Positions 1 to 64,000 of a stretch of DNA of 64,000 nt are shown here, piece by piece. The notes under the pieces were generated by a model. The model made no database searches and had not been told where the DNA came from. It saw only the letters and a program-made list of their open reading frames with translations. Source of the stretch: Coemansia sp. RSA 487 (lineage: Eukaryota > Kickxellomycota > Kickxellomycetes > Kickxellales > Kickxellaceae). Numbering within the stretch: the first letter of the stretch is position 1; each line of letters opens with the position of its first letter. The stretch is from NCBI GenBank assembly GCA_027577595.1, contig JANBRJ010000074.1, positions 24,815 through 88,814 on the forward strand, read 5' to 3'. The translations under genes and the position numbers were made by a program.

Positions 1-246
1 CGAAGTTGCTGTCCATGATGGCGCTGTTGCCTGCCTGGTGGTTGAACGAGCCATCGACACTGCCGCTGATATCATTGCCTCCGCTCCGGCTGCCATCAAC
101 AAATGAGCCTTGGAACTGGACTCCACTGTTGATGTTAGGGTTGGAGACAGCGCTGGGACCATTGGAGAGGTTGGGGCCCTGGTTTTCCTCTTGAACTTGG
201 GCGAGCACAGCAGTGACCGCAACAAGAACTGTGACGAAGAACTTCA
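1..246 (-). CDS. Small secreted Asn/Gly/Ser-rich protein, family member 1 (partial)
   Basis: The gene starts at the ATG at 246 and runs off the left edge; 82 codons are visible. Residues 1-16 form a signal peptide (MKFFVTVLVAVTAVLAQ, cleavage expected near LAQ). Next comes a polar segment with the landmarks NQGPNLSNGPSAVSNPN, DGSRSGGN and SFNHQAGNSAIMDSNF. The same landmarks, in the same order, occur in the genes at 3514-3912 and 4703-5329, so this is a tandem paralogue. A TATA box lies about 165 bp upstream. I recognise no named domain. A cell-wall or secreted role is inferred only from the signal peptide and composition. Confidence 0.85.
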
Positions 247-2481
247 TGGTTGTTTGGGGGCAAATTTTAGAAGGATAGAATGCACAAGCGCAATGTTAGC
301 GGTAAGAGGAATGCAGTTAGGTATCAGGAGCGGGTGGTTTTGTTGGAGAACTAGACCTTGTCGATAGGGAGGAGCTTGGTTTGGATCGGAAGATGCTTCA
401 AACAAGGTTCGTTTATATACATCAAATGAGGGGAGGTGCTCGGTCTTCAATTTTTCATCTTCTGCGAATAGGACTGTACGAACGTCCGAAGAAGACTTTC
501 CAAAAAAGAACACCCTTTTCTCTCTCCATTTACTTGTGTTTGCGGTGTGGTTTCTTTTCGAATAACATTATGATACTGACAAGTACAGGTTTTGAATGTA
601 AAGTAGTTCACAAAAAGCTACCCAAAAAGCCATTTGTTTCAAGTGTCGTTTTTTTTTCTTATTTAGGATAATCAAGCCACACCAAGAATATGGAAACAAT
701 ATCGGAATCCTGCATCTGTGCCAGCTGCCATTTTCTGGTTCTTGACTTGAAATCGACGCCATTTTCAACAAGAAAAACAAAGCGTTTAAATCTAAATTGT
801 GATGGCGTTATTCATTCTTTACATTGTTCTAGTGCAAACATCGCCCAAGTGGCTTTTATACTTTTGAATAGGTGTCGTCAAAAATTGGGCTGGCCAATAT
901 TGTCCACGAAAAAGCACAAGTATTTGCAAAGTTCAAACCGAACAAAATCAACAGGAAAACTAGTGTAACAAGAAATGAGACTTATTCTCTAGATTTTGTT
1001 CACACATTTTAGTCAATGTATCTGTTTTTGATCTGAAAATATTAGATCACATATTTTGAACTATCTAGTATAATTACATGTTCTTATGAAATGGGAGGGA
1101 TATAGGTTGCTGTTGTGATTTGACAAACAATACTATGGAAATACAGTGGTCAAGATATATTTATTGTTTCTTTTATTCGTGGCATAACACCGAATATATA
1201 ATATACTTGTAACGTTTGTAGAAACAGAAAGCGTGCGTCGTTATATTTTATTGTTTTGTAGAATAAAAGAAACTAGGGAGAGTGAACTGGTATTTAAAGG
1301 TTAAACAGAATAAACAGCGACATAAAAAGATCAAACAAATAAGACAGCGACAAAAAGCGAGAATGCGTAAAATATGCTATTGAAAACAAAAACAAATAGA
1401 AAGAAAACATCGGTTAACAGGCAGGTAGGATGAGTTGCACTGACAGAAGAAAGAAAGAGAACAGGCTGCTATATCTGTTGTTTGCTGAGGACATTTGTGC
1501 ACCCACCATGTTTTATCCAGTAGCTGTTGTATCTGCAAGCACAGCAATAAAAATACAACCAGAAGAAAGGGAAAGCAGATGGGAGTAGAGAAGAGCTCAC
1601 TTTCTCATCACAATAAAAAACCACGTATCATTCTGCCTACACCCTTCCCCCGAGGGGGTAGAATAATAGAAAAACAAGACACTAAAATAATATAAATACA
1701 AACATTTCCTCCCCCACAAGATAGTTACAAAGCATAGCAAACAATATCTTCATGTATTCCTTCTCCTTGAGCTTAAAGCCAAGTATCGCTTAGCTTACCT
1801 CTCCTTTTATTTTTCTCTTCCTTTTTATTATTCTACACACCCCTACTATAATGTCAAGAGTATGTGACAAGTAGGTGTGAAATTGCCTCTTCTGGTAGAA
1901 AGCCTGCTACTCGTTTTTGGAACGGAGATGTTGCTTCTGTGTTGAATTTTAGGCACATTCTTGCTAGTCTGAATGATGCAGGGAAGCCTCAAGTGTTATG
2001 AGCATAGTACTTGTCTTCTGCCTTTGTCACCACGTTGTCTGCCAGTGTATGTTTGCATATTCTGGTTCTGTGTTAACATAATGCTCAGTCCGTTTTCTAT
2101 GTTTATTAGTCAGCAGGCTAAGAGGATGCGATAGAATGTCAGTTATTCTTTTTGACGCAAAACGATATATTAAGATCGATGAATAAACGCAGAAATTGAG
2201 TGTGAACATGGATTATACTTATGCCAGAGGGCAGCAGATGTCAATGATGGATGGCAGTTGTCTAATGTGCCACTTCTTGGCAACTAATTTATTGACATTA
2301 TTATAAATTGTTGCAAGAATCAACAAGAAAAGTGTGAGCAAATAACTGTATGCCTTCATAGATATAGAATATATGACGAAATTTGCAATTACTCTTATTT
2401 GATATTATTATACGCAAAGTAGACTATTCCATCCCAGGTTTGATTCTCAGCTAAGTGGTAAGGCGAAATTAAGATAATAAA
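247..2481. other. Intergenic, AT-rich, no gene found
   Basis: This 2.2-kb spacer holds the promoter of secreted gene 1 and the 3' side of secreted gene 2. Reading frames here are short and AT-biased. A 52-codon ATG frame near 1430 has no recognisable features. A short G/C hairpin (CCCCCGAGGGGG) lies near 1650. I see no RNA gene. Confidence 0.6.
412..419 (-). promoter_or_regulatory. TATA box of secreted protein 1
   Basis: TATATAAA on the minus strand, 166 bp upstream of the ATG at 246. Confidence 0.5.
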
Positions 2482-2946
2482 TTAAAAATGGCTTGGATAG
2501 ATTATATGGCCACGAACAGAAGCGGGTAAAAGGAATCCATTGGGATTACGGCCGTTGTTTAGGACAGTATCGCGTCTGTGCAAACTAGTGTCTCTCCTGA
2601 TGGGGCCAGGCAATCCCAGCATAAGCCCCTTCACATTGTTGAGCAAACCATTGGCGCTGGTTCCAACGTTGCCAGCCAGCCTAGATTCAGACGGGCTTGC
2701 AATGTTGTTGTTAATATCTGCTTGGTTAGCAGGCCTGTTATCAAAGGCACCAACGACTCTGCCGCCAATCAAGTTTGCTCCGTTGAAGCCACTGTCAAAA
2801 TGCGATCCCTCAGCCTGTAAACCGAGGTTGAGATTTGGATTGGAAACGATTCTTGGCCCGGTGGCCAGATTCGGACCTCTATTGGATCCCTGGAGCTGAG
2901 CCAACGCAGTGGTAGCCACAATAAGAATACCGACAAACAATTTCAT
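2482..2946 (-). CDS. Small secreted protein, diverged family member 2
   Basis: The protein is 154 aa with signal peptide MKLFVGILIVATTALAQ. It keeps the family skeleton (QGSNRGPNLATGP, SNPN, GNVGTSANG) but is the most diverged of the four: SFNHQA has become AFDNRPA and ILDSNF has become INNNI. The C-terminal third has dibasic sites (PIRRDTS, LHRRDTVLNNG). The RRDTVLNN piece matches KRDAVLNN in the gene at 4703-5329, suggesting a shared Kex2-type processing point; this is inference. The start ATG is the only one placed before a signal peptide. Confidence 0.8.
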   Translation of the reverse strand: MKLFVGILIVATTALAQLQGSNRGPNLATGPRIVSNPNLNLGLQAEGSHFDSGFNGANLIGGRVVGAFDNRPANQADINNNIASPSESRLAGNVGTSANGLLNNVKGLMLGLPGPIRRDTSLHRRDTVLNNGRNPNGFLLPASVRGHIIYPSHF

Positions 2947-3513
2947 TTTTCGGGCATCGAATGAAGTAGAGCGATATTATAACGAAACGCAAAAGAAAAA
3001 GCGGTTATGGATTTAAAAAATGGTTTTATAGAAAAGGGGATCTGAATTCTATGCTCTTTAATATAATCTTCCAATATAATTTCTTTTCAATTTCATATTT
3101 CAGAACGAAGTGTTTGGTTACACAGGCTGAGAATCATACCAAATAGTGATGATGATGTCCCTATTGTTCTGCAGAAAGCGTCCTACATTCCAGCTTGAAA
3201 GAAATAGCACTAGAGCATATCTAGCACGTAAGCCACTGGGTTAGACTCGAAAAGTTAAAACATTGTCTGAAATACACATGCAATTATTTTGTATTTCAAC
3301 AATTGCGACATTCCAAAGCAATAGAAATTACAAGCTGTGTCCGGTAGCGCCACAGTCACAGTAGTCAATAAAAAGTAAATATGGTTTAAAATACATTCAG
3401 CCTCCACAAAATGCATGGGATGTGCTAGGAAAACTGTGCTATTGTTATTGAATCATATTTTTCAAAACAAAAGGGGGCTGAAAATAGCGTGAATCTGCTT
3501 CGCATATTTTTGT
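2947..3513. other. Intergenic between secreted genes 2 and 3
   Basis: AT-rich promoter and 3' sequence. No supported gene or RNA. Confidence 0.6.
3024..3030 (-). promoter_or_regulatory. TATA box of secreted protein 2
   Basis: TATAAAA on the minus strand, 78 bp upstream of the ATG at 2946. Confidence 0.45.
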
Positions 3514-3912
3514 TTAGCGCCTCCTGTGGATGCCAGGAGGAGGACCACCAGCGAAACCACCAGGAAGTCCGAGTCCCGCCAAAATATCGCCGATATTGTT
3601 GCCGGCTCCGTTGGCAGTATCGCCTCGGTTGCCAGAAATGTCGTTCTTTGACGGGTTGACAAAGTTGCTGTCCAGAATCGCCTGGTTTTCAGCCTGGTGG
3701 TTGAACGAGTTACCGACCTCGCCGCCGTGGCCAATGACGTTGCCTCCGCTCTGGCTGCCATCGACAAGTGAGCCTTGGAATTGGACTCCGTTGTTCTCGT
3801 TCGGGTTGGAGACAGCGTTGGATCCTTCAGAGAGATTGGGGCCTTGGTTGCTGCCTTGTTGCTGAGCTAGGGCAACAGCTGCGGCGAAAATAACGGTGGT
3901 AAAGAGCTTCAT
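3514..3912 (-). CDS. Small secreted Asn/Gly/Ser-rich protein, family member 3
   Basis: The protein is 132 aa with signal peptide MKLFTTVIFAAAVALAQ. The mature part carries the full family core: QGPNLSEGSNAVSNPN, DGSQSGGNVI, SFNHQAENQAILDSNF, NPSK and GDTANGAGN. It ends in a short Gly/Pro tail closing with HRRR, a polybasic terminus where members 2 and 4 have dibasic sites followed by extra sequence. It is the shortest complete member, so the conserved core is about 100 residues. Function is unknown; extracellular location is inferred from the signal peptide. Confidence 0.88.
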   Translation of the reverse strand: MKLFTTVIFAAAVALAQQQGSNQGPNLSEGSNAVSNPNENNGVQFQGSLVDGSQSGGNVIGHGGEVGNSFNHQAENQAILDSNFVNPSKNDISGNRGDTANGAGNNIGDILAGLGLPGGFAGGPPPGIHRRR

Positions 3913-4702
3913 TATTGCGATTTAAGGAAAGCTGAGAAGAAGGTACAGTGTTTGTAAAGATAGGATTTTTTTGTAGAAAGCGTAGCGTGGAGAGGAAGAA
4001 TATTGGTTTTTGTATGTCAGTATAGGAATGGAGCGGGGTACTTTTTTTGCCTTTCTTATATATTCTGCTAGCTTGCTAGGTTTTTCAAGAGTGGGGATGT
4101 TTTAATGCCGTATACGAACCCGAAACTATACGAATAGAATATTTTCAAGATTTTGTTTACATTTCTAAACCAAGAACAAGCAATATTGTCTTGAGTCCAA
4201 AGAGAAAGCTACCAGTGGGTTTCTATATAACGGTTGGCTAGGGGAACGCCACCCATGCCATGAAAAACACGCAAAAGACGTTTCTTTATTGTTTCAAGGA
4301 ATGCAAAAGCGAACAAGGAGGGAAAATAGCAAGTACCGCCACACTAGATATCCCTAACACATATAATCTTCACACAAAGCCGCATATTTCCTGGCAGGCC
4401 ATTTTCAAATTCATATCAAATACGCAAACAGCAAGAATTACCCTTTTATAAAGATCCTTTTAATTTATTAGAGTCCATCAATTAATCAAAAGATAAACAC
4501 CAAAAAGAACAAGAGGATGCTAGTAAAAAGAAGCTGGGAGCAATGCTAAACTTTGAATAAGTTATCTGGAGAATGCAATAGCAAAGAAATAAAGTGGAGG
4601 AAAGGGGGAACCAGGGGAAGGGGATATTGCGAATAAACGATGCTTTGAAAATCCCATTTTTCCATGCTAGCTAGCAATTAAGGATCTCTTTATGCCTCGC
4701 TT
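3913..4702. other. Intergenic between secreted genes 3 and 4
   Basis: Promoter of gene 3 and 3' region of gene 4. AT-rich. A 63-codon frame at 4260-4451 shows no family features and I do not call it. Confidence 0.6.
4055..4062 (-). promoter_or_regulatory. TATA box of secreted protein 3
   Basis: TATATAAG on the minus strand, 143 bp upstream of the ATG at 3912. Confidence 0.5.
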
Positions 4703-5329
4703 TTAAAGCTGGTTCTGAACAATGCCAGCTTGCTGGACATTGTGGTTGTAGCTTGAGACGGGAGCAGCATAGGCGGGATGAGCAATAGGAGCAGCATATG
4801 CGACAGGGTGAGGAGCGGCATAGGCAATGGGGCGGGGAGCAGCATAGGCAATGGGGCGAGGAGCCTCATAGACAACGGGGCGTGGGGCGTAGGCAACAGG
4901 AGCGTAGTGGGCGCCGTACGCATGGCCACCATAGCCGCCGAAGCCGCCAAAACCGCCAAAGTTGTTGAGAACAGCGTCGCGCTTGATGAAGCCACCGGCA
5001 CCGAAGAAGTCGCCGATGCTGTTGCCCTCGCCGTTGGCGGTGTCGCCAACGTTGCCGGAGACGGAGCTCTTAGACGGGTTGATGAAGTTGCTGTCCAGGA
5101 TGGCGCTGTTGGATGCCTGGTGGTTGAACGAGCTACCAACCTGGCCGCTGATCTGGTTGCCTCCGCTCTGGCTGCCGTCAAAGAACGAGCCCTGCGCCTG
5201 GAACCCATTGTTGACGTTGGGGTTCGAGACGGCGCTGGGGCCCTCAGAGAGGTTGGGACCCTGGTTACCCTCCTGCTGCTGAGCAAGGACGGCGGTGGCG
5301 GCAACAACGAGAGCAGCAAAGAACTTCAT
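4703..5329 (-). CDS. Small secreted protein, family member 4, with Ala/Pro/Tyr repeat tail
   Basis: The protein is 208 aa with signal peptide MKFFAALVVAATAVLAQ. The family core follows (NQGPNLSEGPSAVSNPN, DGSQSGGNQI, SFNHQASNSAILDSNF, NPSK, GDTANGEGN). A dibasic site (IKRDAVLNN) then leads into a Gly/Phe/Tyr stretch (FGGFGGFGGYGG) and at least seven short repeats of the form AYAAP-RPI/V. That tail resembles the low-complexity AAP(A/V) repeats of arthropod cuticle proteins and some wall structural proteins, probably by convergence. The GC-rich codons contrast with the AT-rich flanks. A role in wall or extracellular matrix is inference. Confidence 0.88.
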   Translation of the reverse strand: MKFFAALVVAATAVLAQQQEGNQGPNLSEGPSAVSNPNVNNGFQAQGSFFDGSQSGGNQISGQVGSSFNHQASNSAILDSNFINPSKSSVSGNVGDTANGEGNSIGDFFGAGGFIKRDAVLNNFGGFGGFGGYGGHAYGAHYAPVAYAPRPVVYEAPRPIAYAAPRPIAYAAPHPVAYAAPIAHPAYAAPVSSYNHNVQQAGIVQNQL

Positions 5330-6316
5330 GGTTAATTAGTATTAATGATTAGCTGGTGCGAAACAGAAAGTTAATAGAAGTGTAGGGTGGGGTTTTGCTG
5401 GAGGCGAAGGAGAGAGCGAAAGAGGTTGTAGCTTTTTTTCGGAGTGCGAAACAGGATGAGAACTGGAACAAGTAACTTGAGGATTTCTAAAACCAAGATT
5501 TCGGGCAGACTGGGATGCTTGATTTTATAGTCCAAATGGTCTTTGGGCGACTTCCCTTCACGAAAATACTATTCTTGCAATTTTACAAAGAAAGGAATTC
5601 TGCGTAAACTTATTTTCTTTATCTTGTTTCTAGAGAAAAACAATTGTTTTGCTTGGACAAACAAGTCAAATTTAGCAGAGAACAACGCTGGAATATGCTG
5701 CAAACGCTCAAGCATAAGACACTAACAATCAGGATAGGCACTATTTGGGATGCTCCTTTCACGTTTTCATTTACCTATCTCCATTAGTAAAAAATGCTTG
5801 AACGAACAAGGATGAAAAAGGGCTTTAAAGCTAGAACAAGCACAAACAAATAAAGAGGGAGAAGTGACAAAAAGAAACGGTCAGTGGTGTTTCAGAACAA
5901 TTAGCACTATACTTGGACCTCTACTTATTATCCAGTCTACCTTTGGCGGAAATTCCAAAATATATCTCTAGATAATTTTTGCAACATTTTAAATGCAATT
6001 TATCAAAAAGTGAGTGAAAGCATTGTTCTACACAGTGGCTCATATTCTGCGAATAATAAAAGGTTTTCGCTTTGTGCTGAATGTAAATGGGCGAGAAAAT
6101 AAGTAGAATGCAAAATTTATAGATCAAAATGAAAAGAAATCTGTATATTGTTTATTTGAAATAGCAGATAAATAAAACGACGCTCAGATAGGTCTTTTTT
6201 GTCGATTTAGATTGGTTTTGCTTAAGGAAAAAAAAAACTGCAAAAGTGGCACAAGTTCGTCTGCATTCTTTCCTTTCAACAAGAATTAATGAGAAAACAA
6301 AACAATGAAAGGCTTT
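5330..6316. other. Intergenic, AT-rich
   Basis: Promoter of secreted gene 4, then about 700 bp of AT-rich DNA up to the 3' end of the ARM/BTB gene. No gene supported. Confidence 0.6.
5523..5529 (-). promoter_or_regulatory. TATA box of secreted protein 4
   Basis: TATAAAA on the minus strand, 194 bp upstream of the ATG at 5329. Confidence 0.45.
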
Positions 6317-9300
6317 TTATTCGGAATCTATGAGAACAAAGCGTAATGTATGGACAAGCAGTTCTACATTGGTGTCAATCGTATCCGAGCACAGCAGAAC
6401 AACAGCACCTAGCGCTCTCACTGCTGCCGCAGCAAGAGCATCATCCAACCCGTCAAAAGCAGTAGAAACCGCATTGTTGTCTCTGTACAAAACAGAAAGA
6501 AGCCACCCCAACTCACCGCATTCAGAAGCAAAAGGGGTGTGGCCACGGCCAGCACGGTCAATGACAAACCAAAGCAGCAAGACAACAAGAAACCGAAAGT
6601 CATAGAATACAGCCAAGTGCAAGATTTTGGCAAGCCCCTCCATCGAATACGAGGACTCCAGCCTGGCAGATATTAAGTGGCTTTGGCCGGAGCGTGTCAT
6701 GCGAACAATAGAGAAAAGGTCGGCTAGTGTGGCGTGGTCACTTTGGACGATTAGCGTTTGGTCTGGACAGTTCCTGCGGACCGCCTCAGCCTCTCTGAAT
6801 GGGCCAGTAAGCATGGCGCGGAAAACATCGGACTGTTTGACGAGAAAGTCCAGCGGTACGAATACGGGTGCCTGTGTGGTAGCGTCAATGTTGTGGCCAT
6901 TTAGAGCGACCACCCTTGGAGCATCCATACCCGCTGTACATAGCGCTTCTGATAGCCTGGAGACCGCCAAATCGGCAGCAGCGTCCAGTCTGCGCGCACA
7001 AACGTTAATGTTGCGCAGAACTGCATCCCAGTGCCTCCACGCCAGAAACAAAAGCGCATCGTGCACAGAGCCGCCATTTTCCTCACCCCCTTTTCCATCT
7101 GCCAATAGGTGGTGGGCGGCTAGGCATTCGAGCATCGCAGACACAGTTCCCAAATAATCGTCCTTGGTGGATAATGATGGCGGCAGAAGAAACGCCGCAG
7201 ACACAGACATTCGAAAAAACGCAGCAGGGGGTTGTTGTACTGAAGCTGTTTTCATTGTGCGCAAGATGCTTTGTGTTGGGAACCTTTGGGTCACGGCGGC
7301 CCAGAGCGCAGCTGGGTGGTGGGAAAGGCGGTGTTGCACAGCAAGAAGCGGTACGAAGAGGCGCCGCAAAACGTTGTCTGGGTCATCCAGCCACTGAGCC
7401 ATGTCGACATTGCAGTAATAAATGGAGCCTTCGTTAGCGAGCGGTGGGCGGCTAGTTTCTATCGTGCGGCTGAACATTAGGCTGCAAGGAAACTGTTGCA
7501 GCTTGTCGGTATAGCTGGACCATAGTGCGGCTAGCATCTGCTTGCTGTAATACTCGTCCAGCGCAGTGGCCTCCTGGCGATATTTGGTGGGCCCGGTAGC
7601 CGATTGATCCGTGGTTTGGCGTAGCAGCCGGCCAACCACACTGTCATCGACGACATCGTTGTGCGCAGGATCATCATGGTCTTTTTCGTTACTAGTCGTA
7701 TAGGAAGCCATTGAAGGATCGGTGTTTTCTGGATCGGTGTTTGCTGGATCAGCGTTTGCTGGATCGGGGTCGAATAGCGGAATCGTGATCAAATCTGACG
7801 ACAACCCACTGCCATCCTCATCGTCGATAGCGTTTTGGACAGACAATTGGCTATCGGAATTAGATGCAACAATGTCGGCAACCACGCAAGGAAACTTTTC
7901 GCGACCAGCCGTAAGCGTTACCAGGATGGTTGAAAAGTCCTCAACAAGCCTACTGCGTGACGAGACGAACGACCGGTGGACCGCGGAGTGCTGCTGCAGC
8001 ATACGCATTAACAGATGCAACATTTCAGCAGCAATGCCCCAAATATCGCGACAAATGCGGTAGACCATCGGGCGCTCTCCTTCGCTTGGGGTGTTGTCGA
8101 GGAGGGGCACCGAGAGCCACAGCTTGCATGCGCAAAAGTACACGATGTAGATAATGGAGGAAGAGCCTGGTGCTGCTGTGACTCCAGGCAACAAAAGGCT
8201 ATCGAGCGACTTGAGCCAGCCAAAGAGGCGGCTGTCCCAGTATGCCGCTTCATCTACAGTGTCGTCAGTTGGCGGTAGCGGAGCCAGCTGTGTAAAGCCC
8301 GCGATTGCAGCGCCAGATGTCGACAAGTACTGTTGCCACGAGGCCAAGTGCGTTGGCACAATAAGCGCCATACGCAAGCGATCTGCCGTAAGATCAGGCT
8401 GCTTGCATCCGCTGGCTATGGAGCGGACACTGGCGGCTAGCGCCAAACACCACCAGCGCTGAAACGACGCAGGGCCTAGGAACGAGCGAAAGAAACTGTG
8501 CCTGACGACGGCGCCCACGATGTCGAGCCACATCTGCAGCGGCACAAACGCCTTGCTGTCCGAGGAAATGGATGTCTTGTTCACTGGATCGAGGGCATCG
8601 ATGGCATTGGCAAGAAGCTGCGGATGCAGCAGCATTTTGCAAGCACCCAGCTGCATGGCCAGGTGGATCAGCGCCTCGCTGGACGGCGGTGTGCGGTCGC
8701 GCACTTGCACATGCGGCGGACGCAGCTCGCTTGGATCGCCACTGCTGAACAGGTGCAGGCGTACGCCTATGATGCTGGCCAGGACCTGTAGCGCAGCAAA
8801 CGCAAGGGCGCGGAGCTCACGCGACGAGGAAACAAGGGATGCAAGGTGCTGACACTGCGCGTACGCCTGCTGGCCATCCTCGTCAAAATCGCCGTTGTGT
8901 GGGGAGTCGCTACCGTCGCCAGCACTGGACGCTGTCTGAAGGCACCGCACGATCGTCTGTTCGCGCGCGTCACTGAGAAATGGCCATGCTGCGAGCGCCA
9001 TAAGGAGCCGCAGAACACGTGCAACCATGGGTCTAAAGGTGTCTGGCTGTTCGTTGCCAGCTTGCCGCCGGTTAAATGCAACGGGGATACGTTGCAGCCG
9101 TGCCCAATCGGTGGCTGGCTTGTGCAAGATAATCCGGTCGCTGTTCATCCAGATGCTCGAGCTGGGCAAGTTCTCCAGCATACGCATCTGCCGGCCGACG
9201 TTGCTGCGTGCGCCCGACGCAAACATCCGCATCCACAGTAACGTTGTGCGCGCACAGAGCACCATTAACGGCCTGAGATGCCTGCCATTTGTGTGCTCTA

Positions 9301-11101
9301 TGCGGCTGGCCAGCACCGTGCGCACCGTTATGTCGAGTCCAGAGAAGACGCCGGCGATACGCGACTCGTGCACAGACTCCTCACTCACCATACGCACCAT
9401 GTCGTCATCGGACTTTGCTGCACGTCCAGCGTCTGAGAGAGCTGGCTTCTTTCTCTTGTCGGCTGGTGTCTGTTGCGTGTTGAAGACATACTCGACAGGT
9501 GTGGTTATGCGGGAATCAAACAATCCATCGTCTTCGTCATCATCTTGGTCAGGATTCGAGGAATCCCCAGGCTGTCTCCGTGTCGTAGTAGCTGTGGTGC
9601 CGTGCAGCCAGAACAGCCCCATTGATGCAGCCCGCGGACGGATCAGCAACAGAAGCCGCTCACACAAGCCAACGCACGAATGTAAGAGTGGTAGGACTGA
9701 CGGGTTTTTCTTCTCTGCATTGAGCCCCGCCATCTCCTGTGGAAATACAGCCAGAAGCGAGGCCACCACCGTAAATACGCGGATCTGCGAGCCTTCGGTT
9801 TGCAAGAACAGCGCATGCGGCTTCTGCCGTTGCTGCAGCCGACTGGGGGTCTGTTGCTTTTGTGGGTACACGCATGCGACCTGTGCCAACGACTCTGACA
9901 AAAGCAGCAGCCAAATGGAACGAGGGGCAGTAGCGCTTGCCTCTGGCGATGTTGGATCGCCATCAGGCCCGCTGAGGAGGATCTGGAGCCAGCACATGCG
10001 CCCGCCTTCGGCCACAGCCGCTGTGTTTATAGCATCGTCTTCTTTTCGCGTAAGCGTCAGCCATGTGGTCATCCGGCAGAGTGCCGCCCACTGGTAGCAC
10101 CGCACCCGCGAGCGCGCACATTCTTGATAGATCCCTGGTGGCATAGCACTGTCGGTGTCCGGTGCCACCAGCAATGGGCGGAAAATGTTCTTGGCCAAAA
10201 GCTCCACGAGCCGCGCAACCGAGCGCGCAAGCAGCTCCAAAGACGCATCGCCGGCACTGGCCGGCACCAGGGGTACGGTGTCGCGGATACAAGCAAACAG
10301 ATCGCTCATGTCCAGCTGTGCTGCCCCTTCGGAGGGATCCCTAATGGCATCGCAGCCTTGCAGGACCAGCGCACGGCACAGGTCGCTGACCACTTTTGTG
10401 CTTGTGATGCTGTCTTCAGGCACAAGGCGCCTGATAACATAGCTCTCGTTGGCGCGCAGGATGCGGATCGCGCATCTGCTTGCTGCAACCAGGGTGCTGT
10501 CGCTTTCCAGCGCACAAGCAAGTACCAGAGCCAAGTCATCGATGCCAGTCGTGATACATCGGCGCTTATTCGAGCCCACTGGATATGACGTCCCCGTGGG
10601 GGCGATGCCAGCAAATACTGCATCCGGATCAAACACAGTGCTTTGACTGCTGCGCGCAGGAGTTCCCCGCAACGACCGTGCTATGCACCGCACCACAGGG
10701 TACACAACCGACGAATCAGTGGAACATATCTTTGCGCAGCTGCGCACCATCGTGCCGAACATCAGAGTGACAAACTTGCTGTTCACTTGGCTCATCGTGC
10801 CTTCCATCTCCAAGTCTCCTGACAGTCTCTCTTTGCCCGTGCCATCGCTTATGTTGTGCATGTGTAGAACGGTGGCTGCCAGCGCAGCAACGCAGCGATG
10901 TTCTGCAGTGGTTTGATCAAAGTCGAGCACCTGCGTCAGCTGCGCAAGGAGCACGCCGAGGTCGCGCCAGCCCAGCGCACCGATCGCCTGTGTGTACGTG
11001 TCGATTCGAAGGCGCCCTCGCGTGCTTGTCAGCTGCGCCTCGCCTTTCCTTATCCGCCGCACAAGGTCTGACGGGCGGGTGGACGCAGCATCCCTGCTCA
11101 T
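6317..11101 (-). CDS. Large ARM-like helical-repeat protein with C-terminal BTB domain
   Basis: I place the start at the ATG at 11101 (MSRDAASTRPSDLVRRIRKG), giving 1594 aa. The open frame extends 88 codons further upstream, but that part is AT-rich and includes a TATATATA tract, so it reads as 5' leader. Most of the protein is helical, Leu/Ala-rich sequence of ARM/HEAT character, broken by acidic linkers. Near residues 1405-1510 is a BTB/POZ-like segment (FVPLDFLVKQSDVFRAML followed by FREAEAVRR). This order is like animal ARMC5, a cullin-3 adaptor, but the protein is much longer and orthology is not shown. A role as a CUL3 substrate adaptor is inference from the BTB domain. Confidence 0.75.
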   Translation of the reverse strand: MSRDAASTRPSDLVRRIRKGEAQLTSTRGRLRIDTYTQAIGALGWRDLGVLLAQLTQVLDFDQTTAEHRCVAALAATVLHMHNISDGTGKERLSGDLEMEGTMSQVNSKFVTLMFGTMVRSCAKICSTDSSVVYPVVRCIARSLRGTPARSSQSTVFDPDAVFAGIAPTGTSYPVGSNKRRCITTGIDDLALVLACALESDSTLVAASRCAIRILRANESYVIRRLVPEDSITSTKVVSDLCRALVLQGCDAIRDPSEGAAQLDMSDLFACIRDTVPLVPASAGDASLELLARSVARLVELLAKNIFRPLLVAPDTDSAMPPGIYQECARSRVRCYQWAALCRMTTWLTLTRKEDDAINTAAVAEGGRMCWLQILLSGPDGDPTSPEASATAPRSIWLLLLSESLAQVACVYPQKQQTPSRLQQRQKPHALFLQTEGSQIRVFTVVASLLAVFPQEMAGLNAEKKNPSVLPLLHSCVGLCERLLLLIRPRAASMGLFWLHGTTATTTRRQPGDSSNPDQDDDEDDGLFDSRITTPVEYVFNTQQTPADKRKKPALSDAGRAAKSDDDMVRMVSEESVHESRIAGVFSGLDITVRTVLASRIEHTNGRHLRPLMVLCARTTLLWMRMFASGARSNVGRQMRMLENLPSSSIWMNSDRIILHKPATDWARLQRIPVAFNRRQAGNEQPDTFRPMVARVLRLLMALAAWPFLSDAREQTIVRCLQTASSAGDGSDSPHNGDFDEDGQQAYAQCQHLASLVSSSRELRALAFAALQVLASIIGVRLHLFSSGDPSELRPPHVQVRDRTPPSSEALIHLAMQLGACKMLLHPQLLANAIDALDPVNKTSISSDSKAFVPLQMWLDIVGAVVRHSFFRSFLGPASFQRWWCLALAASVRSIASGCKQPDLTADRLRMALIVPTHLASWQQYLSTSGAAIAGFTQLAPLPPTDDTVDEAAYWDSRLFGWLKSLDSLLLPGVTAAPGSSSIIYIVYFCACKLWLSVPLLDNTPSEGERPMVYRICRDIWGIAAEMLHLLMRMLQQHSAVHRSFVSSRSRLVEDFSTILVTLTAGREKFPCVVADIVASNSDSQLSVQNAIDDEDGSGLSSDLITIPLFDPDPANADPANTDPENTDPSMASYTTSNEKDHDDPAHNDVVDDSVVGRLLRQTTDQSATGPTKYRQEATALDEYYSKQMLAALWSSYTDKLQQFPCSLMFSRTIETSRPPLANEGSIYYCNVDMAQWLDDPDNVLRRLFVPLLAVQHRLSHHPAALWAAVTQRFPTQSILRTMKTASVQQPPAAFFRMSVSAAFLLPPSLSTKDDYLGTVSAMLECLAAHHLLADGKGGEENGGSVHDALLFLAWRHWDAVLRNINVCARRLDAAADLAVSRLSEALCTAGMDAPRVVALNGHNIDATTQAPVFVPLDFLVKQSDVFRAMLTGPFREAEAVRRNCPDQTLIVQSDHATLADLFSIVRMTRSGQSHLISARLESSYSMEGLAKILHLAVFYDFRFLVVLLLWFVIDRAGRGHTPFASECGELGWLLSVLYRDNNAVSTAFDGLDDALAAAAVRALGAVVLLCSDTIDTNVELLVHTLRFVLIDSE

Positions 11102-11438
11102 AATCTCCAGAAAGTAGTGCAAGTACAGAAATACAAAAATAAAGTTTAAACGAGAAAGAAAAAGGATCAGGACAAGGGTGTGAAGTGAGCTTCCCTCTTG
11201 TTTACCACACCTTAAAAAGCTTTTTTTTTTTAAAAAAAAAGACTGGATAGCGCTTGCAATTGTGCAAAGGCAAGGCATATCTGAGCACACAGGCAAAAGA
11301 GGTATATATATGTATATATATATACAGCACATAACAGCCACACTCCACTCACTCACTTTAAGCAAATAAGAACATTTTCAAGTTACGGTAAAGTAGGCTT
11401 GGTAAGAGAGAAGGGGGGTAAAAACATGAAAGAAAGTT
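11102..11438. other. Spacer with poly-T and TA tracts
   Basis: Promoter and 5' leader of the BTB gene and 3' end of the eS7 gene. Contains a homopolymeric A/T run near 11220 and an alternating TA tract near 11300. Confidence 0.6.
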
Positions 11439-12017
11439 TTAGATAGCCTGCTCTGCGGGGAACTCAAAGACAACGTCCTTGGAGGTCAGACGCTTGTAGA
11501 CAGCCGAGAAAGTATCAAGCTTGTACTCGAGGCTGGTGGCGTCCTTGGAGTCCAGGAAGACCTTGATGACCTTGGAGCCATCAACCTTGACGCGGGTGCG
11601 CTTGCCGGTGATCTCGGTCGGGTACACGAGATCGTCAAGGATCTTGTCGTGGACAACGGCCATGGTGCGCGACATCGGGCGCGGCTGCTTGGCGCGGTTG
11701 ATGCGCGCGGGCTTCCTGATGATGCGGCGCTGCGCAACGAACAGAACCTGGCGGTCAGAGAACTTCTTCTCCAGCTCGCGGGTCACGCGCTGCTGCACCT
11801 TGTGGACGGCCTTCAGGAGAGGAACCGGGACGAAGATCACCAGTGCCTTGCGTCCGGCGGTCACGTCGACCTCCTTGACGGATGTGATCTGGATCGGGCG
11901 GAGATCCTTCTTCAGCTCGGGCGAGTGCGCCTCCAGATCCTGCAGGGCACGGTCGACCAGGAGCTCGGTCTCGGTGGGGAGAATGCCTTCGCGCTTCAGA
12001 ATGTGGGTAGTGGCCAT
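11439..12017 (-). CDS. RPS7: 40S ribosomal protein S7 (eS7)
   Basis: The protein is 192 aa, the usual length for eS7, a small-subunit protein needed for 40S assembly. The start [19 protein letters not shown] and the segments [38 protein letters not shown]-like residues and [20 protein letters not shown] are characteristic. The gene has no coding intron, strong GC codon bias and a CAG about 10 bases upstream of the ATG that could close a 5'-leader intron. High expression is expected. Confidence 0.97.
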
Positions 12018-13012
12018 CTTTAACTACTGCGATATATTCCTACAAATGAGCAAATCCGACAGGAGCAGGCAAACAAAGGGGGGGCGCTTGTTAGTGTTTC
12101 ATTCCTAGCTGCAGAGACTGTGTGATTGAGCAGAGATGGAGAGTGGAATAGAGAGATAGAGATAGAGAGAGGGGGGAGATTCTTCCATTAAGGAGGATGT
12201 GGTATTCGCTTTGTTGCTTGGGAAAGGAGTTGTTTTGGTTGAGAAATCCAACTCTGCCATGGCTGTCCTTCTAAACCTGTCCAATTCAAAGCTGTTCTAT
12301 CGGCTGTTCATGCTCGTTGTGTCCAAGCAAAACAAGGACAAAAACATGCACTAGATCTAGTCAATTCCGTGCATTTCTCTGCCAAAATTAACAACCCGAA
12401 TTCAAACAATTCCCGACTGTCGCTCCCGGGTTTGCGTATTCTTACAACGAATGAATAGCCTCTAAAAGTAGTCGCATCCATCAGCACTCATCCATTATGT
12501 TCCTCTCTGGGCTTATCCTAATGGATTCGTTGTCTTTTGTCGGCGCATCCATCCACTCTCTCCCTCTCTGCTCCTTACTCGTCGTAACTGATTCGGATCC
12601 TCCTGTAATAATAGTACAAAAATACACACCTGAATAAATTTTATCAGCGCTTTGGGGTGGAAAAGAGCGAATCTATTTTCATGTCTCTTGTTGGAACTTT
12701 TTCTCCTAGGCGAGGTTTTGCAGTTTGAATTAGCAGCGCTTAAAAAAGTGTATGAAAATGCAGCCGCTTTCTGATTGGGGAAGCCAGTAATTGTGGACCA
12801 CTCGGCTCGCTTTTCCAGTGCAAAGCTGATCAGAGTCGACTCGATCGAGTCGCTACTTTTACACATGATCTGCGGACTCTTCACCAAAAGAAACAACACA
12901 GCTTGCAAGTGCTCAAAAATTCAAACTGACGTGATACGCACTGAAAGGGGGAACCCAGGAGGGAAATCTGTAATATGGCCTTGTTTTTTAATTTTCGGTA
13001 CTAGAGAAACAA
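12018..13012. other. Divergent promoter region between RPS7 and ATG10
   Basis: About 1 kb. It includes polypurine (GAGATAGAGA) and pyrimidine tracts near 12150. The minus-strand 131-codon frame at 12513-12908 lacks any recognisable domain and I read it as chance. Confidence 0.55.
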
Positions 13013-13711
13013 ATGTCGAACGACGACAATAGCTATATTAAAGAGTATCCTTATCTGACATACGATGAGTTTACAAGATGTATGGATGGGTTTGAAAAGA
13101 GGCTTGGTGCTGTAATAAGAGCAGACGGGTCCAAAAGCGTTCATATCGCAGGAATCGAGGGCAGCCGGAGGCGATACTTACAGATCATAACAAGGCTATA
13201 CAAACAAGGCGAGGAACGCAGTAGCACAGCCAACGAACAAGAAGACGAATTGCTAGATATGGAGGACCCGGACCCCGCTCAGCCCGTGTCAGTAGCAAGC
13301 ACCGATAGCAAACCTGTGGAGAACGGATGGGTAGAGTACCACGTCGTGTACTCGCCCGGGTGGAGAGTACCAGTGCTGTACCTACGCATGTACATAAACG
13401 ACAAAGGCGATGACCAAGGCGCGCGCGTCGTTCTCGATACTGCGGCAATGGCCGATGTATTGGTTAGCGACAGGGATGTGAGGAATGCAATGGCGGCTGT
13501 GGAGTTTGGCGGCGCACTTGGGGTCCAGGACCACCCAGTCCTGGGCCACCCGTACATGTATCTTCACCCATGCCACACGGCTACGCTGATGAGGACAGTC
13601 GGATCGTCGTTTTCGAAGAGTATTGGAGATGTAGAGTACCTGGCTGCATGGCTGAGCTTGGTGGGGCCGGCGGTTGGATTGACACTGCCGTCGGTTCCAT
13701 TGGGTCCGTAA
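13013..13711 (+). CDS. ATG10: Ubiquitin-like-conjugating enzyme Atg10
   Basis: The protein is 232 aa, close to animal ATG10 and longer than the yeast protein. The C-terminal half has the Atg3/Atg10 E2-like fold signature: a W-x-V-P-V-L-Y-L-R strand (GWRVPVLYLRMY) and the active-site motif LHPCHT with the catalytic Cys at residue 187. Atg10 receives activated Atg12 from Atg7 and transfers it to Atg5 in the cytosol during autophagosome formation. The middle acidic linker (about residues 70-100) is a lineage insertion. The ATG at 13013 is the first in frame. Confidence 0.9.
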   Translation: MSNDDNSYIKEYPYLTYDEFTRCMDGFEKRLGAVIRADGSKSVHIAGIEGSRRRYLQIITRLYKQGEERSSTANEQEDELLDMEDPDPAQPVSVASTDSKPVENGWVEYHVVYSPGWRVPVLYLRMYINDKGDDQGARVVLDTAAMADVLVSDRDVRNAMAAVEFGGALGVQDHPVLGHPYMYLHPCHTATLMRTVGSSFSKSIGDVEYLAAWLSLVGPAVGLTLPSVPLGP

Positions 13712-14435
13712 TTTTTTTCTGTATCAAACACTATGGACTAGAAAAGAAAGTGCCAGTTACTGCATTTATCTTTGTGGTCTACTGCGTTTATTCTGTTCGC
13801 ATGAGCATCAATGTTCACAGTAATTTTCAGTTTTGCACGCAATTTTGCTTTATCGAAAATCAGAAAAGAAAAGCCTGTATTGTTCAACACCTGGAAACTA
13901 TCCAGAAGCTTATGAAATAGCGCCCTGTGGGCGTACTCCCAAGCTTTTCCTTAAGTAGCAAATGGCAAATATTTTTTCCACTGGGATAATTCCAGATATC
14001 TGGAACTTAAAAATATGAAACACATAAAAGATAGAGGAAAACGCAATCAAAGCAGCAGCTACGGAAAATGGTCTCACGACTACCTATAGCTGCACTTGTT
14101 TCAAAATAAAAAACAAGACAAAGCCACAATGCGTATAGTCCAGGCTTTGGAACAATGACATCCAAGCTTAAGCTACCGTTTTGAAATAAAAGCAGATAAC
14201 ACTCGTATTGATCGCATGAACTGTTAGGTTTCTCACTGCATTATTTACTGTTTCATCCTGTACCAGAGGAAAATGTATTGTTCTCTAAGAAGGCAAAGAC
14301 ATTAGGATCCAACAGAGCTTTTATATGTATTGCTTGATGAAAAACGCAGCTGTTCTTCCTTCTACTCTTTTACCATCCAATTTTTCCTCCCTATATTCCA
14401 GGTAGTCTTTCAGAAAAATACAAAGCATTTTCAGT
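13712..14435. other. Intergenic
   Basis: AT-rich 3' region of ATG10 and promoter of the next gene. Several AATAAA-like signals. No gene supported. Confidence 0.6.
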
Positions 14436-15569
14436 ATGCCAAAGCTAGAAATAGTCGCGCATCTGCGAGATGCAAGCAAGCGCGGCACAGTATTTGTGGT
14501 GCGGCGGATACGGCGCAATTGGTGGCTGGACCGGACATGCATTGTGTTCCTCATAGGCGTAGGCATGGTGTTTGGGCTCTCGTACTACTTCATGAATGTC
14601 ATGGCCAACGTCGCGTCGCGGCGGAGCAAAATAATAGAGGACCAGCTGGGCACCCGGTATACACTGCCCGATGTGTTCTACGAATTTATCGGATACGTAG
14701 ATATGCTCTGGATGACAGACCTTTTTGATGCACTAATGTTCGTTCCTACAGCCCTTCTGGTCATCTCGCACGAGCGGCCATGGCGCGTGGTGTCCCGCAT
14801 GGGGCTGGCGTGGGCGCTGGCCAGCGTGATCCGCGTCACCACAGTGGCCATTACATCGGTTCCGGATCCGCGACCCACATGTAAATACGCGCTGGGCAAC
14901 CCGTTCACCTCGTTTGCGATGCATCGGTGCGGCGACGCCATATACTCAGGCCATACGCTTATTTTCGTCATGTGTGCAATGGCGTGGGCGTCGTTTGCGC
15001 CAAAGACGATTCTGGGCCGCTCGCTCTTGTCGTTCATCTGGGCGCTGAGCATCGCCGGGTCCCTGATCGTCATTGCCAATAGAGCGCACTACACGATTGA
15101 CGTGCTGCTTGCGTGGTACATTGCACCAGGGGCCTGGTACACTGTTGCGTGGTTCTGGTACTGGCACGTGACAAAGAAGGGCCGGCTGCTGCGTATCGAG
15201 TTCCCGGCCGAGGTTGGCAGGCACAGGGACAAGGACTCTAGCGATCTGTGCCTGCGCAGGAGAATCGAGCTGGGCCTGATGCCCGATGGCTCGCCATACG
15301 ACCCGGTGGTGGTGTACCTCAATGCGATGCGCGTCGGAGAGGAGCCACCAAATGCGGTGGCTGCGAGCTCGAACACGGTGCTGATGCCGCCGGTCGACGA
15401 AAAGAGCCAGTCGCCGGAACCGGAAGACCCGGATGCATATCTGGTTGACATTGGGGGATTGCCTCGGCGTGAAGCAGTAGTAGCAACAGTAGGGGCGCAT
15501 GATGGCGGCTATGCGTGCGACTCGGATATTGAGCGCGCATTCAGCGAGGACTTTGGCCAGGACCGATAA
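14436..15569 (+). CDS. Sphingomyelin synthase-like (PAP2-C family) membrane enzyme
   Basis: The protein is 377 aa with about six membrane spans. Both catalytic signatures of the sphingomyelin-synthase family are present: CGDAIYSGHT near residues 165-174 and HYTIDVLLAWY near 218-228. Together they supply the His-His-Asp triad that moves a phospho-head group from a phospholipid to ceramide. The family includes SM synthases, ceramide phosphoethanolamine synthases and trypanosomatid IPC synthases. Dikarya normally use the unrelated Aur1 for this step. Head-group specificity cannot be read from the sequence. The C-terminal 120 residues are cytosolic and disordered-looking. Location in Golgi or ER is inferred from the family. 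Confidence 0.87.
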   Translation: MPKLEIVAHLRDASKRGTVFVVRRIRRNWWLDRTCIVFLIGVGMVFGLSYYFMNVMANVASRRSKIIEDQLGTRYTLPDVFYEFIGYVDMLWMTDLFDALMFVPTALLVISHERPWRVVSRMGLAWALASVIRVTTVAITSVPDPRPTCKYALGNPFTSFAMHRCGDAIYSGHTLIFVMCAMAWASFAPKTILGRSLLSFIWALSIAGSLIVIANRAHYTIDVLLAWYIAPGAWYTVAWFWYWHVTKKGRLLRIEFPAEVGRHRDKDSSDLCLRRRIELGLMPDGSPYDPVVVYLNAMRVGEEPPNAVAASSNTVLMPPVDEKSQSPEPEDPDAYLVDIGGLPRREAVVATVGAHDGGYACDSDIERAFSEDFGQDR

Positions 15570-15865
15570 CGATCTAGCGGCAAATACAAACGAAGCTCTG
15601 ATCTGTTCTCTTAGTATTTGATGTATGTGATGGTGATGATGATTGGGACCGTATAAAAGGATCTGCACTGGCATTTCTGTACAGCCCATGGCCTGATGTG
15701 CAAATCGGAATGGCGTGGTTTACAGCACACTTTTCACATGATTAAAAGTGTCGGTTCCTTTTTTTTTTTCCTTTTTTTTAAAACTTAAAACTGCTAGTTA
15801 CATTGCTACCTCCTTTTTTTTCCAATAATACTTTTATTCCTCTTAAAGCCGGCTCTTCATCAGAA
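15570..15865. other. Spacer and ERG1 leader
   Basis: Contains a TATA-like TATAAAAG near 15653 and long T/A tracts at 15760-15835 just before the ERG1 start. Confidence 0.5.
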
Positions 15866-17557
15866 ATGACAGTTCCTGACAGCACACCATATTTAGACGA
15901 AAATGAGGACTGGCCGACACACGGGACATACGAGTACTCGCCATACTACAGCAGCCGCAAGCAAGTGCACGTTTACGAGGATGCAGCGACACGGACACAC
16001 TTGGAGGACACAGGGTTCGACTATGTGGTTGTTGGCGCTGGGCCGATCGGTGCTGCACTGGCATACAGGCTGGCTGCAGACAATCCGTCAGCGCAAGTGC
16101 TTGTTATAGAAAAAAATTGGAGCGAGCCGGACCGGATTGTCGGCGAGCTGATGCAGCCGTCGGGCTGCCAGGCGCTAGGCGAGCTTGGGCTCACAAATGT
16201 ATTCAGCGGCATTGGCGCGGTGCCTGTCCACGGGTACTACTTATCGTACAAGGGCAAGCACACGTACATACCATACATGGACCGGCCCAACAGCTCCACC
16301 AGTCAGCAGAAGAGGTACCGCGGAGTCAGTTTCCACCACGGGCGGCTAGTGATGAACTTGCGTGCTGCATGCAAGGCGCAACGCAATGTGTTCTGCGTCG
16401 AGGGCAGCGTCACCGAACTCCTTGGCGACCGCTCAAGCAATGGAAGCATGGACGCGGTCCATGGCGTGCGCATCGGCCCGTCGCGCAGCACGCCAGAGAC
16501 CGAAGCGCGCACAACGCCTGTGCGCCCGCGCATTCTGACGCTCGTGTGCGACGGAATCACCTCGCAATTCCGCAAGGTTCTGAATGATACGCCCATCGAG
16601 CTGCTCTCGCACTTCTGCGGCTTCGTGCTGGAACATAGTCCGGCCGACTCGACTGCATTCTTCAACAGCTCCACTGCAGGCGCTATGCCCACGTGCTCGA
16701 GCCCCACAGAGCCAACCGACAACCCGCTGCCAATGCCGCACAACGGGAATGTGCTGCTCGACGGTGTGGGTCCCGTCCTTCTGTACCAGATGTCTGAGTG
16801 CGAGACCCGCGTGCTGGCCGACATTCCAGGCTCTTCGCTGCCGTCCGAAGCCGGTGGCCACTTGCGCTCAGTCCTGCGTGCCTCGCTGTCGACGGCTGCG
16901 CCCAAGCACATGTACCCGGTGCTTCATATGCAGCTGATGTCGCGGCTGGAGTCTGCGCGGCGGATCCGGTGCATCGGAAGCAAGTTCATCCCCGCAACAG
17001 CCAACAGGATTGCCGGTGCGCTGTGGATCGGCGATGCGCTCAACGTGCGCCACCCACTGACTGGCGGTGGAATGACTATCGGCTTGTGGGACGTCGTGCA
17101 CTTGACGCGTCTTCTGAATCGTGAGCCCCACTTAGGTGGAGAGATCGAGGATGCACAGCGGCGCCGAATCGTGCAGCGCGTCGTTGCCGAGTGGCAGTGG
17201 CGGCGGCGCGCGCATGCGCTAGTCGTCAATGTGCTGTCGGTTGCGCTGCATGCGCTGTTTGCTGCCGAGACCAAGGAGCTCGGCTTGCTGCGCGAGGCGT
17301 GCTTTGCGTACTTGGCGCGCGGCGGCGATTGCACAATGCACCCATCGGGCTTTCTGTCGGGGCTGCTGGCCAGCCCGCTGCTCCTGGTCTACCACTTTTT
17401 CAGCGTGGCTGCGCTGGCGGTCTGGATGCGCGTGTCTGGCGCATCGTCCGCCTACACTGGCGGCAACGTCTTTTTCCGCATCTACTCAGCGATGTACACG
17501 CTGTATATGGCAGCAAGCGTCATTCTACCGCTGCTATGGCAGGAGCTTCGGCCATAG
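15866..17557 (+). CDS. ERG1: Squalene epoxidase (squalene monooxygenase)
   Basis: I use the ATG at 15866 (MTVPDSTPYLDENEDWPTHG), giving 563 aa. The frame is open upstream but has no earlier ATG. The FAD-binding GxGxxG is at residues 57-62 (VVVGAGPIGAAL). The family box DRIVGELMQPSGC follows, and the C-terminal flavin motif GDALNVRHPLTGGGMTIGLWD is clear (yeast has GDAYNMRHPLTGGGM). Two hydrophobic segments at the C-terminus anchor it to the ER. It makes 2,3-oxidosqualene, the oxygen-requiring step of ergosterol synthesis and the target of allylamines. A Ser/Thr/Pro-rich insertion around residues 195-230 makes it longer than yeast Erg1 (496 aa). Confidence 0.96.
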   Translation: MTVPDSTPYLDENEDWPTHGTYEYSPYYSSRKQVHVYEDAATRTHLEDTGFDYVVVGAGPIGAALAYRLAADNPSAQVLVIEKNWSEPDRIVGELMQPSGCQALGELGLTNVFSGIGAVPVHGYYLSYKGKHTYIPYMDRPNSSTSQQKRYRGVSFHHGRLVMNLRAACKAQRNVFCVEGSVTELLGDRSSNGSMDAVHGVRIGPSRSTPETEARTTPVRPRILTLVCDGITSQFRKVLNDTPIELLSHFCGFVLEHSPADSTAFFNSSTAGAMPTCSSPTEPTDNPLPMPHNGNVLLDGVGPVLLYQMSECETRVLADIPGSSLPSEAGGHLRSVLRASLSTAAPKHMYPVLHMQLMSRLESARRIRCIGSKFIPATANRIAGALWIGDALNVRHPLTGGGMTIGLWDVVHLTRLLNREPHLGGEIEDAQRRRIVQRVVAEWQWRRRAHALVVNVLSVALHALFAAETKELGLLREACFAYLARGGDCTMHPSGFLSGLLASPLLLVYHFFSVAALAVWMRVSGASSAYTGGNVFFRIYSAMYTLYMAASVILPLLWQELRP

Positions 17558-17700
17558 ACACAAAATCATGCTTAGGTTGGGTTTCATTACCAGTATATCA
17601 AATATAAAAATGTAGCAAAAGACGAAGAGGTAGAGTGCAAGGCAAAAAAAAAAAGATGCACGTTTTGGGGGGGGTGAGTTTCGAAATAAGAGAAAGCAAA

Positions 17701-19968
17701 TCAGCTCATGCATTCGGTGTCGGTATGGCGTTTCAGCGCGTCTTTGCGCTGGAATCCGCGGTGGCACTGCGGGCAGCTGTACTTGTCTGCGCGCTTGTGG
17801 AGCGAGGCGTGTCGCTGGAGGTCGTGCTTCCTAGTGAACGCTTTGATGCAGTGCAGGCACTTGAATGGCCGCGACTCGTTGGCGTCCGGGAAATGCGTCA
17901 ACCGATGGGTCTTGAGATTGTATTGGCGCGCAAATGATCTGTTGCACACGTCGCAATCGAACCGTCGCTCCTGGTCGCGCTTATGTGGAGTGCTGTTGGG
18001 GTCATGAGTACGTCGCCGTTTGCCCAATGATCCGGCTGCTTCGGAGCCGTCATCCTCGCTGTCGCACTCCACGGAATCGTCATCCTGTTGAAACGACCCG
18101 TCTTGGTTGATCCGTGCGCGCTTCAGTCCGCTGGCCAATCCGCTGTCGATAGCCTGTGATTGATTTTGGTGCGGCGCTAATGCCGACGATGCTCCCAGCG
18201 AGGGCATTTGCGAGAATATAGTGTCTGGTGCACTTCGAGGAGTGGGTTGTCCTGATGCTTGAGCAGCGCCATTAACACGCAGTCCAAGTTGTCGCTGCTG
18301 GCGATTATAGTACGTGGTCATATTGTTCTGCCAGTCGGCTTGCGTTGTTTGCACACCATTGGCCATAGGCATAGCTGGGGAGAACTGAGTCCCCATGGGC
18401 GGTGCTGCCGTGGACAGAATCCCCACCGAAGCAGCAGACGTTTGGCGTGCGCCCACCCCAGCATTGCCGCCATTTTGAGAGACGAAGGACTGGTCAGCGC
18501 CCCCGCCGTCCGAACATACTTCGTCAAGCGGCGCAAAAAACGATTCTGTGGCCTGCGGAACCAAATCATTGTGGAAGCTGGCGCTAGTAAGGCCTGAAGA
18601 TTGCCGTAACAGAGTCCGGTTCCTGGTCAGCCGCCCGGCCGTCAGCGTAGCCATCCCTGGTACCCCGGAACCTGCGGCTGGGTGTACATTGGCCGGCGCA
18701 GTCACAAACATCGTGTTCGGCGAAACAAACCCATTTCCTCGCTGTGAATGTCGCTGCGCCGCATGCAACTGGGCTCCAATTGTGGCTCCTCGATCAACTA
18801 GCCGTGGTGACAGATTGTGCGCAAGGCTGTTGTGCGGCTGAGACATAAGTGTGGCGTTTTCGCCGCGTGCTGTAAGGAATGGAGACGTCGAGCCTCCCAG
18901 GGCCACGGTTTCCTGTGACTCAGACAACATACCGCCTTGCTGCTGTGTATTAGCGTTGTTGGGTGCAGAGAACGCCATTTCCGGCGTCAATGAAGCCGCG
19001 TCCCTGGCATATGTAGCCGATGCCGCTAATAACGATAATCCCGCTTGCGCCGTCTGCGTGCGTGGACTTAGTGCCGCTATCATTGCTGCCGACGTCGTTG
19101 ACAACCCATTGTCTGGCACACCAATCGCATCGGCATCGTCAAACAGTGCAAGTTCGGGCGTTGCTTGCATTCCAATGGGTTCGTGGACCGTACGTGTTTC
19201 GGGCGTCGTGAACACTTCGGCTGGATGGAAGAACCCAGGAAGCGGACTGCCTGTATCATTGGCTGCGCCGCTGTTACCCAGGTTGGCTGGCGATAGGGCT
19301 TTGGCGCTAGGTGGCTGCGAGATTGCGTGTGGTGCGTAGGGTGTGGCCATAGGCGGCGACCCCATCGAACTGCTTATAGCGTTAGCTATTGCTGCTGCTG
19401 CTGTTGCAGAGGATGAAGTGCCAGCCATAGCTGATGGCGAGGAAGAGGATATCACGAGGGAAGGAAGCTGCTGTTGTTTGGGTGGCATGGTGATGGGCGC
19501 AGAAACAGGCGACGTTATTCCCGAAATGGAAGCATCCGTTGCCATTAGAAAAGGACTTCCACCACTCATCGCGTACTGCAAGTATTGCAAATTTATCGGG
19601 GACCCGATATCGTTTATGGGGTCGGTTGCACGCGACATTATGATCCGCGGCATCCCGTTTCCTCTGTTTATCGCAAGGTCGCCTGCTGCTGATTGCGTGG
19701 GAAGCGCTGGAAGCGCTGAAAAGGGTTGCTGTTGTGCTGCTGGGATACCATTAACGGCTGCTAGGCTGGCTGAAAGTGCTGCAACGTTTAGCGAATTGCT
19801 GGCAGCAACAGCAGCAGCAGCCGCCGCGGCCGCCGCGGCCGAGCTTGCCAGAGGAGGCGATAGAAATTGCTGTTGCTGCTGTTGGCGGCTCAAAGCACCG
19901 CCGGGGGAGCGGCTATCGACCTGCGAGATAAACGGGGTGGTCGGTGCGGACGCAAATGAGAAGTTCAT
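17701..19968 (-). CDS. C2H2 zinc-finger transcription factor, Crz1-like
   Basis: The protein is 755 aa. Three C2H2 fingers occupy the extreme C-terminus (from about residue 667): FDCDVCNRSFARQYNLKTH, FKCLHCIKAFTRKHDLQRH and YSCPQCHRGFQRKDALKRH. Their order and linkers match the Crz1/PrzA calcineurin-responsive family. The long N-terminal region is low-complexity, with poly-Ala, Ser and Gln tracts, and precedes a basic segment (GKRRRTHDPN) that could act as a nuclear signal. Calcineurin control is inferred; I did not find a convincing PxIxIT motif. It converges tail-to-tail on ERG1, separated by about 140 bp. Confidence 0.85.
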   Translation of the reverse strand: MNFSFASAPTTPFISQVDSRSPGGALSRQQQQQQFLSPPLASSAAAAAAAAAAVAASNSLNVAALSASLAAVNGIPAAQQQPFSALPALPTQSAAGDLAINRGNGMPRIIMSRATDPINDIGSPINLQYLQYAMSGGSPFLMATDASISGITSPVSAPITMPPKQQQLPSLVISSSSPSAMAGTSSSATAAAAIANAISSSMGSPPMATPYAPHAISQPPSAKALSPANLGNSGAANDTGSPLPGFFHPAEVFTTPETRTVHEPIGMQATPELALFDDADAIGVPDNGLSTTSAAMIAALSPRTQTAQAGLSLLAASATYARDAASLTPEMAFSAPNNANTQQQGGMLSESQETVALGGSTSPFLTARGENATLMSQPHNSLAHNLSPRLVDRGATIGAQLHAAQRHSQRGNGFVSPNTMFVTAPANVHPAAGSGVPGMATLTAGRLTRNRTLLRQSSGLTSASFHNDLVPQATESFFAPLDEVCSDGGGADQSFVSQNGGNAGVGARQTSAASVGILSTAAPPMGTQFSPAMPMANGVQTTQADWQNNMTTYYNRQQRQLGLRVNGAAQASGQPTPRSAPDTIFSQMPSLGASSALAPHQNQSQAIDSGLASGLKRARINQDGSFQQDDDSVECDSEDDGSEAAGSLGKRRRTHDPNSTPHKRDQERRFDCDVCNRSFARQYNLKTHRLTHFPDANESRPFKCLHCIKAFTRKHDLQRHASLHKRADKYSCPQCHRGFQRKDALKRHTDTECMS

Positions 19969-21857
19969 ATACGGACTCTCGAAAACAAAACAAGTGGGAA
20001 ATCAACAAAGATTAAGTTTGGAGGATTTGAAAACCAAAAAGGATTCGCCAAAATAACTGAAAAAAATATATAAACGGCTTTGGGAAGAAAGGCGCAGTCA
20101 AGAAAAAAAAAAGCAAATAAGGAATTATGTGGAGAAAAAAAGAAGAGGGATGAAAAAAGGTTCAGAGTTTGGATTGCCTTGGATTCTTTCAAAAATAAAA
20201 CGCCTTGGCTTTTCCTTCCCCCTCGTCTCCCCTCGGGTTTAAATAGCTTGGCATCGGAGCGCACCCAAAAAAACTGTCCACCAAAGTTGCATTTTTAGTC
20301 TTGTGGCGGTTAGGATTGTTGTGTGCAGAAGAAGCCCTATCTCTGAAAAGAGTTTCTACAAAACTAAGGAGGCAACCTCTTGTTTTCCCGCATTTGTTAC
20401 GGACAGCGTCTTGATAAAGTCACCATGTATCCTAAGCAGGAAGTGTTGCTGCGCGTTCCCATACCCTCCTGATGGTACCGCTTCTATTTCGTATCTTATA
20501 ATCTCCCCCCGGTGTTCATGAACAAATGGCAGCACGCCTCTAGTCATGGTACACTGTGTTTCTAAAGTCTCGCCGCCCACGCCTGTAAGGAGACTTTAAG
20601 TATGTGCCCACAGCCCAAGCGAAAGCCACATGTTTTGTGGCCTCTAATTTCTATCTTTCCCTTCCTCAAATGCTGCGGACAATAGAAATTATAAAATGTT
20701 TGGTTGTGTCATACGTGTCTTGTTTTGGTCTCGGCATATATAGGTGCGGAGCACCGCACGACCATATATCTGTTTTATTACAAAGCAATTCACGTGCTAT
20801 GTGAACACCCCGGCTGCGAAGGTCTGTTAATTTGTCACATATAAGTGTTTTTTTGTCATCTGTATTTGTCATGACCCATCTTAATAAAAAAAAAAAAAAA
20901 TATATATATAACGTGAACATGCTGCTGACACTAATGTCTGATCGTATGCATTTCCGCTTAATCAATTGCTAATGCTATGCTGTCCAAAACCAACTGCACC
21001 GAGTAAGAAAGATGTATACGCGTCGAATGGTGAACGGTTTGCGGTGGAAATAATGCATTTTGCGTTCCAAGAAAAGTCATTTGCGCAGGCGTGGCATATG
21101 CGTCAGTGCAAAACAGGAAAACACAAATGATTAGTACTGTTGTCTAGAAGCAGCTGCAGATGTTTATCGCTTCAGCTCTCGTTTGGGCACCTACCTGCAA
21201 AAGGGACTGCATCCTATCCTAGAACTAGGATTCCTAGAAATAGAAGTTGCTGCGGCTATAAGAGTGACAGTCTTCTTCCAGCATATCTACATCTGGCAAA
21301 GAGTGCATGGCTTAGTTGTTCTTGTTCAAGGTAGTGGTGGCATTTCTTCAGATTGCTAAGTTTTAACAAGATCAATGTTAACTAATCATATTGAAAGCAC
21401 AGACAGAGACTGAGAAGCTAATCCGTTTTAGTGTGGAATAGTAGGCGTGTAGCGAAGAGCTTTCTCCGCAAAGCCCAGGTTGCGCCTCTTGCTTCCTTCC
21501 AAGCGCAAACGTAGCGCCAACTGACGCAACCAGTTTTGCAAAATATGGTATTTACGTGTATGTTGTGCTAAAGCTACACATCCATCTTGATCGAACTTTG
21601 CTTGGAACACTACGGATGTGCAGCACAGCGCCACCCACAGCAAAAGCAAACCCAATCGAGCAGCCACAACTTCTACTGCACACCAAATCACTAATTTAAT
21701 CTACTAATCGCTGATTTGTTCTAACGGAATTGCCTTTTTTTCGGGGTTTGCTGGTTAGCTTTGGACTTGGCCAACAAAAGCGTTTCTTTCATTTTCATTT
21801 TGCTTTAATTATATTTTGTATTTGCTTTCTTATTTTATTTTTCTTATAGCCGCAAAA
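19969..21857. other. Intergenic with possible gene remnants
   Basis: This 1.9-kb spacer separates the Crz1-like and RPB3 genes, which are transcribed away from it. It holds the fragment described at 20356-20582. A plus-strand frame near 21010-21125 (contains ERFAVEIMHF) also looks partly coding but has no clear start. A GC-rich inverted repeat (GGTGC/GCACC) sits at about 20743. The RPB3 leader ends in a pyrimidine tract and TTATAG near 21849, possibly a leader intron acceptor. Confidence 0.45.
20356..20582 (-). pseudogene. Possible terminal-exon fragment of an unrecognised gene
   Basis: On the minus strand a CCTTACAG acceptor at 20583 opens a frame of 75 codons to a TAG. The text looks like a folded protein (GVLPFVHEHRGEIIRYEIEA, NAQQHFLLRIHGDFIK) and is richer in GC than its surroundings. 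An internal ATG at 20547 would give 63 aa. I see no upstream exon and recognise no family. It may be a decayed gene, or a short gene whose first exon I missed. Confidence 0.3.
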
Positions 21858-22709
21858 ATGAATGGAAGCGTTCCAGTCAACGACCAGTCTGCGCCGCATG
21901 TCCGGATTCGCAATGTTGACAAGAACAACCTAGATTTCGTGCTGTCCAACACATCGCTAAGTGTAGCCAATTCTCTGCGACGCGTAATGATTGCTGAGGT
22001 GCCGACGATGGCAATAGACCTGGTAGAGTTCCACGAGAACACCACAGTGCTTGCAGACGAGTACTTGGCTCACAGACTGGGGCTGATCCCTCTGGTCAGC
22101 CATTTGGTCGAAAAGTTCAAGTACACGCGTGACTGCGTGTGCGCAGAATATTGTAAGGAGTGTTCGGTAGAGTTCACACTCCATGTAAAGTGCACGGAGC
22201 CTGGGACACGCGTGGTGTATAGCTCTGAGCTGATCAGTAGCAATAAGGAAGTGACGCCGGTTCTTGAATCCGAGGACGACCGAGGCATCGTTTTGGTCAA
22301 GATGCGCAAGGGCCAGGAGTTGAACATCCATTGCATTGCCAAAAAGGGCGTAGCCAAGGAGCATGCAAAGTGGTCGCCGTGTTCGGCCGTTGCATTTGAG
22401 TATGATCCGCACAACAACTTGAGGCACTCGGATTACTGGTTCGAGAAGAGCATCAAGGACGAGTGGCCGCTGAGCAAGAACGCGCTGGAGGAGCAGGAAA
22501 GCGACCCAAATGCGCCATTCGACTTCAAGGCCGAGCCAAATACATTTTATTTTAACGTCGAGACTATCGGCTCGCTTGAGCCGCAGGACGTGGTCTCGAC
22601 GGCTACACGCGTGATCCAGGAAAAGTTCGGTGATCTGCAAGTAGCGCTTGATACTCCACAGGACCAGGACGCCAATGCAGCCATGGACGATGGAGAACCC
22701 TGGGTGTAA
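21858..22709 (+). CDS. RPB3: DNA-directed RNA polymerase II subunit RPB3
   Basis: The protein is 283 aa from the ATG at 21858 (MNGSVPVNDQ). The alpha-like dimerisation region is clear (SLSVANSLRRVMIAEVPTMA, then AIDLVEFHENTTVL and DEYLAHRLGLIPL). The zinc site CVCAEYCKEC follows, a Cys pattern specific to Rpb3 as opposed to Rpc40. Rpb3 pairs with Rpb11 to nucleate Pol II assembly in the nucleus. The C-terminal helix ends in an acidic tail. Confidence 0.97.
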   Translation: MNGSVPVNDQSAPHVRIRNVDKNNLDFVLSNTSLSVANSLRRVMIAEVPTMAIDLVEFHENTTVLADEYLAHRLGLIPLVSHLVEKFKYTRDCVCAEYCKECSVEFTLHVKCTEPGTRVVYSSELISSNKEVTPVLESEDDRGIVLVKMRKGQELNIHCIAKKGVAKEHAKWSPCSAVAFEYDPHNNLRHSDYWFEKSIKDEWPLSKNALEEQESDPNAPFDFKAEPNTFYFNVETIGSLEPQDVVSTATRVIQEKFGDLQVALDTPQDQDANAAMDDGEPWV

Positions 22710-23283
22710 TGAAAAAAGTAGTAACTGTTTGTTTGGGAATGTTGGTCGTAAGAGCAACGCGTCTATTTATAAAAATGTCTCCGCTAAAATCTCTCTTCCC
22801 CTCCCCCGTATTTCTTGATTTTTTTGTCATAATCGATATTTATCTACTGCTTGTAAACTCCACAACAAGAAAAATACAGCAGCTACAAAAGGCTTCCTTA
22901 TTTACAAGGCTGCGTTCGGCTGACAGAGGAAGGTGAATTACTGTCTCTGTTCCTTTTTGTTTGTTTGCTTTGGTTCTCCGCACTTTTTGTGTTCTGCTAT
23001 TTTTAGGGGGGCGGGTGAGGACGACATTTGGGAGGTTACAAACATATATCGTTTACTGGTGGTCCCTTATTCAACGGGCTCCCGGGAATGTTTGTACGTG
23101 TACTATGGAGAACGTAAATGTTCTCTCTTTCGGTTATGTAATAAGCCAGCATGCCCTAAAGATTTGTTCTGCTATGGTACACTTTCTTTCCTTTATTACG
23201 TGTTTTTCTTTTGCGGCTGTCATACACTTTATTAACTAACTGTAATCTCTTGCTGGTGTTTCTTGTACAAAGAGCGTTCTGTA
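22710..23283. other. Intergenic, promoter of MADS gene
   Basis: Mixed-composition spacer. The 100-codon frame at 22933-23235 starts at GTG, lacks an ATG of its own and reads as 5' leader. Confidence 0.5.
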
Positions 23284-25237
23284 ATGGGAAGAAAAAAGAT
23301 CAACGTAAGTAGAAGGAAGCATCATTAATTATATTTTATATTCTCTAGCCTGTTTTACCAAAAGTTTGTTCAAGCTCATCATTGGCAGAAAAAACAAGCC
23401 AATATTCACACAACATACGCTTATTTGCTTATAGATTCGCGAGATCGAGAACTCGCGCCAAAAGACGGTGACCTTTGCGCGACGCCGGGCGGGGTTGATC
23501 AAAAAGGCACACGAGCTGAGCATCCTGTGCGGCGTCAAAGTGGCGATTCTGATGTTCGATTCTAAACACGCCAGCCACGTATACTCGTCGTCCGACACGC
23601 CTGAAGACCTGTTCGCCCGGTACCTCAACAAGCAGTTTCTGACAAACGAATCCAGGAAGCGCAAAGATCGAGGCGATATCAGCGTAGGCGGCGAGGGTAC
23701 GTACGGGTTTGACGATACCGGGTCATTTATTCGCCGCCGGTTGGCCGTCGTCAACCAGTATAGAGTCACGTCGGATGGACCTAGCTCAGAGAACTTGCAC
23801 GTCAAGTACACCAAACAGTACCATAACCCAGGCGCCGCCAACGCAAACCAGGACCGTCTATCGTCGTCATCGACTATTGCGCCAAACTTGAATATGATGC
23901 AGGGAACGATGCTTGGTGGCGCTACAGAACCTATGCATGGTTGCAATGGTACGTCCGTCGATATGGACCTTCAGCAGCAACAGGCTCTTGCTTTACCGGC
24001 TAGATCTATTTCTCTGGTGAAGCGTGGTGGACATCCGACGCTCAGCGTGACGGTTTCATCGGACACTGGGTCATCGCCAGAATCGTCGTTTGCGCAGCTT
24101 TTCCACCCGCACCAGAGCGTAAGAGGTCCACCTGCCTTTGTCGACGACCGTCCCAGCTCCACCAACCATGCCGACAACATTGTGCTAACCGCCCGCGATC
24201 TATCGTCGCTGTCGCTACTCTCCGATAAGCGCATGCACTCGGTAGCGACTGGGTCCTCTCCGATGTCGGCGGTCTCATCGTTTAATACCGCTTGCAACGA
24301 GTACCACCAGAACAGCCAGCATGGTCTTATTGACAGCAAGTGTGCTGCTACGCTTGATGCTAACTGCATGGACGGGCTATTCGGGATGGTCGATAGAAAG
24401 CCGCAACACGGTGCTTCTGCTACTGACGAGCCGCGTGCTAAGCGCCCTAAATCTCAATCGTTTGCCGACGGCGGCGACGACAAATGTATGCTCGATCAGG
24501 GGCTTGTCGAGCAGTTTCTGGCAAACGCTGATGTAGCGCAGTTGCTGCAGACGTCGTGGCATGACGACACCAAGGCCAGCGGATCAGCTGTTGCTAGCGG
24601 ATCAGGCACTCACAGTCACAACCAGGACGATGGCGATGACGACGATGGCGATGACGATAGCGAGAACGAATCTGATGATGGAGACGAGGACGACGACTCT
24701 GAGCTCGATGACGAAGAAGAAGACGAAGAAGACACCGAGTTAGAGGAGTCCAGCCATTCAGAAAACGAGCACCGCCATCACCACCACCACAATCACATCT
24801 CTGCTAAGAACACTAGCCATAATGGTGACCCGATCGTTGGCCAGACCGTGGGTCAGAGTGATTCAACTGGAGGGTCTGTCCCGATCAATGGCCTTGTGAT
24901 GTCGCAAGAAATTGCTAGTGGTCTCCAAGGCAATGGAAGCATTGCTCCTGCCAACAACAGCTATTCGTTCTATTCAGCAGAGGGATTTCAAGCATTTACT
25001 CAGCCACCGCCTGCGTCTAGCCAAATGTCAATCAGTACAGGCAACATGCCATCACAGCAGTATCAATATCCATTTGTTGATATGCCAAATGTTCCCGCTC
25101 CGTTTGAGCTGGTTAATATGATGGATGCCCGCCACAATCCAATGGTGCTGTTTAGCCAGAACGAAGGAGGGGGAAACCACCAAGCCTACAAGCTGCATCC
25201 AGACATTGCTTACGCCATCAACGACAAAGTATTTTAG
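23284..25237 (+). CDS. MADS-box transcription factor, MEF2/Rlm1 type (2 exons)
   Basis: Exon 1 is 23284-23304 and encodes only MGRKKIN. A 130-bp intron (GTAAGT...TTATAG) separates it from exon 2 at 23435-25237; the spliced protein is 607 aa. The MADS box reads MGRKKINIREIENSRQKTVT, then FARRRAGLIKKAHELSILCG and VKVAILMFD. The KKAHELSILC and YSSSDTPEDLFARYL text places it with MEF2/Rlm1 rather than SRF/Mcm1. Downstream are a Gln/Ser-rich region, a very acidic Asp/Glu tract (residues about 405-450) and a run of His. Rlm1 factors are activated by the Slt2/Mpk1 MAP kinase of the cell-wall-integrity pathway; that role here is inferred. Confidence 0.93.
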
Positions 25238-25297
25238 ACCATAGATCAATAGATATTTATAAACTTTCGATACAAGCAAAGATAATCAATAATTTTT

Positions 25298-25669
25298 TTA
25301 GAATGGCAACGTTGGTGTCGATTTGGATTTCTCTTTGGCCAAGTCTTCCTTCCATTTTCTGATCTTGTTTGGCATATCGTCAAGGTTCTTTTGGATGGCC
25401 GCCTGCTTTTCGGCATACTGTCTCTGCTGCTTGTGGCCCTTTGGTGGCTTCCTGTGCAAAACGCCCTTGGGCTTGGGCGCAGGCATTCCGATCGCTACGG
25501 GATCAATGTTGTTCAGCAAACACGCCTTGCGCAGCTCTGCCTGCCGTCTGGCGCTAAACTTTCCAGGCCGCCAATGTCCATTCACAAACGTTGGCATAAA
25601 GGCCGATTCCGAATGCTTTGTGTTCAGCTGTTTCAGAATCTGTTCCGAAAACTTGCGCGCCGTAGCCAT
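25298..25669 (-). CDS. Mitochondrial large-subunit ribosomal protein mL59 (MRPL25-like)
   Basis: The protein is 123 aa from the ATG at 25669 (MATARKFSEQILKQL). The in-frame sequence upstream is AT-rich and lacks coding character. The core FVNGHWRPGKFSARRQAELRK resembles the TGRW...YSLRRQAEL segment of fungal mL59/YmL25. The Lys/Gln-rich C-terminal helix is typical of mitoribosomal proteins. It ends 60 bp from the MADS gene's stop, tail-to-tail. The alternative is another small basic mitoribosomal protein. Confidence 0.7.
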   Translation of the reverse strand: MATARKFSEQILKQLNTKHSESAFMPTFVNGHWRPGKFSARRQAELRKACLLNNIDPVAIGMPAPKPKGVLHRKPPKGHKQQRQYAEKQAAIQKNLDDMPNKIRKWKEDLAKEKSKSTPTLPF

Positions 25670-26348
25670 TTTAGAAATAATTTTTTCCCAAAGAAAATAT
25701 GAGGATAATAAATTGAACGCCAATGCAAAAAATGAAGAGAACAAAAAATAAGAGTTGGAAAACCCCATCCACTCCACTCTATTCGTTGTTATCGCAATGT
25801 GCTAATCAATCAAAAAGTTTGGCGATTAACTACGTGTGGGTAATTGTGTCACGTGCGTTAAATGTAAATGTGGAAATTGTGGTGGCCATTTTGTGTTTGC
25901 TCCAGATCTAACCCAGCATCTTTCTTGCTTTATTTTCTTCATTGTCAACAGCTTTCCACCATTTCTTTCCTACTTTGTGTTAATAATCTTGCTCACAGCT
26001 CCTTTCCTAGCAATCTTTTATATATTTCTTCTCTATTTTGTTCAGCTTTTTCTCCAAAAATCCTCGAATCTAGTTCCTTTTTCACTTTTCTTTAGCAAAG
26101 CATCAGCATCCTTCAATTTCCAATTTTTAACTTTCTATTGCCTGCATTTCATATCCTCTCAGAAAGAAGAGACGCCCCTTAAGCTAGCGTACACTAGCAT
26201 TTACAAAAAGTCCTAGTTTATTATTATTTTGACCCTTTTCCTTTGTATTTTTATATCCTTTCTTTTGTTGACTTTGGTGCGGGAACTAATTTGCATTTGT
26301 TCCTCTGTACGGTTTACGCTTTATTCTCCCTTCCTTTCTGTGGTACTA
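25670..26348. other. Divergent promoter region
   Basis: Very pyrimidine-rich on the plus strand (25900-26340). This is probably the leader of the following gene. No separate gene supported. Confidence 0.5.
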
Positions 26349-26580
26349 ATGGTAAGGCACATTGGTCGAGACTCCTCTGCTAACTATGGTCCTTCAAGAC
26401 GCGACAGCGATACCAATGATAGCATAACCACAGAAGGTGCTGATGCTGGAGCAGCCAAGAGGAGTGGCGGACGTGCGAAAGGAAATGGCAGTGCTAAGAA
26501 AGTGGTTTTCCGTCCATCAGTTCGACCATTGCCACTGGGCCCAACGGCCAAGGCAGGAACCCCCCCTCCACCACTACCGT

Positions 26581-26612
<32 letters not shown>

Positions 26613-29600
26613 TCTTTGGTGGATAATGCAAGCAACAGAAGCAGAAGCAGCACGGCAGGTCCTGTGGGGCGCCTGGTTAGCGGTCGTAGGAACAATGCAT
26701 TGCTTAATGGAGGCTCAGCAGAAACTAGCCTACGAAAGGCTGTTGCTGCGGCACCCGCGTCTAACAAGGAAATTGATGCCAAGCTAGAAAACCCCTGGGT
26801 AATGCGTGCCCGGCGGTCGACGGCGCCGCCTGCACCGGCTATTTCTAATGTGTCGGTTGAAGACCCCCCAACGGCCAAAACAGATTCTGACGACAGTAAC
26901 AGTAGCAGCAGCAGCTGCTGCGGTGGCGGCGGCAAGAAAATGGTGGCATTGGAAGAAAGGCAGCAGGACGAGACGCTAGATAGTGCAGTCGACTTCTCCG
27001 ACGATGCGGCTGAAAAGACCATTGGCAATCCCGTTGTTGTGGAAATAGCGGTGCCTCCTTCTTCTCCTCCACCACCACCACAACAGATACCTTCGCCTTT
27101 ACTGTCAACATCGCCTTTACTTCCGCCTTTGATGACAAGCGATGTACAACGCCCTTCCAGCGTCGAGTCTACCACGTACAAAAGCGAGCCCAAAGCTTCA
27201 GTCAAACAGCCATTGTGCATAGCAACAACTGCTCTGCCAGCAACAACTCCAGCAATAGGTATATGGGGCAAGCCAGCAAAGAACGTATGCGATGTGTCAG
27301 GACACTCGGATGCTGAAGCAGCGCCGGTGAGCGACTCTGCAAAATGGTGGAAGGCGAGATTGTCTGGAACTTCCCGCGCGGTATCGTCCGAGCCCGAAAC
27401 ATTGAAGAGCGCGTCATCATCTAGGCGGCAATCGCTTGCTTCTAAGGGATTGAGTAGTCAGTCTGCAGCGTCGCTACCGAAAGCGACTGATAATGGTGCT
27501 AAAACGCAGCGTGGAAGCCGGCGCCACCAACCGCCTGTTCCGACTGTCGTTCCGCCGCTGATTCTGGCTCGCGCAACTCCCACTATCGCCTCCACCACAC
27601 CTCCTGCAGCCACTGCTTCTGCTGCAACCGCCATTGCAACTGCTGCTTCGTTCAATCCACCAGAGTATAAACCTACTTCAGAGCCTCCTGTCAATGAACC
27701 TGTTCCCGATAGCTTACCTATCGTAGAACCCGTTAAGGACAACATGCCAACAGCTGTCGCCACAGAAAACCCAGTACAGATGACAGACCAGCCAGCCAAA
27801 AAACGGACAGTTTCCAGCAATACAAAGTACGTTGACAACTGGAGATCAAAGCCCGAATCAAAACCAGCAGTAGTCGCAGATCTGGACAAGCTCAAACAGA
27901 GAAAGTCGCAGCTGTTCCAGAATCAGGTGCTTGGCGTGTCGTCGTCTTCGCTCTCGTCTGATTCGGCAGTCGAGTCGAAACCAAGGTTACCTTCCGTACG
28001 CAGGCGTAGCAGCGCGGCAACCAAAAACAGCACAGGAAGCACTACCAAACCAGTCACAGTTGCTACCAGTTGGAGATCCGACCCTAGTCGCGCCCGGCGG
28101 AGCCAAAGCGTTGTAGCACCAGTAGGATCATCGGTGCCCAAGCAGCCACCACCTGCCCGGCCATTGATTGCTGGCGATAAAGCTATTGTCCTCGGCACCC
28201 ACTCCGACCAGTTTACCAACTTGCTGCAAAACATTCCACCCACCACATCAATGCCCCAGTACCGCAGTATACATGCCTCGCTTGTGGTTCCGTCGTCAGC
28301 CTCGTCAGCCTCGTCATCTCCGCAAGTCCATGGCGTGGCAACCTCTCTTTCCTCTAACCACCCCGATAGCAAGGTCGGCAGCAACACTAGGTCCCAGCCA
28401 CCGCTTCTTCCACACACAATGCTTTCTGATATTCTTGACAGTTCGGGTGGCAAGAGTCAGTACAATGCCTCCAGTTCAACCTCCCTGTTTAACCCAACAG
28501 CAAATCCGCTCTTATCACCACCCGAACTTACGGTTGCACCATCTGCGCGAGGAAATTACCCACGCTATTCCGAAACTCCAGGCTCTGGTATTATAGTCAC
28601 AAATGCTCAACTGGGATCCAACCTGTATGCGCTTTCTTCCGGAGTGAATCCACTGTGGATCGATCCCTCAAGTGTTGGTGGCAGTGACCAGACACCGCGG
28701 TCAGCTCAACAGCCGAGCGATTCTTACTCTCTTTCACAAGGAGATTCTGGCTACAAGGGTCCAGTAAGAGTGCCGCCTCAACCAATTGGTACACGAGGCA
28801 CTCGCAACCAGCGCACACCCAACACGCCCCAAAACCACCAGCAGCAGCAGCAACAACAGCAACAATATCAGCAGCAGCAACAACAGTGGATGCCTTACCA
28901 GCCGACATCCTTGGAACTTAGTGGACAATACAACGCGCCTTTGACTTCTAACGACATGCAAACAAATTATATTAGCCAAGCGAACCAGGCACAACAGTAC
29001 TTGGTTCCACCGCCCCCACAAAGCATGATGATGATTCCAGCTATGCATGTTCCGCGCGGCATCCATGCTCCCGAAGGGTATCCCAGTGTGGAGCCCAACA
29101 CCAGCAGCATCAACAGCAACAACAGCAACAACAACAGTAACGGAATAACCCCACCGTTCATGGGGATGGTTCCAGCGCAACACTTGGTAGGATCGATGCA
29201 TAACTCGCCGCCCGTTGTCTACCCTGCCTATGGCTACTCTGGTGTGCTTGGGCATGATGTACAGCCGCCCCCTTATGTCTCATACCCACAGCCGCATCAC
29301 TTTAGTGCTCCGCATATGGACTATATTAATATGCAGATGGTCCCTCCTGGATATGGAAGAGACAACAACCCGCCACAGTTTTACTATCCAGGCCATGGAG
29401 ATGTTGAGTTGGCTCAAGCTGCCGAGCAATCGCTACACATTGGCCAAACCCCGCAGATGCCAGTCGGAGTTGGTAATATTGCGAGCAACGGTTGCCACCA
29501 TCCAGGAATGCATAGCAATGCTAGGTACGGCGAATTTCCGCCGCATCCCGAACAGAACGACTATCGTCACGCAACAAACAACGACAGGAGCGGTGCCAAA

Positions 29601-29669
29601 GGCGGCCAAAAGACACCTACGGGTAAAGGCTTGCATAGAACGGCGGCCAATATATCGACCGAGAAGTAG
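26349..29669 (+). CDS. Large disordered Gln/Ser/Pro-rich protein, unknown function
   Basis: The protein is 1106 aa from the ATG at 26349 (MVRHIGRDSSANYGPSRRDS); the 40 open codons upstream are leader-like. It is almost entirely low-complexity: poly-Ala, Ser and Pro near the N-terminus, poly-Gln around 28840-28890, and a C-terminal Pro/Tyr/Asn/Met/Gln-rich region. A short Trp-basic motif recurs at spaced sites (NPWVMRARRS, KWWKARLS, DNWRSKPE, SWRSDPSRARRS). Such composition is common in RNA-granule or translation-control proteins, but I find no folded domain. It is expressed toward DPB4, tail-to-tail. Confidence 0.75.
28840..28890 (+). repeat. CAG/CAA (poly-Gln) microsatellite in coding sequence
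   Basis: Mixed CAG and CAA codons encode a Gln tract interrupted by one Tyr. Confidence 0.8.
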
Positions 29670-29752
29670 TAGAACCTTCTTTTATCTTACGCATTGCTAA
29701 TGGTTAGTCCTCTTCAACTTTCCTTTATTGAATAATTAGACATGAAAATATT

Positions 29753-30277
29753 CTAGTCAATGCGTGGGCGCTTCGCGTTCTCGTCATCGCTATTGTCAAC
29801 ATCCATCATTGACGACGATGCCATATCAACAGCAGTCTCAGCAGTCTCGTCCTTTTCATTCGTGCCATCACCTTCTTGCTCAACATCGTCGTCCAAGGCG
29901 TTTATAGGTTCTGTCCCATCATCGCCATCATCGCCTTCGCCATCACCTTTGTTTTTGGCCTTTGCTTTCTTATCCCTAACCAGCGCAGCGTGTGCAGCAA
30001 GCTCGCCCTGTAGCCGCTCGATAAAGTCCGCAAGTCCGACTGCTTCCAACGCCTTGAACACATCGCTGGACACGATCGTCTTGTGGCCGCCTTCGCGAGC
30101 ACAGTCGTTTGCGGTGGCGGCCAAGTAGCTAACAAACACGGTTGCTGCTTTCGTCACTGCCTGACGCGCTTCCTTCTGGATAGCAATGTTTTCGGGAAGA
30201 CTGCTTTTGATTAGGCGTGTGAGGACGGCTTTTGGGAAATCCAAGTCGTCAATAGTGGTTTGTTGTGCAGAAGACAT
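29753..30277 (-). CDS. DPB4: DNA polymerase epsilon subunit D / CHRAC histone-fold protein Dpb4
   Basis: The protein is 174 aa. The histone fold covers about residues 8-100: DLDFPKAVLTRLIKSSLPEN, then IQKEARQAVTKAATVFVSYL, ANDCAREGGHKTIVSSDVF and KALEAVGLADFIERL. These match Dpb4/POLE3/CHRAC17 closely. The C-terminus is acidic and ends in a basic KRPRID. Dpb4 pairs with Dpb3 in Pol epsilon and also serves in a chromatin remodeller. Confidence 0.93.
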   Translation of the reverse strand: MSSAQQTTIDDLDFPKAVLTRLIKSSLPENIAIQKEARQAVTKAATVFVSYLAATANDCAREGGHKTIVSSDVFKALEAVGLADFIERLQGELAAHAALVRDKKAKAKNKGDGEGDDGDDGTEPINALDDDVEQEGDGTNEKDETAETAVDMASSSMMDVDNSDDENAKRPRID

Positions 30278-31126
30278 CGTTTGAATATTACAAATATAAA
30301 GTGAAATAAAATGATAGTGAAAAAGTGGCCTTGTCGGTTCACTGGTTTCAAAAGAAAAATTAACAGTCTGATCAGGGCTGGTTCTTTACATGGGTTGTTG
30401 AGTTGGTAAGAGTATGGGTGTTTTGTTAGACGCCCTTAGATTCGGAGATTAGGCTTTTATCTAACAGGATGCCCAAGACAATAAACGATACTTTGGTTGG
30501 CGCTATCAGATAAACATAACTATATTCCTAGAATCAACATATTAACACAAAAATACCTAATTTGTAACGCATTTTTATGCTACATGTTAACGATATTATT
30601 AGCTTTGCCGACAGATTGTATATTGCAAAAAACAAGAGCCACCATTATCGACACAGCTTATTGTAGGCATAAAATGAGGAGAGAATTTGATATCACCATT
30701 CCCTTTCTGTTTTCTTTGCTGCGCTTGCGAAGAAACTGCAAAGTGCACACACATATGTTTGAAATCGCACCTTTTGCCATTTTTAAGAAATAAGCATGGT
30801 TTCAGCGATTCAACAAGTATGAAATTTCTTTTTTCTCACGCTAATATCTTTTAAAAGAATAAAAATCCCAATGAAAAGTGGAAGGATAATAGTGATGTGC
30901 TTGGGAATGACTAAAACACATGGGGAACAGATAAAGTCTTGGGCACATTACCTATGGTTTAAAATTGGGGTATTTTTGAATTACAAAGTAAAATATTCGC
31001 CATTATGCTTATTTCCAGCACACGCCAATCGTGGTTTTTTGAGAAACTAAAGACTTTATAATTGGAAAGGATGAGCTAGATGCTAGTATCACTACAGAAA
31101 TGAGAAAAATTCATATAGCGTTGGCA
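30278..31126. other. Intergenic, AT-rich
   Basis: DPB4 promoter and AT-rich DNA with no supported gene. The 98-codon frame at 30497-30793 begins with a non-ATG codon and has no domain. Confidence 0.5.
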
Positions 31127-31134
31127 TATAAAAG
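31127..31134 (+). promoter_or_regulatory. TATA box of CaaX mini-gene 1
   Basis: TATAAAAG, 134 bp upstream of the ATG at 31268. A clean TATA followed by a CA-repeat leader (CCACATCCACATCCATT). Confidence 0.6.
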
Positions 31135-31267
31135 GCAAACATTTCTGGTGCCTTTAAACTATAATTTCCCTTCCATCCACATCCACATCCATTAGCTAAT
31201 TCAGTCAGTATATTCTATACATACACAGGAATTATTTATTCAAACTTGCAATACATATCAAAGAACA

Positions 31268-31402
31268 ATGCCTACAGCAGATACACAAACTTATGTCTAT
31301 GAGGCAACTCAAGCAACCCAAACAACACCTCTACCCACAACTAGGAGTAGAGGGGTAGATGCATCTACACAAACTGAAAGCAAATGTTGCATTATATTAT
31401 GA
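31268..31402 (+). CDS. 44-aa CaaX-box mini-protein (lipopeptide pheromone-like), copy 1
   Basis: An ATG-initiated 44-codon frame begins MPTADTQTYVYEATQATQTT, passes through a Thr/Ser/Arg-rich middle (LPTTRSRGVDASTQTES) and ends KCCIIL at a TGA. The last four residues, CIIL, are a canonical CaaX prenylation box; a terminal Leu favours geranylgeranyl transfer. A second Cys precedes it. The protein has no signal peptide or membrane span. A good TATA box sits 134 bp upstream and GC content rises within the frame. Fungal a-factor-type pheromone precursors are short, signal-less and CaaX-ended, so that is the leading idea. Alternatives are a small membrane-tethered protein or the tail of a lost G-gamma or small GTPase gene. 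Confidence 0.6.
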   Translation: MPTADTQTYVYEATQATQTTPLPTTRSRGVDASTQTESKCCIIL

Positions 31403-32600
31403 TTAAAATGGCTCCAACTGTGTTTGTAGAACCTAAATAGTTGTTGGGTTGTGTTGACGTTATTTTGGTATGTATCGTATCTGGCCTGGACAGGCTCGTG
31501 TATATCCGTTTGACAATCGGCTCTGTATACTGGGTCTGGTAATTTGATTAAGATAATTACCAGATCCGGGTGTATAATATCGGATTATACTCGTTTACGT
31601 TTTTACTTGAAACCTTTTAATAAATAATCTATATTTCCAAACTTGGTGATTTCAAGCTTCAACTAAATGAACAACCAAACCGTTCTATTTATAGGAATCG
31701 AGCTGTATATCTCGATTTCTATAAATATTACTACATTCATTTCTTATACTGTAGGGAATATTGTTAAAGTGTCCTAGCAATACTTCACAGACTGACGGAT
31801 TTATCATGGACCAGCATAAAATAACAGTAGTTTATAGATGTTTTCTTATTCTTCCAAAACTAGCTAAAGAAAAAATGATCCATGCCCTTTTTCCTCAAAG
31901 GCGATGACCACGGAAAATGCTGCCTTTATATGTAACCGAGAGCTGTTACATATAGTGCATTATGGCAGTGTTAACATTTAGTTGTAATGTATTGAGTTGA
32001 TAAAAAGAATAAAACTAAGAGATAACCGGTTTGGTTGTTTGGCAAGCACGATTTTTATGTATTTGTGTATCGGGTTCCTTTAGATCAGGAATCATGGAAG
32101 TATCGCTTCAGATCATCACATAGTGGTTGTGCAAACCTGTGACAATGGACCAGCCTTGCATACGACAACACACTAGCGTAACAGACTACAGAGTCCGTTT
32201 ATTAGCTTAGCATAACCTATACTATGATAAGAATAACTTTATGTCCGAATTCCATGAGCGAAATATGTTCTCTGGAGCACGGAAGTCGGACCTTGGTGCG
32301 GATTTACAATCATATTTTCTGTTGATGATATTGGTCGGTAGAGTCACGTGATTTTACTGATCAATTGGCAGTCAACGTTCGCTTGTTATTTTCTGGCTAA
32401 CAGGTCGTATGTTTGCTACGCAAGGGATTGCATAGCATTGGAATTAATATTGTAGAAACCAAGATAGGCCATTTAGTGAATAACATATTCTCTATCCAGC
32501 TTAGGAGCACATTAAATGCTGATCTTAACATGGATAAATGAAAGCTACCAATGAATTAGTAACACCTTGTTGTAATACGCACATAAAAAGTGGACAGGGG
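31403..32600. other. Non-coding AT-rich region with three strong hairpins
   Basis: Inverted repeats lie at 31535-31544/31555-31564, 31686-31702/31711-31727 and 31927-31936/31945-31954. Two of them sit inside a 370-bp interval bounded by inverted 13-bp copies of AACAACCAAACCG. No open frame of note. A plus-strand stretch near 32130 reads CDNGPALHTTT, only faintly like a transposase or integrase. Confidence 0.45.
31670..32039. repeat. Possible fold-back element with 13-bp terminal inverted repeats
   Basis: AACAACCAAACCG at 31670-31682 recurs inverted at 32027-32039. The interior carries a 17-bp hairpin (31686-31727, one mismatch) and a 10-bp hairpin (31927-31954). I see no clear target-site duplication, so the element call is tentative. 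Confidence 0.35.
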
Positions 32601-32803
32601 AAGAATATATCCAGTGTCATCATTTATCTTTTTCTTTGTCCCAAGTGTATAGAATGTGTATCCCACGCCTAGGCTTGAAATAAGTACACATTTCTAAATA
32701 AATCATTATATGCTTTTGATCGAAAATGGGCATGTAATTTTGTATGAATAAAAATATATTATAAAAATTGAAGGAACCAAGAGAAGAAAAGACCTGTCTA
32801 CCT

Positions 32804-33215
32804 GCGATGACATGGCGTGCTGCTAAATAATGGTAAACATACATCCGGTAATTAGATTTCGTGTCACATGTAAACACTTTTGGAGTGGAAATATGCGGAA
32901 AGTAAATGGAGACTTGGGCACACATTAAATGTTTATTTTAGCATGAAGTAGCTTTTTATATAACAAAGCAACTAATTCACTGCCATTATCTTTTTCATAA
33001 GCACACAGCTTCTTTTGCAAAAAAAAGCAAACTTTTCTAAAATAAAAAATGATGCATGCTGAGTCACAGTCACAAGTTTAATTGCTGTAGTGTTTGTATG
33101 GCTACAAAAGCCAGGCTGTTCATGAAAAATAAAGACAAGGAACTTTAGCTCCGTTATGACTTTTATTTGTAACAATAGATATGCATCCGGTAAATAAATC
33201 TCGTGTCACATAATA
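32804..33215 (+). repeat. Dispersed repeat family R1, copy A
   Basis: Contains three blocks found elsewhere in the window. Block Z (ACATACATCCGGTAATTAGA, 32845 region, with a second partial copy at 33183). Block X (CACACAGCTTC then TTTTCTAAAATAAAA). Block Y (GTAGTGTTTGTATGGCTACA, then AAAGACAAGGAACTTTAG). The same blocks recur at 42755-42978 and 43703-43930. No coding capacity. Confidence 0.7.
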
Positions 33216-34707
33216 TTTATTGGTTTATGTTAGATTTTTTTGTCCGTTTATCCTTGACTTTGACCATTGTGAACGATCCAAGCTTTGCAATAACGCCAAA
33301 GAGGGCTATGCACTATTAGCTTGCGATTGCAGAGAGCTTTGACGGTCAGCTTGGTTGGATAACGTGATCATATACACCGCCTGGAAACTGCTGCTCATCA
33401 ATGAGCTGTTTCGTAGGCTAATAAAGAATGTTTATTTACTTCTTTGGTATTTTCTTTGCTTTTCCATTTCTTTTATTTATTGTGCTTTTCTTGTTTGCAT
33501 TTGTAATTTAGACTTTTGAATTTGACTTGAATGTGCCGATTCCGGCTGAAAACCATGGTCACAACGTTGTTGCACACTCAGGTATCAAGAGTACACGCAG
33601 TCACAGAGATGGGCTCAGTTTAATAGCGGCCACGAACAGCTGATGCTACCAACACTAGTGGATTCGTTGATATTTCTGTGAGATTTCCAGATGAGCTTTT
33701 TGTAAGCTCGCTGCTTGCTTTGTCAGAATTATAAAGCTTGTATTTTCACATTGGCTGATGCATTATATGGCAGCCGCTGCGTGGATAAGGTCACCGCTGG
33801 ACACTTGTTCGATCGACTTGGCTGTGCCTTTTGCGTGTGGATGTGGGATGATCGATATCAACGACTGCGCTGGAAAGGCTTCTGCTTCCATCGAACGTCG
33901 GGTATTTGTACAGAATAAATAGTATTGCCGTAGTATCTTGGGATGCCATGTATAGCGTTTTGATCTTTTTATCACTGGCAAAACACCTGTTGTGGATTGT
34001 GGCTTCACAGCGGAATGCTCAATCGAGCGGAAGCAATCTAGCGCGTGCTAGCGAAATCACCGAAACTGCCAAATATATAAGCAGCTGCCATAGTCCGATT
34101 AGCGCTTCGCTGTCTTGCACAGCGACTGAGAACCAAACAGTGTGGCTTTCGGCATCTGTGGGCATTTCTGCCATGAAGATGCTTATGTATCTCAGCGCAA
34201 CCACGAGCTTGGAGACTTGGCAGTTGCGGGATCTGCGAGCATCCGCCATCGCCAGCAGCTACCAGCAGCGCAGGTGCAAGGGAGCCAGATACCCAACAGA
34301 GGATGGCGGGGCTAGGGCTTACCGTTGCTTCTAATGGCTATACCAGTGATAGGGCATCAAGCTTTTCTCACACATACCACCTAATCGGCAGTCTCAGCAA
34401 AGCCATTTTTGGCTCGGCAATCATTTTTTGGCTCGGCAGTCATTCATTGTTCTGGCTTGGCAAAGACATGAGCCAGCCGATGCTGTTTGTGAGATCAAGG
34501 CACAAAAGAAAAACAAAACTGCGGAAAATCGAGTGTGATTGATTAGCCCACAAAAAATAAAATAAACAAGCTCGGTGCCTTTTTCCACCAACCTTTCTTT
34601 TCTCTCTTTTTTGCTGTGTTTGTGTTTCACTATTACTCTCTGCATTGGATATACCCCTTTTCAGCACTTTACAAACAGCCTTGTTTTACATTCAAGCTTG
34701 CAGCACA
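33216..34707. other. Intergenic; GC-richer island of uncertain content at about 33,700-34,330
   Basis: The island has balanced codon-like composition and overlapping open frames on both strands (plus 33948-34334; minus 34019-34249 and 33763-34008), with stops between the minus-strand pieces. It looks like a decayed gene, but I could not assign a family or choose a strand. The remainder is AT-rich promoter sequence for the FunK1 gene. Confidence 0.35.
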
Positions 34708-37255
34708 ATGTCGAATGCGGGTAACGAGTTGCCAAGCACAACTTTGGAAATTCTGCTCCAGTCAATAAATGGTCTCGTTCAATCGCAGACAAACTTTATG
34801 GAGTATCAGAAGGAACGAGACAGGAGGCAAGAGGAGCGTGACGAAAGGCACGAAAGAGAATTCCGCGAGCTTAAGGAGGTCAACATAGGCATCCAGCAGA
34901 GTCTTGGTCGCTTGGGTAGCGCGTTTGAAGCCCAGCCCCAAAACAACTTTCGAAGCCAGGTAGGTTTAAGCTGTGCTCCGTGGTGCTTTCAGCAGCTGTG
35001 AGTGCTTTTTTCTTTGCACCTGTTCAAAGCAGCGCAGCTAGACTAGACCAAACTAAAACGCCCCAGTTCTTACGTTGCTTCTTTAGGTTTCGATACTGTC
35101 GCAGTCTTTCGACCGTACTTCCACGAGAAAAAAATTGGTTCTGTCCAATTCAGCGCAGAGCCTATGCAGAGCAGCATAGGTATGTTGGTGCTTTGTGCTT
35201 TTGCAAGCCATTTTCCCTGTCTTTTTGTTAGATACAGAGCGTTGGCTGCTACTCTAACGTTAACGCTAACGCCAAGCTTGTAAGATGCTGCTTTGTTCTG
35301 TTTGTCATGTAGAAAGTACACTGCACAGCCGTCAAACCCCGTCCGGCAGCACCGCCAAGGAACAATACAGGAACATTGGTCTGTATCTGAGCCCCAGAAC
35401 CCAAAAAATTGAGGATACAGAGCAGCTACTGGAGTTTCATGGGTTTAAGTTGCCAGATCTCGGTTCGTTGGATGACTCTGGTAGCAGGATTAGCCGTATC
35501 CAAAGCAGCTTCCAGGAATACTACAGCAAATCCACGTTACTGGTAATAGATGGCGACGGGTTCAACGGTTGTAAGGAGTTGACAACTGAGCAACATGTCC
35601 AGCACGCGATGCACATGCTGTTGAGCGCTATCTCCAGCACTGTCAGCAACTCTGATGACAGACCCAAGATGAAATTCATCGACAAATCAGGAGACCGAAT
35701 AGACTCCAAATACAAGCCCGATTTTGTGTTTGTTCCTGTGCACTCGGAATCCTCTCGGTGGTCAAACGTAGGAGTGGTCTGCGAACTCAAGAGCATCAGC
35801 AACAGAGATGCCAACGTTCTCAACGGGCAAATTGGGCAATACTTTAACCAGATGTGGATGAAGCAGCCGCGAAAGCTCTGTATCGGAGTGGTTGCATCCC
35901 GTGGCAAGCTCCACATATTGGTGAATACGCGCGATGGGATTGATTATGCGGTGGTAGGAACACTGCCATTCGTCAGGCACGACAGCAGCAGCATGTACGC
36001 CAGCGATGAGCATTCGCAGATAACGCTTGAGCCGGGCAGCGGCGAATTGGTCGTGCGCGTACTGACGATGCTTTTCGGGCTGGACTTTGAGCAGTGCGGC
36101 ATGCTAGCTCCACAGGCTGGAGGAGTGTCGCAAGGGTTTGGCTTGTGCGAGACCATGGAAACCGCAGACCAGGACGATACAGCGCTATCTGTTGTTGTTG
36201 GCGGCGACATCCAGCAAGCACCGTACCGGATTCGTCTGCCGGGCAATGGCTATCTGGGCGGCCGTGTGGTGTACCCAGTGGGCACAACGTCGTGGGTACA
36301 CAAGGCGGAGGTTGCTATAGCTGGCGAGCGGGAAAGCCATGTACATAGCGCTGTGGTGAAGATTCAGTGGTGCCGCAGCAAGCGGCCGACAGAGAAGCGG
36401 ATATACGATTTGCTGCGCGAAGCGGCTATTCCAAACGTGCCAGGCGTCTTTTTTGGCGGTCAGATCGAGACAGGCGGGACTACGACAGGCACCAGGTGCA
36501 ATATACTGGCTGTCGAGGACTGTGGCGTCGGGATCAGCCAGTACGCCTGTATTCTTGCCCAACAGCCATCAGTCAACCATTGGCAGCTGCTGGATATCGC
36601 GTGCGGATATATCCACACGATCTATGCGGCGTGGGCAGGGAAAACGACACGGATCCTCCACCGCGACATTTCCTCGGGAAACCTCATGGTTCGTGACAAC
36701 CTCGCCATGGTGATCGACTGGGAGTACGCTCTGTTTGCCAACGTCACCAAACAGAGACAGCTCGTAAGCAGCCATCCGCTCACGGGAACCTTGGCCTATG
36801 CGAGCATGGGAGTTCTGAGCGGAGGAACTATGCGCTCCGCAACAGACGATATTGAATCGCTTTTTTACGTACTAGCGCACGCCATCGAGGCAGCCCAGCA
36901 TTCCGACGATGGGCGTAGAAGAGCCCCACAGGACAAAGGGATGCAAAAGCTTTGGAGCGGGTCGACATCGGAGGATGATCTGCGTCAGGAGAGGAGGCTG
37001 TGGTTCGGCTCTAGCGATACATACAAGTCTCGTCTGGGTGAAAGCTGCCCACGCCTCTGGTGGAATCTTCTTTTGTCAATGTACAATATCCTTGACATTA
37101 GCAGGCATTCCATGGCTAGCGGTGTTATCCTTAGGACCAGAAGCGTCAAGGAGTATGTGCAGCAGTTGGTTCTAGCGCTTCAACCAGTCCTGCAAGCTTA
37201 CGGGGCTGAAGCAAGACACTTTACCCGGCTAGTGGAGTTTGGGCAGTTCGTTTAG
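34708..37255 (+). CDS. FunK1-type protein kinase with N-terminal PD-(D/E)XK-like region (multi-exon)
   Basis: Exon 1 (34708-34959, 84 codons) encodes a charged coiled coil (EYQKERDRRQEERDERHERE) and ends at CAG|GTAGGT. The main exon begins near 35313-35317 and runs to 37255. Between them a segment reading FDTVAVFRPYFHEKKIG (35096-35193) is probably exonic, but I could not make all phases agree. A region with KPDFVFV then VVCELKS (about 35715-35790) has the D...ExK spacing of restriction-endonuclease-like folds. The kinase part has the FunK1 hallmarks HRDISSGNLMV (about 36660) and VIDWEYAL replacing DFG, then GTLAYAS. FunK1 is a fungus-specific kinase family of unknown substrate. Some Crinkler-type effectors pair a nuclease-like and a kinase domain; linkage to them is inference. 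Confidence 0.75.
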
Positions 37256-37803
37256 CCAAGCGCTTGCAGTTATTAGATTAGATTTTCCACCAGCTTTGCG
37301 TTTGTTGTAGCATTTTATAGACGTCATATGCATTTCAAAAGCAAAGCCTGCTATGTTTATATATCCATCCAGCTTTCAAACCATTGCTAATGTGCACGCT
37401 GTGGGGAAAGGTTGAGGAAAACAGAAGGCTGGAGCAGTTCTTCGATTGGGTCCACGGCTTGGATAACAGTCAATCGGCACTCGAGGAAGCAGCAGCTGAA
37501 CCCACGCAAACCAAACGACAGCGATAATGACCTGGCCAGTGCTGCTAGAGGATAGCTACAAAACAGCTAACTGTCGTACCCTCTCCAAAGCGTGCAATAA
37601 TGGCAACGACACTGGTTCTGCTGTTTTTTTGCGTGTTGTATATTCGCGGTACGGTTCATTTGGCACATGGATGTGCGGTGGCATTTTGTGCCGTGTTCAG
37701 TAGCAGCTGGTGGCCGAGACAGCTGTCATCTCTGTTTCTTGCTTGCCGAGTAGCTGAGATTTGAATCTTTGGTATTTTACACGGTCTTTGCAGCAGGGTT
37801 CGT
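37256..37803. other. Spacer with a 45-codon open frame
   Basis: AT-rich DNA carrying a TATATATCC-like box near 37357 and the small frame described at 37390-37527. Confidence 0.5.
37390..37527 (+). CDS. Small hypothetical protein (45 aa) or FunK1 remnant
   Basis: An ATG frame of 45 codons reads MCTLWGKVEENRRLEQFFDW and ends TQTKRQR. Its composition (Glu, Trp, Phe, balanced codons) is more protein-like than the AT-rich flanks. It lies between a complete FunK1 gene and a truncated copy, so it may be a leftover exon of the latter. I recognise no family. Confidence 0.3.
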   Translation: MCTLWGKVEENRRLEQFFDWVHGLDNSQSALEEAAAEPTQTKRQR

Positions 37804-38490
37804 TTGTTTCAGCAACGCGACTTCAAAACACTTCTTATCAAAAAGACCATTTTAAACACGCCTCCGTTTCTAGCTTTAGTGGAAAGGGCTCAGTTGGGAT
37901 TTGAGAAAGTGCCAAAACAACACACGAGCTTCAGATGTATCGCTGGATTAAAGCGCTTTTCAGCTCTATTGCCGACACCATTGGCATTGTTGATTGCAGC
38001 CTGTCTACCAACAAGAAAGGCTGGCCTATTCAATAGCACACCTTTGGATTCCCTCTACAAAAACGCCAGCCAGCATGACCGTCGTTTCGTTTGGAGTCTG
38101 ACAGCGTGCAGTTCGACTTTTCGTGGTTACCTGTTTGGTAGCGATCGGATATTGTCCTCAGCTCCTATCGATGTGGCTACTGCTGACGGCTGCGAGGCAC
38201 TCGTTAAATGGCTGGTGGACATGTCGGTGTGCGAGAGAGACACGCTTGGATACGACCCGACGTTGTACTACAACGGAGAGGAACATCGCTGGGAAATCAA
38301 GGTCTACGACGATAGAACGGATGCACACAAGGCATTCGAGCTTGTCTCGTGCATGCGTATTTCTGATCGTATGTGTGGTCGGCACATCTGCTGCTTCGAC
38401 TGCAAGGAGATTGAGCCATCGGGGATATTGACGAGCATGGCAAGCCAGCGGCAGAACCATGCGGAGTTCTTGTCAAGAACGCATGAGTAG
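37804..38490 (+). pseudogene. Truncated FunK1-family gene lacking the kinase domain
   Basis: The frame has no ATG at its open end. Its central part aligns with residues just before the kinase domain of the FunK1 protein at 39033-41582: DRRFVWSLTACSSTFRGYLF versus HRRFAWGLTMCGTKVRGCLF, LGYDPTLYYNGEEHRWEIKV versus LGYDTNMRRLKEENAWEIRC, and CGRHICCF versus FGRHTRCY. It stops at 38490 before any HRD or DFG-like motif. The ExK piece expected upstream is also missing. This is a broken third copy in a local FunK1 array. Confidence 0.75.
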
Positions 38491-39032
38491 TTTGTGTTTG
38501 GTTGTAGCAGCTATAAAAGCCATTATCTTATTGAATAAATGAAAGGGGGAACTTCAATTCCGCTTGAAACCCAAACTTGAAATTGAAACACTGGCAGTGT
38601 GATAACGATTTGGCTCTGCAATTTCGCTCCTCATCCCCGCTATATGCTTATAGAGCTTTTTGATGTCTTTTCTCCAGAGCAACGTTCTTATTTTTACACA
38701 GACCATCTTTGAACTCGACAATTGAAACAAACCAGATCATGAATAATGCAAAAGCTGGACATCAGCAGAGCCATGTGGGAAATATTTTGCAGACTAGCGA
38801 CTCGAGCCGAGTCGTTTTTTTGTTGACAGCAAATAAACGTAAACAAAAGGGCAAAAAATACTATGTTCAGGAACCATGCAGTTGTTGCATTCCATTCCAT
38901 TTCGTTTCCCCGCCTTGCTTCAATTTCAAAGCTTACTTTTGTTTTATTTACTTTTCCCTTTGTTGCTATTTCCTGCTTGTATTCGGCTTGTATCAGTTGT
39001 ATTTATTTGACAAGTGACAAGGTTTGCAGGAA
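38491..39032. other. Spacer and possible leader exon of the next FunK1 gene
   Basis: An ATG at 38739 opens MNNAKAGHQQSHVGNILQTS, and a good acceptor (GTTTGCAG) ends at 39029. An additional 5' exon is therefore possible, but no donor in the right phase is obvious. Confidence 0.35.
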
Positions 39033-41582
39033 ATGGCGGCCACCGGCAAAAACCACCCCAAGAGGGGCCGGAACCCCTCAATAAATAGGCGCAAGTCCAA
39101 TATACACCAAGTGCAAACTGGAGGAAACGCAGATGTAGAGTGTATTTCGGCTGCAAGGAAAAGACAAAAGAACAATGATGTCCAGACACCAGACAACAAT
39201 GAGTACCCTGTATTGAACACACTTCTGCTCAGGATTCTTATATAAACACATTGATATTCTATTGATACGATTGCCACTATTTGCATACCCAACTGCCATT
39301 GTATAGGACAAAAACAGAACGAGTTGCCGAAAGGCACAGCCACATCAACACTCTGCGTTTCTTGTGGAAAATGTAAAGGCACGATCGATAACACGCACAC
39401 AAGCATGGAGGAGATCATGAACGAGCGTAGGCAAGAGGCAGGGTATATTGCAAAACACGCCGTCAGGAAGGACATAGACAGTCTCTTTTCGCTTGTTAAG
39501 CCAAAGAAAACGGCAAAAGCCATTGTAGATCCGATAATCGAAGCGACGCTGGCGACCATCAACAACGGATTTAGGACACTTTCTGGAAAACCCATCGATG
39601 CTGTCATCAGCAAGGATAGGTTGGCAGAGTATGGAAACTCCTTCGATCTGGACCGGGCAGTTGAATCTACGTTTCGGTTGAGCAAGCTAAACGAGGAGCT
39701 GTTTCAGGGAGTGAGCGAGGCAGTTATGTATCCGCTGTTCAGAGACTTTATCATGCTGGTGGCACACCATGTAAAAGCTGGCGCGGAAAGCCTCATCGCC
39801 GAGCGTAGCGTCAAGCCGAAGGGAAAACGCAAGAAGCCCTCTGCTGCAATAGAACCGGTTCTTATTCTCCCGTACAACGGCGGTGACTTCAAGCCGGAGG
39901 GTAGCGACGACAGAACAAAGATCGATGGGGCGCTGGCGCTTTGCAAGCTGTCATCCCCGATCGAGCCGCAAAGCAGCTCCAATTACAAGGACATGTTTGC
40001 AATCAATGAGCTCAAGCGGCAGGAAAGTGAGTCACTGCAAGCGTTTACGCAGCTGGTCGAGTATACACGGAATATCTACGCAAACCAGGACCACAGACGC
40101 TTTGCCTGGGGGCTCACGATGTGCGGCACCAAAGTCAGGGGCTGCCTTTTCCACCACGACGGTGTCCGAGCTACGTCTACAATGGACATTGCAAGCCCCG
40201 GCGGGAGAGAAAGGCTTGTGGCACTCCTTGTGCATTGGTCGTTTTGCAGCTTCACTCGACTCGGGTACGATACAAACATGAGGCGGCTCAAGGAAGAGAA
40301 CGCGTGGGAGATCCGCTGCCCCGATCACGACGATGACGGCAAACGCAATAGCTTTACATCATATATCACCACAAGAACGATACTGAACGCATCGTCGCTG
40401 TTCGGCAGGCACACGCGCTGCTACATAGCAAGGCGCAAGGACGATACAAGCGGCACGGAGGTTGTCTTAAAGGACTCTTGGTCCTTGCCGCGTGACTTGA
40501 AGAAGCAAAGCGCAATCTCAACAGTCCCCGACGAGGCGCGCAATCTGCAGCTGATCAAGGAGAAGTTTGCTGGCGAAACCCTGAACTTTAGCTACCCCCA
40601 GGTTGTCACCAGCAGCAGAGCAAAGCTTAGTGTTGGCGGCAAGTACATCATAGATGATACGTTGGCAATCTACGAATACGATGACGGCGATGAGGAGCAA
40701 ATGTATCGTGTGCGCAGCCTTATTGTCACGACGCCGGTTGGCGGTTTCATAAAGCGTGTGAAAAACGAAGCCGAGCTGGTTCTGGTTCTCTCTGACGCAA
40801 TGGAATGCCACAACGCCATCCTTGAGAAGTGCGGCTTGCTTCACCGGGACATATCGGTGAACAACATCCTTGTCATCACCAATGACAGCGACGACTCTCT
40901 GCGCCGGCCAGTGAAGGGGCTGCTGATAGACTACGACCACGCGATTTCAGTGGATGAGGGTTCCACTGGCAACGGAACAAGATCGGGAACACTCCCGTAC
41001 ATGAGCATCCACAATTTGGAAGGTGCTCCCGGAAAGCGATCTGCCCTTGATGACTGGGAGTCACTGCTCTACTTGATATGTTGGCTCGGGACATTCGGCA
41101 TCAACAGCAAAGACCGTGACAACATCAACAAGGAAAAGACAGCCGAGACAGAAAAATGGCGACATGGGACAATGCAGGACATTGCAAAATGTAAGCGCAG
41201 GCAAATGAACAGCATGGACACCTTTTCTGTATCTATTCTGGCCGGATTCCAGGAAGAGTACCTTATACTTAAGCGCTTGGCTACTAGCATTTACATGGCA
41301 CTATTCCAGCACGACGGATGCGAAGGAGCCTCCCTCGATACGCAAAATATAGTGGCTTCAACTTCGTACGCTCTAGAAATTGCTGCTAAACTGAACAGCC
41401 TACAGGGTGATCAATCCTCCAGCAAACAGCCCAAGCCCGATCCGCTTGCTGTTCGCAAAGAATATGAAAAGGCAATTGTGGATGATCTTTTGAAGGCTAT
41501 TCGATCTGCCACAGAAACATCTGAGGATTATTGTGTGTTATTAGCTGCAGCACAAGGCAGCAAAACAGCTCCAAACCAGTAG
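39033..41582 (+). CDS. FunK1-type protein kinase with nuclease-like N-terminal region (2 exons proposed)
   Basis: I propose exon 1 at 39033-39209 (MAATGKNHPKRGRNPSINRR, basic and nuclear-signal-like), a 108-bp intron, and exon 2 at 39318-41582, for 813 aa. If exon 1 is wrong, an internal ATG at 39405 starts the protein. The region around 39925-40010 has a D...ELK pattern (KIDGALALCKL then FAINELKRQ) like PD-(D/E)XK folds. The region RFAWGLTMCGTKVRGCLF is shared with the truncated copy upstream. The kinase core has LLHRDISVNNILVI, LLIDYDHAI in place of DFG, and RSGTLPYMSIHNL, all FunK1 hallmarks. Substrate unknown. GC-rich and intact. Confidence 0.85.
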
Positions 41583-41700
41583 ACGTTTTGACATTGTTCT
41601 CATCCATACAGTGCTTTATGAGCCATGAAAATACTTAAAAAGCAAATGAAGTAGAGTCTACACGGTCTACTTGCTTGGTACATAACCCGATCTAGGAGGG

Positions 41701-41984
41701 TTAGCGCGGCCTTGCATTTTGGCCCTCATGACGGAAGAATGACTTGCGCTTCTTCTTGCGGTGGGTGTCTACTTCTTCCTCTGCAGCACGACGTTTCTTC
41801 ATATGCTCGACATGCTGTTTCTGTGCCTTCTGCTTCTGCTTCTTTGTCTTGTTCTTGCTCAGGAGGTTGACCTCGTTGAAGAGAGTGGCCACCTGCTTGT
41901 ACTTTTTGTCCATGACCACAGCACGCTTTGTGGGCGTATCAGCCTTGACGATCCTGGGCTTGGACTTGAACGGCAGCTCAGGGA
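41701..41984 (-). pseudogene. Orphan last exon of ribosome-biogenesis GTPase BMS1
   Basis: On the minus strand an ATTCCAG acceptor at 41985 opens 94 codons to a stop. The protein matches the very C-terminus of Bms1: PELPFKSKPR, TKRAVVMDKKYKQVATLFNE, a long Lys/Gln helix, and KSFFRHEGQ (human BMS1 has LFRIQGQ). Bms1 normally exceeds 1000 aa, and nothing resembling its GTPase or AARP2 domains lies upstream on this strand. It has no ATG. I read it as a duplicated or stranded gene fragment in repeat-rich DNA. Confidence 0.7.
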
Positions 41985-42006
41985 CTGGAATATAATTAAA
42001 TGGCAA

Positions 42007-42754
42007 TACACATGCAGTCGAGAATGAAAAGTAGCAAAATTTAAAGCTTTATATATGATTGAAGAGCAAGCGGCAGGACGGTCGCTTTCCCCAACATTTT
42101 ATACTGGATTTGTGATAATGACTCAGCTGTGCTAGTTGGTGGCTGAGTCGTTATCACACGCACTCTACAGATGTGCTTAGAACTTGAATATCATTCTGAC
42201 GCAACTGCTACTGTAGCTCTTCAACATATTACGGTGAGTGTGGCGTGATTGCAGCTGTTGAAACCAGGATACAAGGATGCTCCATACAAGCAGACGATCC
42301 AGACAAAGCTTTGGATATTACCTCCTTCTCACGCCCTTCCCATGCGTGTATATTTCTGATAAAACAAGATTTAATAAACAAACATGTAACCCGGATGGAA
42401 CAAAGGGCCAGCCTTTCAATCATAGAGGAATATACAAAGCAACTGGAATTTATATCCTTTTCTCAGGTAGATAACGACAGAAGCGGATCTGCAATGTTTG
42501 CAGGCATTATACGTAATAACCGAAATTAGCAACAAAAACAAAAGCCCTTGCTTGATCGGTGCCAGCATCAAGGATTTGATGATTATAGCCAAAAAGGAAC
42601 AAAAATACTACATGCTTACTTTGAGGAAGGCTTTTTGCTATAGATGAATCCAAGACCCAGAATACCCAGTACAGGATATGATATTACTAGGTCTTTATAA
42701 CATGAATAAAATATATTATGTCAAAAAGAAAGGAAAAAGAAAAAGCATGTCCAC
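42007..42754. other. Spacer with no assignable gene
   Basis: Contains the 42111 hairpin and an open 94-codon frame at 42245-42529 that lacks an ATG start and has no recognisable domain. The rest is AT-rich. Confidence 0.45.
42111..42158. repeat. 17-bp-arm inverted repeat (hairpin)
   Basis: Arms 42111-42127 and 42142-42158 (TGTGATAATGACTCAGC and its inverse with one mismatch), loop 14 bases. Directly upstream of the orphan BMS1 exon. Confidence 0.7.
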
Positions 42755-42978
42755 ATGTGTTACAAATAAAAGCCTTGACGGAACTGAAGTTCCTTAACTT
42801 TATTTTCCATGAACAATCTGGCTTTTGTACCGATACAAAACACTACAGTAATTAAACCTGTGATTGTGACTCACCATGCAACTCGCATGCCGATCATTAT
42901 CACAACATGTGTTGGCATGGCATACTGTTAAATAATGGCAAACATACATCTGGTAATTAAATCTCATGTCACATTCTA
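42755..42978 (-). repeat. Dispersed repeat family R1, copy B (inverted)
   Basis: Reverse complement of block Y of copy A (TCCATGAACAATCTGGCTTT, then ACAAAACACTACAGTAATTA), followed by block Z (ACATACATCTGGTAATTAAA). It stops directly before the inverted-repeat end at 42982. Confidence 0.65.
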
Positions 42979-42981
42979 TTA

Positions 42982-43016
42982 CACTATTGACGCTAGGGAT
43001 GTTACATAGGAGTATT
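42982..43016 (+). repeat. Left terminal inverted repeat
   Basis: 35 bp, pairs with 46111-46145 with four mismatches. Confidence 0.75.
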
Positions 43017-43139
43017 CAATATATTATTAAAAACAGAACTAAGGATGATATGACAAATGTGGTATGAACTTCAAACTATTTATATAACCATAGAGCCAAT
43101 AGTCGTGATAATATTTCCTTAAACCACATGTCAAGAATA

Positions 43140-43176
43140 TGATATATATATATATATATATATATAATATCGTATA
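43140..43176. repeat. AT dinucleotide microsatellite
   Basis: Alternating (TA)n tract of about 30 bp inside the TIR-bounded segment. Confidence 0.85.
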
Positions 43177-43233
43177 TTGTATGTCTTGTTGCTGTATGCA
43201 AAGTTGGCATGACGCACTCCCTGCTTGGAAAAA

Positions 43234-43256
43234 GGGAGATGCATTGCATCTCCTTT
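43234..43256. repeat. Short palindrome
   Basis: GGAGATGCA at 43235-43243 faces TGCATCTCC at 43245-43253. It lies just past the 3' end of the amidase remnant. Confidence 0.6.
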
Positions 43257-43299
43257 GTATATAATGCTAGAGCCTTCTGGGCTGCCCGCCCCTACTGGT

Positions 43300-43704
43300 T
43301 TGACTTCAGTATATCCTCAATTTACTTAGCATAGCAGAGTAGTTTGTGGCCCTCGCCAGGTACTCCAATAAGAATAAGGCTATAACCAACACCATAGCAG
43401 TTGCTGGAGTGGGAATAATCATAATATGTTAGATTCAGGATACTTACCTAACGGAACAGAGATGATGGGACATCCTGATAGTATGGCTAATATATATTAC
43501 TGTCCATTTAGGACCTGTGAGAGTAGTTACTATAAAGTCCATATTCTGTGAAGATAATATACCATTGATAATATCCTTAGAAACTGCCTGTGCTTTATCA
43601 AGGGAGGGTTGATAGTTAGGGTCATCAATACCTCCTGTTTTATCACAATTAGGAAGGTTTGTCTGGGCATTGATCAGAGGATTAAGCGACCCAGGGTGCT
43701 GATT
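43300..43704 (-). pseudogene. Decayed amidase-signature enzyme (C-terminal part)
   Basis: Three minus-strand pieces in different frames follow the order of a fungal amidase C-terminus. First (43704 down to about 43446): GGIDDPNYQPSLDKAQAVSK, then NGILSSQNMDFIVTTLTGPK. Second (about 43495-43430): ILSGCPIISVPLGKYPES, matching the GYPxITVPLGxYPDG box. Third (about 43405-43300): YGVGYSLILIGVPGEGHKLL, then YAK and IEDILK, matching the PFGLxFIGxxxSEGKLLxxAYAxEQ segment. Frameshifts and stops separate the pieces, and the Lys-Ser-Ser catalytic half is absent. The gene is dead. Confidence 0.7.
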
Positions 43705-43930
43705 GTGATAATGATCAGTATGCCAGTTGCATGATAAGTTACAATCACAGGTTTAGTTGCTGTAGTGTTTGTATGGCTATAAAATCCAGATTGTTCATGA
43801 AAAATAAAGACAAGGAACTTTAGTTCCGTCAAGACTTTTATCTGTAACAGCTATTATCTTTTCATGTGCACACAGCTTCCTTTGCAAAAAAGCAGACTTC
43901 TCTAAAATAAAATGATGCGTATGAAAGGTT
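43703..43930 (+). repeat. Dispersed repeat family R1, copy C
   Basis: Block Y (GTAGTGTTTGTATGGCTATA, AAAGACAAGGAACTTTAGTT) here precedes block X (CACACAGCTTCC, CTAAAATAAAATGATG). In copy A block X precedes Y, so the units are circularly permuted, as in a tandem array. Confidence 0.65.
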
Positions 43931-43973
43931 GCCACTAGTGTAAGTAAATGGAAGGCGGCATGGGGTATCGACA

Positions 43974-43981
43974 TATAAATA
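43974..43981 (+). promoter_or_regulatory. TATA box of the 40-aa frame
   Basis: TATAAATA, 131 bp upstream of the ATG at 44112. Confidence 0.4.
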
Positions 43982-44111
43982 GCGTACCTTTCTAGGCACT
44001 GCCTGCTACACTTAATCCTCTTTGTCTTACATTTTTATTTCGAATCCCATCCTTGCCAATTAAACAAGCACTATATATTTTATTCACAAGTATTGTACCC
44101 CTTAAAGAGAA

Positions 44112-44234
44112 ATGGCTAATCAAATAAAAAATGATGCAGGCAGAAAAGCAGTGCAAGCGCTTACTAAATATGTAGCTGAGAAAAAGGAAAGTAAAAAAAT
44201 AACCAAGATGAGGATGCTCCAAGCAGTAGTATGA
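44112..44234 (+). CDS. Hypothetical 40-aa Lys-rich protein (possibly frameshifted)
   Basis: The ATG frame reads MANQIKNDAGRKAVQALTKY, then VAEKKESKKITKM, and stops at TGA. It has a TATA box about 130 bp upstream, like the CaaX mini-genes. If the run of seven A at about 44193 had shifted by one, the text would continue DAPSSSMIDCCSCMCRYMYY, a Cys-rich tail. It could be a genuine short protein or a recently broken one. No family recognised. Confidence 0.35.
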   Translation: MANQIKNDAGRKAVQALTKYVAEKKESKKITKMRMLQAVV

Positions 44235-44925
44235 TTGATTGTTGCAGTTGCATGTGTAGATACATGTACTATTGGTAGACTGTTTGATTAGTGCCAATTT
44301 TATTATTTTGCTTTAGCATAATGTCTTTGTTAACAGAGATATATTTAGCAAAACGAATTTATATTTTGGTTTGTGTATGGCATACTTATATAGTAATTTA
44401 ATCTTGAGTCAAATTGATTCATTAATTAAATGAAGGTTAAGCATAAACAGCATGTGGTAGTTGAAAACCAATAAAAGAGGAATGCCTTTGTGCAAAAAAA
44501 TAATTTATATAAAAAATTGTTAATTAGGAGGAAACGGTGGTAGAGACTTGGGTTATTGCTTGTAAGAAAACCAGCATTGCAAATGGTTCAGGATACAAGT
44601 ATTTCAAAGAATGTGCAATTATCTTTATACAATTGTGTACCATGATTTAGAATTTTTATTAATTTGTTTTGGCTATTATGGATGGAAACCCCAATCATTC
44701 ACCAGAAATATTATCAAAAGAGTATAGACTTACAATGAATGATATGCGCATGCCTCTAGCAATTCGTTGCGACTATATAGATGTTATAGAACTGTATTGC
44801 TCATCTTTTTTCACATTCCCAAACATTTCACATTCCAAAAGCTTTTGAAGATTCTATAATTATCTGCGATATAACACGGAATTGTAAAGCGCAGGCACTA
44901 AATATTTAACATCAGGCCAGAAGTG
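44235..44925. other. AT-rich spacer
   Basis: Holds a 56-codon ATG frame at 44678-44848 (starts MDGNPNHSPEILSKEYRLTM) that overlaps the likely promoter of the next gene (CTATATAG at 44773). I do not call it a gene. Confidence 0.4.
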
Positions 44926-45204
44926 ATGGGGTCCCAAATAACAATTGAAAGCAAGTATAGTGGTAACACACATATTCATACTACTGTTAGTAGCAATGAG
45001 CAATCAGAACCTACTACAGTTTTAGGTCTTAAGAAACTTATTAGCAACATTGAAAATGTTGATGCCAAGTCAGTGGGCCTTTTCTTTTCTGATGGGACAC
45101 GTATACCAGATGGAAATCTCCTTATTGTCCTTTCACCAAACAGAAAACCAATCACCTTGCATTTTAAGAGAATCAAACCAGTCACCAGAAGAATTAAAGT
45201 GTGA
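44926..45204 (+). CDS. Small Ubl-like paralogue A, unknown function
   Basis: The protein is 92 aa from the ATG at 44926 (MGSQITIESKYSG). It is a clear paralogue of the gene at 46594-46950; both share EPTTVxGLKKLISNIENVDA and LFFSDGTRIPDGNLLIV. Beta strands flanking one helix and an SDGTxxxDGNLL turn suggest a ubiquitin-like fold, but I cannot confirm this and there is no Gly-Gly end. The C-terminus is basic. It sits inside the TIR-bounded segment and is followed by a perfect hairpin at 45275-45303. Confidence 0.6.
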   Translation: MGSQITIESKYSGNTHIHTTVSSNEQSEPTTVLGLKKLISNIENVDAKSVGLFFSDGTRIPDGNLLIVLSPNRKPITLHFKRIKPVTRRIKV

Positions 45205-45274
45205 TAGCAATCCAGCCCAGCAACTTGCAAGCCGAACCGCAATATGACTGACTCGACGCGAGTTAATCATATTG

Positions 45275-45303
45275 TTGGGAAGCATATATTGTATGCTTCC
45301 CAA
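45275..45303. terminator. Perfect 12-bp-arm hairpin downstream of Ubl-like gene A
   Basis: TTGGGAAGCATA (45275-45286) and TATGCTTCCCAA (45292-45303), loop 5. It lies 70 bp after the stop codon. A role in RNA 3'-end formation or stability is a guess. Confidence 0.5.
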
Positions 45304-45329
45304 TTATCATAATCCTTTCTTTATAGTGT

Positions 45330-45415
45330 TTTGACGGCTGCAAAAGCCATGTTTTGGTTTGAAAGTAGGTAAGAGGCAATTTAGTTCCGTTAAGATAAGT
45401 TTCTTGTAGCAATAA
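45330..45415 (+). repeat. Diverged R1 block-Y copy D
   Basis: GGCTGCAAAAGCCA, then AATTTAGTTCCGTTAAGA and TTGTAGCAAT, echo block Y of copies A and C at lower similarity. Confidence 0.4.
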
Positions 45416-45967
45416 GTAAGCATTCATGGCTGAAAATTGCTTAATATAAATAACCTGTTGGAGATGAATGTAGGATAGTGAAAGTTGATCAAAGTAGGAG
45501 ATAATATCGGACAAAGAATAAATGGAGAAATATCTACAACCTCAATACATAAAAAATTGTATTTTTGATATCGAATATGCTCTCTTCAGATTGGCAAGTT
45601 GATGGAAAGGTGGGCATGTGCATTTGTTTCTTCACAATAATCAAAGGAAGGCTTTGTTTAGCACTCATCTTTTAGTTACTTTTCCAGCAGATTAAATTAT
45701 TTGATAAAATATATTTGTAAAAGGGAGCTTCTTTTGTGCAATGGCCCGTTAATTAATGAAAATTGGGAAGGGTTGACTGGAACAGCTTGATAGCAAGAAA
45801 ATCAGCATTGGAAATCATTGGAAATCACGTAATTATATATTAAAAAGAGCTACTTATGTTTCACTTTGCGTTTGCTGCTCGCTTGGTTTAGATTTAAGAA
45901 TGCTTCTAATCTTATTAACAATGCACTGTGTGACGTTAAGTGTCATGCCAGCTTTGAATATCTATCA

Positions 45968-45991
45968 CAAGAATATGATATCATATTCTTG
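45968..45991. repeat. 24-bp perfect palindrome
   Basis: Arm CAAGAATATGAT at 45968-45979 with its exact inverse at 45980-45991. The half-site CAAGAATATGATAT also occurs near 43132. Confidence 0.85.
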
Positions 45992-46110
45992 ATAAGTGAT
46001 TCCTGAACGTTGTAATGATCCCTGGTGGCGTACGACTATAAAATAGCCTAACACTCATACCATTTCTTCATGTCATGCTTAGTCTCTGTTTAGAATATAT
46101 ATATATATAT

Positions 46111-46145
46111 TATACTCCTACGTAACAGTCCTAGCGTCTATAGTG
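46111..46145 (-). repeat. Right terminal inverted repeat
   Basis: Inverse partner of 42982-43016, followed by TA at 46146-46147. Confidence 0.75.
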
Positions 46146-46442
46146 TAACATTAAGCAAAATTTATTAGAAAATTTTATATATAACCAGGATACTAGTATC
46201 AAGGATTGAAAAGGAAGGCTCCTATAGCAAAGAGATTAATTTAAAGAATTTACGCGCAATTTTCTTTGTCCAACTTTTTTCTTTTAAATTTCTATTGAAG
46301 TGCTTTTTGCTTTATATTAGCGTCTTTTGCCTGTTTATGTGCGTTTCTTTGTAAATTCTGTTTTGGGTAAAAAAAATTTATTTGAAAAGACAATGTCGAC
46401 ATTAGATAGATACAGGCTAGCGGACAGAAATTAGTTAGGGGA

Positions 46443-46450
46443 TATATAAG
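46443..46450 (+). promoter_or_regulatory. TATA box of Ubl-like gene B
   Basis: TATATAAG, 144 bp upstream of the ATG at 46594. Confidence 0.5.
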
Positions 46451-46593
46451 GGGTTGTCCATGGCTCTGTTTGCAAAAATTCCATTGTCTCGAATCAACAT
46501 ACCATCGTGTATAATTTTTTTTTAGATTTTCAAACCCACTCTAAAACAAAGCGTTGGATATTTAACCTCAAGCTATCTCACCATCTGATTGCT

Positions 46594-46950
46594 ATGCCCG
46601 TTGAAATAGCAGTTATAAGCAAGCATAGTGGTACAACATACACGCATACTGCTCTTAGTAGCCATGAGAAATCAGAACCTACTACAGTTTCAGGTCTTAA
46701 GAAACTTATCAGCAACATTGAAAATGTTGATGCCAAGTCAATGGGCTTTTTCCTTTCTGATGGGACACGTGTATTAGATGGAAATCTCCTTATTGTTTGT
46801 TCACCAAACAAAAAAGCAAGCACCTGGTATTTTAAGGAGTTGTCCAAGCGTCCAAATAGTAGTGGAACGAATCCAAAAGCGAAATTCAAGAAAATCAACG
46901 ATAAAAAACGAGTAAGTAAACATGTCAGAGTAAGTGACGTGTTTAAATAA
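46594..46950 (+). CDS. Small Ubl-like paralogue B, unknown function
   Basis: The protein is 118 aa from the ATG at 46594 (MPVEIAVISKHSG), which aligns exactly with the start of paralogue A. Shared core: SEPTTVSGLKKLISNIENVD and SDGTRVLDGNLLIV. It carries a 26-residue longer, strongly basic tail (KRPNSSGTNPKAKFKKINDK). It lies just outside the right TIR, so the duplication may be linked to movement of that segment. Function unknown. The Ubl-like idea rests on predicted strand pattern only. Confidence 0.65.
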   Translation: MPVEIAVISKHSGTTYTHTALSSHEKSEPTTVSGLKKLISNIENVDAKSMGFFLSDGTRVLDGNLLIVCSPNKKASTWYFKELSKRPNSSGTNPKAKFKKINDKKRVSKHVRVSDVFK

Positions 46951-47132
46951 AAGCAGTGAAGCGGGAAGCCTTCCACGGAATAAGCATAGGTTTGGTTTTT
47001 GATTAGCAAGGAACAAGAAATAAAACATTTGCAATACATTTTCCGTAGTTTATTACTGAATATCGGTATTTATGAAATGTATGGTTCACTCTTGCTTATA
47101 TTTTCAAATCGTCAAATTAGCCTATTTCTTTT

Positions 47133-47588
47133 CTACTTTTTGATGGTGGTTGAGAATTCGCGCCACCCGGGGCTATAAATATAAAGATTATCCTGGTACT
47201 TTGCGTCCGAAAGATAACCGGCAGCGCGAGCAGCCCTTCCACCGCCACCACAATAGACAACCACGCCCTGGGTATCAGAGTCCTGGGATGGAAGCTCGAA
47301 GTTGTATGTTTTCTTGAACTCGTCCTTGGGAAGCTTCAGCGCGTTTTCGAGCTCATCGACTTGAAGATTGACAGCATTCGGGACATGGCCGGCATCGAAT
47401 TCGTTGGGTCTGCGGACATCCAATATGACCATCTCGCGTCCGTCGTGCTTGGCGTCTGTTGAGATTGTTTGAATCTCGGTAAGAGAGACAGGCTTGGCTG
47501 GCGAAGAAGAAGACATGCTTGGGAATAGATACGAGAAAGCCAGACGGATGGTTATAAAGATGGCTAGAAGGTAGAGAATATTGCTCAT
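47133..47588 (-). CDS. Rhodanese-domain protein with N-terminal membrane anchor
   Basis: The protein is 151 aa from the ATG at 47588 (MSNILYLLAIFITIRLAFSY); the open frame upstream is leader-like. Residues 1-24 are one hydrophobic segment. The rhodanese fold follows: ILDVRRPNEFDAGHVPNAVN, and the active-site loop VVYCGGGGRAARAAGY with the catalytic Cys at residue 113. The C-x4-R loop is Gly-rich. It probably carries out sulfur transfer or persulfide chemistry at a membrane or in mitochondria. An alternative start at MSSSSPAK would remove the anchor. Confidence 0.85.
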   Translation of the reverse strand: MSNILYLLAIFITIRLAFSYLFPSMSSSSPAKPVSLTEIQTISTDAKHDGREMVILDVRRPNEFDAGHVPNAVNLQVDELENALKLPKDEFKKTYNFELPSQDSDTQGVVVYCGGGGRAARAAGYLSDAKYQDNLYIYSPGWREFSTTIKK

Positions 47589-48171
47589 GAGAAAAATAAT
47601 TAATAAAGAGGAAGGTTTTGCATGAACGGGGGAGGTGCATGCGTGTGGCCTCTTTTTATAAGCGAAGATCAGCCTTTTTTCATTGCCGTGTTTTCGCTTC
47701 CTTTTTGTGCAGCAGATAATTCGGACAAGGGGTGGGATGGAGTCGGTATATCCCTCCCCCTTAAATCCATCCAAGATAAAGGGGGAAGAAACCGAACATC
47801 GGGCAATTTTCAATGTTCAAGCAGATCGCTGACAAATGCTTAATCGATAGAATTCAAAGTAATGGAACGGAATACGGTAATCTTTCGCTTTTATTGCGTT
47901 TAACGAATGGCGGAGACGAACCTTTATCGAGCGATTGTAATGAGCAAAAGCGTAGCGGGACTCGTTAATCACAAAACCATTTTTTTGCACAATTAGTGAT
48001 ACCAGTTCAAGATCAACAAATCTTCTCTGGCTGGGTGATCAAAGTGTTTTTAAGAATCAAGCATATACGTGTATCAACAACAAACAAAAGCCGTTGTTCA
48101 TCTTGTTTTGCTTTTCCTTTTGTTTTTATTAAAAAATTAATATTATTGATAATCTGTTTATAATAATAAGG
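47589..48171. other. Divergent promoter region
   Basis: AT-rich spacer between the rhodanese and SANT genes. A TATAAAAAG-like box occurs on the minus strand near 47655. No gene supported. Confidence 0.5.
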
Positions 48172-49074
48172 ATGACCAGAAAGGTTTCAGACTATGAAAA
48201 GGAGCGGTTGGAGAATATCAAAAAAAACCAAGAGATGCTTGTGGCACTCGATCTAGTTCCCTTTGGCAGCCCTACACGTCAACGCAAAATAACTACTCAA
48301 AACAGCCAGAGAGAAGATAACAATACAAGCAACAACGACAGTGAGTGGACGGTTGTGGAAGGAGGAAGGGGGCCACGAGCGGCAAGCACCAAGAGACGCC
48401 GCGCAACAGTGAGCTCGATAATGGTACCGTCCCGGAGGTCCAAGCGGTTGCGTGGCGAAAGCGCAGAACCCACGACAGCAGCGGAGGAACGGGTGGTGGA
48501 AACCGGCGATGTCAGCGAGTTCCTGGCGACTGGTGACGCGTACTTTGCAAAAGAAGCGTTGGCGTCGGCGATACGCGTCACGGGACATTACGCAGGATGG
48601 GTGGAGCGGGGCGTGATGGAGCGGCTAGGGATCCAGGGCAATGCAGCGGACGCATGGGAGACGGAGGGCGGAGGCAAGTTTTCATTCAAGGATCCACTAG
48701 GCACAGGCAAGCCGCTGAAGAAACAGCGCGGCGTAACGCCCGGGGGCCAGTCGGTCGCCAAATATGTGGCCTCGAAGCTGCTGAGGAAAAACCCCAATGC
48801 ATACTTTTACCGGCACACCGAGCCTGGCGTCGAGCAGTGGACCGGCGACTGGACGGACGAGGAGCGCGATGTGTTTCTTCGCGTGGCAAGGGAGCTCGGG
48901 TGCGGCGACAAGTGGGGCTTGTTTTCGACCCACCTGCCCCACCGCGTCGGGTACCAGTGCAGCAACTATTACAGGCAGTATGTGATCCCGGCCGGGTGGA
49001 TTGTGGACGATAACTATAGGCTCGACAGCACCGGCCACGCTGTGTACGTTGGCAAGCACAAGCGCACGGGGTAA
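48172..49074 (+). CDS. SANT/Myb-like domain nuclear protein
   Basis: The protein is 300 aa. The N-terminus (YEKERLENIKKNQEMLVALD) resembles the start of WDR76/Cmr1-type chromatin proteins. A basic, disordered stretch follows (RSKRLRGE). The C-terminal SANT-like unit reads WTGDWTDEERDVFLRVAREL, then DKWGLFSTHLPHRVGYQCSN and YYRQYV, with the spaced aromatics of a Myb helix bundle. Role in chromatin or transcription is inferred. Confidence 0.75.
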   Translation: MTRKVSDYEKERLENIKKNQEMLVALDLVPFGSPTRQRKITTQNSQREDNNTSNNDSEWTVVEGGRGPRAASTKRRRATVSSIMVPSRRSKRLRGESAEPTTAAEERVVETGDVSEFLATGDAYFAKEALASAIRVTGHYAGWVERGVMERLGIQGNAADAWETEGGGKFSFKDPLGTGKPLKKQRGVTPGGQSVAKYVASKLLRKNPNAYFYRHTEPGVEQWTGDWTDEERDVFLRVARELGCGDKWGLFSTHLPHRVGYQCSNYYRQYVIPAGWIVDDNYRLDSTGHAVYVGKHKRTG

Positions 49075-49161
49075 AGCCGATTTTGGTTTCTGACAAATAA
49101 ACTCAAAGCATGTGTAAATGTTACGATAAAGGTTGCTACGAAATCTCTTTCTATTTTTGTT

Positions 49162-50361
49162 TTATTCGTTGCCGATCGAAGGAGCGAGGTGGATGGCGCT
49201 GAGAAGATATCCGCCACCGCCGGACATGGTCATCAGCGGGTGCGTTCGCTTGGGAAGCACCTGGTACTCGCGCAGCCAGCTCTCGGTAAGCTGGACATTC
49301 AGAAACTCTTGCGACTCCAGAAGCCACGCAAACGACTCCAAAAGCGCCTCCTTGCTCGGGTCATAGACTACAAGCATACGCGATCCGCCAAGCCGAGGGA
49401 CAAGTTGCTTGATGACCGACAGCGGGTTGTAGTTTGTCGAAACAACCAGCGCATCAAAATCGCCTTTCCTGAAGTTATCCAAAGTATGTGTCAGCTTTGC
49501 ATGGCCACGCAGACGACGTTCGCGCCCATTAATATCGTCCTGCGATGCGTTCTCCGGAAGCTCCTCGGTAAACGGGGCCATTTTATGGTTGATTTTGGAC
49601 CATGCCAGCGTTTGCAATCTGTCTTTGCATTCAGCTGTAAAGTTCGTGTAACGCAGGGCGTCGTAATTGTGCACGTCCCCATCATGCATCCCAAGGACCT
49701 GGCCACCCTCGCCTAGTCGCGAAAGAAGCGCACCTACAAGCAAACCTTGGCCGTCATCAACTGCCAAAATGCGCGCATTGCTATAGACGTTTGCAAGACT
49801 GAGAAGCTGGGCCAACGTGTCGGCACGGATTCCCCGGATTTTGGCCGGGTTCGCTTCAAAAAAGAAGTTGCACAAATTGTATATCGTGGTTTCTAGTGGA
49901 AGAAAGCACTTCATAAACTTGTTTTGTTTGCGCCTAATGTATTTTGACTTTGAAAACTCTGTCTTTTGAGCAAACGATTCGTTGTTTTCGGTCAATGATG
50001 CAATGATCTCTTGCGCCGACACGTCGCCTGCCAGACTCTTTGTCTTTAGTTTTTCTATTTCCTCAAAGCTGAGCTTTTGCGATTTCGGGTCATCGACTAT
50101 TTCCTTGTTGTTCGCTTCGGTGATGTCGGCGTCGTCGAACCCCACTTGCTTGTGTGGTTTTATCGTTCCGCCCTTTTCGATCTCAAACGTGTGGCCAAAT
50201 GTGTTGCCAATTAGTGCCGATGCTTTGAAGCTGCCGAATTTGCCTAGACTGATTGTGGATCCGGCTTTGATGCAAACGATTTTGCTGTTGGTGCTTGGCA
50301 TGCGGATCACCACATATTCTCCGTTTTTTATTAACGTCGGCTCCAACTGCATTGGTTCCAT
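49162..50361 (-). CDS. TRM6: tRNA (adenine-58-N1)-methyltransferase non-catalytic subunit TRM6
   Basis: The protein is 399 aa from the ATG at 50361 (MEPMQLEPTLIKNGEYVVIR). Typical Trm6/Gcd10 features are the opening beta-barrel (KAGSTISLGKFGSFKASALI, GNTFGHTFEI), the stretch SKYIRRKQNKFMKCF, and a degenerate Rossmann fold (NARILAVDDGQGLLVGALL) that cannot bind AdoMet by itself. With Trm61 it makes m1A58 in tRNA, needed for initiator tRNA stability. Its stop lies 88 bp from that of the SANT gene, tail-to-tail. Confidence 0.92.
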   Translation of the reverse strand: MEPMQLEPTLIKNGEYVVIRMPSTNSKIVCIKAGSTISLGKFGSFKASALIGNTFGHTFEIEKGGTIKPHKQVGFDDADITEANNKEIVDDPKSQKLSFEEIEKLKTKSLAGDVSAQEIIASLTENNESFAQKTEFSKSKYIRRKQNKFMKCFLPLETTIYNLCNFFFEANPAKIRGIRADTLAQLLSLANVYSNARILAVDDGQGLLVGALLSRLGEGGQVLGMHDGDVHNYDALRYTNFTAECKDRLQTLAWSKINHKMAPFTEELPENASQDDINGRERRLRGHAKLTHTLDNFRKGDFDALVVSTNYNPLSVIKQLVPRLGGSRMLVVYDPSKEALLESFAWLLESQEFLNVQLTESWLREYQVLPKRTHPLMTMSGGGGYLLSAIHLAPSIGNE

Positions 50362-50549
50362 TTTTAAAAGCAAAAGAAAACAATATGTTGGTGGGAAGGA
50401 TAGCAATGAATAACAAGCTCACAAAAAAAGACTATATTCTATAAAGCTCAATTAACTTTTTCCTTCGAATTTTGGTCTTGTAGCTTGCGAGGCTAAAAGA
50501 ACCAAGACATGCACAATTGGGTGTACTCACGTGATTCGTTGCTCCAAAA

Positions 50550-51527
50550 TTAATGCGGATACATGTAAAACTGGTACAGGATGTAAATCTGGATGAGGCA
50601 CGGGACAAGAGCGCCCAGGAGCCACGGGACGTAGGGTGCAAGGTAGTGCGGGTCCAGGGAGACCACCAGGATGGCCAGCGCATACGTGGTGTTGCCCATC
50701 AGCGACAGCAGAAAGAGCCAGATTGAAAGGCCCTCGCAGCTCTTGCGTTGGTAGTTCTGGATCGCCTGCGGCACATACGACATGATGTAGATCACGGCCG
50801 ATGCGGTACCCATTGCCTGGGCGATGATCTGCGACCCCGGGACCGAATGCTCGGGGCTCTTCTTATCGTTATCGTTGTTGTTATCTGAGGCTGGGGCAAA
50901 CAGCAGCGCACCCAGCATTACCACGAGACTGCTGACTGCTGCAAGCGACAGGACGCCAGCCATCACGCTTGGAAGTACATCAAGCGAGTGAGCACCGCTA
51001 CTTTCTGCAGCAATGGGGCTTGAGTATTGCATTGTGACGACTTGCTGCGTACCATTGTGCTGCGAGTCATCATGTGCTGCTATGGTTTGAGAGGAATTAA
51101 TTAGGTGCTCAGCCTCAGCCTCAGCCTCAGCCTCAGCCTCAGCACCCTGAGCGTTGTTGGTTCCAAGATCGACCGCATCCTTAGCCAAATGAGCTTTGTA
51201 GACTATACGGTAGTAGATTGTTTGGTAGAGCAGGGTAGAGTCGACAAAGAGATAATATGTGCCAATAATGACAGTCGATGCGACCAGGTCTTGCATCAAG
51301 GCGCCGGCAATGTTGAAGATGTCGCCGCACACCCACGCGGCCATCATCACTAGACTGACGCCCTCGCCGCTCTTCCGCTGGTAGTTCAGGTATATCTGCG
51401 GAAACATCACTACTATCCAGCATGCCAGCGACACATACCCGATGGTAGTTGAAAGCGCTTGCGCATACGCCGACTCTGTTCCAGAAGCCGAGGCATCTGC
51501 GAGTGCCCGGACCACAAGGGCAAGCAT
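50550..51527 (-). CDS. PQ-loop family transporter (vacuolar basic amino acid exporter-like)
   Basis: The protein is 325 aa with seven predicted spans. It has the two PQ-loop repeats: VVMFPQIYLNYQRKSGEGVS (from about residue 39) and YVPQAIQNYQRKSCEGLS (from about residue 251), each followed by a D/N-containing helix. This matches Ypq1/Rtc2 and animal PQLC2, which export cationic amino acids from vacuole or lysosome. The cytosolic loop includes a perfect Ala-Glu dipeptide run from a six-base repeat (51111-51152). Confidence 0.85.
   Translation of the reverse strand: MLALVVRALADASASGTESAYAQALSTTIGYVSLACWIVVMFPQIYLNYQRKSGEGVSLVMMAAWVCGDIFNIAGALMQDLVASTVIIGTYYLFVDSTLLYQTIYYRIVYKAHLAKDAVDLGTNNAQGAEAEAEAEAEAEHLINSSQTIAAHDDSQHNGTQQVVTMQYSSPIAAESSGAHSLDVLPSVMAGVLSLAAVSSLVVMLGALLFAPASDNNNDNDKKSPEHSVPGSQIIAQAMGTASAVIYIMSYVPQAIQNYQRKSCEGLSIWLFLLSLMGNTTYALAILVVSLDPHYLAPYVPWLLGALVPCLIQIYILYQFYMYPH
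51111..51152 (-). repeat. Hexanucleotide repeat encoding (Ala-Glu)n
   Basis: About seven copies of GCCTCA on the plus strand within the PQ-loop gene. Confidence 0.85.
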
Positions 51528-52084
51528 TGTCTAGTTTTTGTCTTGATAGGTAATGAAAATAACGCAGGAACAGGCGACAACAGTAAATACAGTATACAAG
51601 CTGAGAAATACGAAAAAGCTGAATATAAAGAAAAGAAGAGGCCACGGAAAGTCAAGCGAAAAAATTGCGCTATATGCACAATCTGCAAACGAAGCTTGTT
51701 CCATACAAGGAAAGCGTTGCACGTGAGCCCAAAAAACAGGCACAATGGATGGGGGGGAGGTGTTCCTATTTGCTGGCAAATGGATCATTTTATTTTTCTG
51801 GACCTGGAGTTTGGATGGAGTACAAGAGCATTTAGCAAGTATTGAAGTGTTGAAGCAAGCTTGCAAAAAGCCAATTCCTTCTCTTTGACCTTTTCTTTCT
51901 CCTTCTTTTCTTCTGTGTGTGTGCGATTGTTTATAATTTCTCACCCCTCCTTTTTGTATTATTTAGTCTTGTACAGTACAGTGTTTAATTTACCGTTTTT
52001 GCAAACGCCTTCTCTTTTATACAGCAGAAAAGAACGCAAAATTCCGTCCATTCGACTAGTGCTCACCCACTCCCCTTGGCTGAA
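51528..52084. other. Divergent promoter region
   Basis: Spacer between the PQ-loop and BCK1-like genes. Pyrimidine-rich near the BCK1-like start; no gene supported. Confidence 0.55.
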
Positions 52085-53401
52085 ATGGACACTCATTTGG
52101 TCAGACGCGGAGACGCGCATTCCGCCAGCCCTACCAGTAAGCTAAGCAACACATCAACTTCAGCAACGTCGCCACAGCAGCAGTCTAATGCGCATTCGCC
52201 GTCGTCATTGAACAAGATGTCTTCAGTCAGCATTCCTTTGGACGCCTCAGGGAACCCGCTTCCATGGTCTAGAGATTCGATTATCCGATGGGCGCGCAAC
52301 ACTGGGTTCTCAAAGTTCATACCGGCCTTTATTCGTAAGTGCAGAGTCTGTTGTATTCAGCCTAAAGCCAAAACAAAAAAATACTTTTCCTTTTTTTAAA
52401 CCCCCCACATAAACTAATGTTGGATTATCTGTGATTGTGTAGAGTACGGGATCGAGGGGTACATGTTTTACACGCTAAAGCTCGAGGACATTCGTGAGAT
52501 GCGGGTCCCCAACGCCACCATGCAAGATATGATCCAGCTCAACGGCGCAATATACCGACTAAACGTGGCAGCCGCATCACCGGCGAACCGGAGCCACATG
52601 AGCGGCACGATAAGACAGGGTCACGGCAATGCGCCGCCAGGCGCTGCTGGGCACCATATCCATGAGACACAGCTGCTTAGTCGCCCCTTACAGCCCTTGC
52701 GTCCGCCCCGGCCGTCGTGGACCGTTCGGCGAGAAGACCCTCAGCAGCTCATGTATCCTCGCCAAGTGCAGCTGACATCCAACGGAATGGTTGCGCGCCC
52801 TGTGCGCACGCGGCCACAACCACACCCAGCGCCATTGCCGCCGCGGTTAGGCCGCCCGCCACAACAGTTACAGCAGCACCCTTCTAACAACACGGGAGCT
52901 ATTGTGTATAGCCAGCAACTCACAAATGCAAAGCCACTGGACCCCGCGCTACAGCTACAGAACGCAGTGCGGGAAAACCCGACACTGCCAAACGCACCGA
53001 TCACGATCAACACCGGGATGTCTGCAACTCCCAGCCCAGACGCTGACGGAGCGTCTACAGCCCGCACGTGGATTGGGGCGCGCAACAAGGGCGTATCGCC
53101 ACACTCTGGTGGGCGTGAAGGGCAGCAGCAGCAGCAACAACAACAGCAGCAGCATGCTGCAAGTGAGAGGCCGTCGCGTTACGGAACTGGACAGTCGACA
53201 TATCGAAGCCGCAATAGTGCGCATGTCGAAGTTGACGAGCTGCCATTTGTACGCCCCACGCAAAACACATGGGCTGGCGGCAGTGGCACCCAACAGCAGC
53301 ATAACTCGCCTGGCCAGCCGCCGCGGCGCAGAAGCGCTGTCATCGAGGTCTTTGACGAAACGCCGGCAAACATGGACTCGTATAGTGCTGCCACAGCTGG
53401 T

Positions 53402-53449
<48 letters not shown>

Positions 53450-56400
53450 CAGCATCAGCATCAGCTTCAGACGCCTGCCATTGTAGAGCCCTCTGGCAGT
53501 GCGGCAGGTGGAGAAGGCACGCTTCCTGCCAGATACCATGGCACCAACCAGCCGCATTCGCCGTACTATGCACATGGCGCATCAGTGACCACCACTGCTG
53601 GTGCGTTCAGCAGCTACCGCGGCGCAGGTGGCCCGACACCTAGACCGGGTGGTAAATTCCACACGGCGCAGCCGTATCCGGTCGGGCGGCAACGGCGTGG
53701 TGGCATGCATGGCTTGTTTGAAAACTACGGGCTGCATGGCGGTGGTGGCCCTGGAAGTGCTAGCGGCCTATCGCCACGCCACCCAGAGCATGCAACAGGA
53801 GGAGGAGGAGCAAAGGGACACTGGAGACACCCACAACCTCCGCTACGACCACCACCACCACCGCCTCACATGCGCCGCACGTCGTTATCGCCTGTTTTGA
53901 CGGCTCTGCAGCCGGGAAACTACCATATAGCCAATTTGCCTGATACCGATCTGGATGGGTCATCGTCGTCTGATTCGGAGACTGCGGAAACACCACACAT
54001 AAGAGGCAGAGGCCACAAAGTGTTGCCGCCACCGTCGGCTATACCCCTGGCAATCAACACAACGCTTCTGCACAACCTTCAGGCGTCTCCGTGCGACACA
54101 GGCGATTCAACAATCACGCCACTTTCAGTCGTCAATGTCCTTCCTGATGCTCTGAGCACAAGCACTTCGCCTAGCAGCCAGGCAAGCCGTGGTGCTGGCT
54201 ACGAAGCACGTGTGCCTGTTGAAGATGCTTGTGCCATTTCTATTGCTACAAGTACCGTTATCTTTGATGCCGAGAGCATGACTAGCAGCGATGACGAAGA
54301 TGAGTGTAGATCCAATGGCAGCGCAGCGAATTTCGATTTGGTAGAGAATGCGGTGCCAATCGAGGAACTGGCAATGGCAACGACTACAGCAACAGAAACC
54401 ACCACTACCACTGCCACAGTAATGTCTGCTGTTGGGGACTTTGAGATCTGGGATGCTGAAGAGCTGGAGGAAGAGGATGAATCTAAGGATAATGGCAAAT
54501 TGTATGGTAAATCTCCTGAACCCGAAACAGCCGACGATACACTTGTCCAGCAGCAGCAGTCTGCATCCTCGTCTGCGTCATCGGTGTTCAGAGTCATGGG
54601 TGTACGGCACGTTTCGTCGTACAGCCCGGATTTCGACAAGACCGCAGCATCGTTGCTGTCGTCAATCAAGACCGACATGGCGAAGCGAGTAGCATCGGGA
54701 GAAGCAACAAAGAGAAACAGGGAATTTGCTAACGCTGCATCTATTGCGGCGGCCATCGAGTACCACCAGCAAAAGCAGCAGCAGAAGCAGTCTCCTGTGG
54801 TGAATGAGGAGGGCGAGCAGCAGCGTCACCATACAAGCAGACTGTCGGGGTTCTTTGGATTCGGGCAGCGCACGGCCCAAAGGAGCGGTGCATCGCTGCA
54901 GCCACTTAGCACGCCGCAGCCGTTGCGAGGAGGAGCAGGAGGAGGAGGAGGACGGGCGCCAAGCCCCAAAGCGGCATCCGAGCTGCGTGTGGTCACCGAT
55001 TTGCAAACCTTGCGCAGCGGCTCCGGCAGTGTAGGCGCTGTGGCCAGCAGCGAGCAGACAGCCACAGCATCGTCTGCCGAGGGCATGAAGAGCGCATCGC
55101 CGTCGACGCTGACACGGCGGTGGCGCGTTCCGTTTATGCAGCGGGTGTCGGGCGACAGCGATGCTGGCAGCAGGCGCAGTCGAGGCCGTGCCGGGACGAC
55201 CAGCGATATTGAGTCGCCGCTCATTGCTCCGTCGACAGCCGAGCGGCCGGTCAGCATGGTTGAAGGCAGTGGCAGCAGCAGCGGCGTAACCAGTGGGCGG
55301 TCAACACCGCGCACAGCAGCAGCCCTGTTGCAGAGGCAGCAGCGGCTTGCCGAGTCTGCTACTGACAGTGCGTCGACGCGCTCCTTTGTCACTGCCAGCC
55401 CTGGAGAGGGGCCTACATTCGAGCCGAGCCCTATTGCTCGAGCGGACTCATGGACACTCATGTTCTTTAGCAAGGAGTTTGTCGTGCCTCAGAAAGTCGA
55501 AATAGGCGAGATAAAGCCAGTTACTGATGCGCTGACTGCTACTCCGGGAGCTGAGCAGGAGACGCAGACCACTGTTACTGACACAGAGGAGCCTTTACTA
55601 CCACCGCAAGACGCGGAAGGCTGCGAGGAAAATGACGATGATCTGCTCTGGGGTGGAGCTGCACCGCCAGTAGTATCGGAAGACGATGACGACGATCCCA
55701 AAGCAGCTGCTGTGCGAGCAGACATTGCCGAGCAGCAGCAGAGCGATGAGGAGGCTGACGCTCAGTCGATCGCAAGCTCAACACGCACGCTGCCCAGCAC
55801 TATGCGCTTCACGCGCGGCATGCGTGCGACGCTGCTGGAGCGGCAGCCGTCGCGTAACGTGCGTGAGCGCCCGACAGCCGATGTGATCGGCGACCAGCTG
55901 GACAAGTACTTCCCAGGACACGATCTGGACCGGCCGATTGTGCAGGCGGTGCCAGTTGATGGCGACGACGGACTGCTGCACAACCCCGAGTTCCATATTA
56001 TCCTGGATGACGAGGAAGCACGCAGCCAGCCGTCGTCGTCTTCGCGCACTGTGGCTGCGGCGGCGACGGCCAGTGCTACGCAGGCGAGGCTGCATCGCCA
56101 GCAGCGTCGGCCTGCGACCAATACTGCACCAGTGTCAACATCGGCAGGTCCTGGGCGGCGCAAGAGCGTGCGTATGCTTGTGCAGGAACAGCGCATGGGC
56201 AGGCAAGGCAACAGCAGCCGCCGGGCGCAGAATCCCGATCCAGCGGTAGCCGCCTCTGAGCCGTCGGCGTTTCCTGTTCTGCCACCCGAGCCACCGTCCG
56301 AGCCGTGGCCTGAGCTCATCGGGTCGCCGACAAAGGCATCAGCAGTGGTCCGCCGCAAGTCGACCAAGCTCTGGGGCTGCATCCCTGAGGAGATCCGCCC

Positions 56401-57772
56401 ACGTGGCCGCAGGGGCGCAGTCGACGTTGCGGCATCCAGCGCTGACAGCCAGCTGCAGCCGCCGGTTCTGCCGGTTCTGCCGCCGCCGCCACCACAGTCG
56501 TCGCTACCTCCTCCTCCCCCTCCCCCTCCGCCCAATGACGAGATTGTGCGCAGGGCACTATCTCTTCTGCGCAAGCCCGAGTCCAACCCACAGGCGGAAA
56601 AGGAAATAGTCGAGGCAGCGATAAAGTGCGCAGACACAAGAACAGCCGGGTCGACGCGTGCGCAGTTTGTGCATGAGCAGGAAATGAAGCGGCGGCAAGC
56701 AGCGGGCAGTCCGGACGACAGCATCAGCATCAATAGCAGCAGCAACACCAGCGTCAGCACCAGCAGCAGGAGCGTCAACGACACGGTGCGTGCGCTTTTT
56801 GTCAAGTACGGGGTGGTTGCGCCAGCCGGCAGCATCCGGTTCCAGTGGATCAAGGGCAAGCTGATCGGCAAGGGCTCTTTTGGGCACGTGCATGTGGCGC
56901 TGAACGCAGGAACCGGCGAGGTCATTGCAGTCAAGCAGATCCGCCTGCCAACGTCGCTGTGCGCAGCGGCGCCAGACCAGCAGCAGCAGCAGACCGAAAC
57001 TGCTACTGCTGCTGGGAGCGGCGAGCGTGGGAAGGACCAGCTACAAGAGGAGGCGATCCGGATGATGTACACCGAGATTGAGCTGCTGCAGGATATGGAC
57101 CACGAGAACATTGTGCAGCTGCTTGGGTTTGAGGTTGCGCGCGGCGTCATGAGCATGTTTCTGGAGTATGTGCCGGGCGGAACGGTGCAGTCGCTGGTGC
57201 AGCAGCACGGCCCGCTGCCCGAATCCGTGGTGCACTCGTTCCTGCGGCAGGTCTTGGCGGGTCTCGGATACCTGCACGACCGCGGGATCCTGCATCGTGA
57301 CATCAAGGGCGCAAACATCTTGGTTGACGAGACCGGCACATGCAAGATATCGGACTTTGGTATCTCGCGCAAGGCAGACCGCCCAAGACTGCCTACCGAC
57401 GGCGCAGCAGCTTCTGCAGCTTCTACGGCACCAAGGCGAGGGCGTATCCTGGGCACAGTGCCGTTCATGGCGCCAGAGGTGGTTCGTGCGTCCGAATACA
57501 CGGCGGGGGGCGACATCTGGGCGCTGGGCTGCGTGGTCTTGCAGATGTGGTCTGGGCGCGGGCCGTGGGACGACCTGCAGGAGCCGCAGGTGTTCTTCAA
57601 GCTGGGAAAGGGCCTTGCACCGCCAATTCCCGACGACTTGACCGAGGCAGGCATTGACTTTTGCAAAAACTGCTTTGGCGCAGACCCGGCGTCGCGGTGG
57701 GCCGCTGCGGAGCTGGCAAGGATGGACTTTGCGCAGGTGCCAGCGGATTACGCGTACCCGTACCGCGGCTGA
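52085..57772 (+). CDS. MAP kinase kinase kinase, Bck1/Mkh1-like (2 exons)
   Basis: Exon 1 is 52085-52334 (MDTHLVRRGDAH), the intron 52335-52442 (GTAAGT...TGTAG, 108 bp), and exon 2 52443-57772. The spliced protein is 1859 aa. A SAM-like module spans the splice site (WSRDSIIRWARNTGFSKFIP then QYGIEGYMFYTLKLEDIREM). A long disordered region carries poly-Gln, poly-Ser and poly-Pro tracts. The C-terminal kinase has KGKLIGKGSFGHVHVAL, AVKQI, HRDIKGANILV, SDFGISRKAD and GTVPFMAPEVVRASEYTAGG. The family signature and the extreme length match Bck1/Mkh1, the MAPKKK of the cell-wall-integrity cascade below Rho1-Pkc1. Confidence 0.92.
53402..53464 (+). repeat. CAG microsatellite (15 perfect CAG plus CAT/CAG)
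   Basis: Fifteen uninterrupted CAG codons then alternating CAT-CAG, encoding poly-Gln then His-Gln in the BCK1-like kinase. Likely length-polymorphic. Confidence 0.9.
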
Positions 57773-58119
57773 GCCGCCGCCAGCCCTCCCCCAAGGCGGA
57801 AACTTTTCTTTTTCTTTCCTTCCCTTTCCTTCTTTTCCCCTTTCCTCTGTCCCGCGGCGTTGGTCGCGTGTTTGTCTGCAGTCACGGGGGGAAGGAGGGG
57901 AGGGGCGGGACAGAATGGGATGTGCGCGTTGATTTGCCCAAATGTGGAAAAAGAAAAGAAAACCCTATCGCTCTGTACAAACGAAAAAAAAAAAGCAATC
58001 CCTTTCTCTCTGCTTGGCCCCCTTTCACCCTTTCTAGCTTCCTGTTTCAATAAAATAAAAAATTTTACTCTTCTTCACTAGTGTATTTTTTACTCTTGTT
58101 TTTTATTTATCAATTCGAA
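57773..58119. other. Spacer between BCK1-like and Rheb-like genes
   Basis: Strand-asymmetric C/T- and G-rich 3' region followed by an AT-rich promoter. No gene supported. Confidence 0.55.
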
Positions 58120-58980
58120 ATGTCTAGCCAACCTTTGGGTAGGAGCGTAGTTGTTCTTGGAGGAATCAGTGTTGGTACGTTTCATTGGCAAAGTATATGC
58201 TTCATTTCAAACGCCCTTACAAGGCCACTTTCTTTATTTTACGTGTTTCGCAACTAGCAGCCAAAGCCTACTTTCTAAATTTGCACCTTTACTATCTACT
58301 TACAAATATATAGGCAAAAGTACAGCTATTCAACGGTTCCTTGGGGTTGACTTTACTGGGCGGTACCAGCCGACTGTTAAAAACATCCATAGCACAAAGC
58401 TCAATCTTAGCAACATCGAATACAACCTCACAATTACTGATACTGCTGGCCAGGTAAGTTTTTTTTTTTGGCATTTTCTTTTATTTGACTTTAATTTTCG
58501 CTTTTTCAGATATTCCCACCCTCCCCCCTTGTCTTTCCTTATCTGAGATGTATTTTCTTCTTTGTACAAACTTTTTATTTTTAGGATGAAACATCGCTTT
58601 TGGATACATCGTACGTGGGGTCAGCGGACGTGTACGTTATAGTATTTTCGCTGCTTTTCCGAAAGAGCTTCGAAATAGCGCAAGTGATCCGAGACAAGAT
58701 TCTAGACATGTCGGGACTCGAGACCGTTGCTATGGTGCTTGTGGGCAATAAGAGCGATTTGCCCAACGAACGCCAGGTGACACGTGCAGAGGCCGAGGCG
58801 CTGGCCCAGTCATTCGGATGCCCGTATATCGAAACCTCAGCAAAGGAGAATCTGAACATTGAGGATGTTTTCATTAATTCTGTAAAAATGGCTAATAGGG
58901 CACGTGGTGTTGGCGATGAGTCCCTCGAGGGCTCAGAGGGTTACGATCCAAACGACAAATCCATGTGCATTGTAATGTAA
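58120..58980 (+). CDS. Rheb-like small GTPase (3 exons)
   Basis: Exons are 58120-58174, 58314-58453 and 58585-58980; introns start GTACGT and GTAAGT and end TATAG and TTTAG. The spliced protein is 196 aa. Motifs: P-loop GGISVGKST, switch I YQPTVKN, switch II DTAGQDE, NKSD and ETSAK. It ends in the CaaX box CIVM. The block SFEIAQVIRDKILDMSGLE closely follows Rheb (SFEVIKVIHGKLLDM), and positions 12/13 of the P-loop are non-Gly, as in Rheb. Rheb activates TORC1 or regulates amino acid uptake at endomembranes. A divergent Ras is the alternative. Confidence 0.85.
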
Positions 58981-59078
58981 AACACTTTAATTTCCTCTAT
59001 CCGTTGAATTTTTTTCTCATATAAATTGGAAGCTATACTTATACTTATACCTCAAAACAGTTGCGAAATAATGGGGTT

Positions 59079-60398
59079 TCAATCCATTGATGCGTAGTTG
59101 TATTCTGCAGTTTTGGCTGGTGGTTTGTTTGGTGCATTTTCCATCAGCAGACGCAAAACATCGGTCAGGCTCATCACGCCGCACACAGTGTCGCCAAAGG
59201 CGCCAGCGTAGTACGAAGGCGCAATGGCCACTGTTTGCGACGATGCGCTGCTGACAGAGGCTCTGCGGCCACGTGTCGTGGAGCTAGCCTCGCTTAGCGC
59301 CCTGTTGCTGTCCTGGTGGTGCTGGCTTAAGGGCGTTTCTCTGCACTGGTGTTGGTCCTGCAGTGGCGGCTCAGTGATCCATACTCTGTGCGCGCCGGTG
59401 GCAATGAGCTTGGATAGCGCGTACCGCAACGTTGCTTCAGGCCGGACTGAAAACACTGCGGCCCTGTCCTGGCCGTCCTGGACCCCCTGAAGGAAACGCA
59501 CCTTTTGGATCAGCTCGATGCAAGTGCCGTCCACAAGCGACTTGTCTCTGGCCAAGTACTTTATATCCGTGACCGACAGATTGCCAACAAGCTGCTTTGC
59601 CTTTTTCGCCCTACCAGAAATGTCTTCTTCGACGATGGCAATCGACGAAATGTGCCAGCGTTCAAGAAGACTTAGCGCCTGGATAACGGGTGTTGTCGGG
59701 TGTGCGACCACCACATCATTGGTTACCAGGCCCAGCTCGCGCAGACTCTTGTCGAGGATTGCGCTTTCCTCCGGAGCCACTCGCACCCTGCTGGTGGCAT
59801 CCTCTGGAATGGTTTGCTGCACCACGTCTTGCGTGCTGCCGGTGGTGTGCTCAAAGAAATACTTTACCACGCGTGCTTGCGATAGGATGCCGCGGATCGT
59901 TCGTTCCGACTGCATCACAGCTACGCGGTGTGCGCCCTTTGCGAACACAGCGCCCACCTGGGCGACTGTTGTTTCTGGAACCACAGAGTAGAACGGATTC
60001 ATGTGCGACAAGTCAGTGACTTTGCTTACTTGATCAAGCCTACCACCCGATCCTCCTTGTGAATCCCTGCGTGCCAGTGTTGCCCTTTTGGCCAATGGGC
60101 TGCTGTTTCCCCGGTTCAGCGGCTGCGGGCTTGATTCGTCGGTCTTGTCCCTGTGCGGGTAATAGTGTCTTTTCATCAATATGTACGTGGCCAAATCGTG
60201 GAGATCAAACATCCCGACGTACGACTGGCTTGAGGAATCGTACAGCGGTACCGATTGCACGTTGTGCTTGATCAGTGTGTCGCATGCGTCGTCGATGGTT
60301 GTTTCAGAATCTATTTGCACGACGTTTTGGCTCTCTACAAGGTCTTGCGCCTGCACTGAGAGCCAATGCGCTGAAGCTCCGAGTCCTGGTCTGTCCAT
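59079..60398 (-). CDS. Four-CBS-domain protein, Sds23-like
   Basis: The protein is 439 aa. CBS-like units occur at about residues 15-75 (VVQIDSETTIDDACDTLIKH), 135-180 (YSVVPETTVAQVGAVFAKG), 225-280 (VVVAHPTTPVIQALSLLER) and 325-425 (FSVRPEATLRYALSKLIATG to CGVMSLTDVLRLLM). The order and the HISSIAIVEED...GNLSVTDIKYL text fit Sds23/Moc1, PP2A-related regulators of cell cycle and stress, better than the AMPK gamma subunit. CBS pairs bind adenine nucleotides. A Ser-rich linker interrupts the second half. Confidence 0.75.
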   Translation of the reverse strand: MDRPGLGASAHWLSVQAQDLVESQNVVQIDSETTIDDACDTLIKHNVQSVPLYDSSSQSYVGMFDLHDLATYILMKRHYYPHRDKTDESSPQPLNRGNSSPLAKRATLARRDSQGGSGGRLDQVSKVTDLSHMNPFYSVVPETTVAQVGAVFAKGAHRVAVMQSERTIRGILSQARVVKYFFEHTTGSTQDVVQQTIPEDATSRVRVAPEESAILDKSLRELGLVTNDVVVAHPTTPVIQALSLLERWHISSIAIVEEDISGRAKKAKQLVGNLSVTDIKYLARDKSLVDGTCIELIQKVRFLQGVQDGQDRAAVFSVRPEATLRYALSKLIATGAHRVWITEPPLQDQHQCRETPLSQHHQDSNRALSEASSTTRGRRASVSSASSQTVAIAPSYYAGAFGDTVCGVMSLTDVLRLLMENAPNKPPAKTAEYNYASMD

Positions 60399-60696
60399 GC
60401 TCTCTCTCTCTCTCTTTTTCTTTTCTTTTTAATTTATAACGCTATAAATAGACTTGTTAAAAGATGAAACAAAAAAGGAATACGAGGAAATATAGATGCT
60501 GAAAAAATTGTCGAGCGGAATAAAGAAAAAGAGAAAGAAGAGGTCTGGAATTTTTGCTAGAGCTGCAAGGGTTCTTTTTAAAATATTCACAGTCAGATGA
60601 TCACGTCATTTTTCCACCTTTATCCACAAACCCCCTCGTCCTGCGGTTGCCTTTCAGTGAAGAACCCAAGGCTAGGCTTTTAAGGTTTCCAAAATC
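60399..60696. other. Spacer between ALG9 and CBS gene
   Basis: AT-rich, promoter of the CBS gene and 3' region of ALG9. A CT repeat precedes the CBS start at 60402-60418. Confidence 0.5.
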
Positions 60697-62790
60697 TTAC
60701 GATTTCTTCCTGTACACACACATTCTGCCCCAATGCTGCCGGCCGCCAAGCATCGACAAAAGCTGCCTGGGGACATACAGAACCCGCCCCAGGAGCCACG
60801 TGCTCTCGGCATCGAGGATCCGCTCGCATCCAGCCACCTCCCACTTCGTCTCTCGACGAGAAACATCATCCGATAAAATGCTGCTTTCAGAGCGACCGGG
60901 GTAATCGATGTCAACCACGTAATTGCACATGCGATCGATTGTGCCAGTGGTGTTGTCGCTGAGGGCATGTGACGGCTCCCACTGGTTCAGTGCATTAAAG
61001 TCGGCTCTGTGGGCGGAAGTCGATGCCCTGAGCGACTCACCGCTTTTCTGTACTGATACAAAGTCGCCGGGGAGCTGGCCGTCAAAGTACTTGGTCGGGA
61101 CGTACTCGAGGCGATGGTTCCCCGGAAGCCAGTAAGACGACGGGAACCGGTACCAGTCCTTGCCCATGCACACGACGGCTACCTCTCCTTCTTCAGGTGT
61201 GGGTGGTAGCTGGGCTGCTTTATCTGTGGCAGCTTTTTTGGCTCGGAAATCCCAAATGGACTTGATGGTTGGGCCAAGCGGCAAAATCCCATCTGCAATG
61301 GGCCTGTTCTCTTGAAGCAGCAGAAACGCGCGAGTTGGAGCGGCATAGTACGTGTTGAGCGCAGCCATACGTGAGACCCCAAGTGCTGCGCTCATCGCTA
61401 GCACACCAATGCTTAGGCGATCCACAAAAGTCGCTCCCTTAACGAGCTTCTCGCGCACTTTTGCATTCGCCACACGCAGCAGCATCCACGCGCACAGCGG
61501 ATGCATGAGGCTAAGCGTTGCGGCTGCGTTGAAGCACATGTGCGGGTACACGATGCTCAGAAACCGCTCCTCCTTGTGTGGCTGCAACGAAAAGACAAAG
61601 AGTGCCACGAAGAACGGCAGGATGCGGAACAGAAGCAGCCAGTGTGCGCTAAACAGCCGATCCGCAGTTTTGCCCTGCTGTTCCTTTCTGTTAGCTGTTA
61701 CGCGGAGCACTGCGTAGTAAGCGATCCACCCAGGAAGACTTGCCATGGCCAAAAGCATAACCATGTTGCCGTTTACCACTCCGTTCTTGATGTAAAAGTA
61801 CCACGGTTCGGTGCCATAGAGCTGCGAGTTGCCGCCTTCCACGCCTCCAAACACGTTGTACGCGACCTGGTTCCACGCAGCCACCACCAAACGCCCGTAG
61901 TGCCACGAATCAACCGTAATCATTGCGCCCAACACAATGCCCAGCGACCCGAATCCAATCGCCGCAAACCAGCAGATCCTGCGCGCACGCCACCAAACTC
62001 CTCCAGCATCTGATGGACCGCAAATAAGCACTTCCTCCAGAGCAAACGGAACCGCAACAACGATCGCGTAGGGCCATCCACCCGCAGCCGCCATGACAAA
62101 GGCAGTCACTGCAGGAACCACACGGTACACCAAGTGCTCGCGTCCACTAGCACAGCTGGGTGCCTTCATGGCAGCCGCCGAGCCCAGCGCACACAGGTAC
62201 ATTGAAAACGACGTTGGAAGCACCGCACTTCCCGAATGGAACAACCCAGCAAGCCCAAACAGCGCAAGCGCCGTCAGGTTGGCTATCTTTCTGTCGACGC
62301 ACTCGGCAATGCGTCTGACAAACAGCGCCTCGCACCCGGCGCTCACCATAGCGAGCGCTATGCGCAGCGCATAGAACACTTGCGTCTTGCTTCGGAACCC
62401 AAGCGCCACGTGCAGCGCGGTGATGATCCATTTGTAGAAGTAAAGGAATCCGTACGACCGGAGCGCATACTGGGGCGCATACTCCCACGTTTGCTTCCCG
62501 GTTCCGAACTGCAGTAAATGCAGTGGCTCCCAGTAGTTGTATACTTCATCGCAGTCCTGGATCGGCGCCGTCAGTGCTCCAGCGATACGCACGAGCGAGA
62601 GAATGCGGAACAGAAGTGAGAGCGACGGAACGTACACTTGTGTTGTTGCTTCCCTCCGATCGAGTTGTCTCGCAGCTGCTTGCTTCTGCTCGTCCGCTTG
62701 TGCTGCCTCCTGTGCTTTGCGTGCGCGCTTGAGATTGCGCTTTTCCAGCCGCGCCTGCTTAATGCTTGTCGAATTCCCTTGCGCATTCAT
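60697..62790 (-). CDS. ALG9: Alpha-1,2-mannosyltransferase ALG9
   Basis: The protein is 697 aa with about ten membrane spans, GT22 family. The luminal signature IQDCDEVYNYWEPLHLLQFG then QTWEYAPQYALRSYGFLY (from about residue 77) is diagnostic of Alg9. KEERFLSIVYPHMCFNAAAT matches the HKEERFLFPIYP box. It adds the seventh and ninth mannoses to the dolichol-linked oligosaccharide in the ER. The N-terminal 45 residues are a Lys/Arg/Gln-rich cytosolic extension. Confidence 0.94.
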   Translation of the reverse strand: MNAQGNSTSIKQARLEKRNLKRARKAQEAAQADEQKQAAARQLDRREATTQVYVPSLSLLFRILSLVRIAGALTAPIQDCDEVYNYWEPLHLLQFGTGKQTWEYAPQYALRSYGFLYFYKWIITALHVALGFRSKTQVFYALRIALAMVSAGCEALFVRRIAECVDRKIANLTALALFGLAGLFHSGSAVLPTSFSMYLCALGSAAAMKAPSCASGREHLVYRVVPAVTAFVMAAAGGWPYAIVVAVPFALEEVLICGPSDAGGVWWRARRICWFAAIGFGSLGIVLGAMITVDSWHYGRLVVAAWNQVAYNVFGGVEGGNSQLYGTEPWYFYIKNGVVNGNMVMLLAMASLPGWIAYYAVLRVTANRKEQQGKTADRLFSAHWLLLFRILPFFVALFVFSLQPHKEERFLSIVYPHMCFNAAATLSLMHPLCAWMLLRVANAKVREKLVKGATFVDRLSIGVLAMSAALGVSRMAALNTYYAAPTRAFLLLQENRPIADGILPLGPTIKSIWDFRAKKAATDKAAQLPPTPEEGEVAVVCMGKDWYRFPSSYWLPGNHRLEYVPTKYFDGQLPGDFVSVQKSGESLRASTSAHRADFNALNQWEPSHALSDNTTGTIDRMCNYVVDIDYPGRSESSILSDDVSRRETKWEVAGCERILDAESTWLLGRVLYVPRQLLSMLGGRQHWGRMCVYRKKS

Positions 62791-63269
62791 CTCTGTCTGT
62801 CATCAAATGTTCATTTGAATAAAAGTACGTTACAAAAACTAAACAACGAATAATAATAAAAATGGTATTTCAGTGGTGACAGTAGAAGAGAAAAAAGCAC
62901 TTGTTTGTGTGGCCAAATCACGCTCCTTTTTTGATCACTGATCAATTTCTGCATTGATCCAAAAACATAAAATTATGCTCTACTTGATGCCTTTAAACAA
63001 AATACAAAATCACTTCAAAAGAAAGAATCCACTGATATTAGTGCAAGTTATAACATAATTGTAGCTCGCACCAATACCAAATCACACTATAGAGCCTAAA
63101 AATAACGTCTTATCTGTCAAAATATTCCTAAATTACTTCAAGCTAGTTTATTTCCATTGAGGGAAAACTTTGAAAAAGATAATTTAATTCATTTAATAAA
63201 ATTGCTGACAAATGTTAATAACTAGACCCCTATACCATATCTTATATGATTTTCTTTAAATGTACATAT
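62791..63269. other. ALG9 promoter and AT-rich spacer
   Basis: Nothing recognisable apart from promoter-like AT-rich DNA. Includes a TTGATCACTGATCAA near-palindrome at about 62931. Confidence 0.5.
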
Positions 63270-63443
63270 CTAGGAAATCACACATCCTTTACCAGAACCT
63301 TTCCTTTCTTGCTTTTTCTTCCTCTTCTGTTCTGTTTTCTTTGCTTGTTCCTTTTGTTCTTTCTTTTTTTGATTTTCATTATACCATTTCTTAAATTCAG
63401 CATCTTCAAACAGCGCAGCCGAATATGAAATTGGATTAGGCAT
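63270..63443 (-). CDS. 57-aa polybasic CaaX-box mini-protein, copy 2
   Basis: An ATG-initiated 57-codon frame begins MPNPISYSAALFEDAEFKKW, continues with a long Lys/Gln/Glu helix-like stretch (ENQKKKEQKEQAKKTEQKRK), and ends GSGKGCVIS at a TAG. CVIS is a canonical CaaX box; a terminal Ser favours farnesylation. The polybasic tract before it is the classic second membrane signal of Ras-type termini. A TATA box sits about 95 bp upstream. It has no GTPase motifs and no signal peptide. As with the frame at 31268, it could be a lipopeptide precursor or a small prenylated membrane protein. It stands alone in AT-rich DNA. Confidence 0.6.
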   Translation of the reverse strand: MPNPISYSAALFEDAEFKKWYNENQKKKEQKEQAKKTEQKRKKKQERKGSGKGCVIS

Positions 63444-64000
63444 TTTTAGGCTTTAATGGTATAGCAAGCTTAAAATAGAAATGGTGGGATAGAGATGAAT
63501 CAGAAGAATGTTTGCATCTACTGTCTTGTTTTCAGCTTATTTATATGGCAAGTGAAAATCTTATGACTGTTAGCAGCTGTTAAATGAGGTCCCCTTTTTG
63601 GGCACCTGCCCAATATTGGGGTACTTTTAAAGCTGTATTCTACCTAAAGTCTCATTCAATCTTATTACAAACCAGCCATATAGTATGTGTGAAGTCACCT
63701 ATTGTTGGAAATTTAACCAACATGTTTCTCATATGATGATTAACCAATTAAGAATCGATCTAGCACTGAGTGCTTGTATGATTGGCACACAAGCAGTATA
63801 ATATGTATAGACATGCATATGTTGGCATGTTTCTTATGTTGCCTGCTGGGTGGTAACATATTATTTCCTTTGTTTTCCTTTGTTAGTAGTTTTCATAATG
63901 TTTTTACTATACACTATTCTGTAAATGTCACGCTAGTGTGTTGTCATATGCAGGGCTGATTTCCATACAGATGGGTTGGGGCAACCACTGGTTGTGGACA
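63444..64000. other. AT-rich window end
   Basis: Promoter of CaaX mini-gene 2, then AT-rich DNA. The 61-codon plus-strand frame at 63774-63959 is hydrophobic but has no supporting features. Confidence 0.45.
63537..63545 (-). promoter_or_regulatory. TATA box of CaaX mini-gene 2
   Basis: TATAAATAA on the minus strand, 94 bp upstream of the ATG at 63443. Confidence 0.55.

Follow-up and report, generated by a model that had tools for sequence, protein, structure and literature searches.

A 44-codon open frame ending in KCCIIL as a candidate gene for a small prenylated protein in Coemansia sp. RSA 487

The window, by which we mean the whole stretch of DNA analysed (64,000 nucleotides, C74:24815-88814 of a 17.79-Mb genome in 184 contigs), holds at 31268-31402 of its + strand an open frame of 44 codons with the translation MPTADTQTYVYEATQATQTTPLPTTRSRGVDASTQTESKCCIIL* and the C-terminal end KCCIIL. 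Is this candidate a tiny gene, and if so, what kind of protein would it specify? A preliminary description had taken it for a TATA-driven gene encoding either a lipopeptide pheromone or a small prenylated protein, and translation confirmed the frame, its length and its end. The ATG lies in the context AACAATGCC, with A at -3, and the reading frame is open over 68 codons, the nearest 5' stop being a TAG at 31193-31195. The CCIIL end (31385-31399, +) comprises a CaaX box, CIIL (31388-31399), which the terminal-Leu rule as given in PMC4894686 predicts to be of the GGTase-I type, and a second Cys before the box. Upstream, the candidate TATA box TATAAAAG was located at 31127-31134 (+), which is weak evidence for a promoter. 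Its presence had been described correctly but its distance, given as 134 bp, had not: 133 bp lie between box and ATG, and 141 bp between the start of the box and the ATG. A pyrimidine-rich stretch between the two (31165-31190, +) is a possible transcription start region.

The upstream neighbour, at 29753-30277 on the opposite strand, is a histone-fold gene (PF00808, E 9.3e-11). Dispersed repeats (31444-32300, no strand) start 41 bp past the stop codon, outside the gene, and mark the downstream limit of the candidate. In the search with DNA of this region, for which 40 of 109 candidates were scored, the repeat-bearing part of the query from 31444 gave 65 genome matches, and its first 544 bases (30900-31443), covering the frame together with 368 bp 5' of it, gave no match other than themselves at E≤0.001 and are single copy in that search. 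Since repeat matches begin only at 31444, after the stop, the idea that the frame is part of a repeat was rejected. The interval 31444-33211 is a mosaic of short dispersed repeats, with a hairpin of 17-nt arms at 31686-31727, and looks like nested short mobile elements; 3' of the repeats, a fungal kinase domain (PF17667), indicative of a fungal source, was found in two proteins of the window (35285-37255 and 39324-41582). Rfam and tRNA scans across the window found none, and the RNA structure of 31160-31440 (z -1.35) gave no support for a structured RNA. The 44-aa peptide had no Pfam match at E≤1, and the only place in the genome that it matched at E≤0.001 was its own.

How much can the individual features tell us? 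Of the window's 530 ATG frames with 20-120 aa, 5 have a strict CaaX end, which in one case closes a Ras-family domain (PF00071); 40 third-order Markov sequences lead one to expect 1.25 on average (sd 1.03). Loose CaaX ends were found on 6, against 8.8 (sd 2.4) so expected. In one simulated genome-sized sequence per model, chance frames of at least 40 aa ending in C[IV][IV]X with a favourable last residue numbered 26 (window model) and 13 (AT-rich model). The general criterion is not above chance and a CaaX box by itself is weak evidence for a gene; the preliminary description had allowed that such a box can arise by chance, and the simulated sequences agree. Among 429 intergenic frames of 35-60 aa, TATAAAWR occurred at -160 to -60 of 20 in the sense and 19 in the antisense orientation, and TATAWAWR of 34 and 28, respectively. 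The sense count was slightly above the antisense count in all six comparisons made, and a TATA box, which barely discriminates a gene from a chance frame, adds almost nothing. The pyrimidine stretch was dropped as gene evidence because it is common among small frames, 100 of 422 having one that equals or exceeds it (23 of the 422 if C is given weight). At -0.40 bits per codon the frame ranks 262 of 436 in codon score, below the other two forward frames of its stretch (-0.29 and 0.12). However, two 40-aa CaaX paralogues described below score as badly (-0.57 and -0.48), so that the score is blind to such genes, and codon usage was rejected as support, being undecisive in either direction. That the frame opened by chance in AT-rich, non-coding DNA beside repeats is favoured by the want of a relative at E≤0.001, by a codon score that does not rise above that of random small frames and is exceeded by two frames of the same strand, by the expectation of general CaaX frames by chance, and by a TATA box that is not enriched.

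The exact form of the end argues otherwise. A search for CC[IV][IV]X, in which a TRR ending was used so that TGG was admitted beside the stops, found 37 places in the genome, against 16 for the reversed pattern, and CCI[IV]L followed by a stop occurs seven times, against none for its reversal. Twelve of the 37 places are CC[IV][IV]L with a true stop (17.8-Mb genome). Four of these (on C36, C77, C119 and C167) are without an ATG frame, close to the 3.9 and 5.6 expected by chance from two Markov models. The other eight close an ATG frame of at least 40 codons. Chance would give a mean of 0.33 such frames per 17.8 Mb under the window model and 0.08 under the AT-rich one, from 12 simulated genomes with each. 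The exact CC[IV][IV]L end exceeds chance, and hence is informative.

Seven of the eight frames have relatives, the 44-codon frame being the sole orphan (none at E≤0.001). Of the seven, five are members of a tandem array on contigs C44 and C122 (including that at C122:24523), one is by eye a Rho-like GTPase on C79, which clusters with other GTPase frames, and one is a 40-aa protein on C150, with a paralogue on C147 that is 83% identical and ends in CCTIL. This tandem family numbers 13 clustered frames, lying at C122:42-2664 (+), C122:21701-25520 (-) and C44:130859-134833 (+); nine end in CC[ILVT]IL and four are without that end. All nine rows of its alignment end in CCxIL, the rows having been chosen for that end. 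The family has no convincing Pfam match, and a profile search gave 13 weak PDB matches, none better than E 0.024 and including a designed thioredoxin (0.043), glutaredoxin-3 (0.48) and a thioredoxin (0.85), from which we give it the tentative label thioredoxin-like; its members are possibly small thioredoxin-like proteins with predicted prenylation. Those that end in CCxIL have no TATA box in the stretch scanned. The 44-aa peptide does not cluster with this family at E≤1e-4. A CCxIL-type end is, on these sequences, given by this genome to several unrelated small proteins, and the other carriers (the Rho-like GTPase, the tandem family and the Cys/His-containing 40-aa pair) do not look like pheromones.

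Composition points the same way as the exact end. The peptide has 25% Thr, 34% Thr+Gln and 41% Ser+Thr+Gln, each of which ranks first among 436 small frames, and with 11 Thr and 3 Ser in 44 residues its Ser+Thr content is 32%, reached or exceeded by 7 of the 436. There is an in-frame repeat, ADTQT ... ASTQT; among 300 codon shuffles, 5 gave a 15-mer repeat at least as good. So extreme a composition among small frames carries weight in favour of a real gene. Since the excess of exact ends and the extreme composition and repeat concur, we consider the frame very likely to be a real gene. A chance frame is unlikely, given how few CC[IV][IV]L frames of such length are expected per genome, the extreme composition, and the failure of the codon score on the 40-aa pair too. 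The preliminary description had let its call rest on CaaX box, ATG, TATA box and composition jointly; the exact CaaX type and the composition bear it out, whereas the TATA box, at 20 sense against 19 antisense occurrences, does not.

A real coding sequence might also be the terminal exon of a spliced gene of greater length, e.g. one for a G-gamma subunit or a prenylated GTPase. For 24 codons 5' of the ATG the frame has no stop, and a CACAG near 31226-31230 with a CTAAT before it was picked out by eye as a candidate splice acceptor. None of the stop-to-stop pieces of at least 45 aa on the + strand of 29670-31270 is, by eye, GTPase- or G-gamma-like, the upstream neighbour is the histone-fold gene on the opposite strand, and the single match to G-gamma (PF00631) in the genome lies on another contig (C20), in a frame ending GCGCSVM. 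This reading we regard as highly improbable. That the peptide is itself a G-gamma subunit was rejected, as it shows no GGL domain (no Pfam match at E≤1).

The best explanation, in our judgement, is that the frame is probably a real orphan gene whose predicted product is small, disordered, prenylated and tethered to a membrane. Because the other proteins with a CCxIL end do not look like pheromones, a small membrane-tethered protein is the simplest reading of the sequence. We propose that a short Thr/Ser/Gln-rich polypeptide, probably disordered, would be made in the cytosol and that GGTase-I would add a geranylgeranyl group to Cys41, as the CIIL end suggests; farnesylation in its place is possible. 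The last three residues would then be cut off and the cysteine methylated, and the adjacent Cys40, the second cysteine before the box, might be palmitoylated, as a Cys just before the CaaX box is linked to palmitoylation in Ras proteins (PMC8146680). The outcome would be a small tail at the inner face of a membrane, perhaps, by way of speculation, acting with or competing against other prenylated proteins. An ICMT (Ste14-type) match over the cut-off is present in the genome (PF04140 on C23, E 2.4e-22); the preliminary description had proposed looking for a Ste14 homologue, and this is a match of that type. ICMT serves any CaaX protein, so that the match is not specific to a pheromone. This match and the CCIIL-type end on unrelated proteins support, as a prediction, the alternative of a small prenylated protein that had been offered at the outset.

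Two known groups resemble this product. The tails of Ras and Rho GTPases share with it the Cys directly before the CaaX box, and a terminal Leu is found on many Rho proteins; unlike these, the 44-codon frame has no GTPase domain in it, nor was one found near it. Small CaaX proteins of up to 100 aa, as reported in PMC10569646, share its size and CaaX end, with no demonstrated sequence relation, and provide its most literal description.

Could the peptide be a pheromone after all? It would then be an a-factor-like lipopeptide precursor, prenylated, trimmed on its N-side, exported and sensed by a Ste3-type receptor of the partner, with the trimming perhaps falling near TTRSRG to yield a peptide such as GVDASTQTESKC or a shorter one; we consider this identity unlikely. 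According to PMC10569646, the one strictly conserved character of a-factor precursors is that they are very short (<100 aa) and end in CAAX or CPAX; the putative ones of Leotiomycetes have 45-64 aa, an N-terminus rich in Ser and Thr like that of Sordariomycete precursors, and mostly CTVM ends, or CTIL in a few species. At 44 aa, with a CIIL end, a Ser/Thr-rich N-terminus and 32% Ser+Thr overall, the peptide matches this form, and in the same account the precursors of Sordariomycetes and the putative ones of Leotiomycetes resemble it further in falling below annotation cut-offs. Some precursors of the a-factor type start, like the peptide, with MP, and predicted ones starting MPSTTTQT appear in PMC3068285. 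G-gamma and ICMT matches, moreover, are present in the genome.

Against this, the peptide is single copy at E≤0.001, has no known homologue, differs from these precursors in its double Cys with terminal Leu, and lacks the Gly-Tyr motif that is found near the C-terminus in Sordariomycetes and in 87 Leotiomycete candidates and is not universal. Its CCIIL-type end is common to proteins that do not look like pheromones. Small CaaX proteins are themselves common, seven Leotiomycete genomes each encoding 2-12 CaaX or CPAX proteins of at most 100 aa, with a single type put forward as the pheromone (PMC10569646). No six-frame match to Ste3 (PF02076) or Ste2 was found in the genome at E up to 10, and neither model matched in any control genome either. 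According to PMC6733946, mating pheromone receptors are conserved throughout the fungal kingdom, so the search may have missed one. In the pheromone call that had been made earlier, length and Thr/Ser richness fit, while the want of a second copy and the CCIIL end on proteins of other kinds tell against it; beyond form, the pheromone reading is unsupported. An accompanying remark held that no CaaX pheromone was known from Zoopagomycota-like fungi; in open-licence papers we found no report of one in zygomycete-grade fungi.

The 40-aa Cys/His proteins, encoded at C150:1540-1662 (-), ending CCIIL, and at C147:1309-1431 (-), ending CCTIL, resemble the 44-aa peptide in size, in type of end, in AT-rich repeat-bearing surroundings and in a dyad over a TATA-like box. 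They differ in having a Cys/His-rich body, as opposed to a Thr/Gln-rich one, with no body sequence similarity. The dyad, AAARGC-N13-GCYTTT, has the same spacing and type before all three genes and overlaps the TATA-like box of each; at the 44-codon frame it reads AAAGGC-N13-GCCTTT (31131-31155, no strand). Genome-wide there are 21 sites, against 6 for the reversed pattern, and of 157 TATA-like sites in the regions surveyed, 29 carry a dyad of some kind. Since it was noticed post hoc and 3 of the 21 sites were examined, the shared dyad is a weak hint, to which we give little weight. That a zygomycete-grade fungus should use a geranylgeranyl-type lipopeptide as mating signal, with a CCxIL-type end and, perhaps, the same kind of TATA-dyad promoter as the 40-aa CaaX genes, seems to us quite unlikely. 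Three more frames related to the Cys/His pair, on C150 and C171, are without a CaaX end, and copies of a 134-bp repeat of the window (32737-32869) lie close upstream of both 40-aa CaaX genes.

Several other small frames were observed in the course of this work. The window contains one more tiny CaaX frame (63270-63443, -; 57 aa), which is Lys-rich, ends in GKGCVIS and has TATAAATA 102 bp upstream; its Pfam matches are all sub-threshold. In an AT-rich island, two small proteins related to each other (44926-45204 and 46594-46950, +) are perhaps ubiquitin-like, Pfam ubiquitin giving E 0.066 for the former and no match for the latter. At 2482-5329 (-) there are three related proteins in tandem with starts that by eye are signal-peptide-like (MKLF...ALAQ), and a Pfam scan of one of them gave no match. 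Lastly, C44:116149-121926 (-) holds five frames of 45-59 aa in a row, all rich in Lys or in Lys and Glu and all preceded at 125-154 bp by a TATA-like box. By eye they resemble tiny genes, but in sequence they form no cluster at E≤1e-4.

Tiny CaaX genes lie under annotation limits, and PMC10569646 notes, for the fungi it covers, that pheromone genes of this form are missed. The mating genetics of Zoopagomycota is still described as not well understood in a 2023 review (PMC10386755). Since this genome uses CCxIL-type ends on unrelated families, a CaaX box on a tiny frame needs to be weighed before a pheromone is called, and the presence of such ends on several unrelated small-protein families provides the background for any call of that kind. 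If real, the 44-codon gene would be a concrete candidate.
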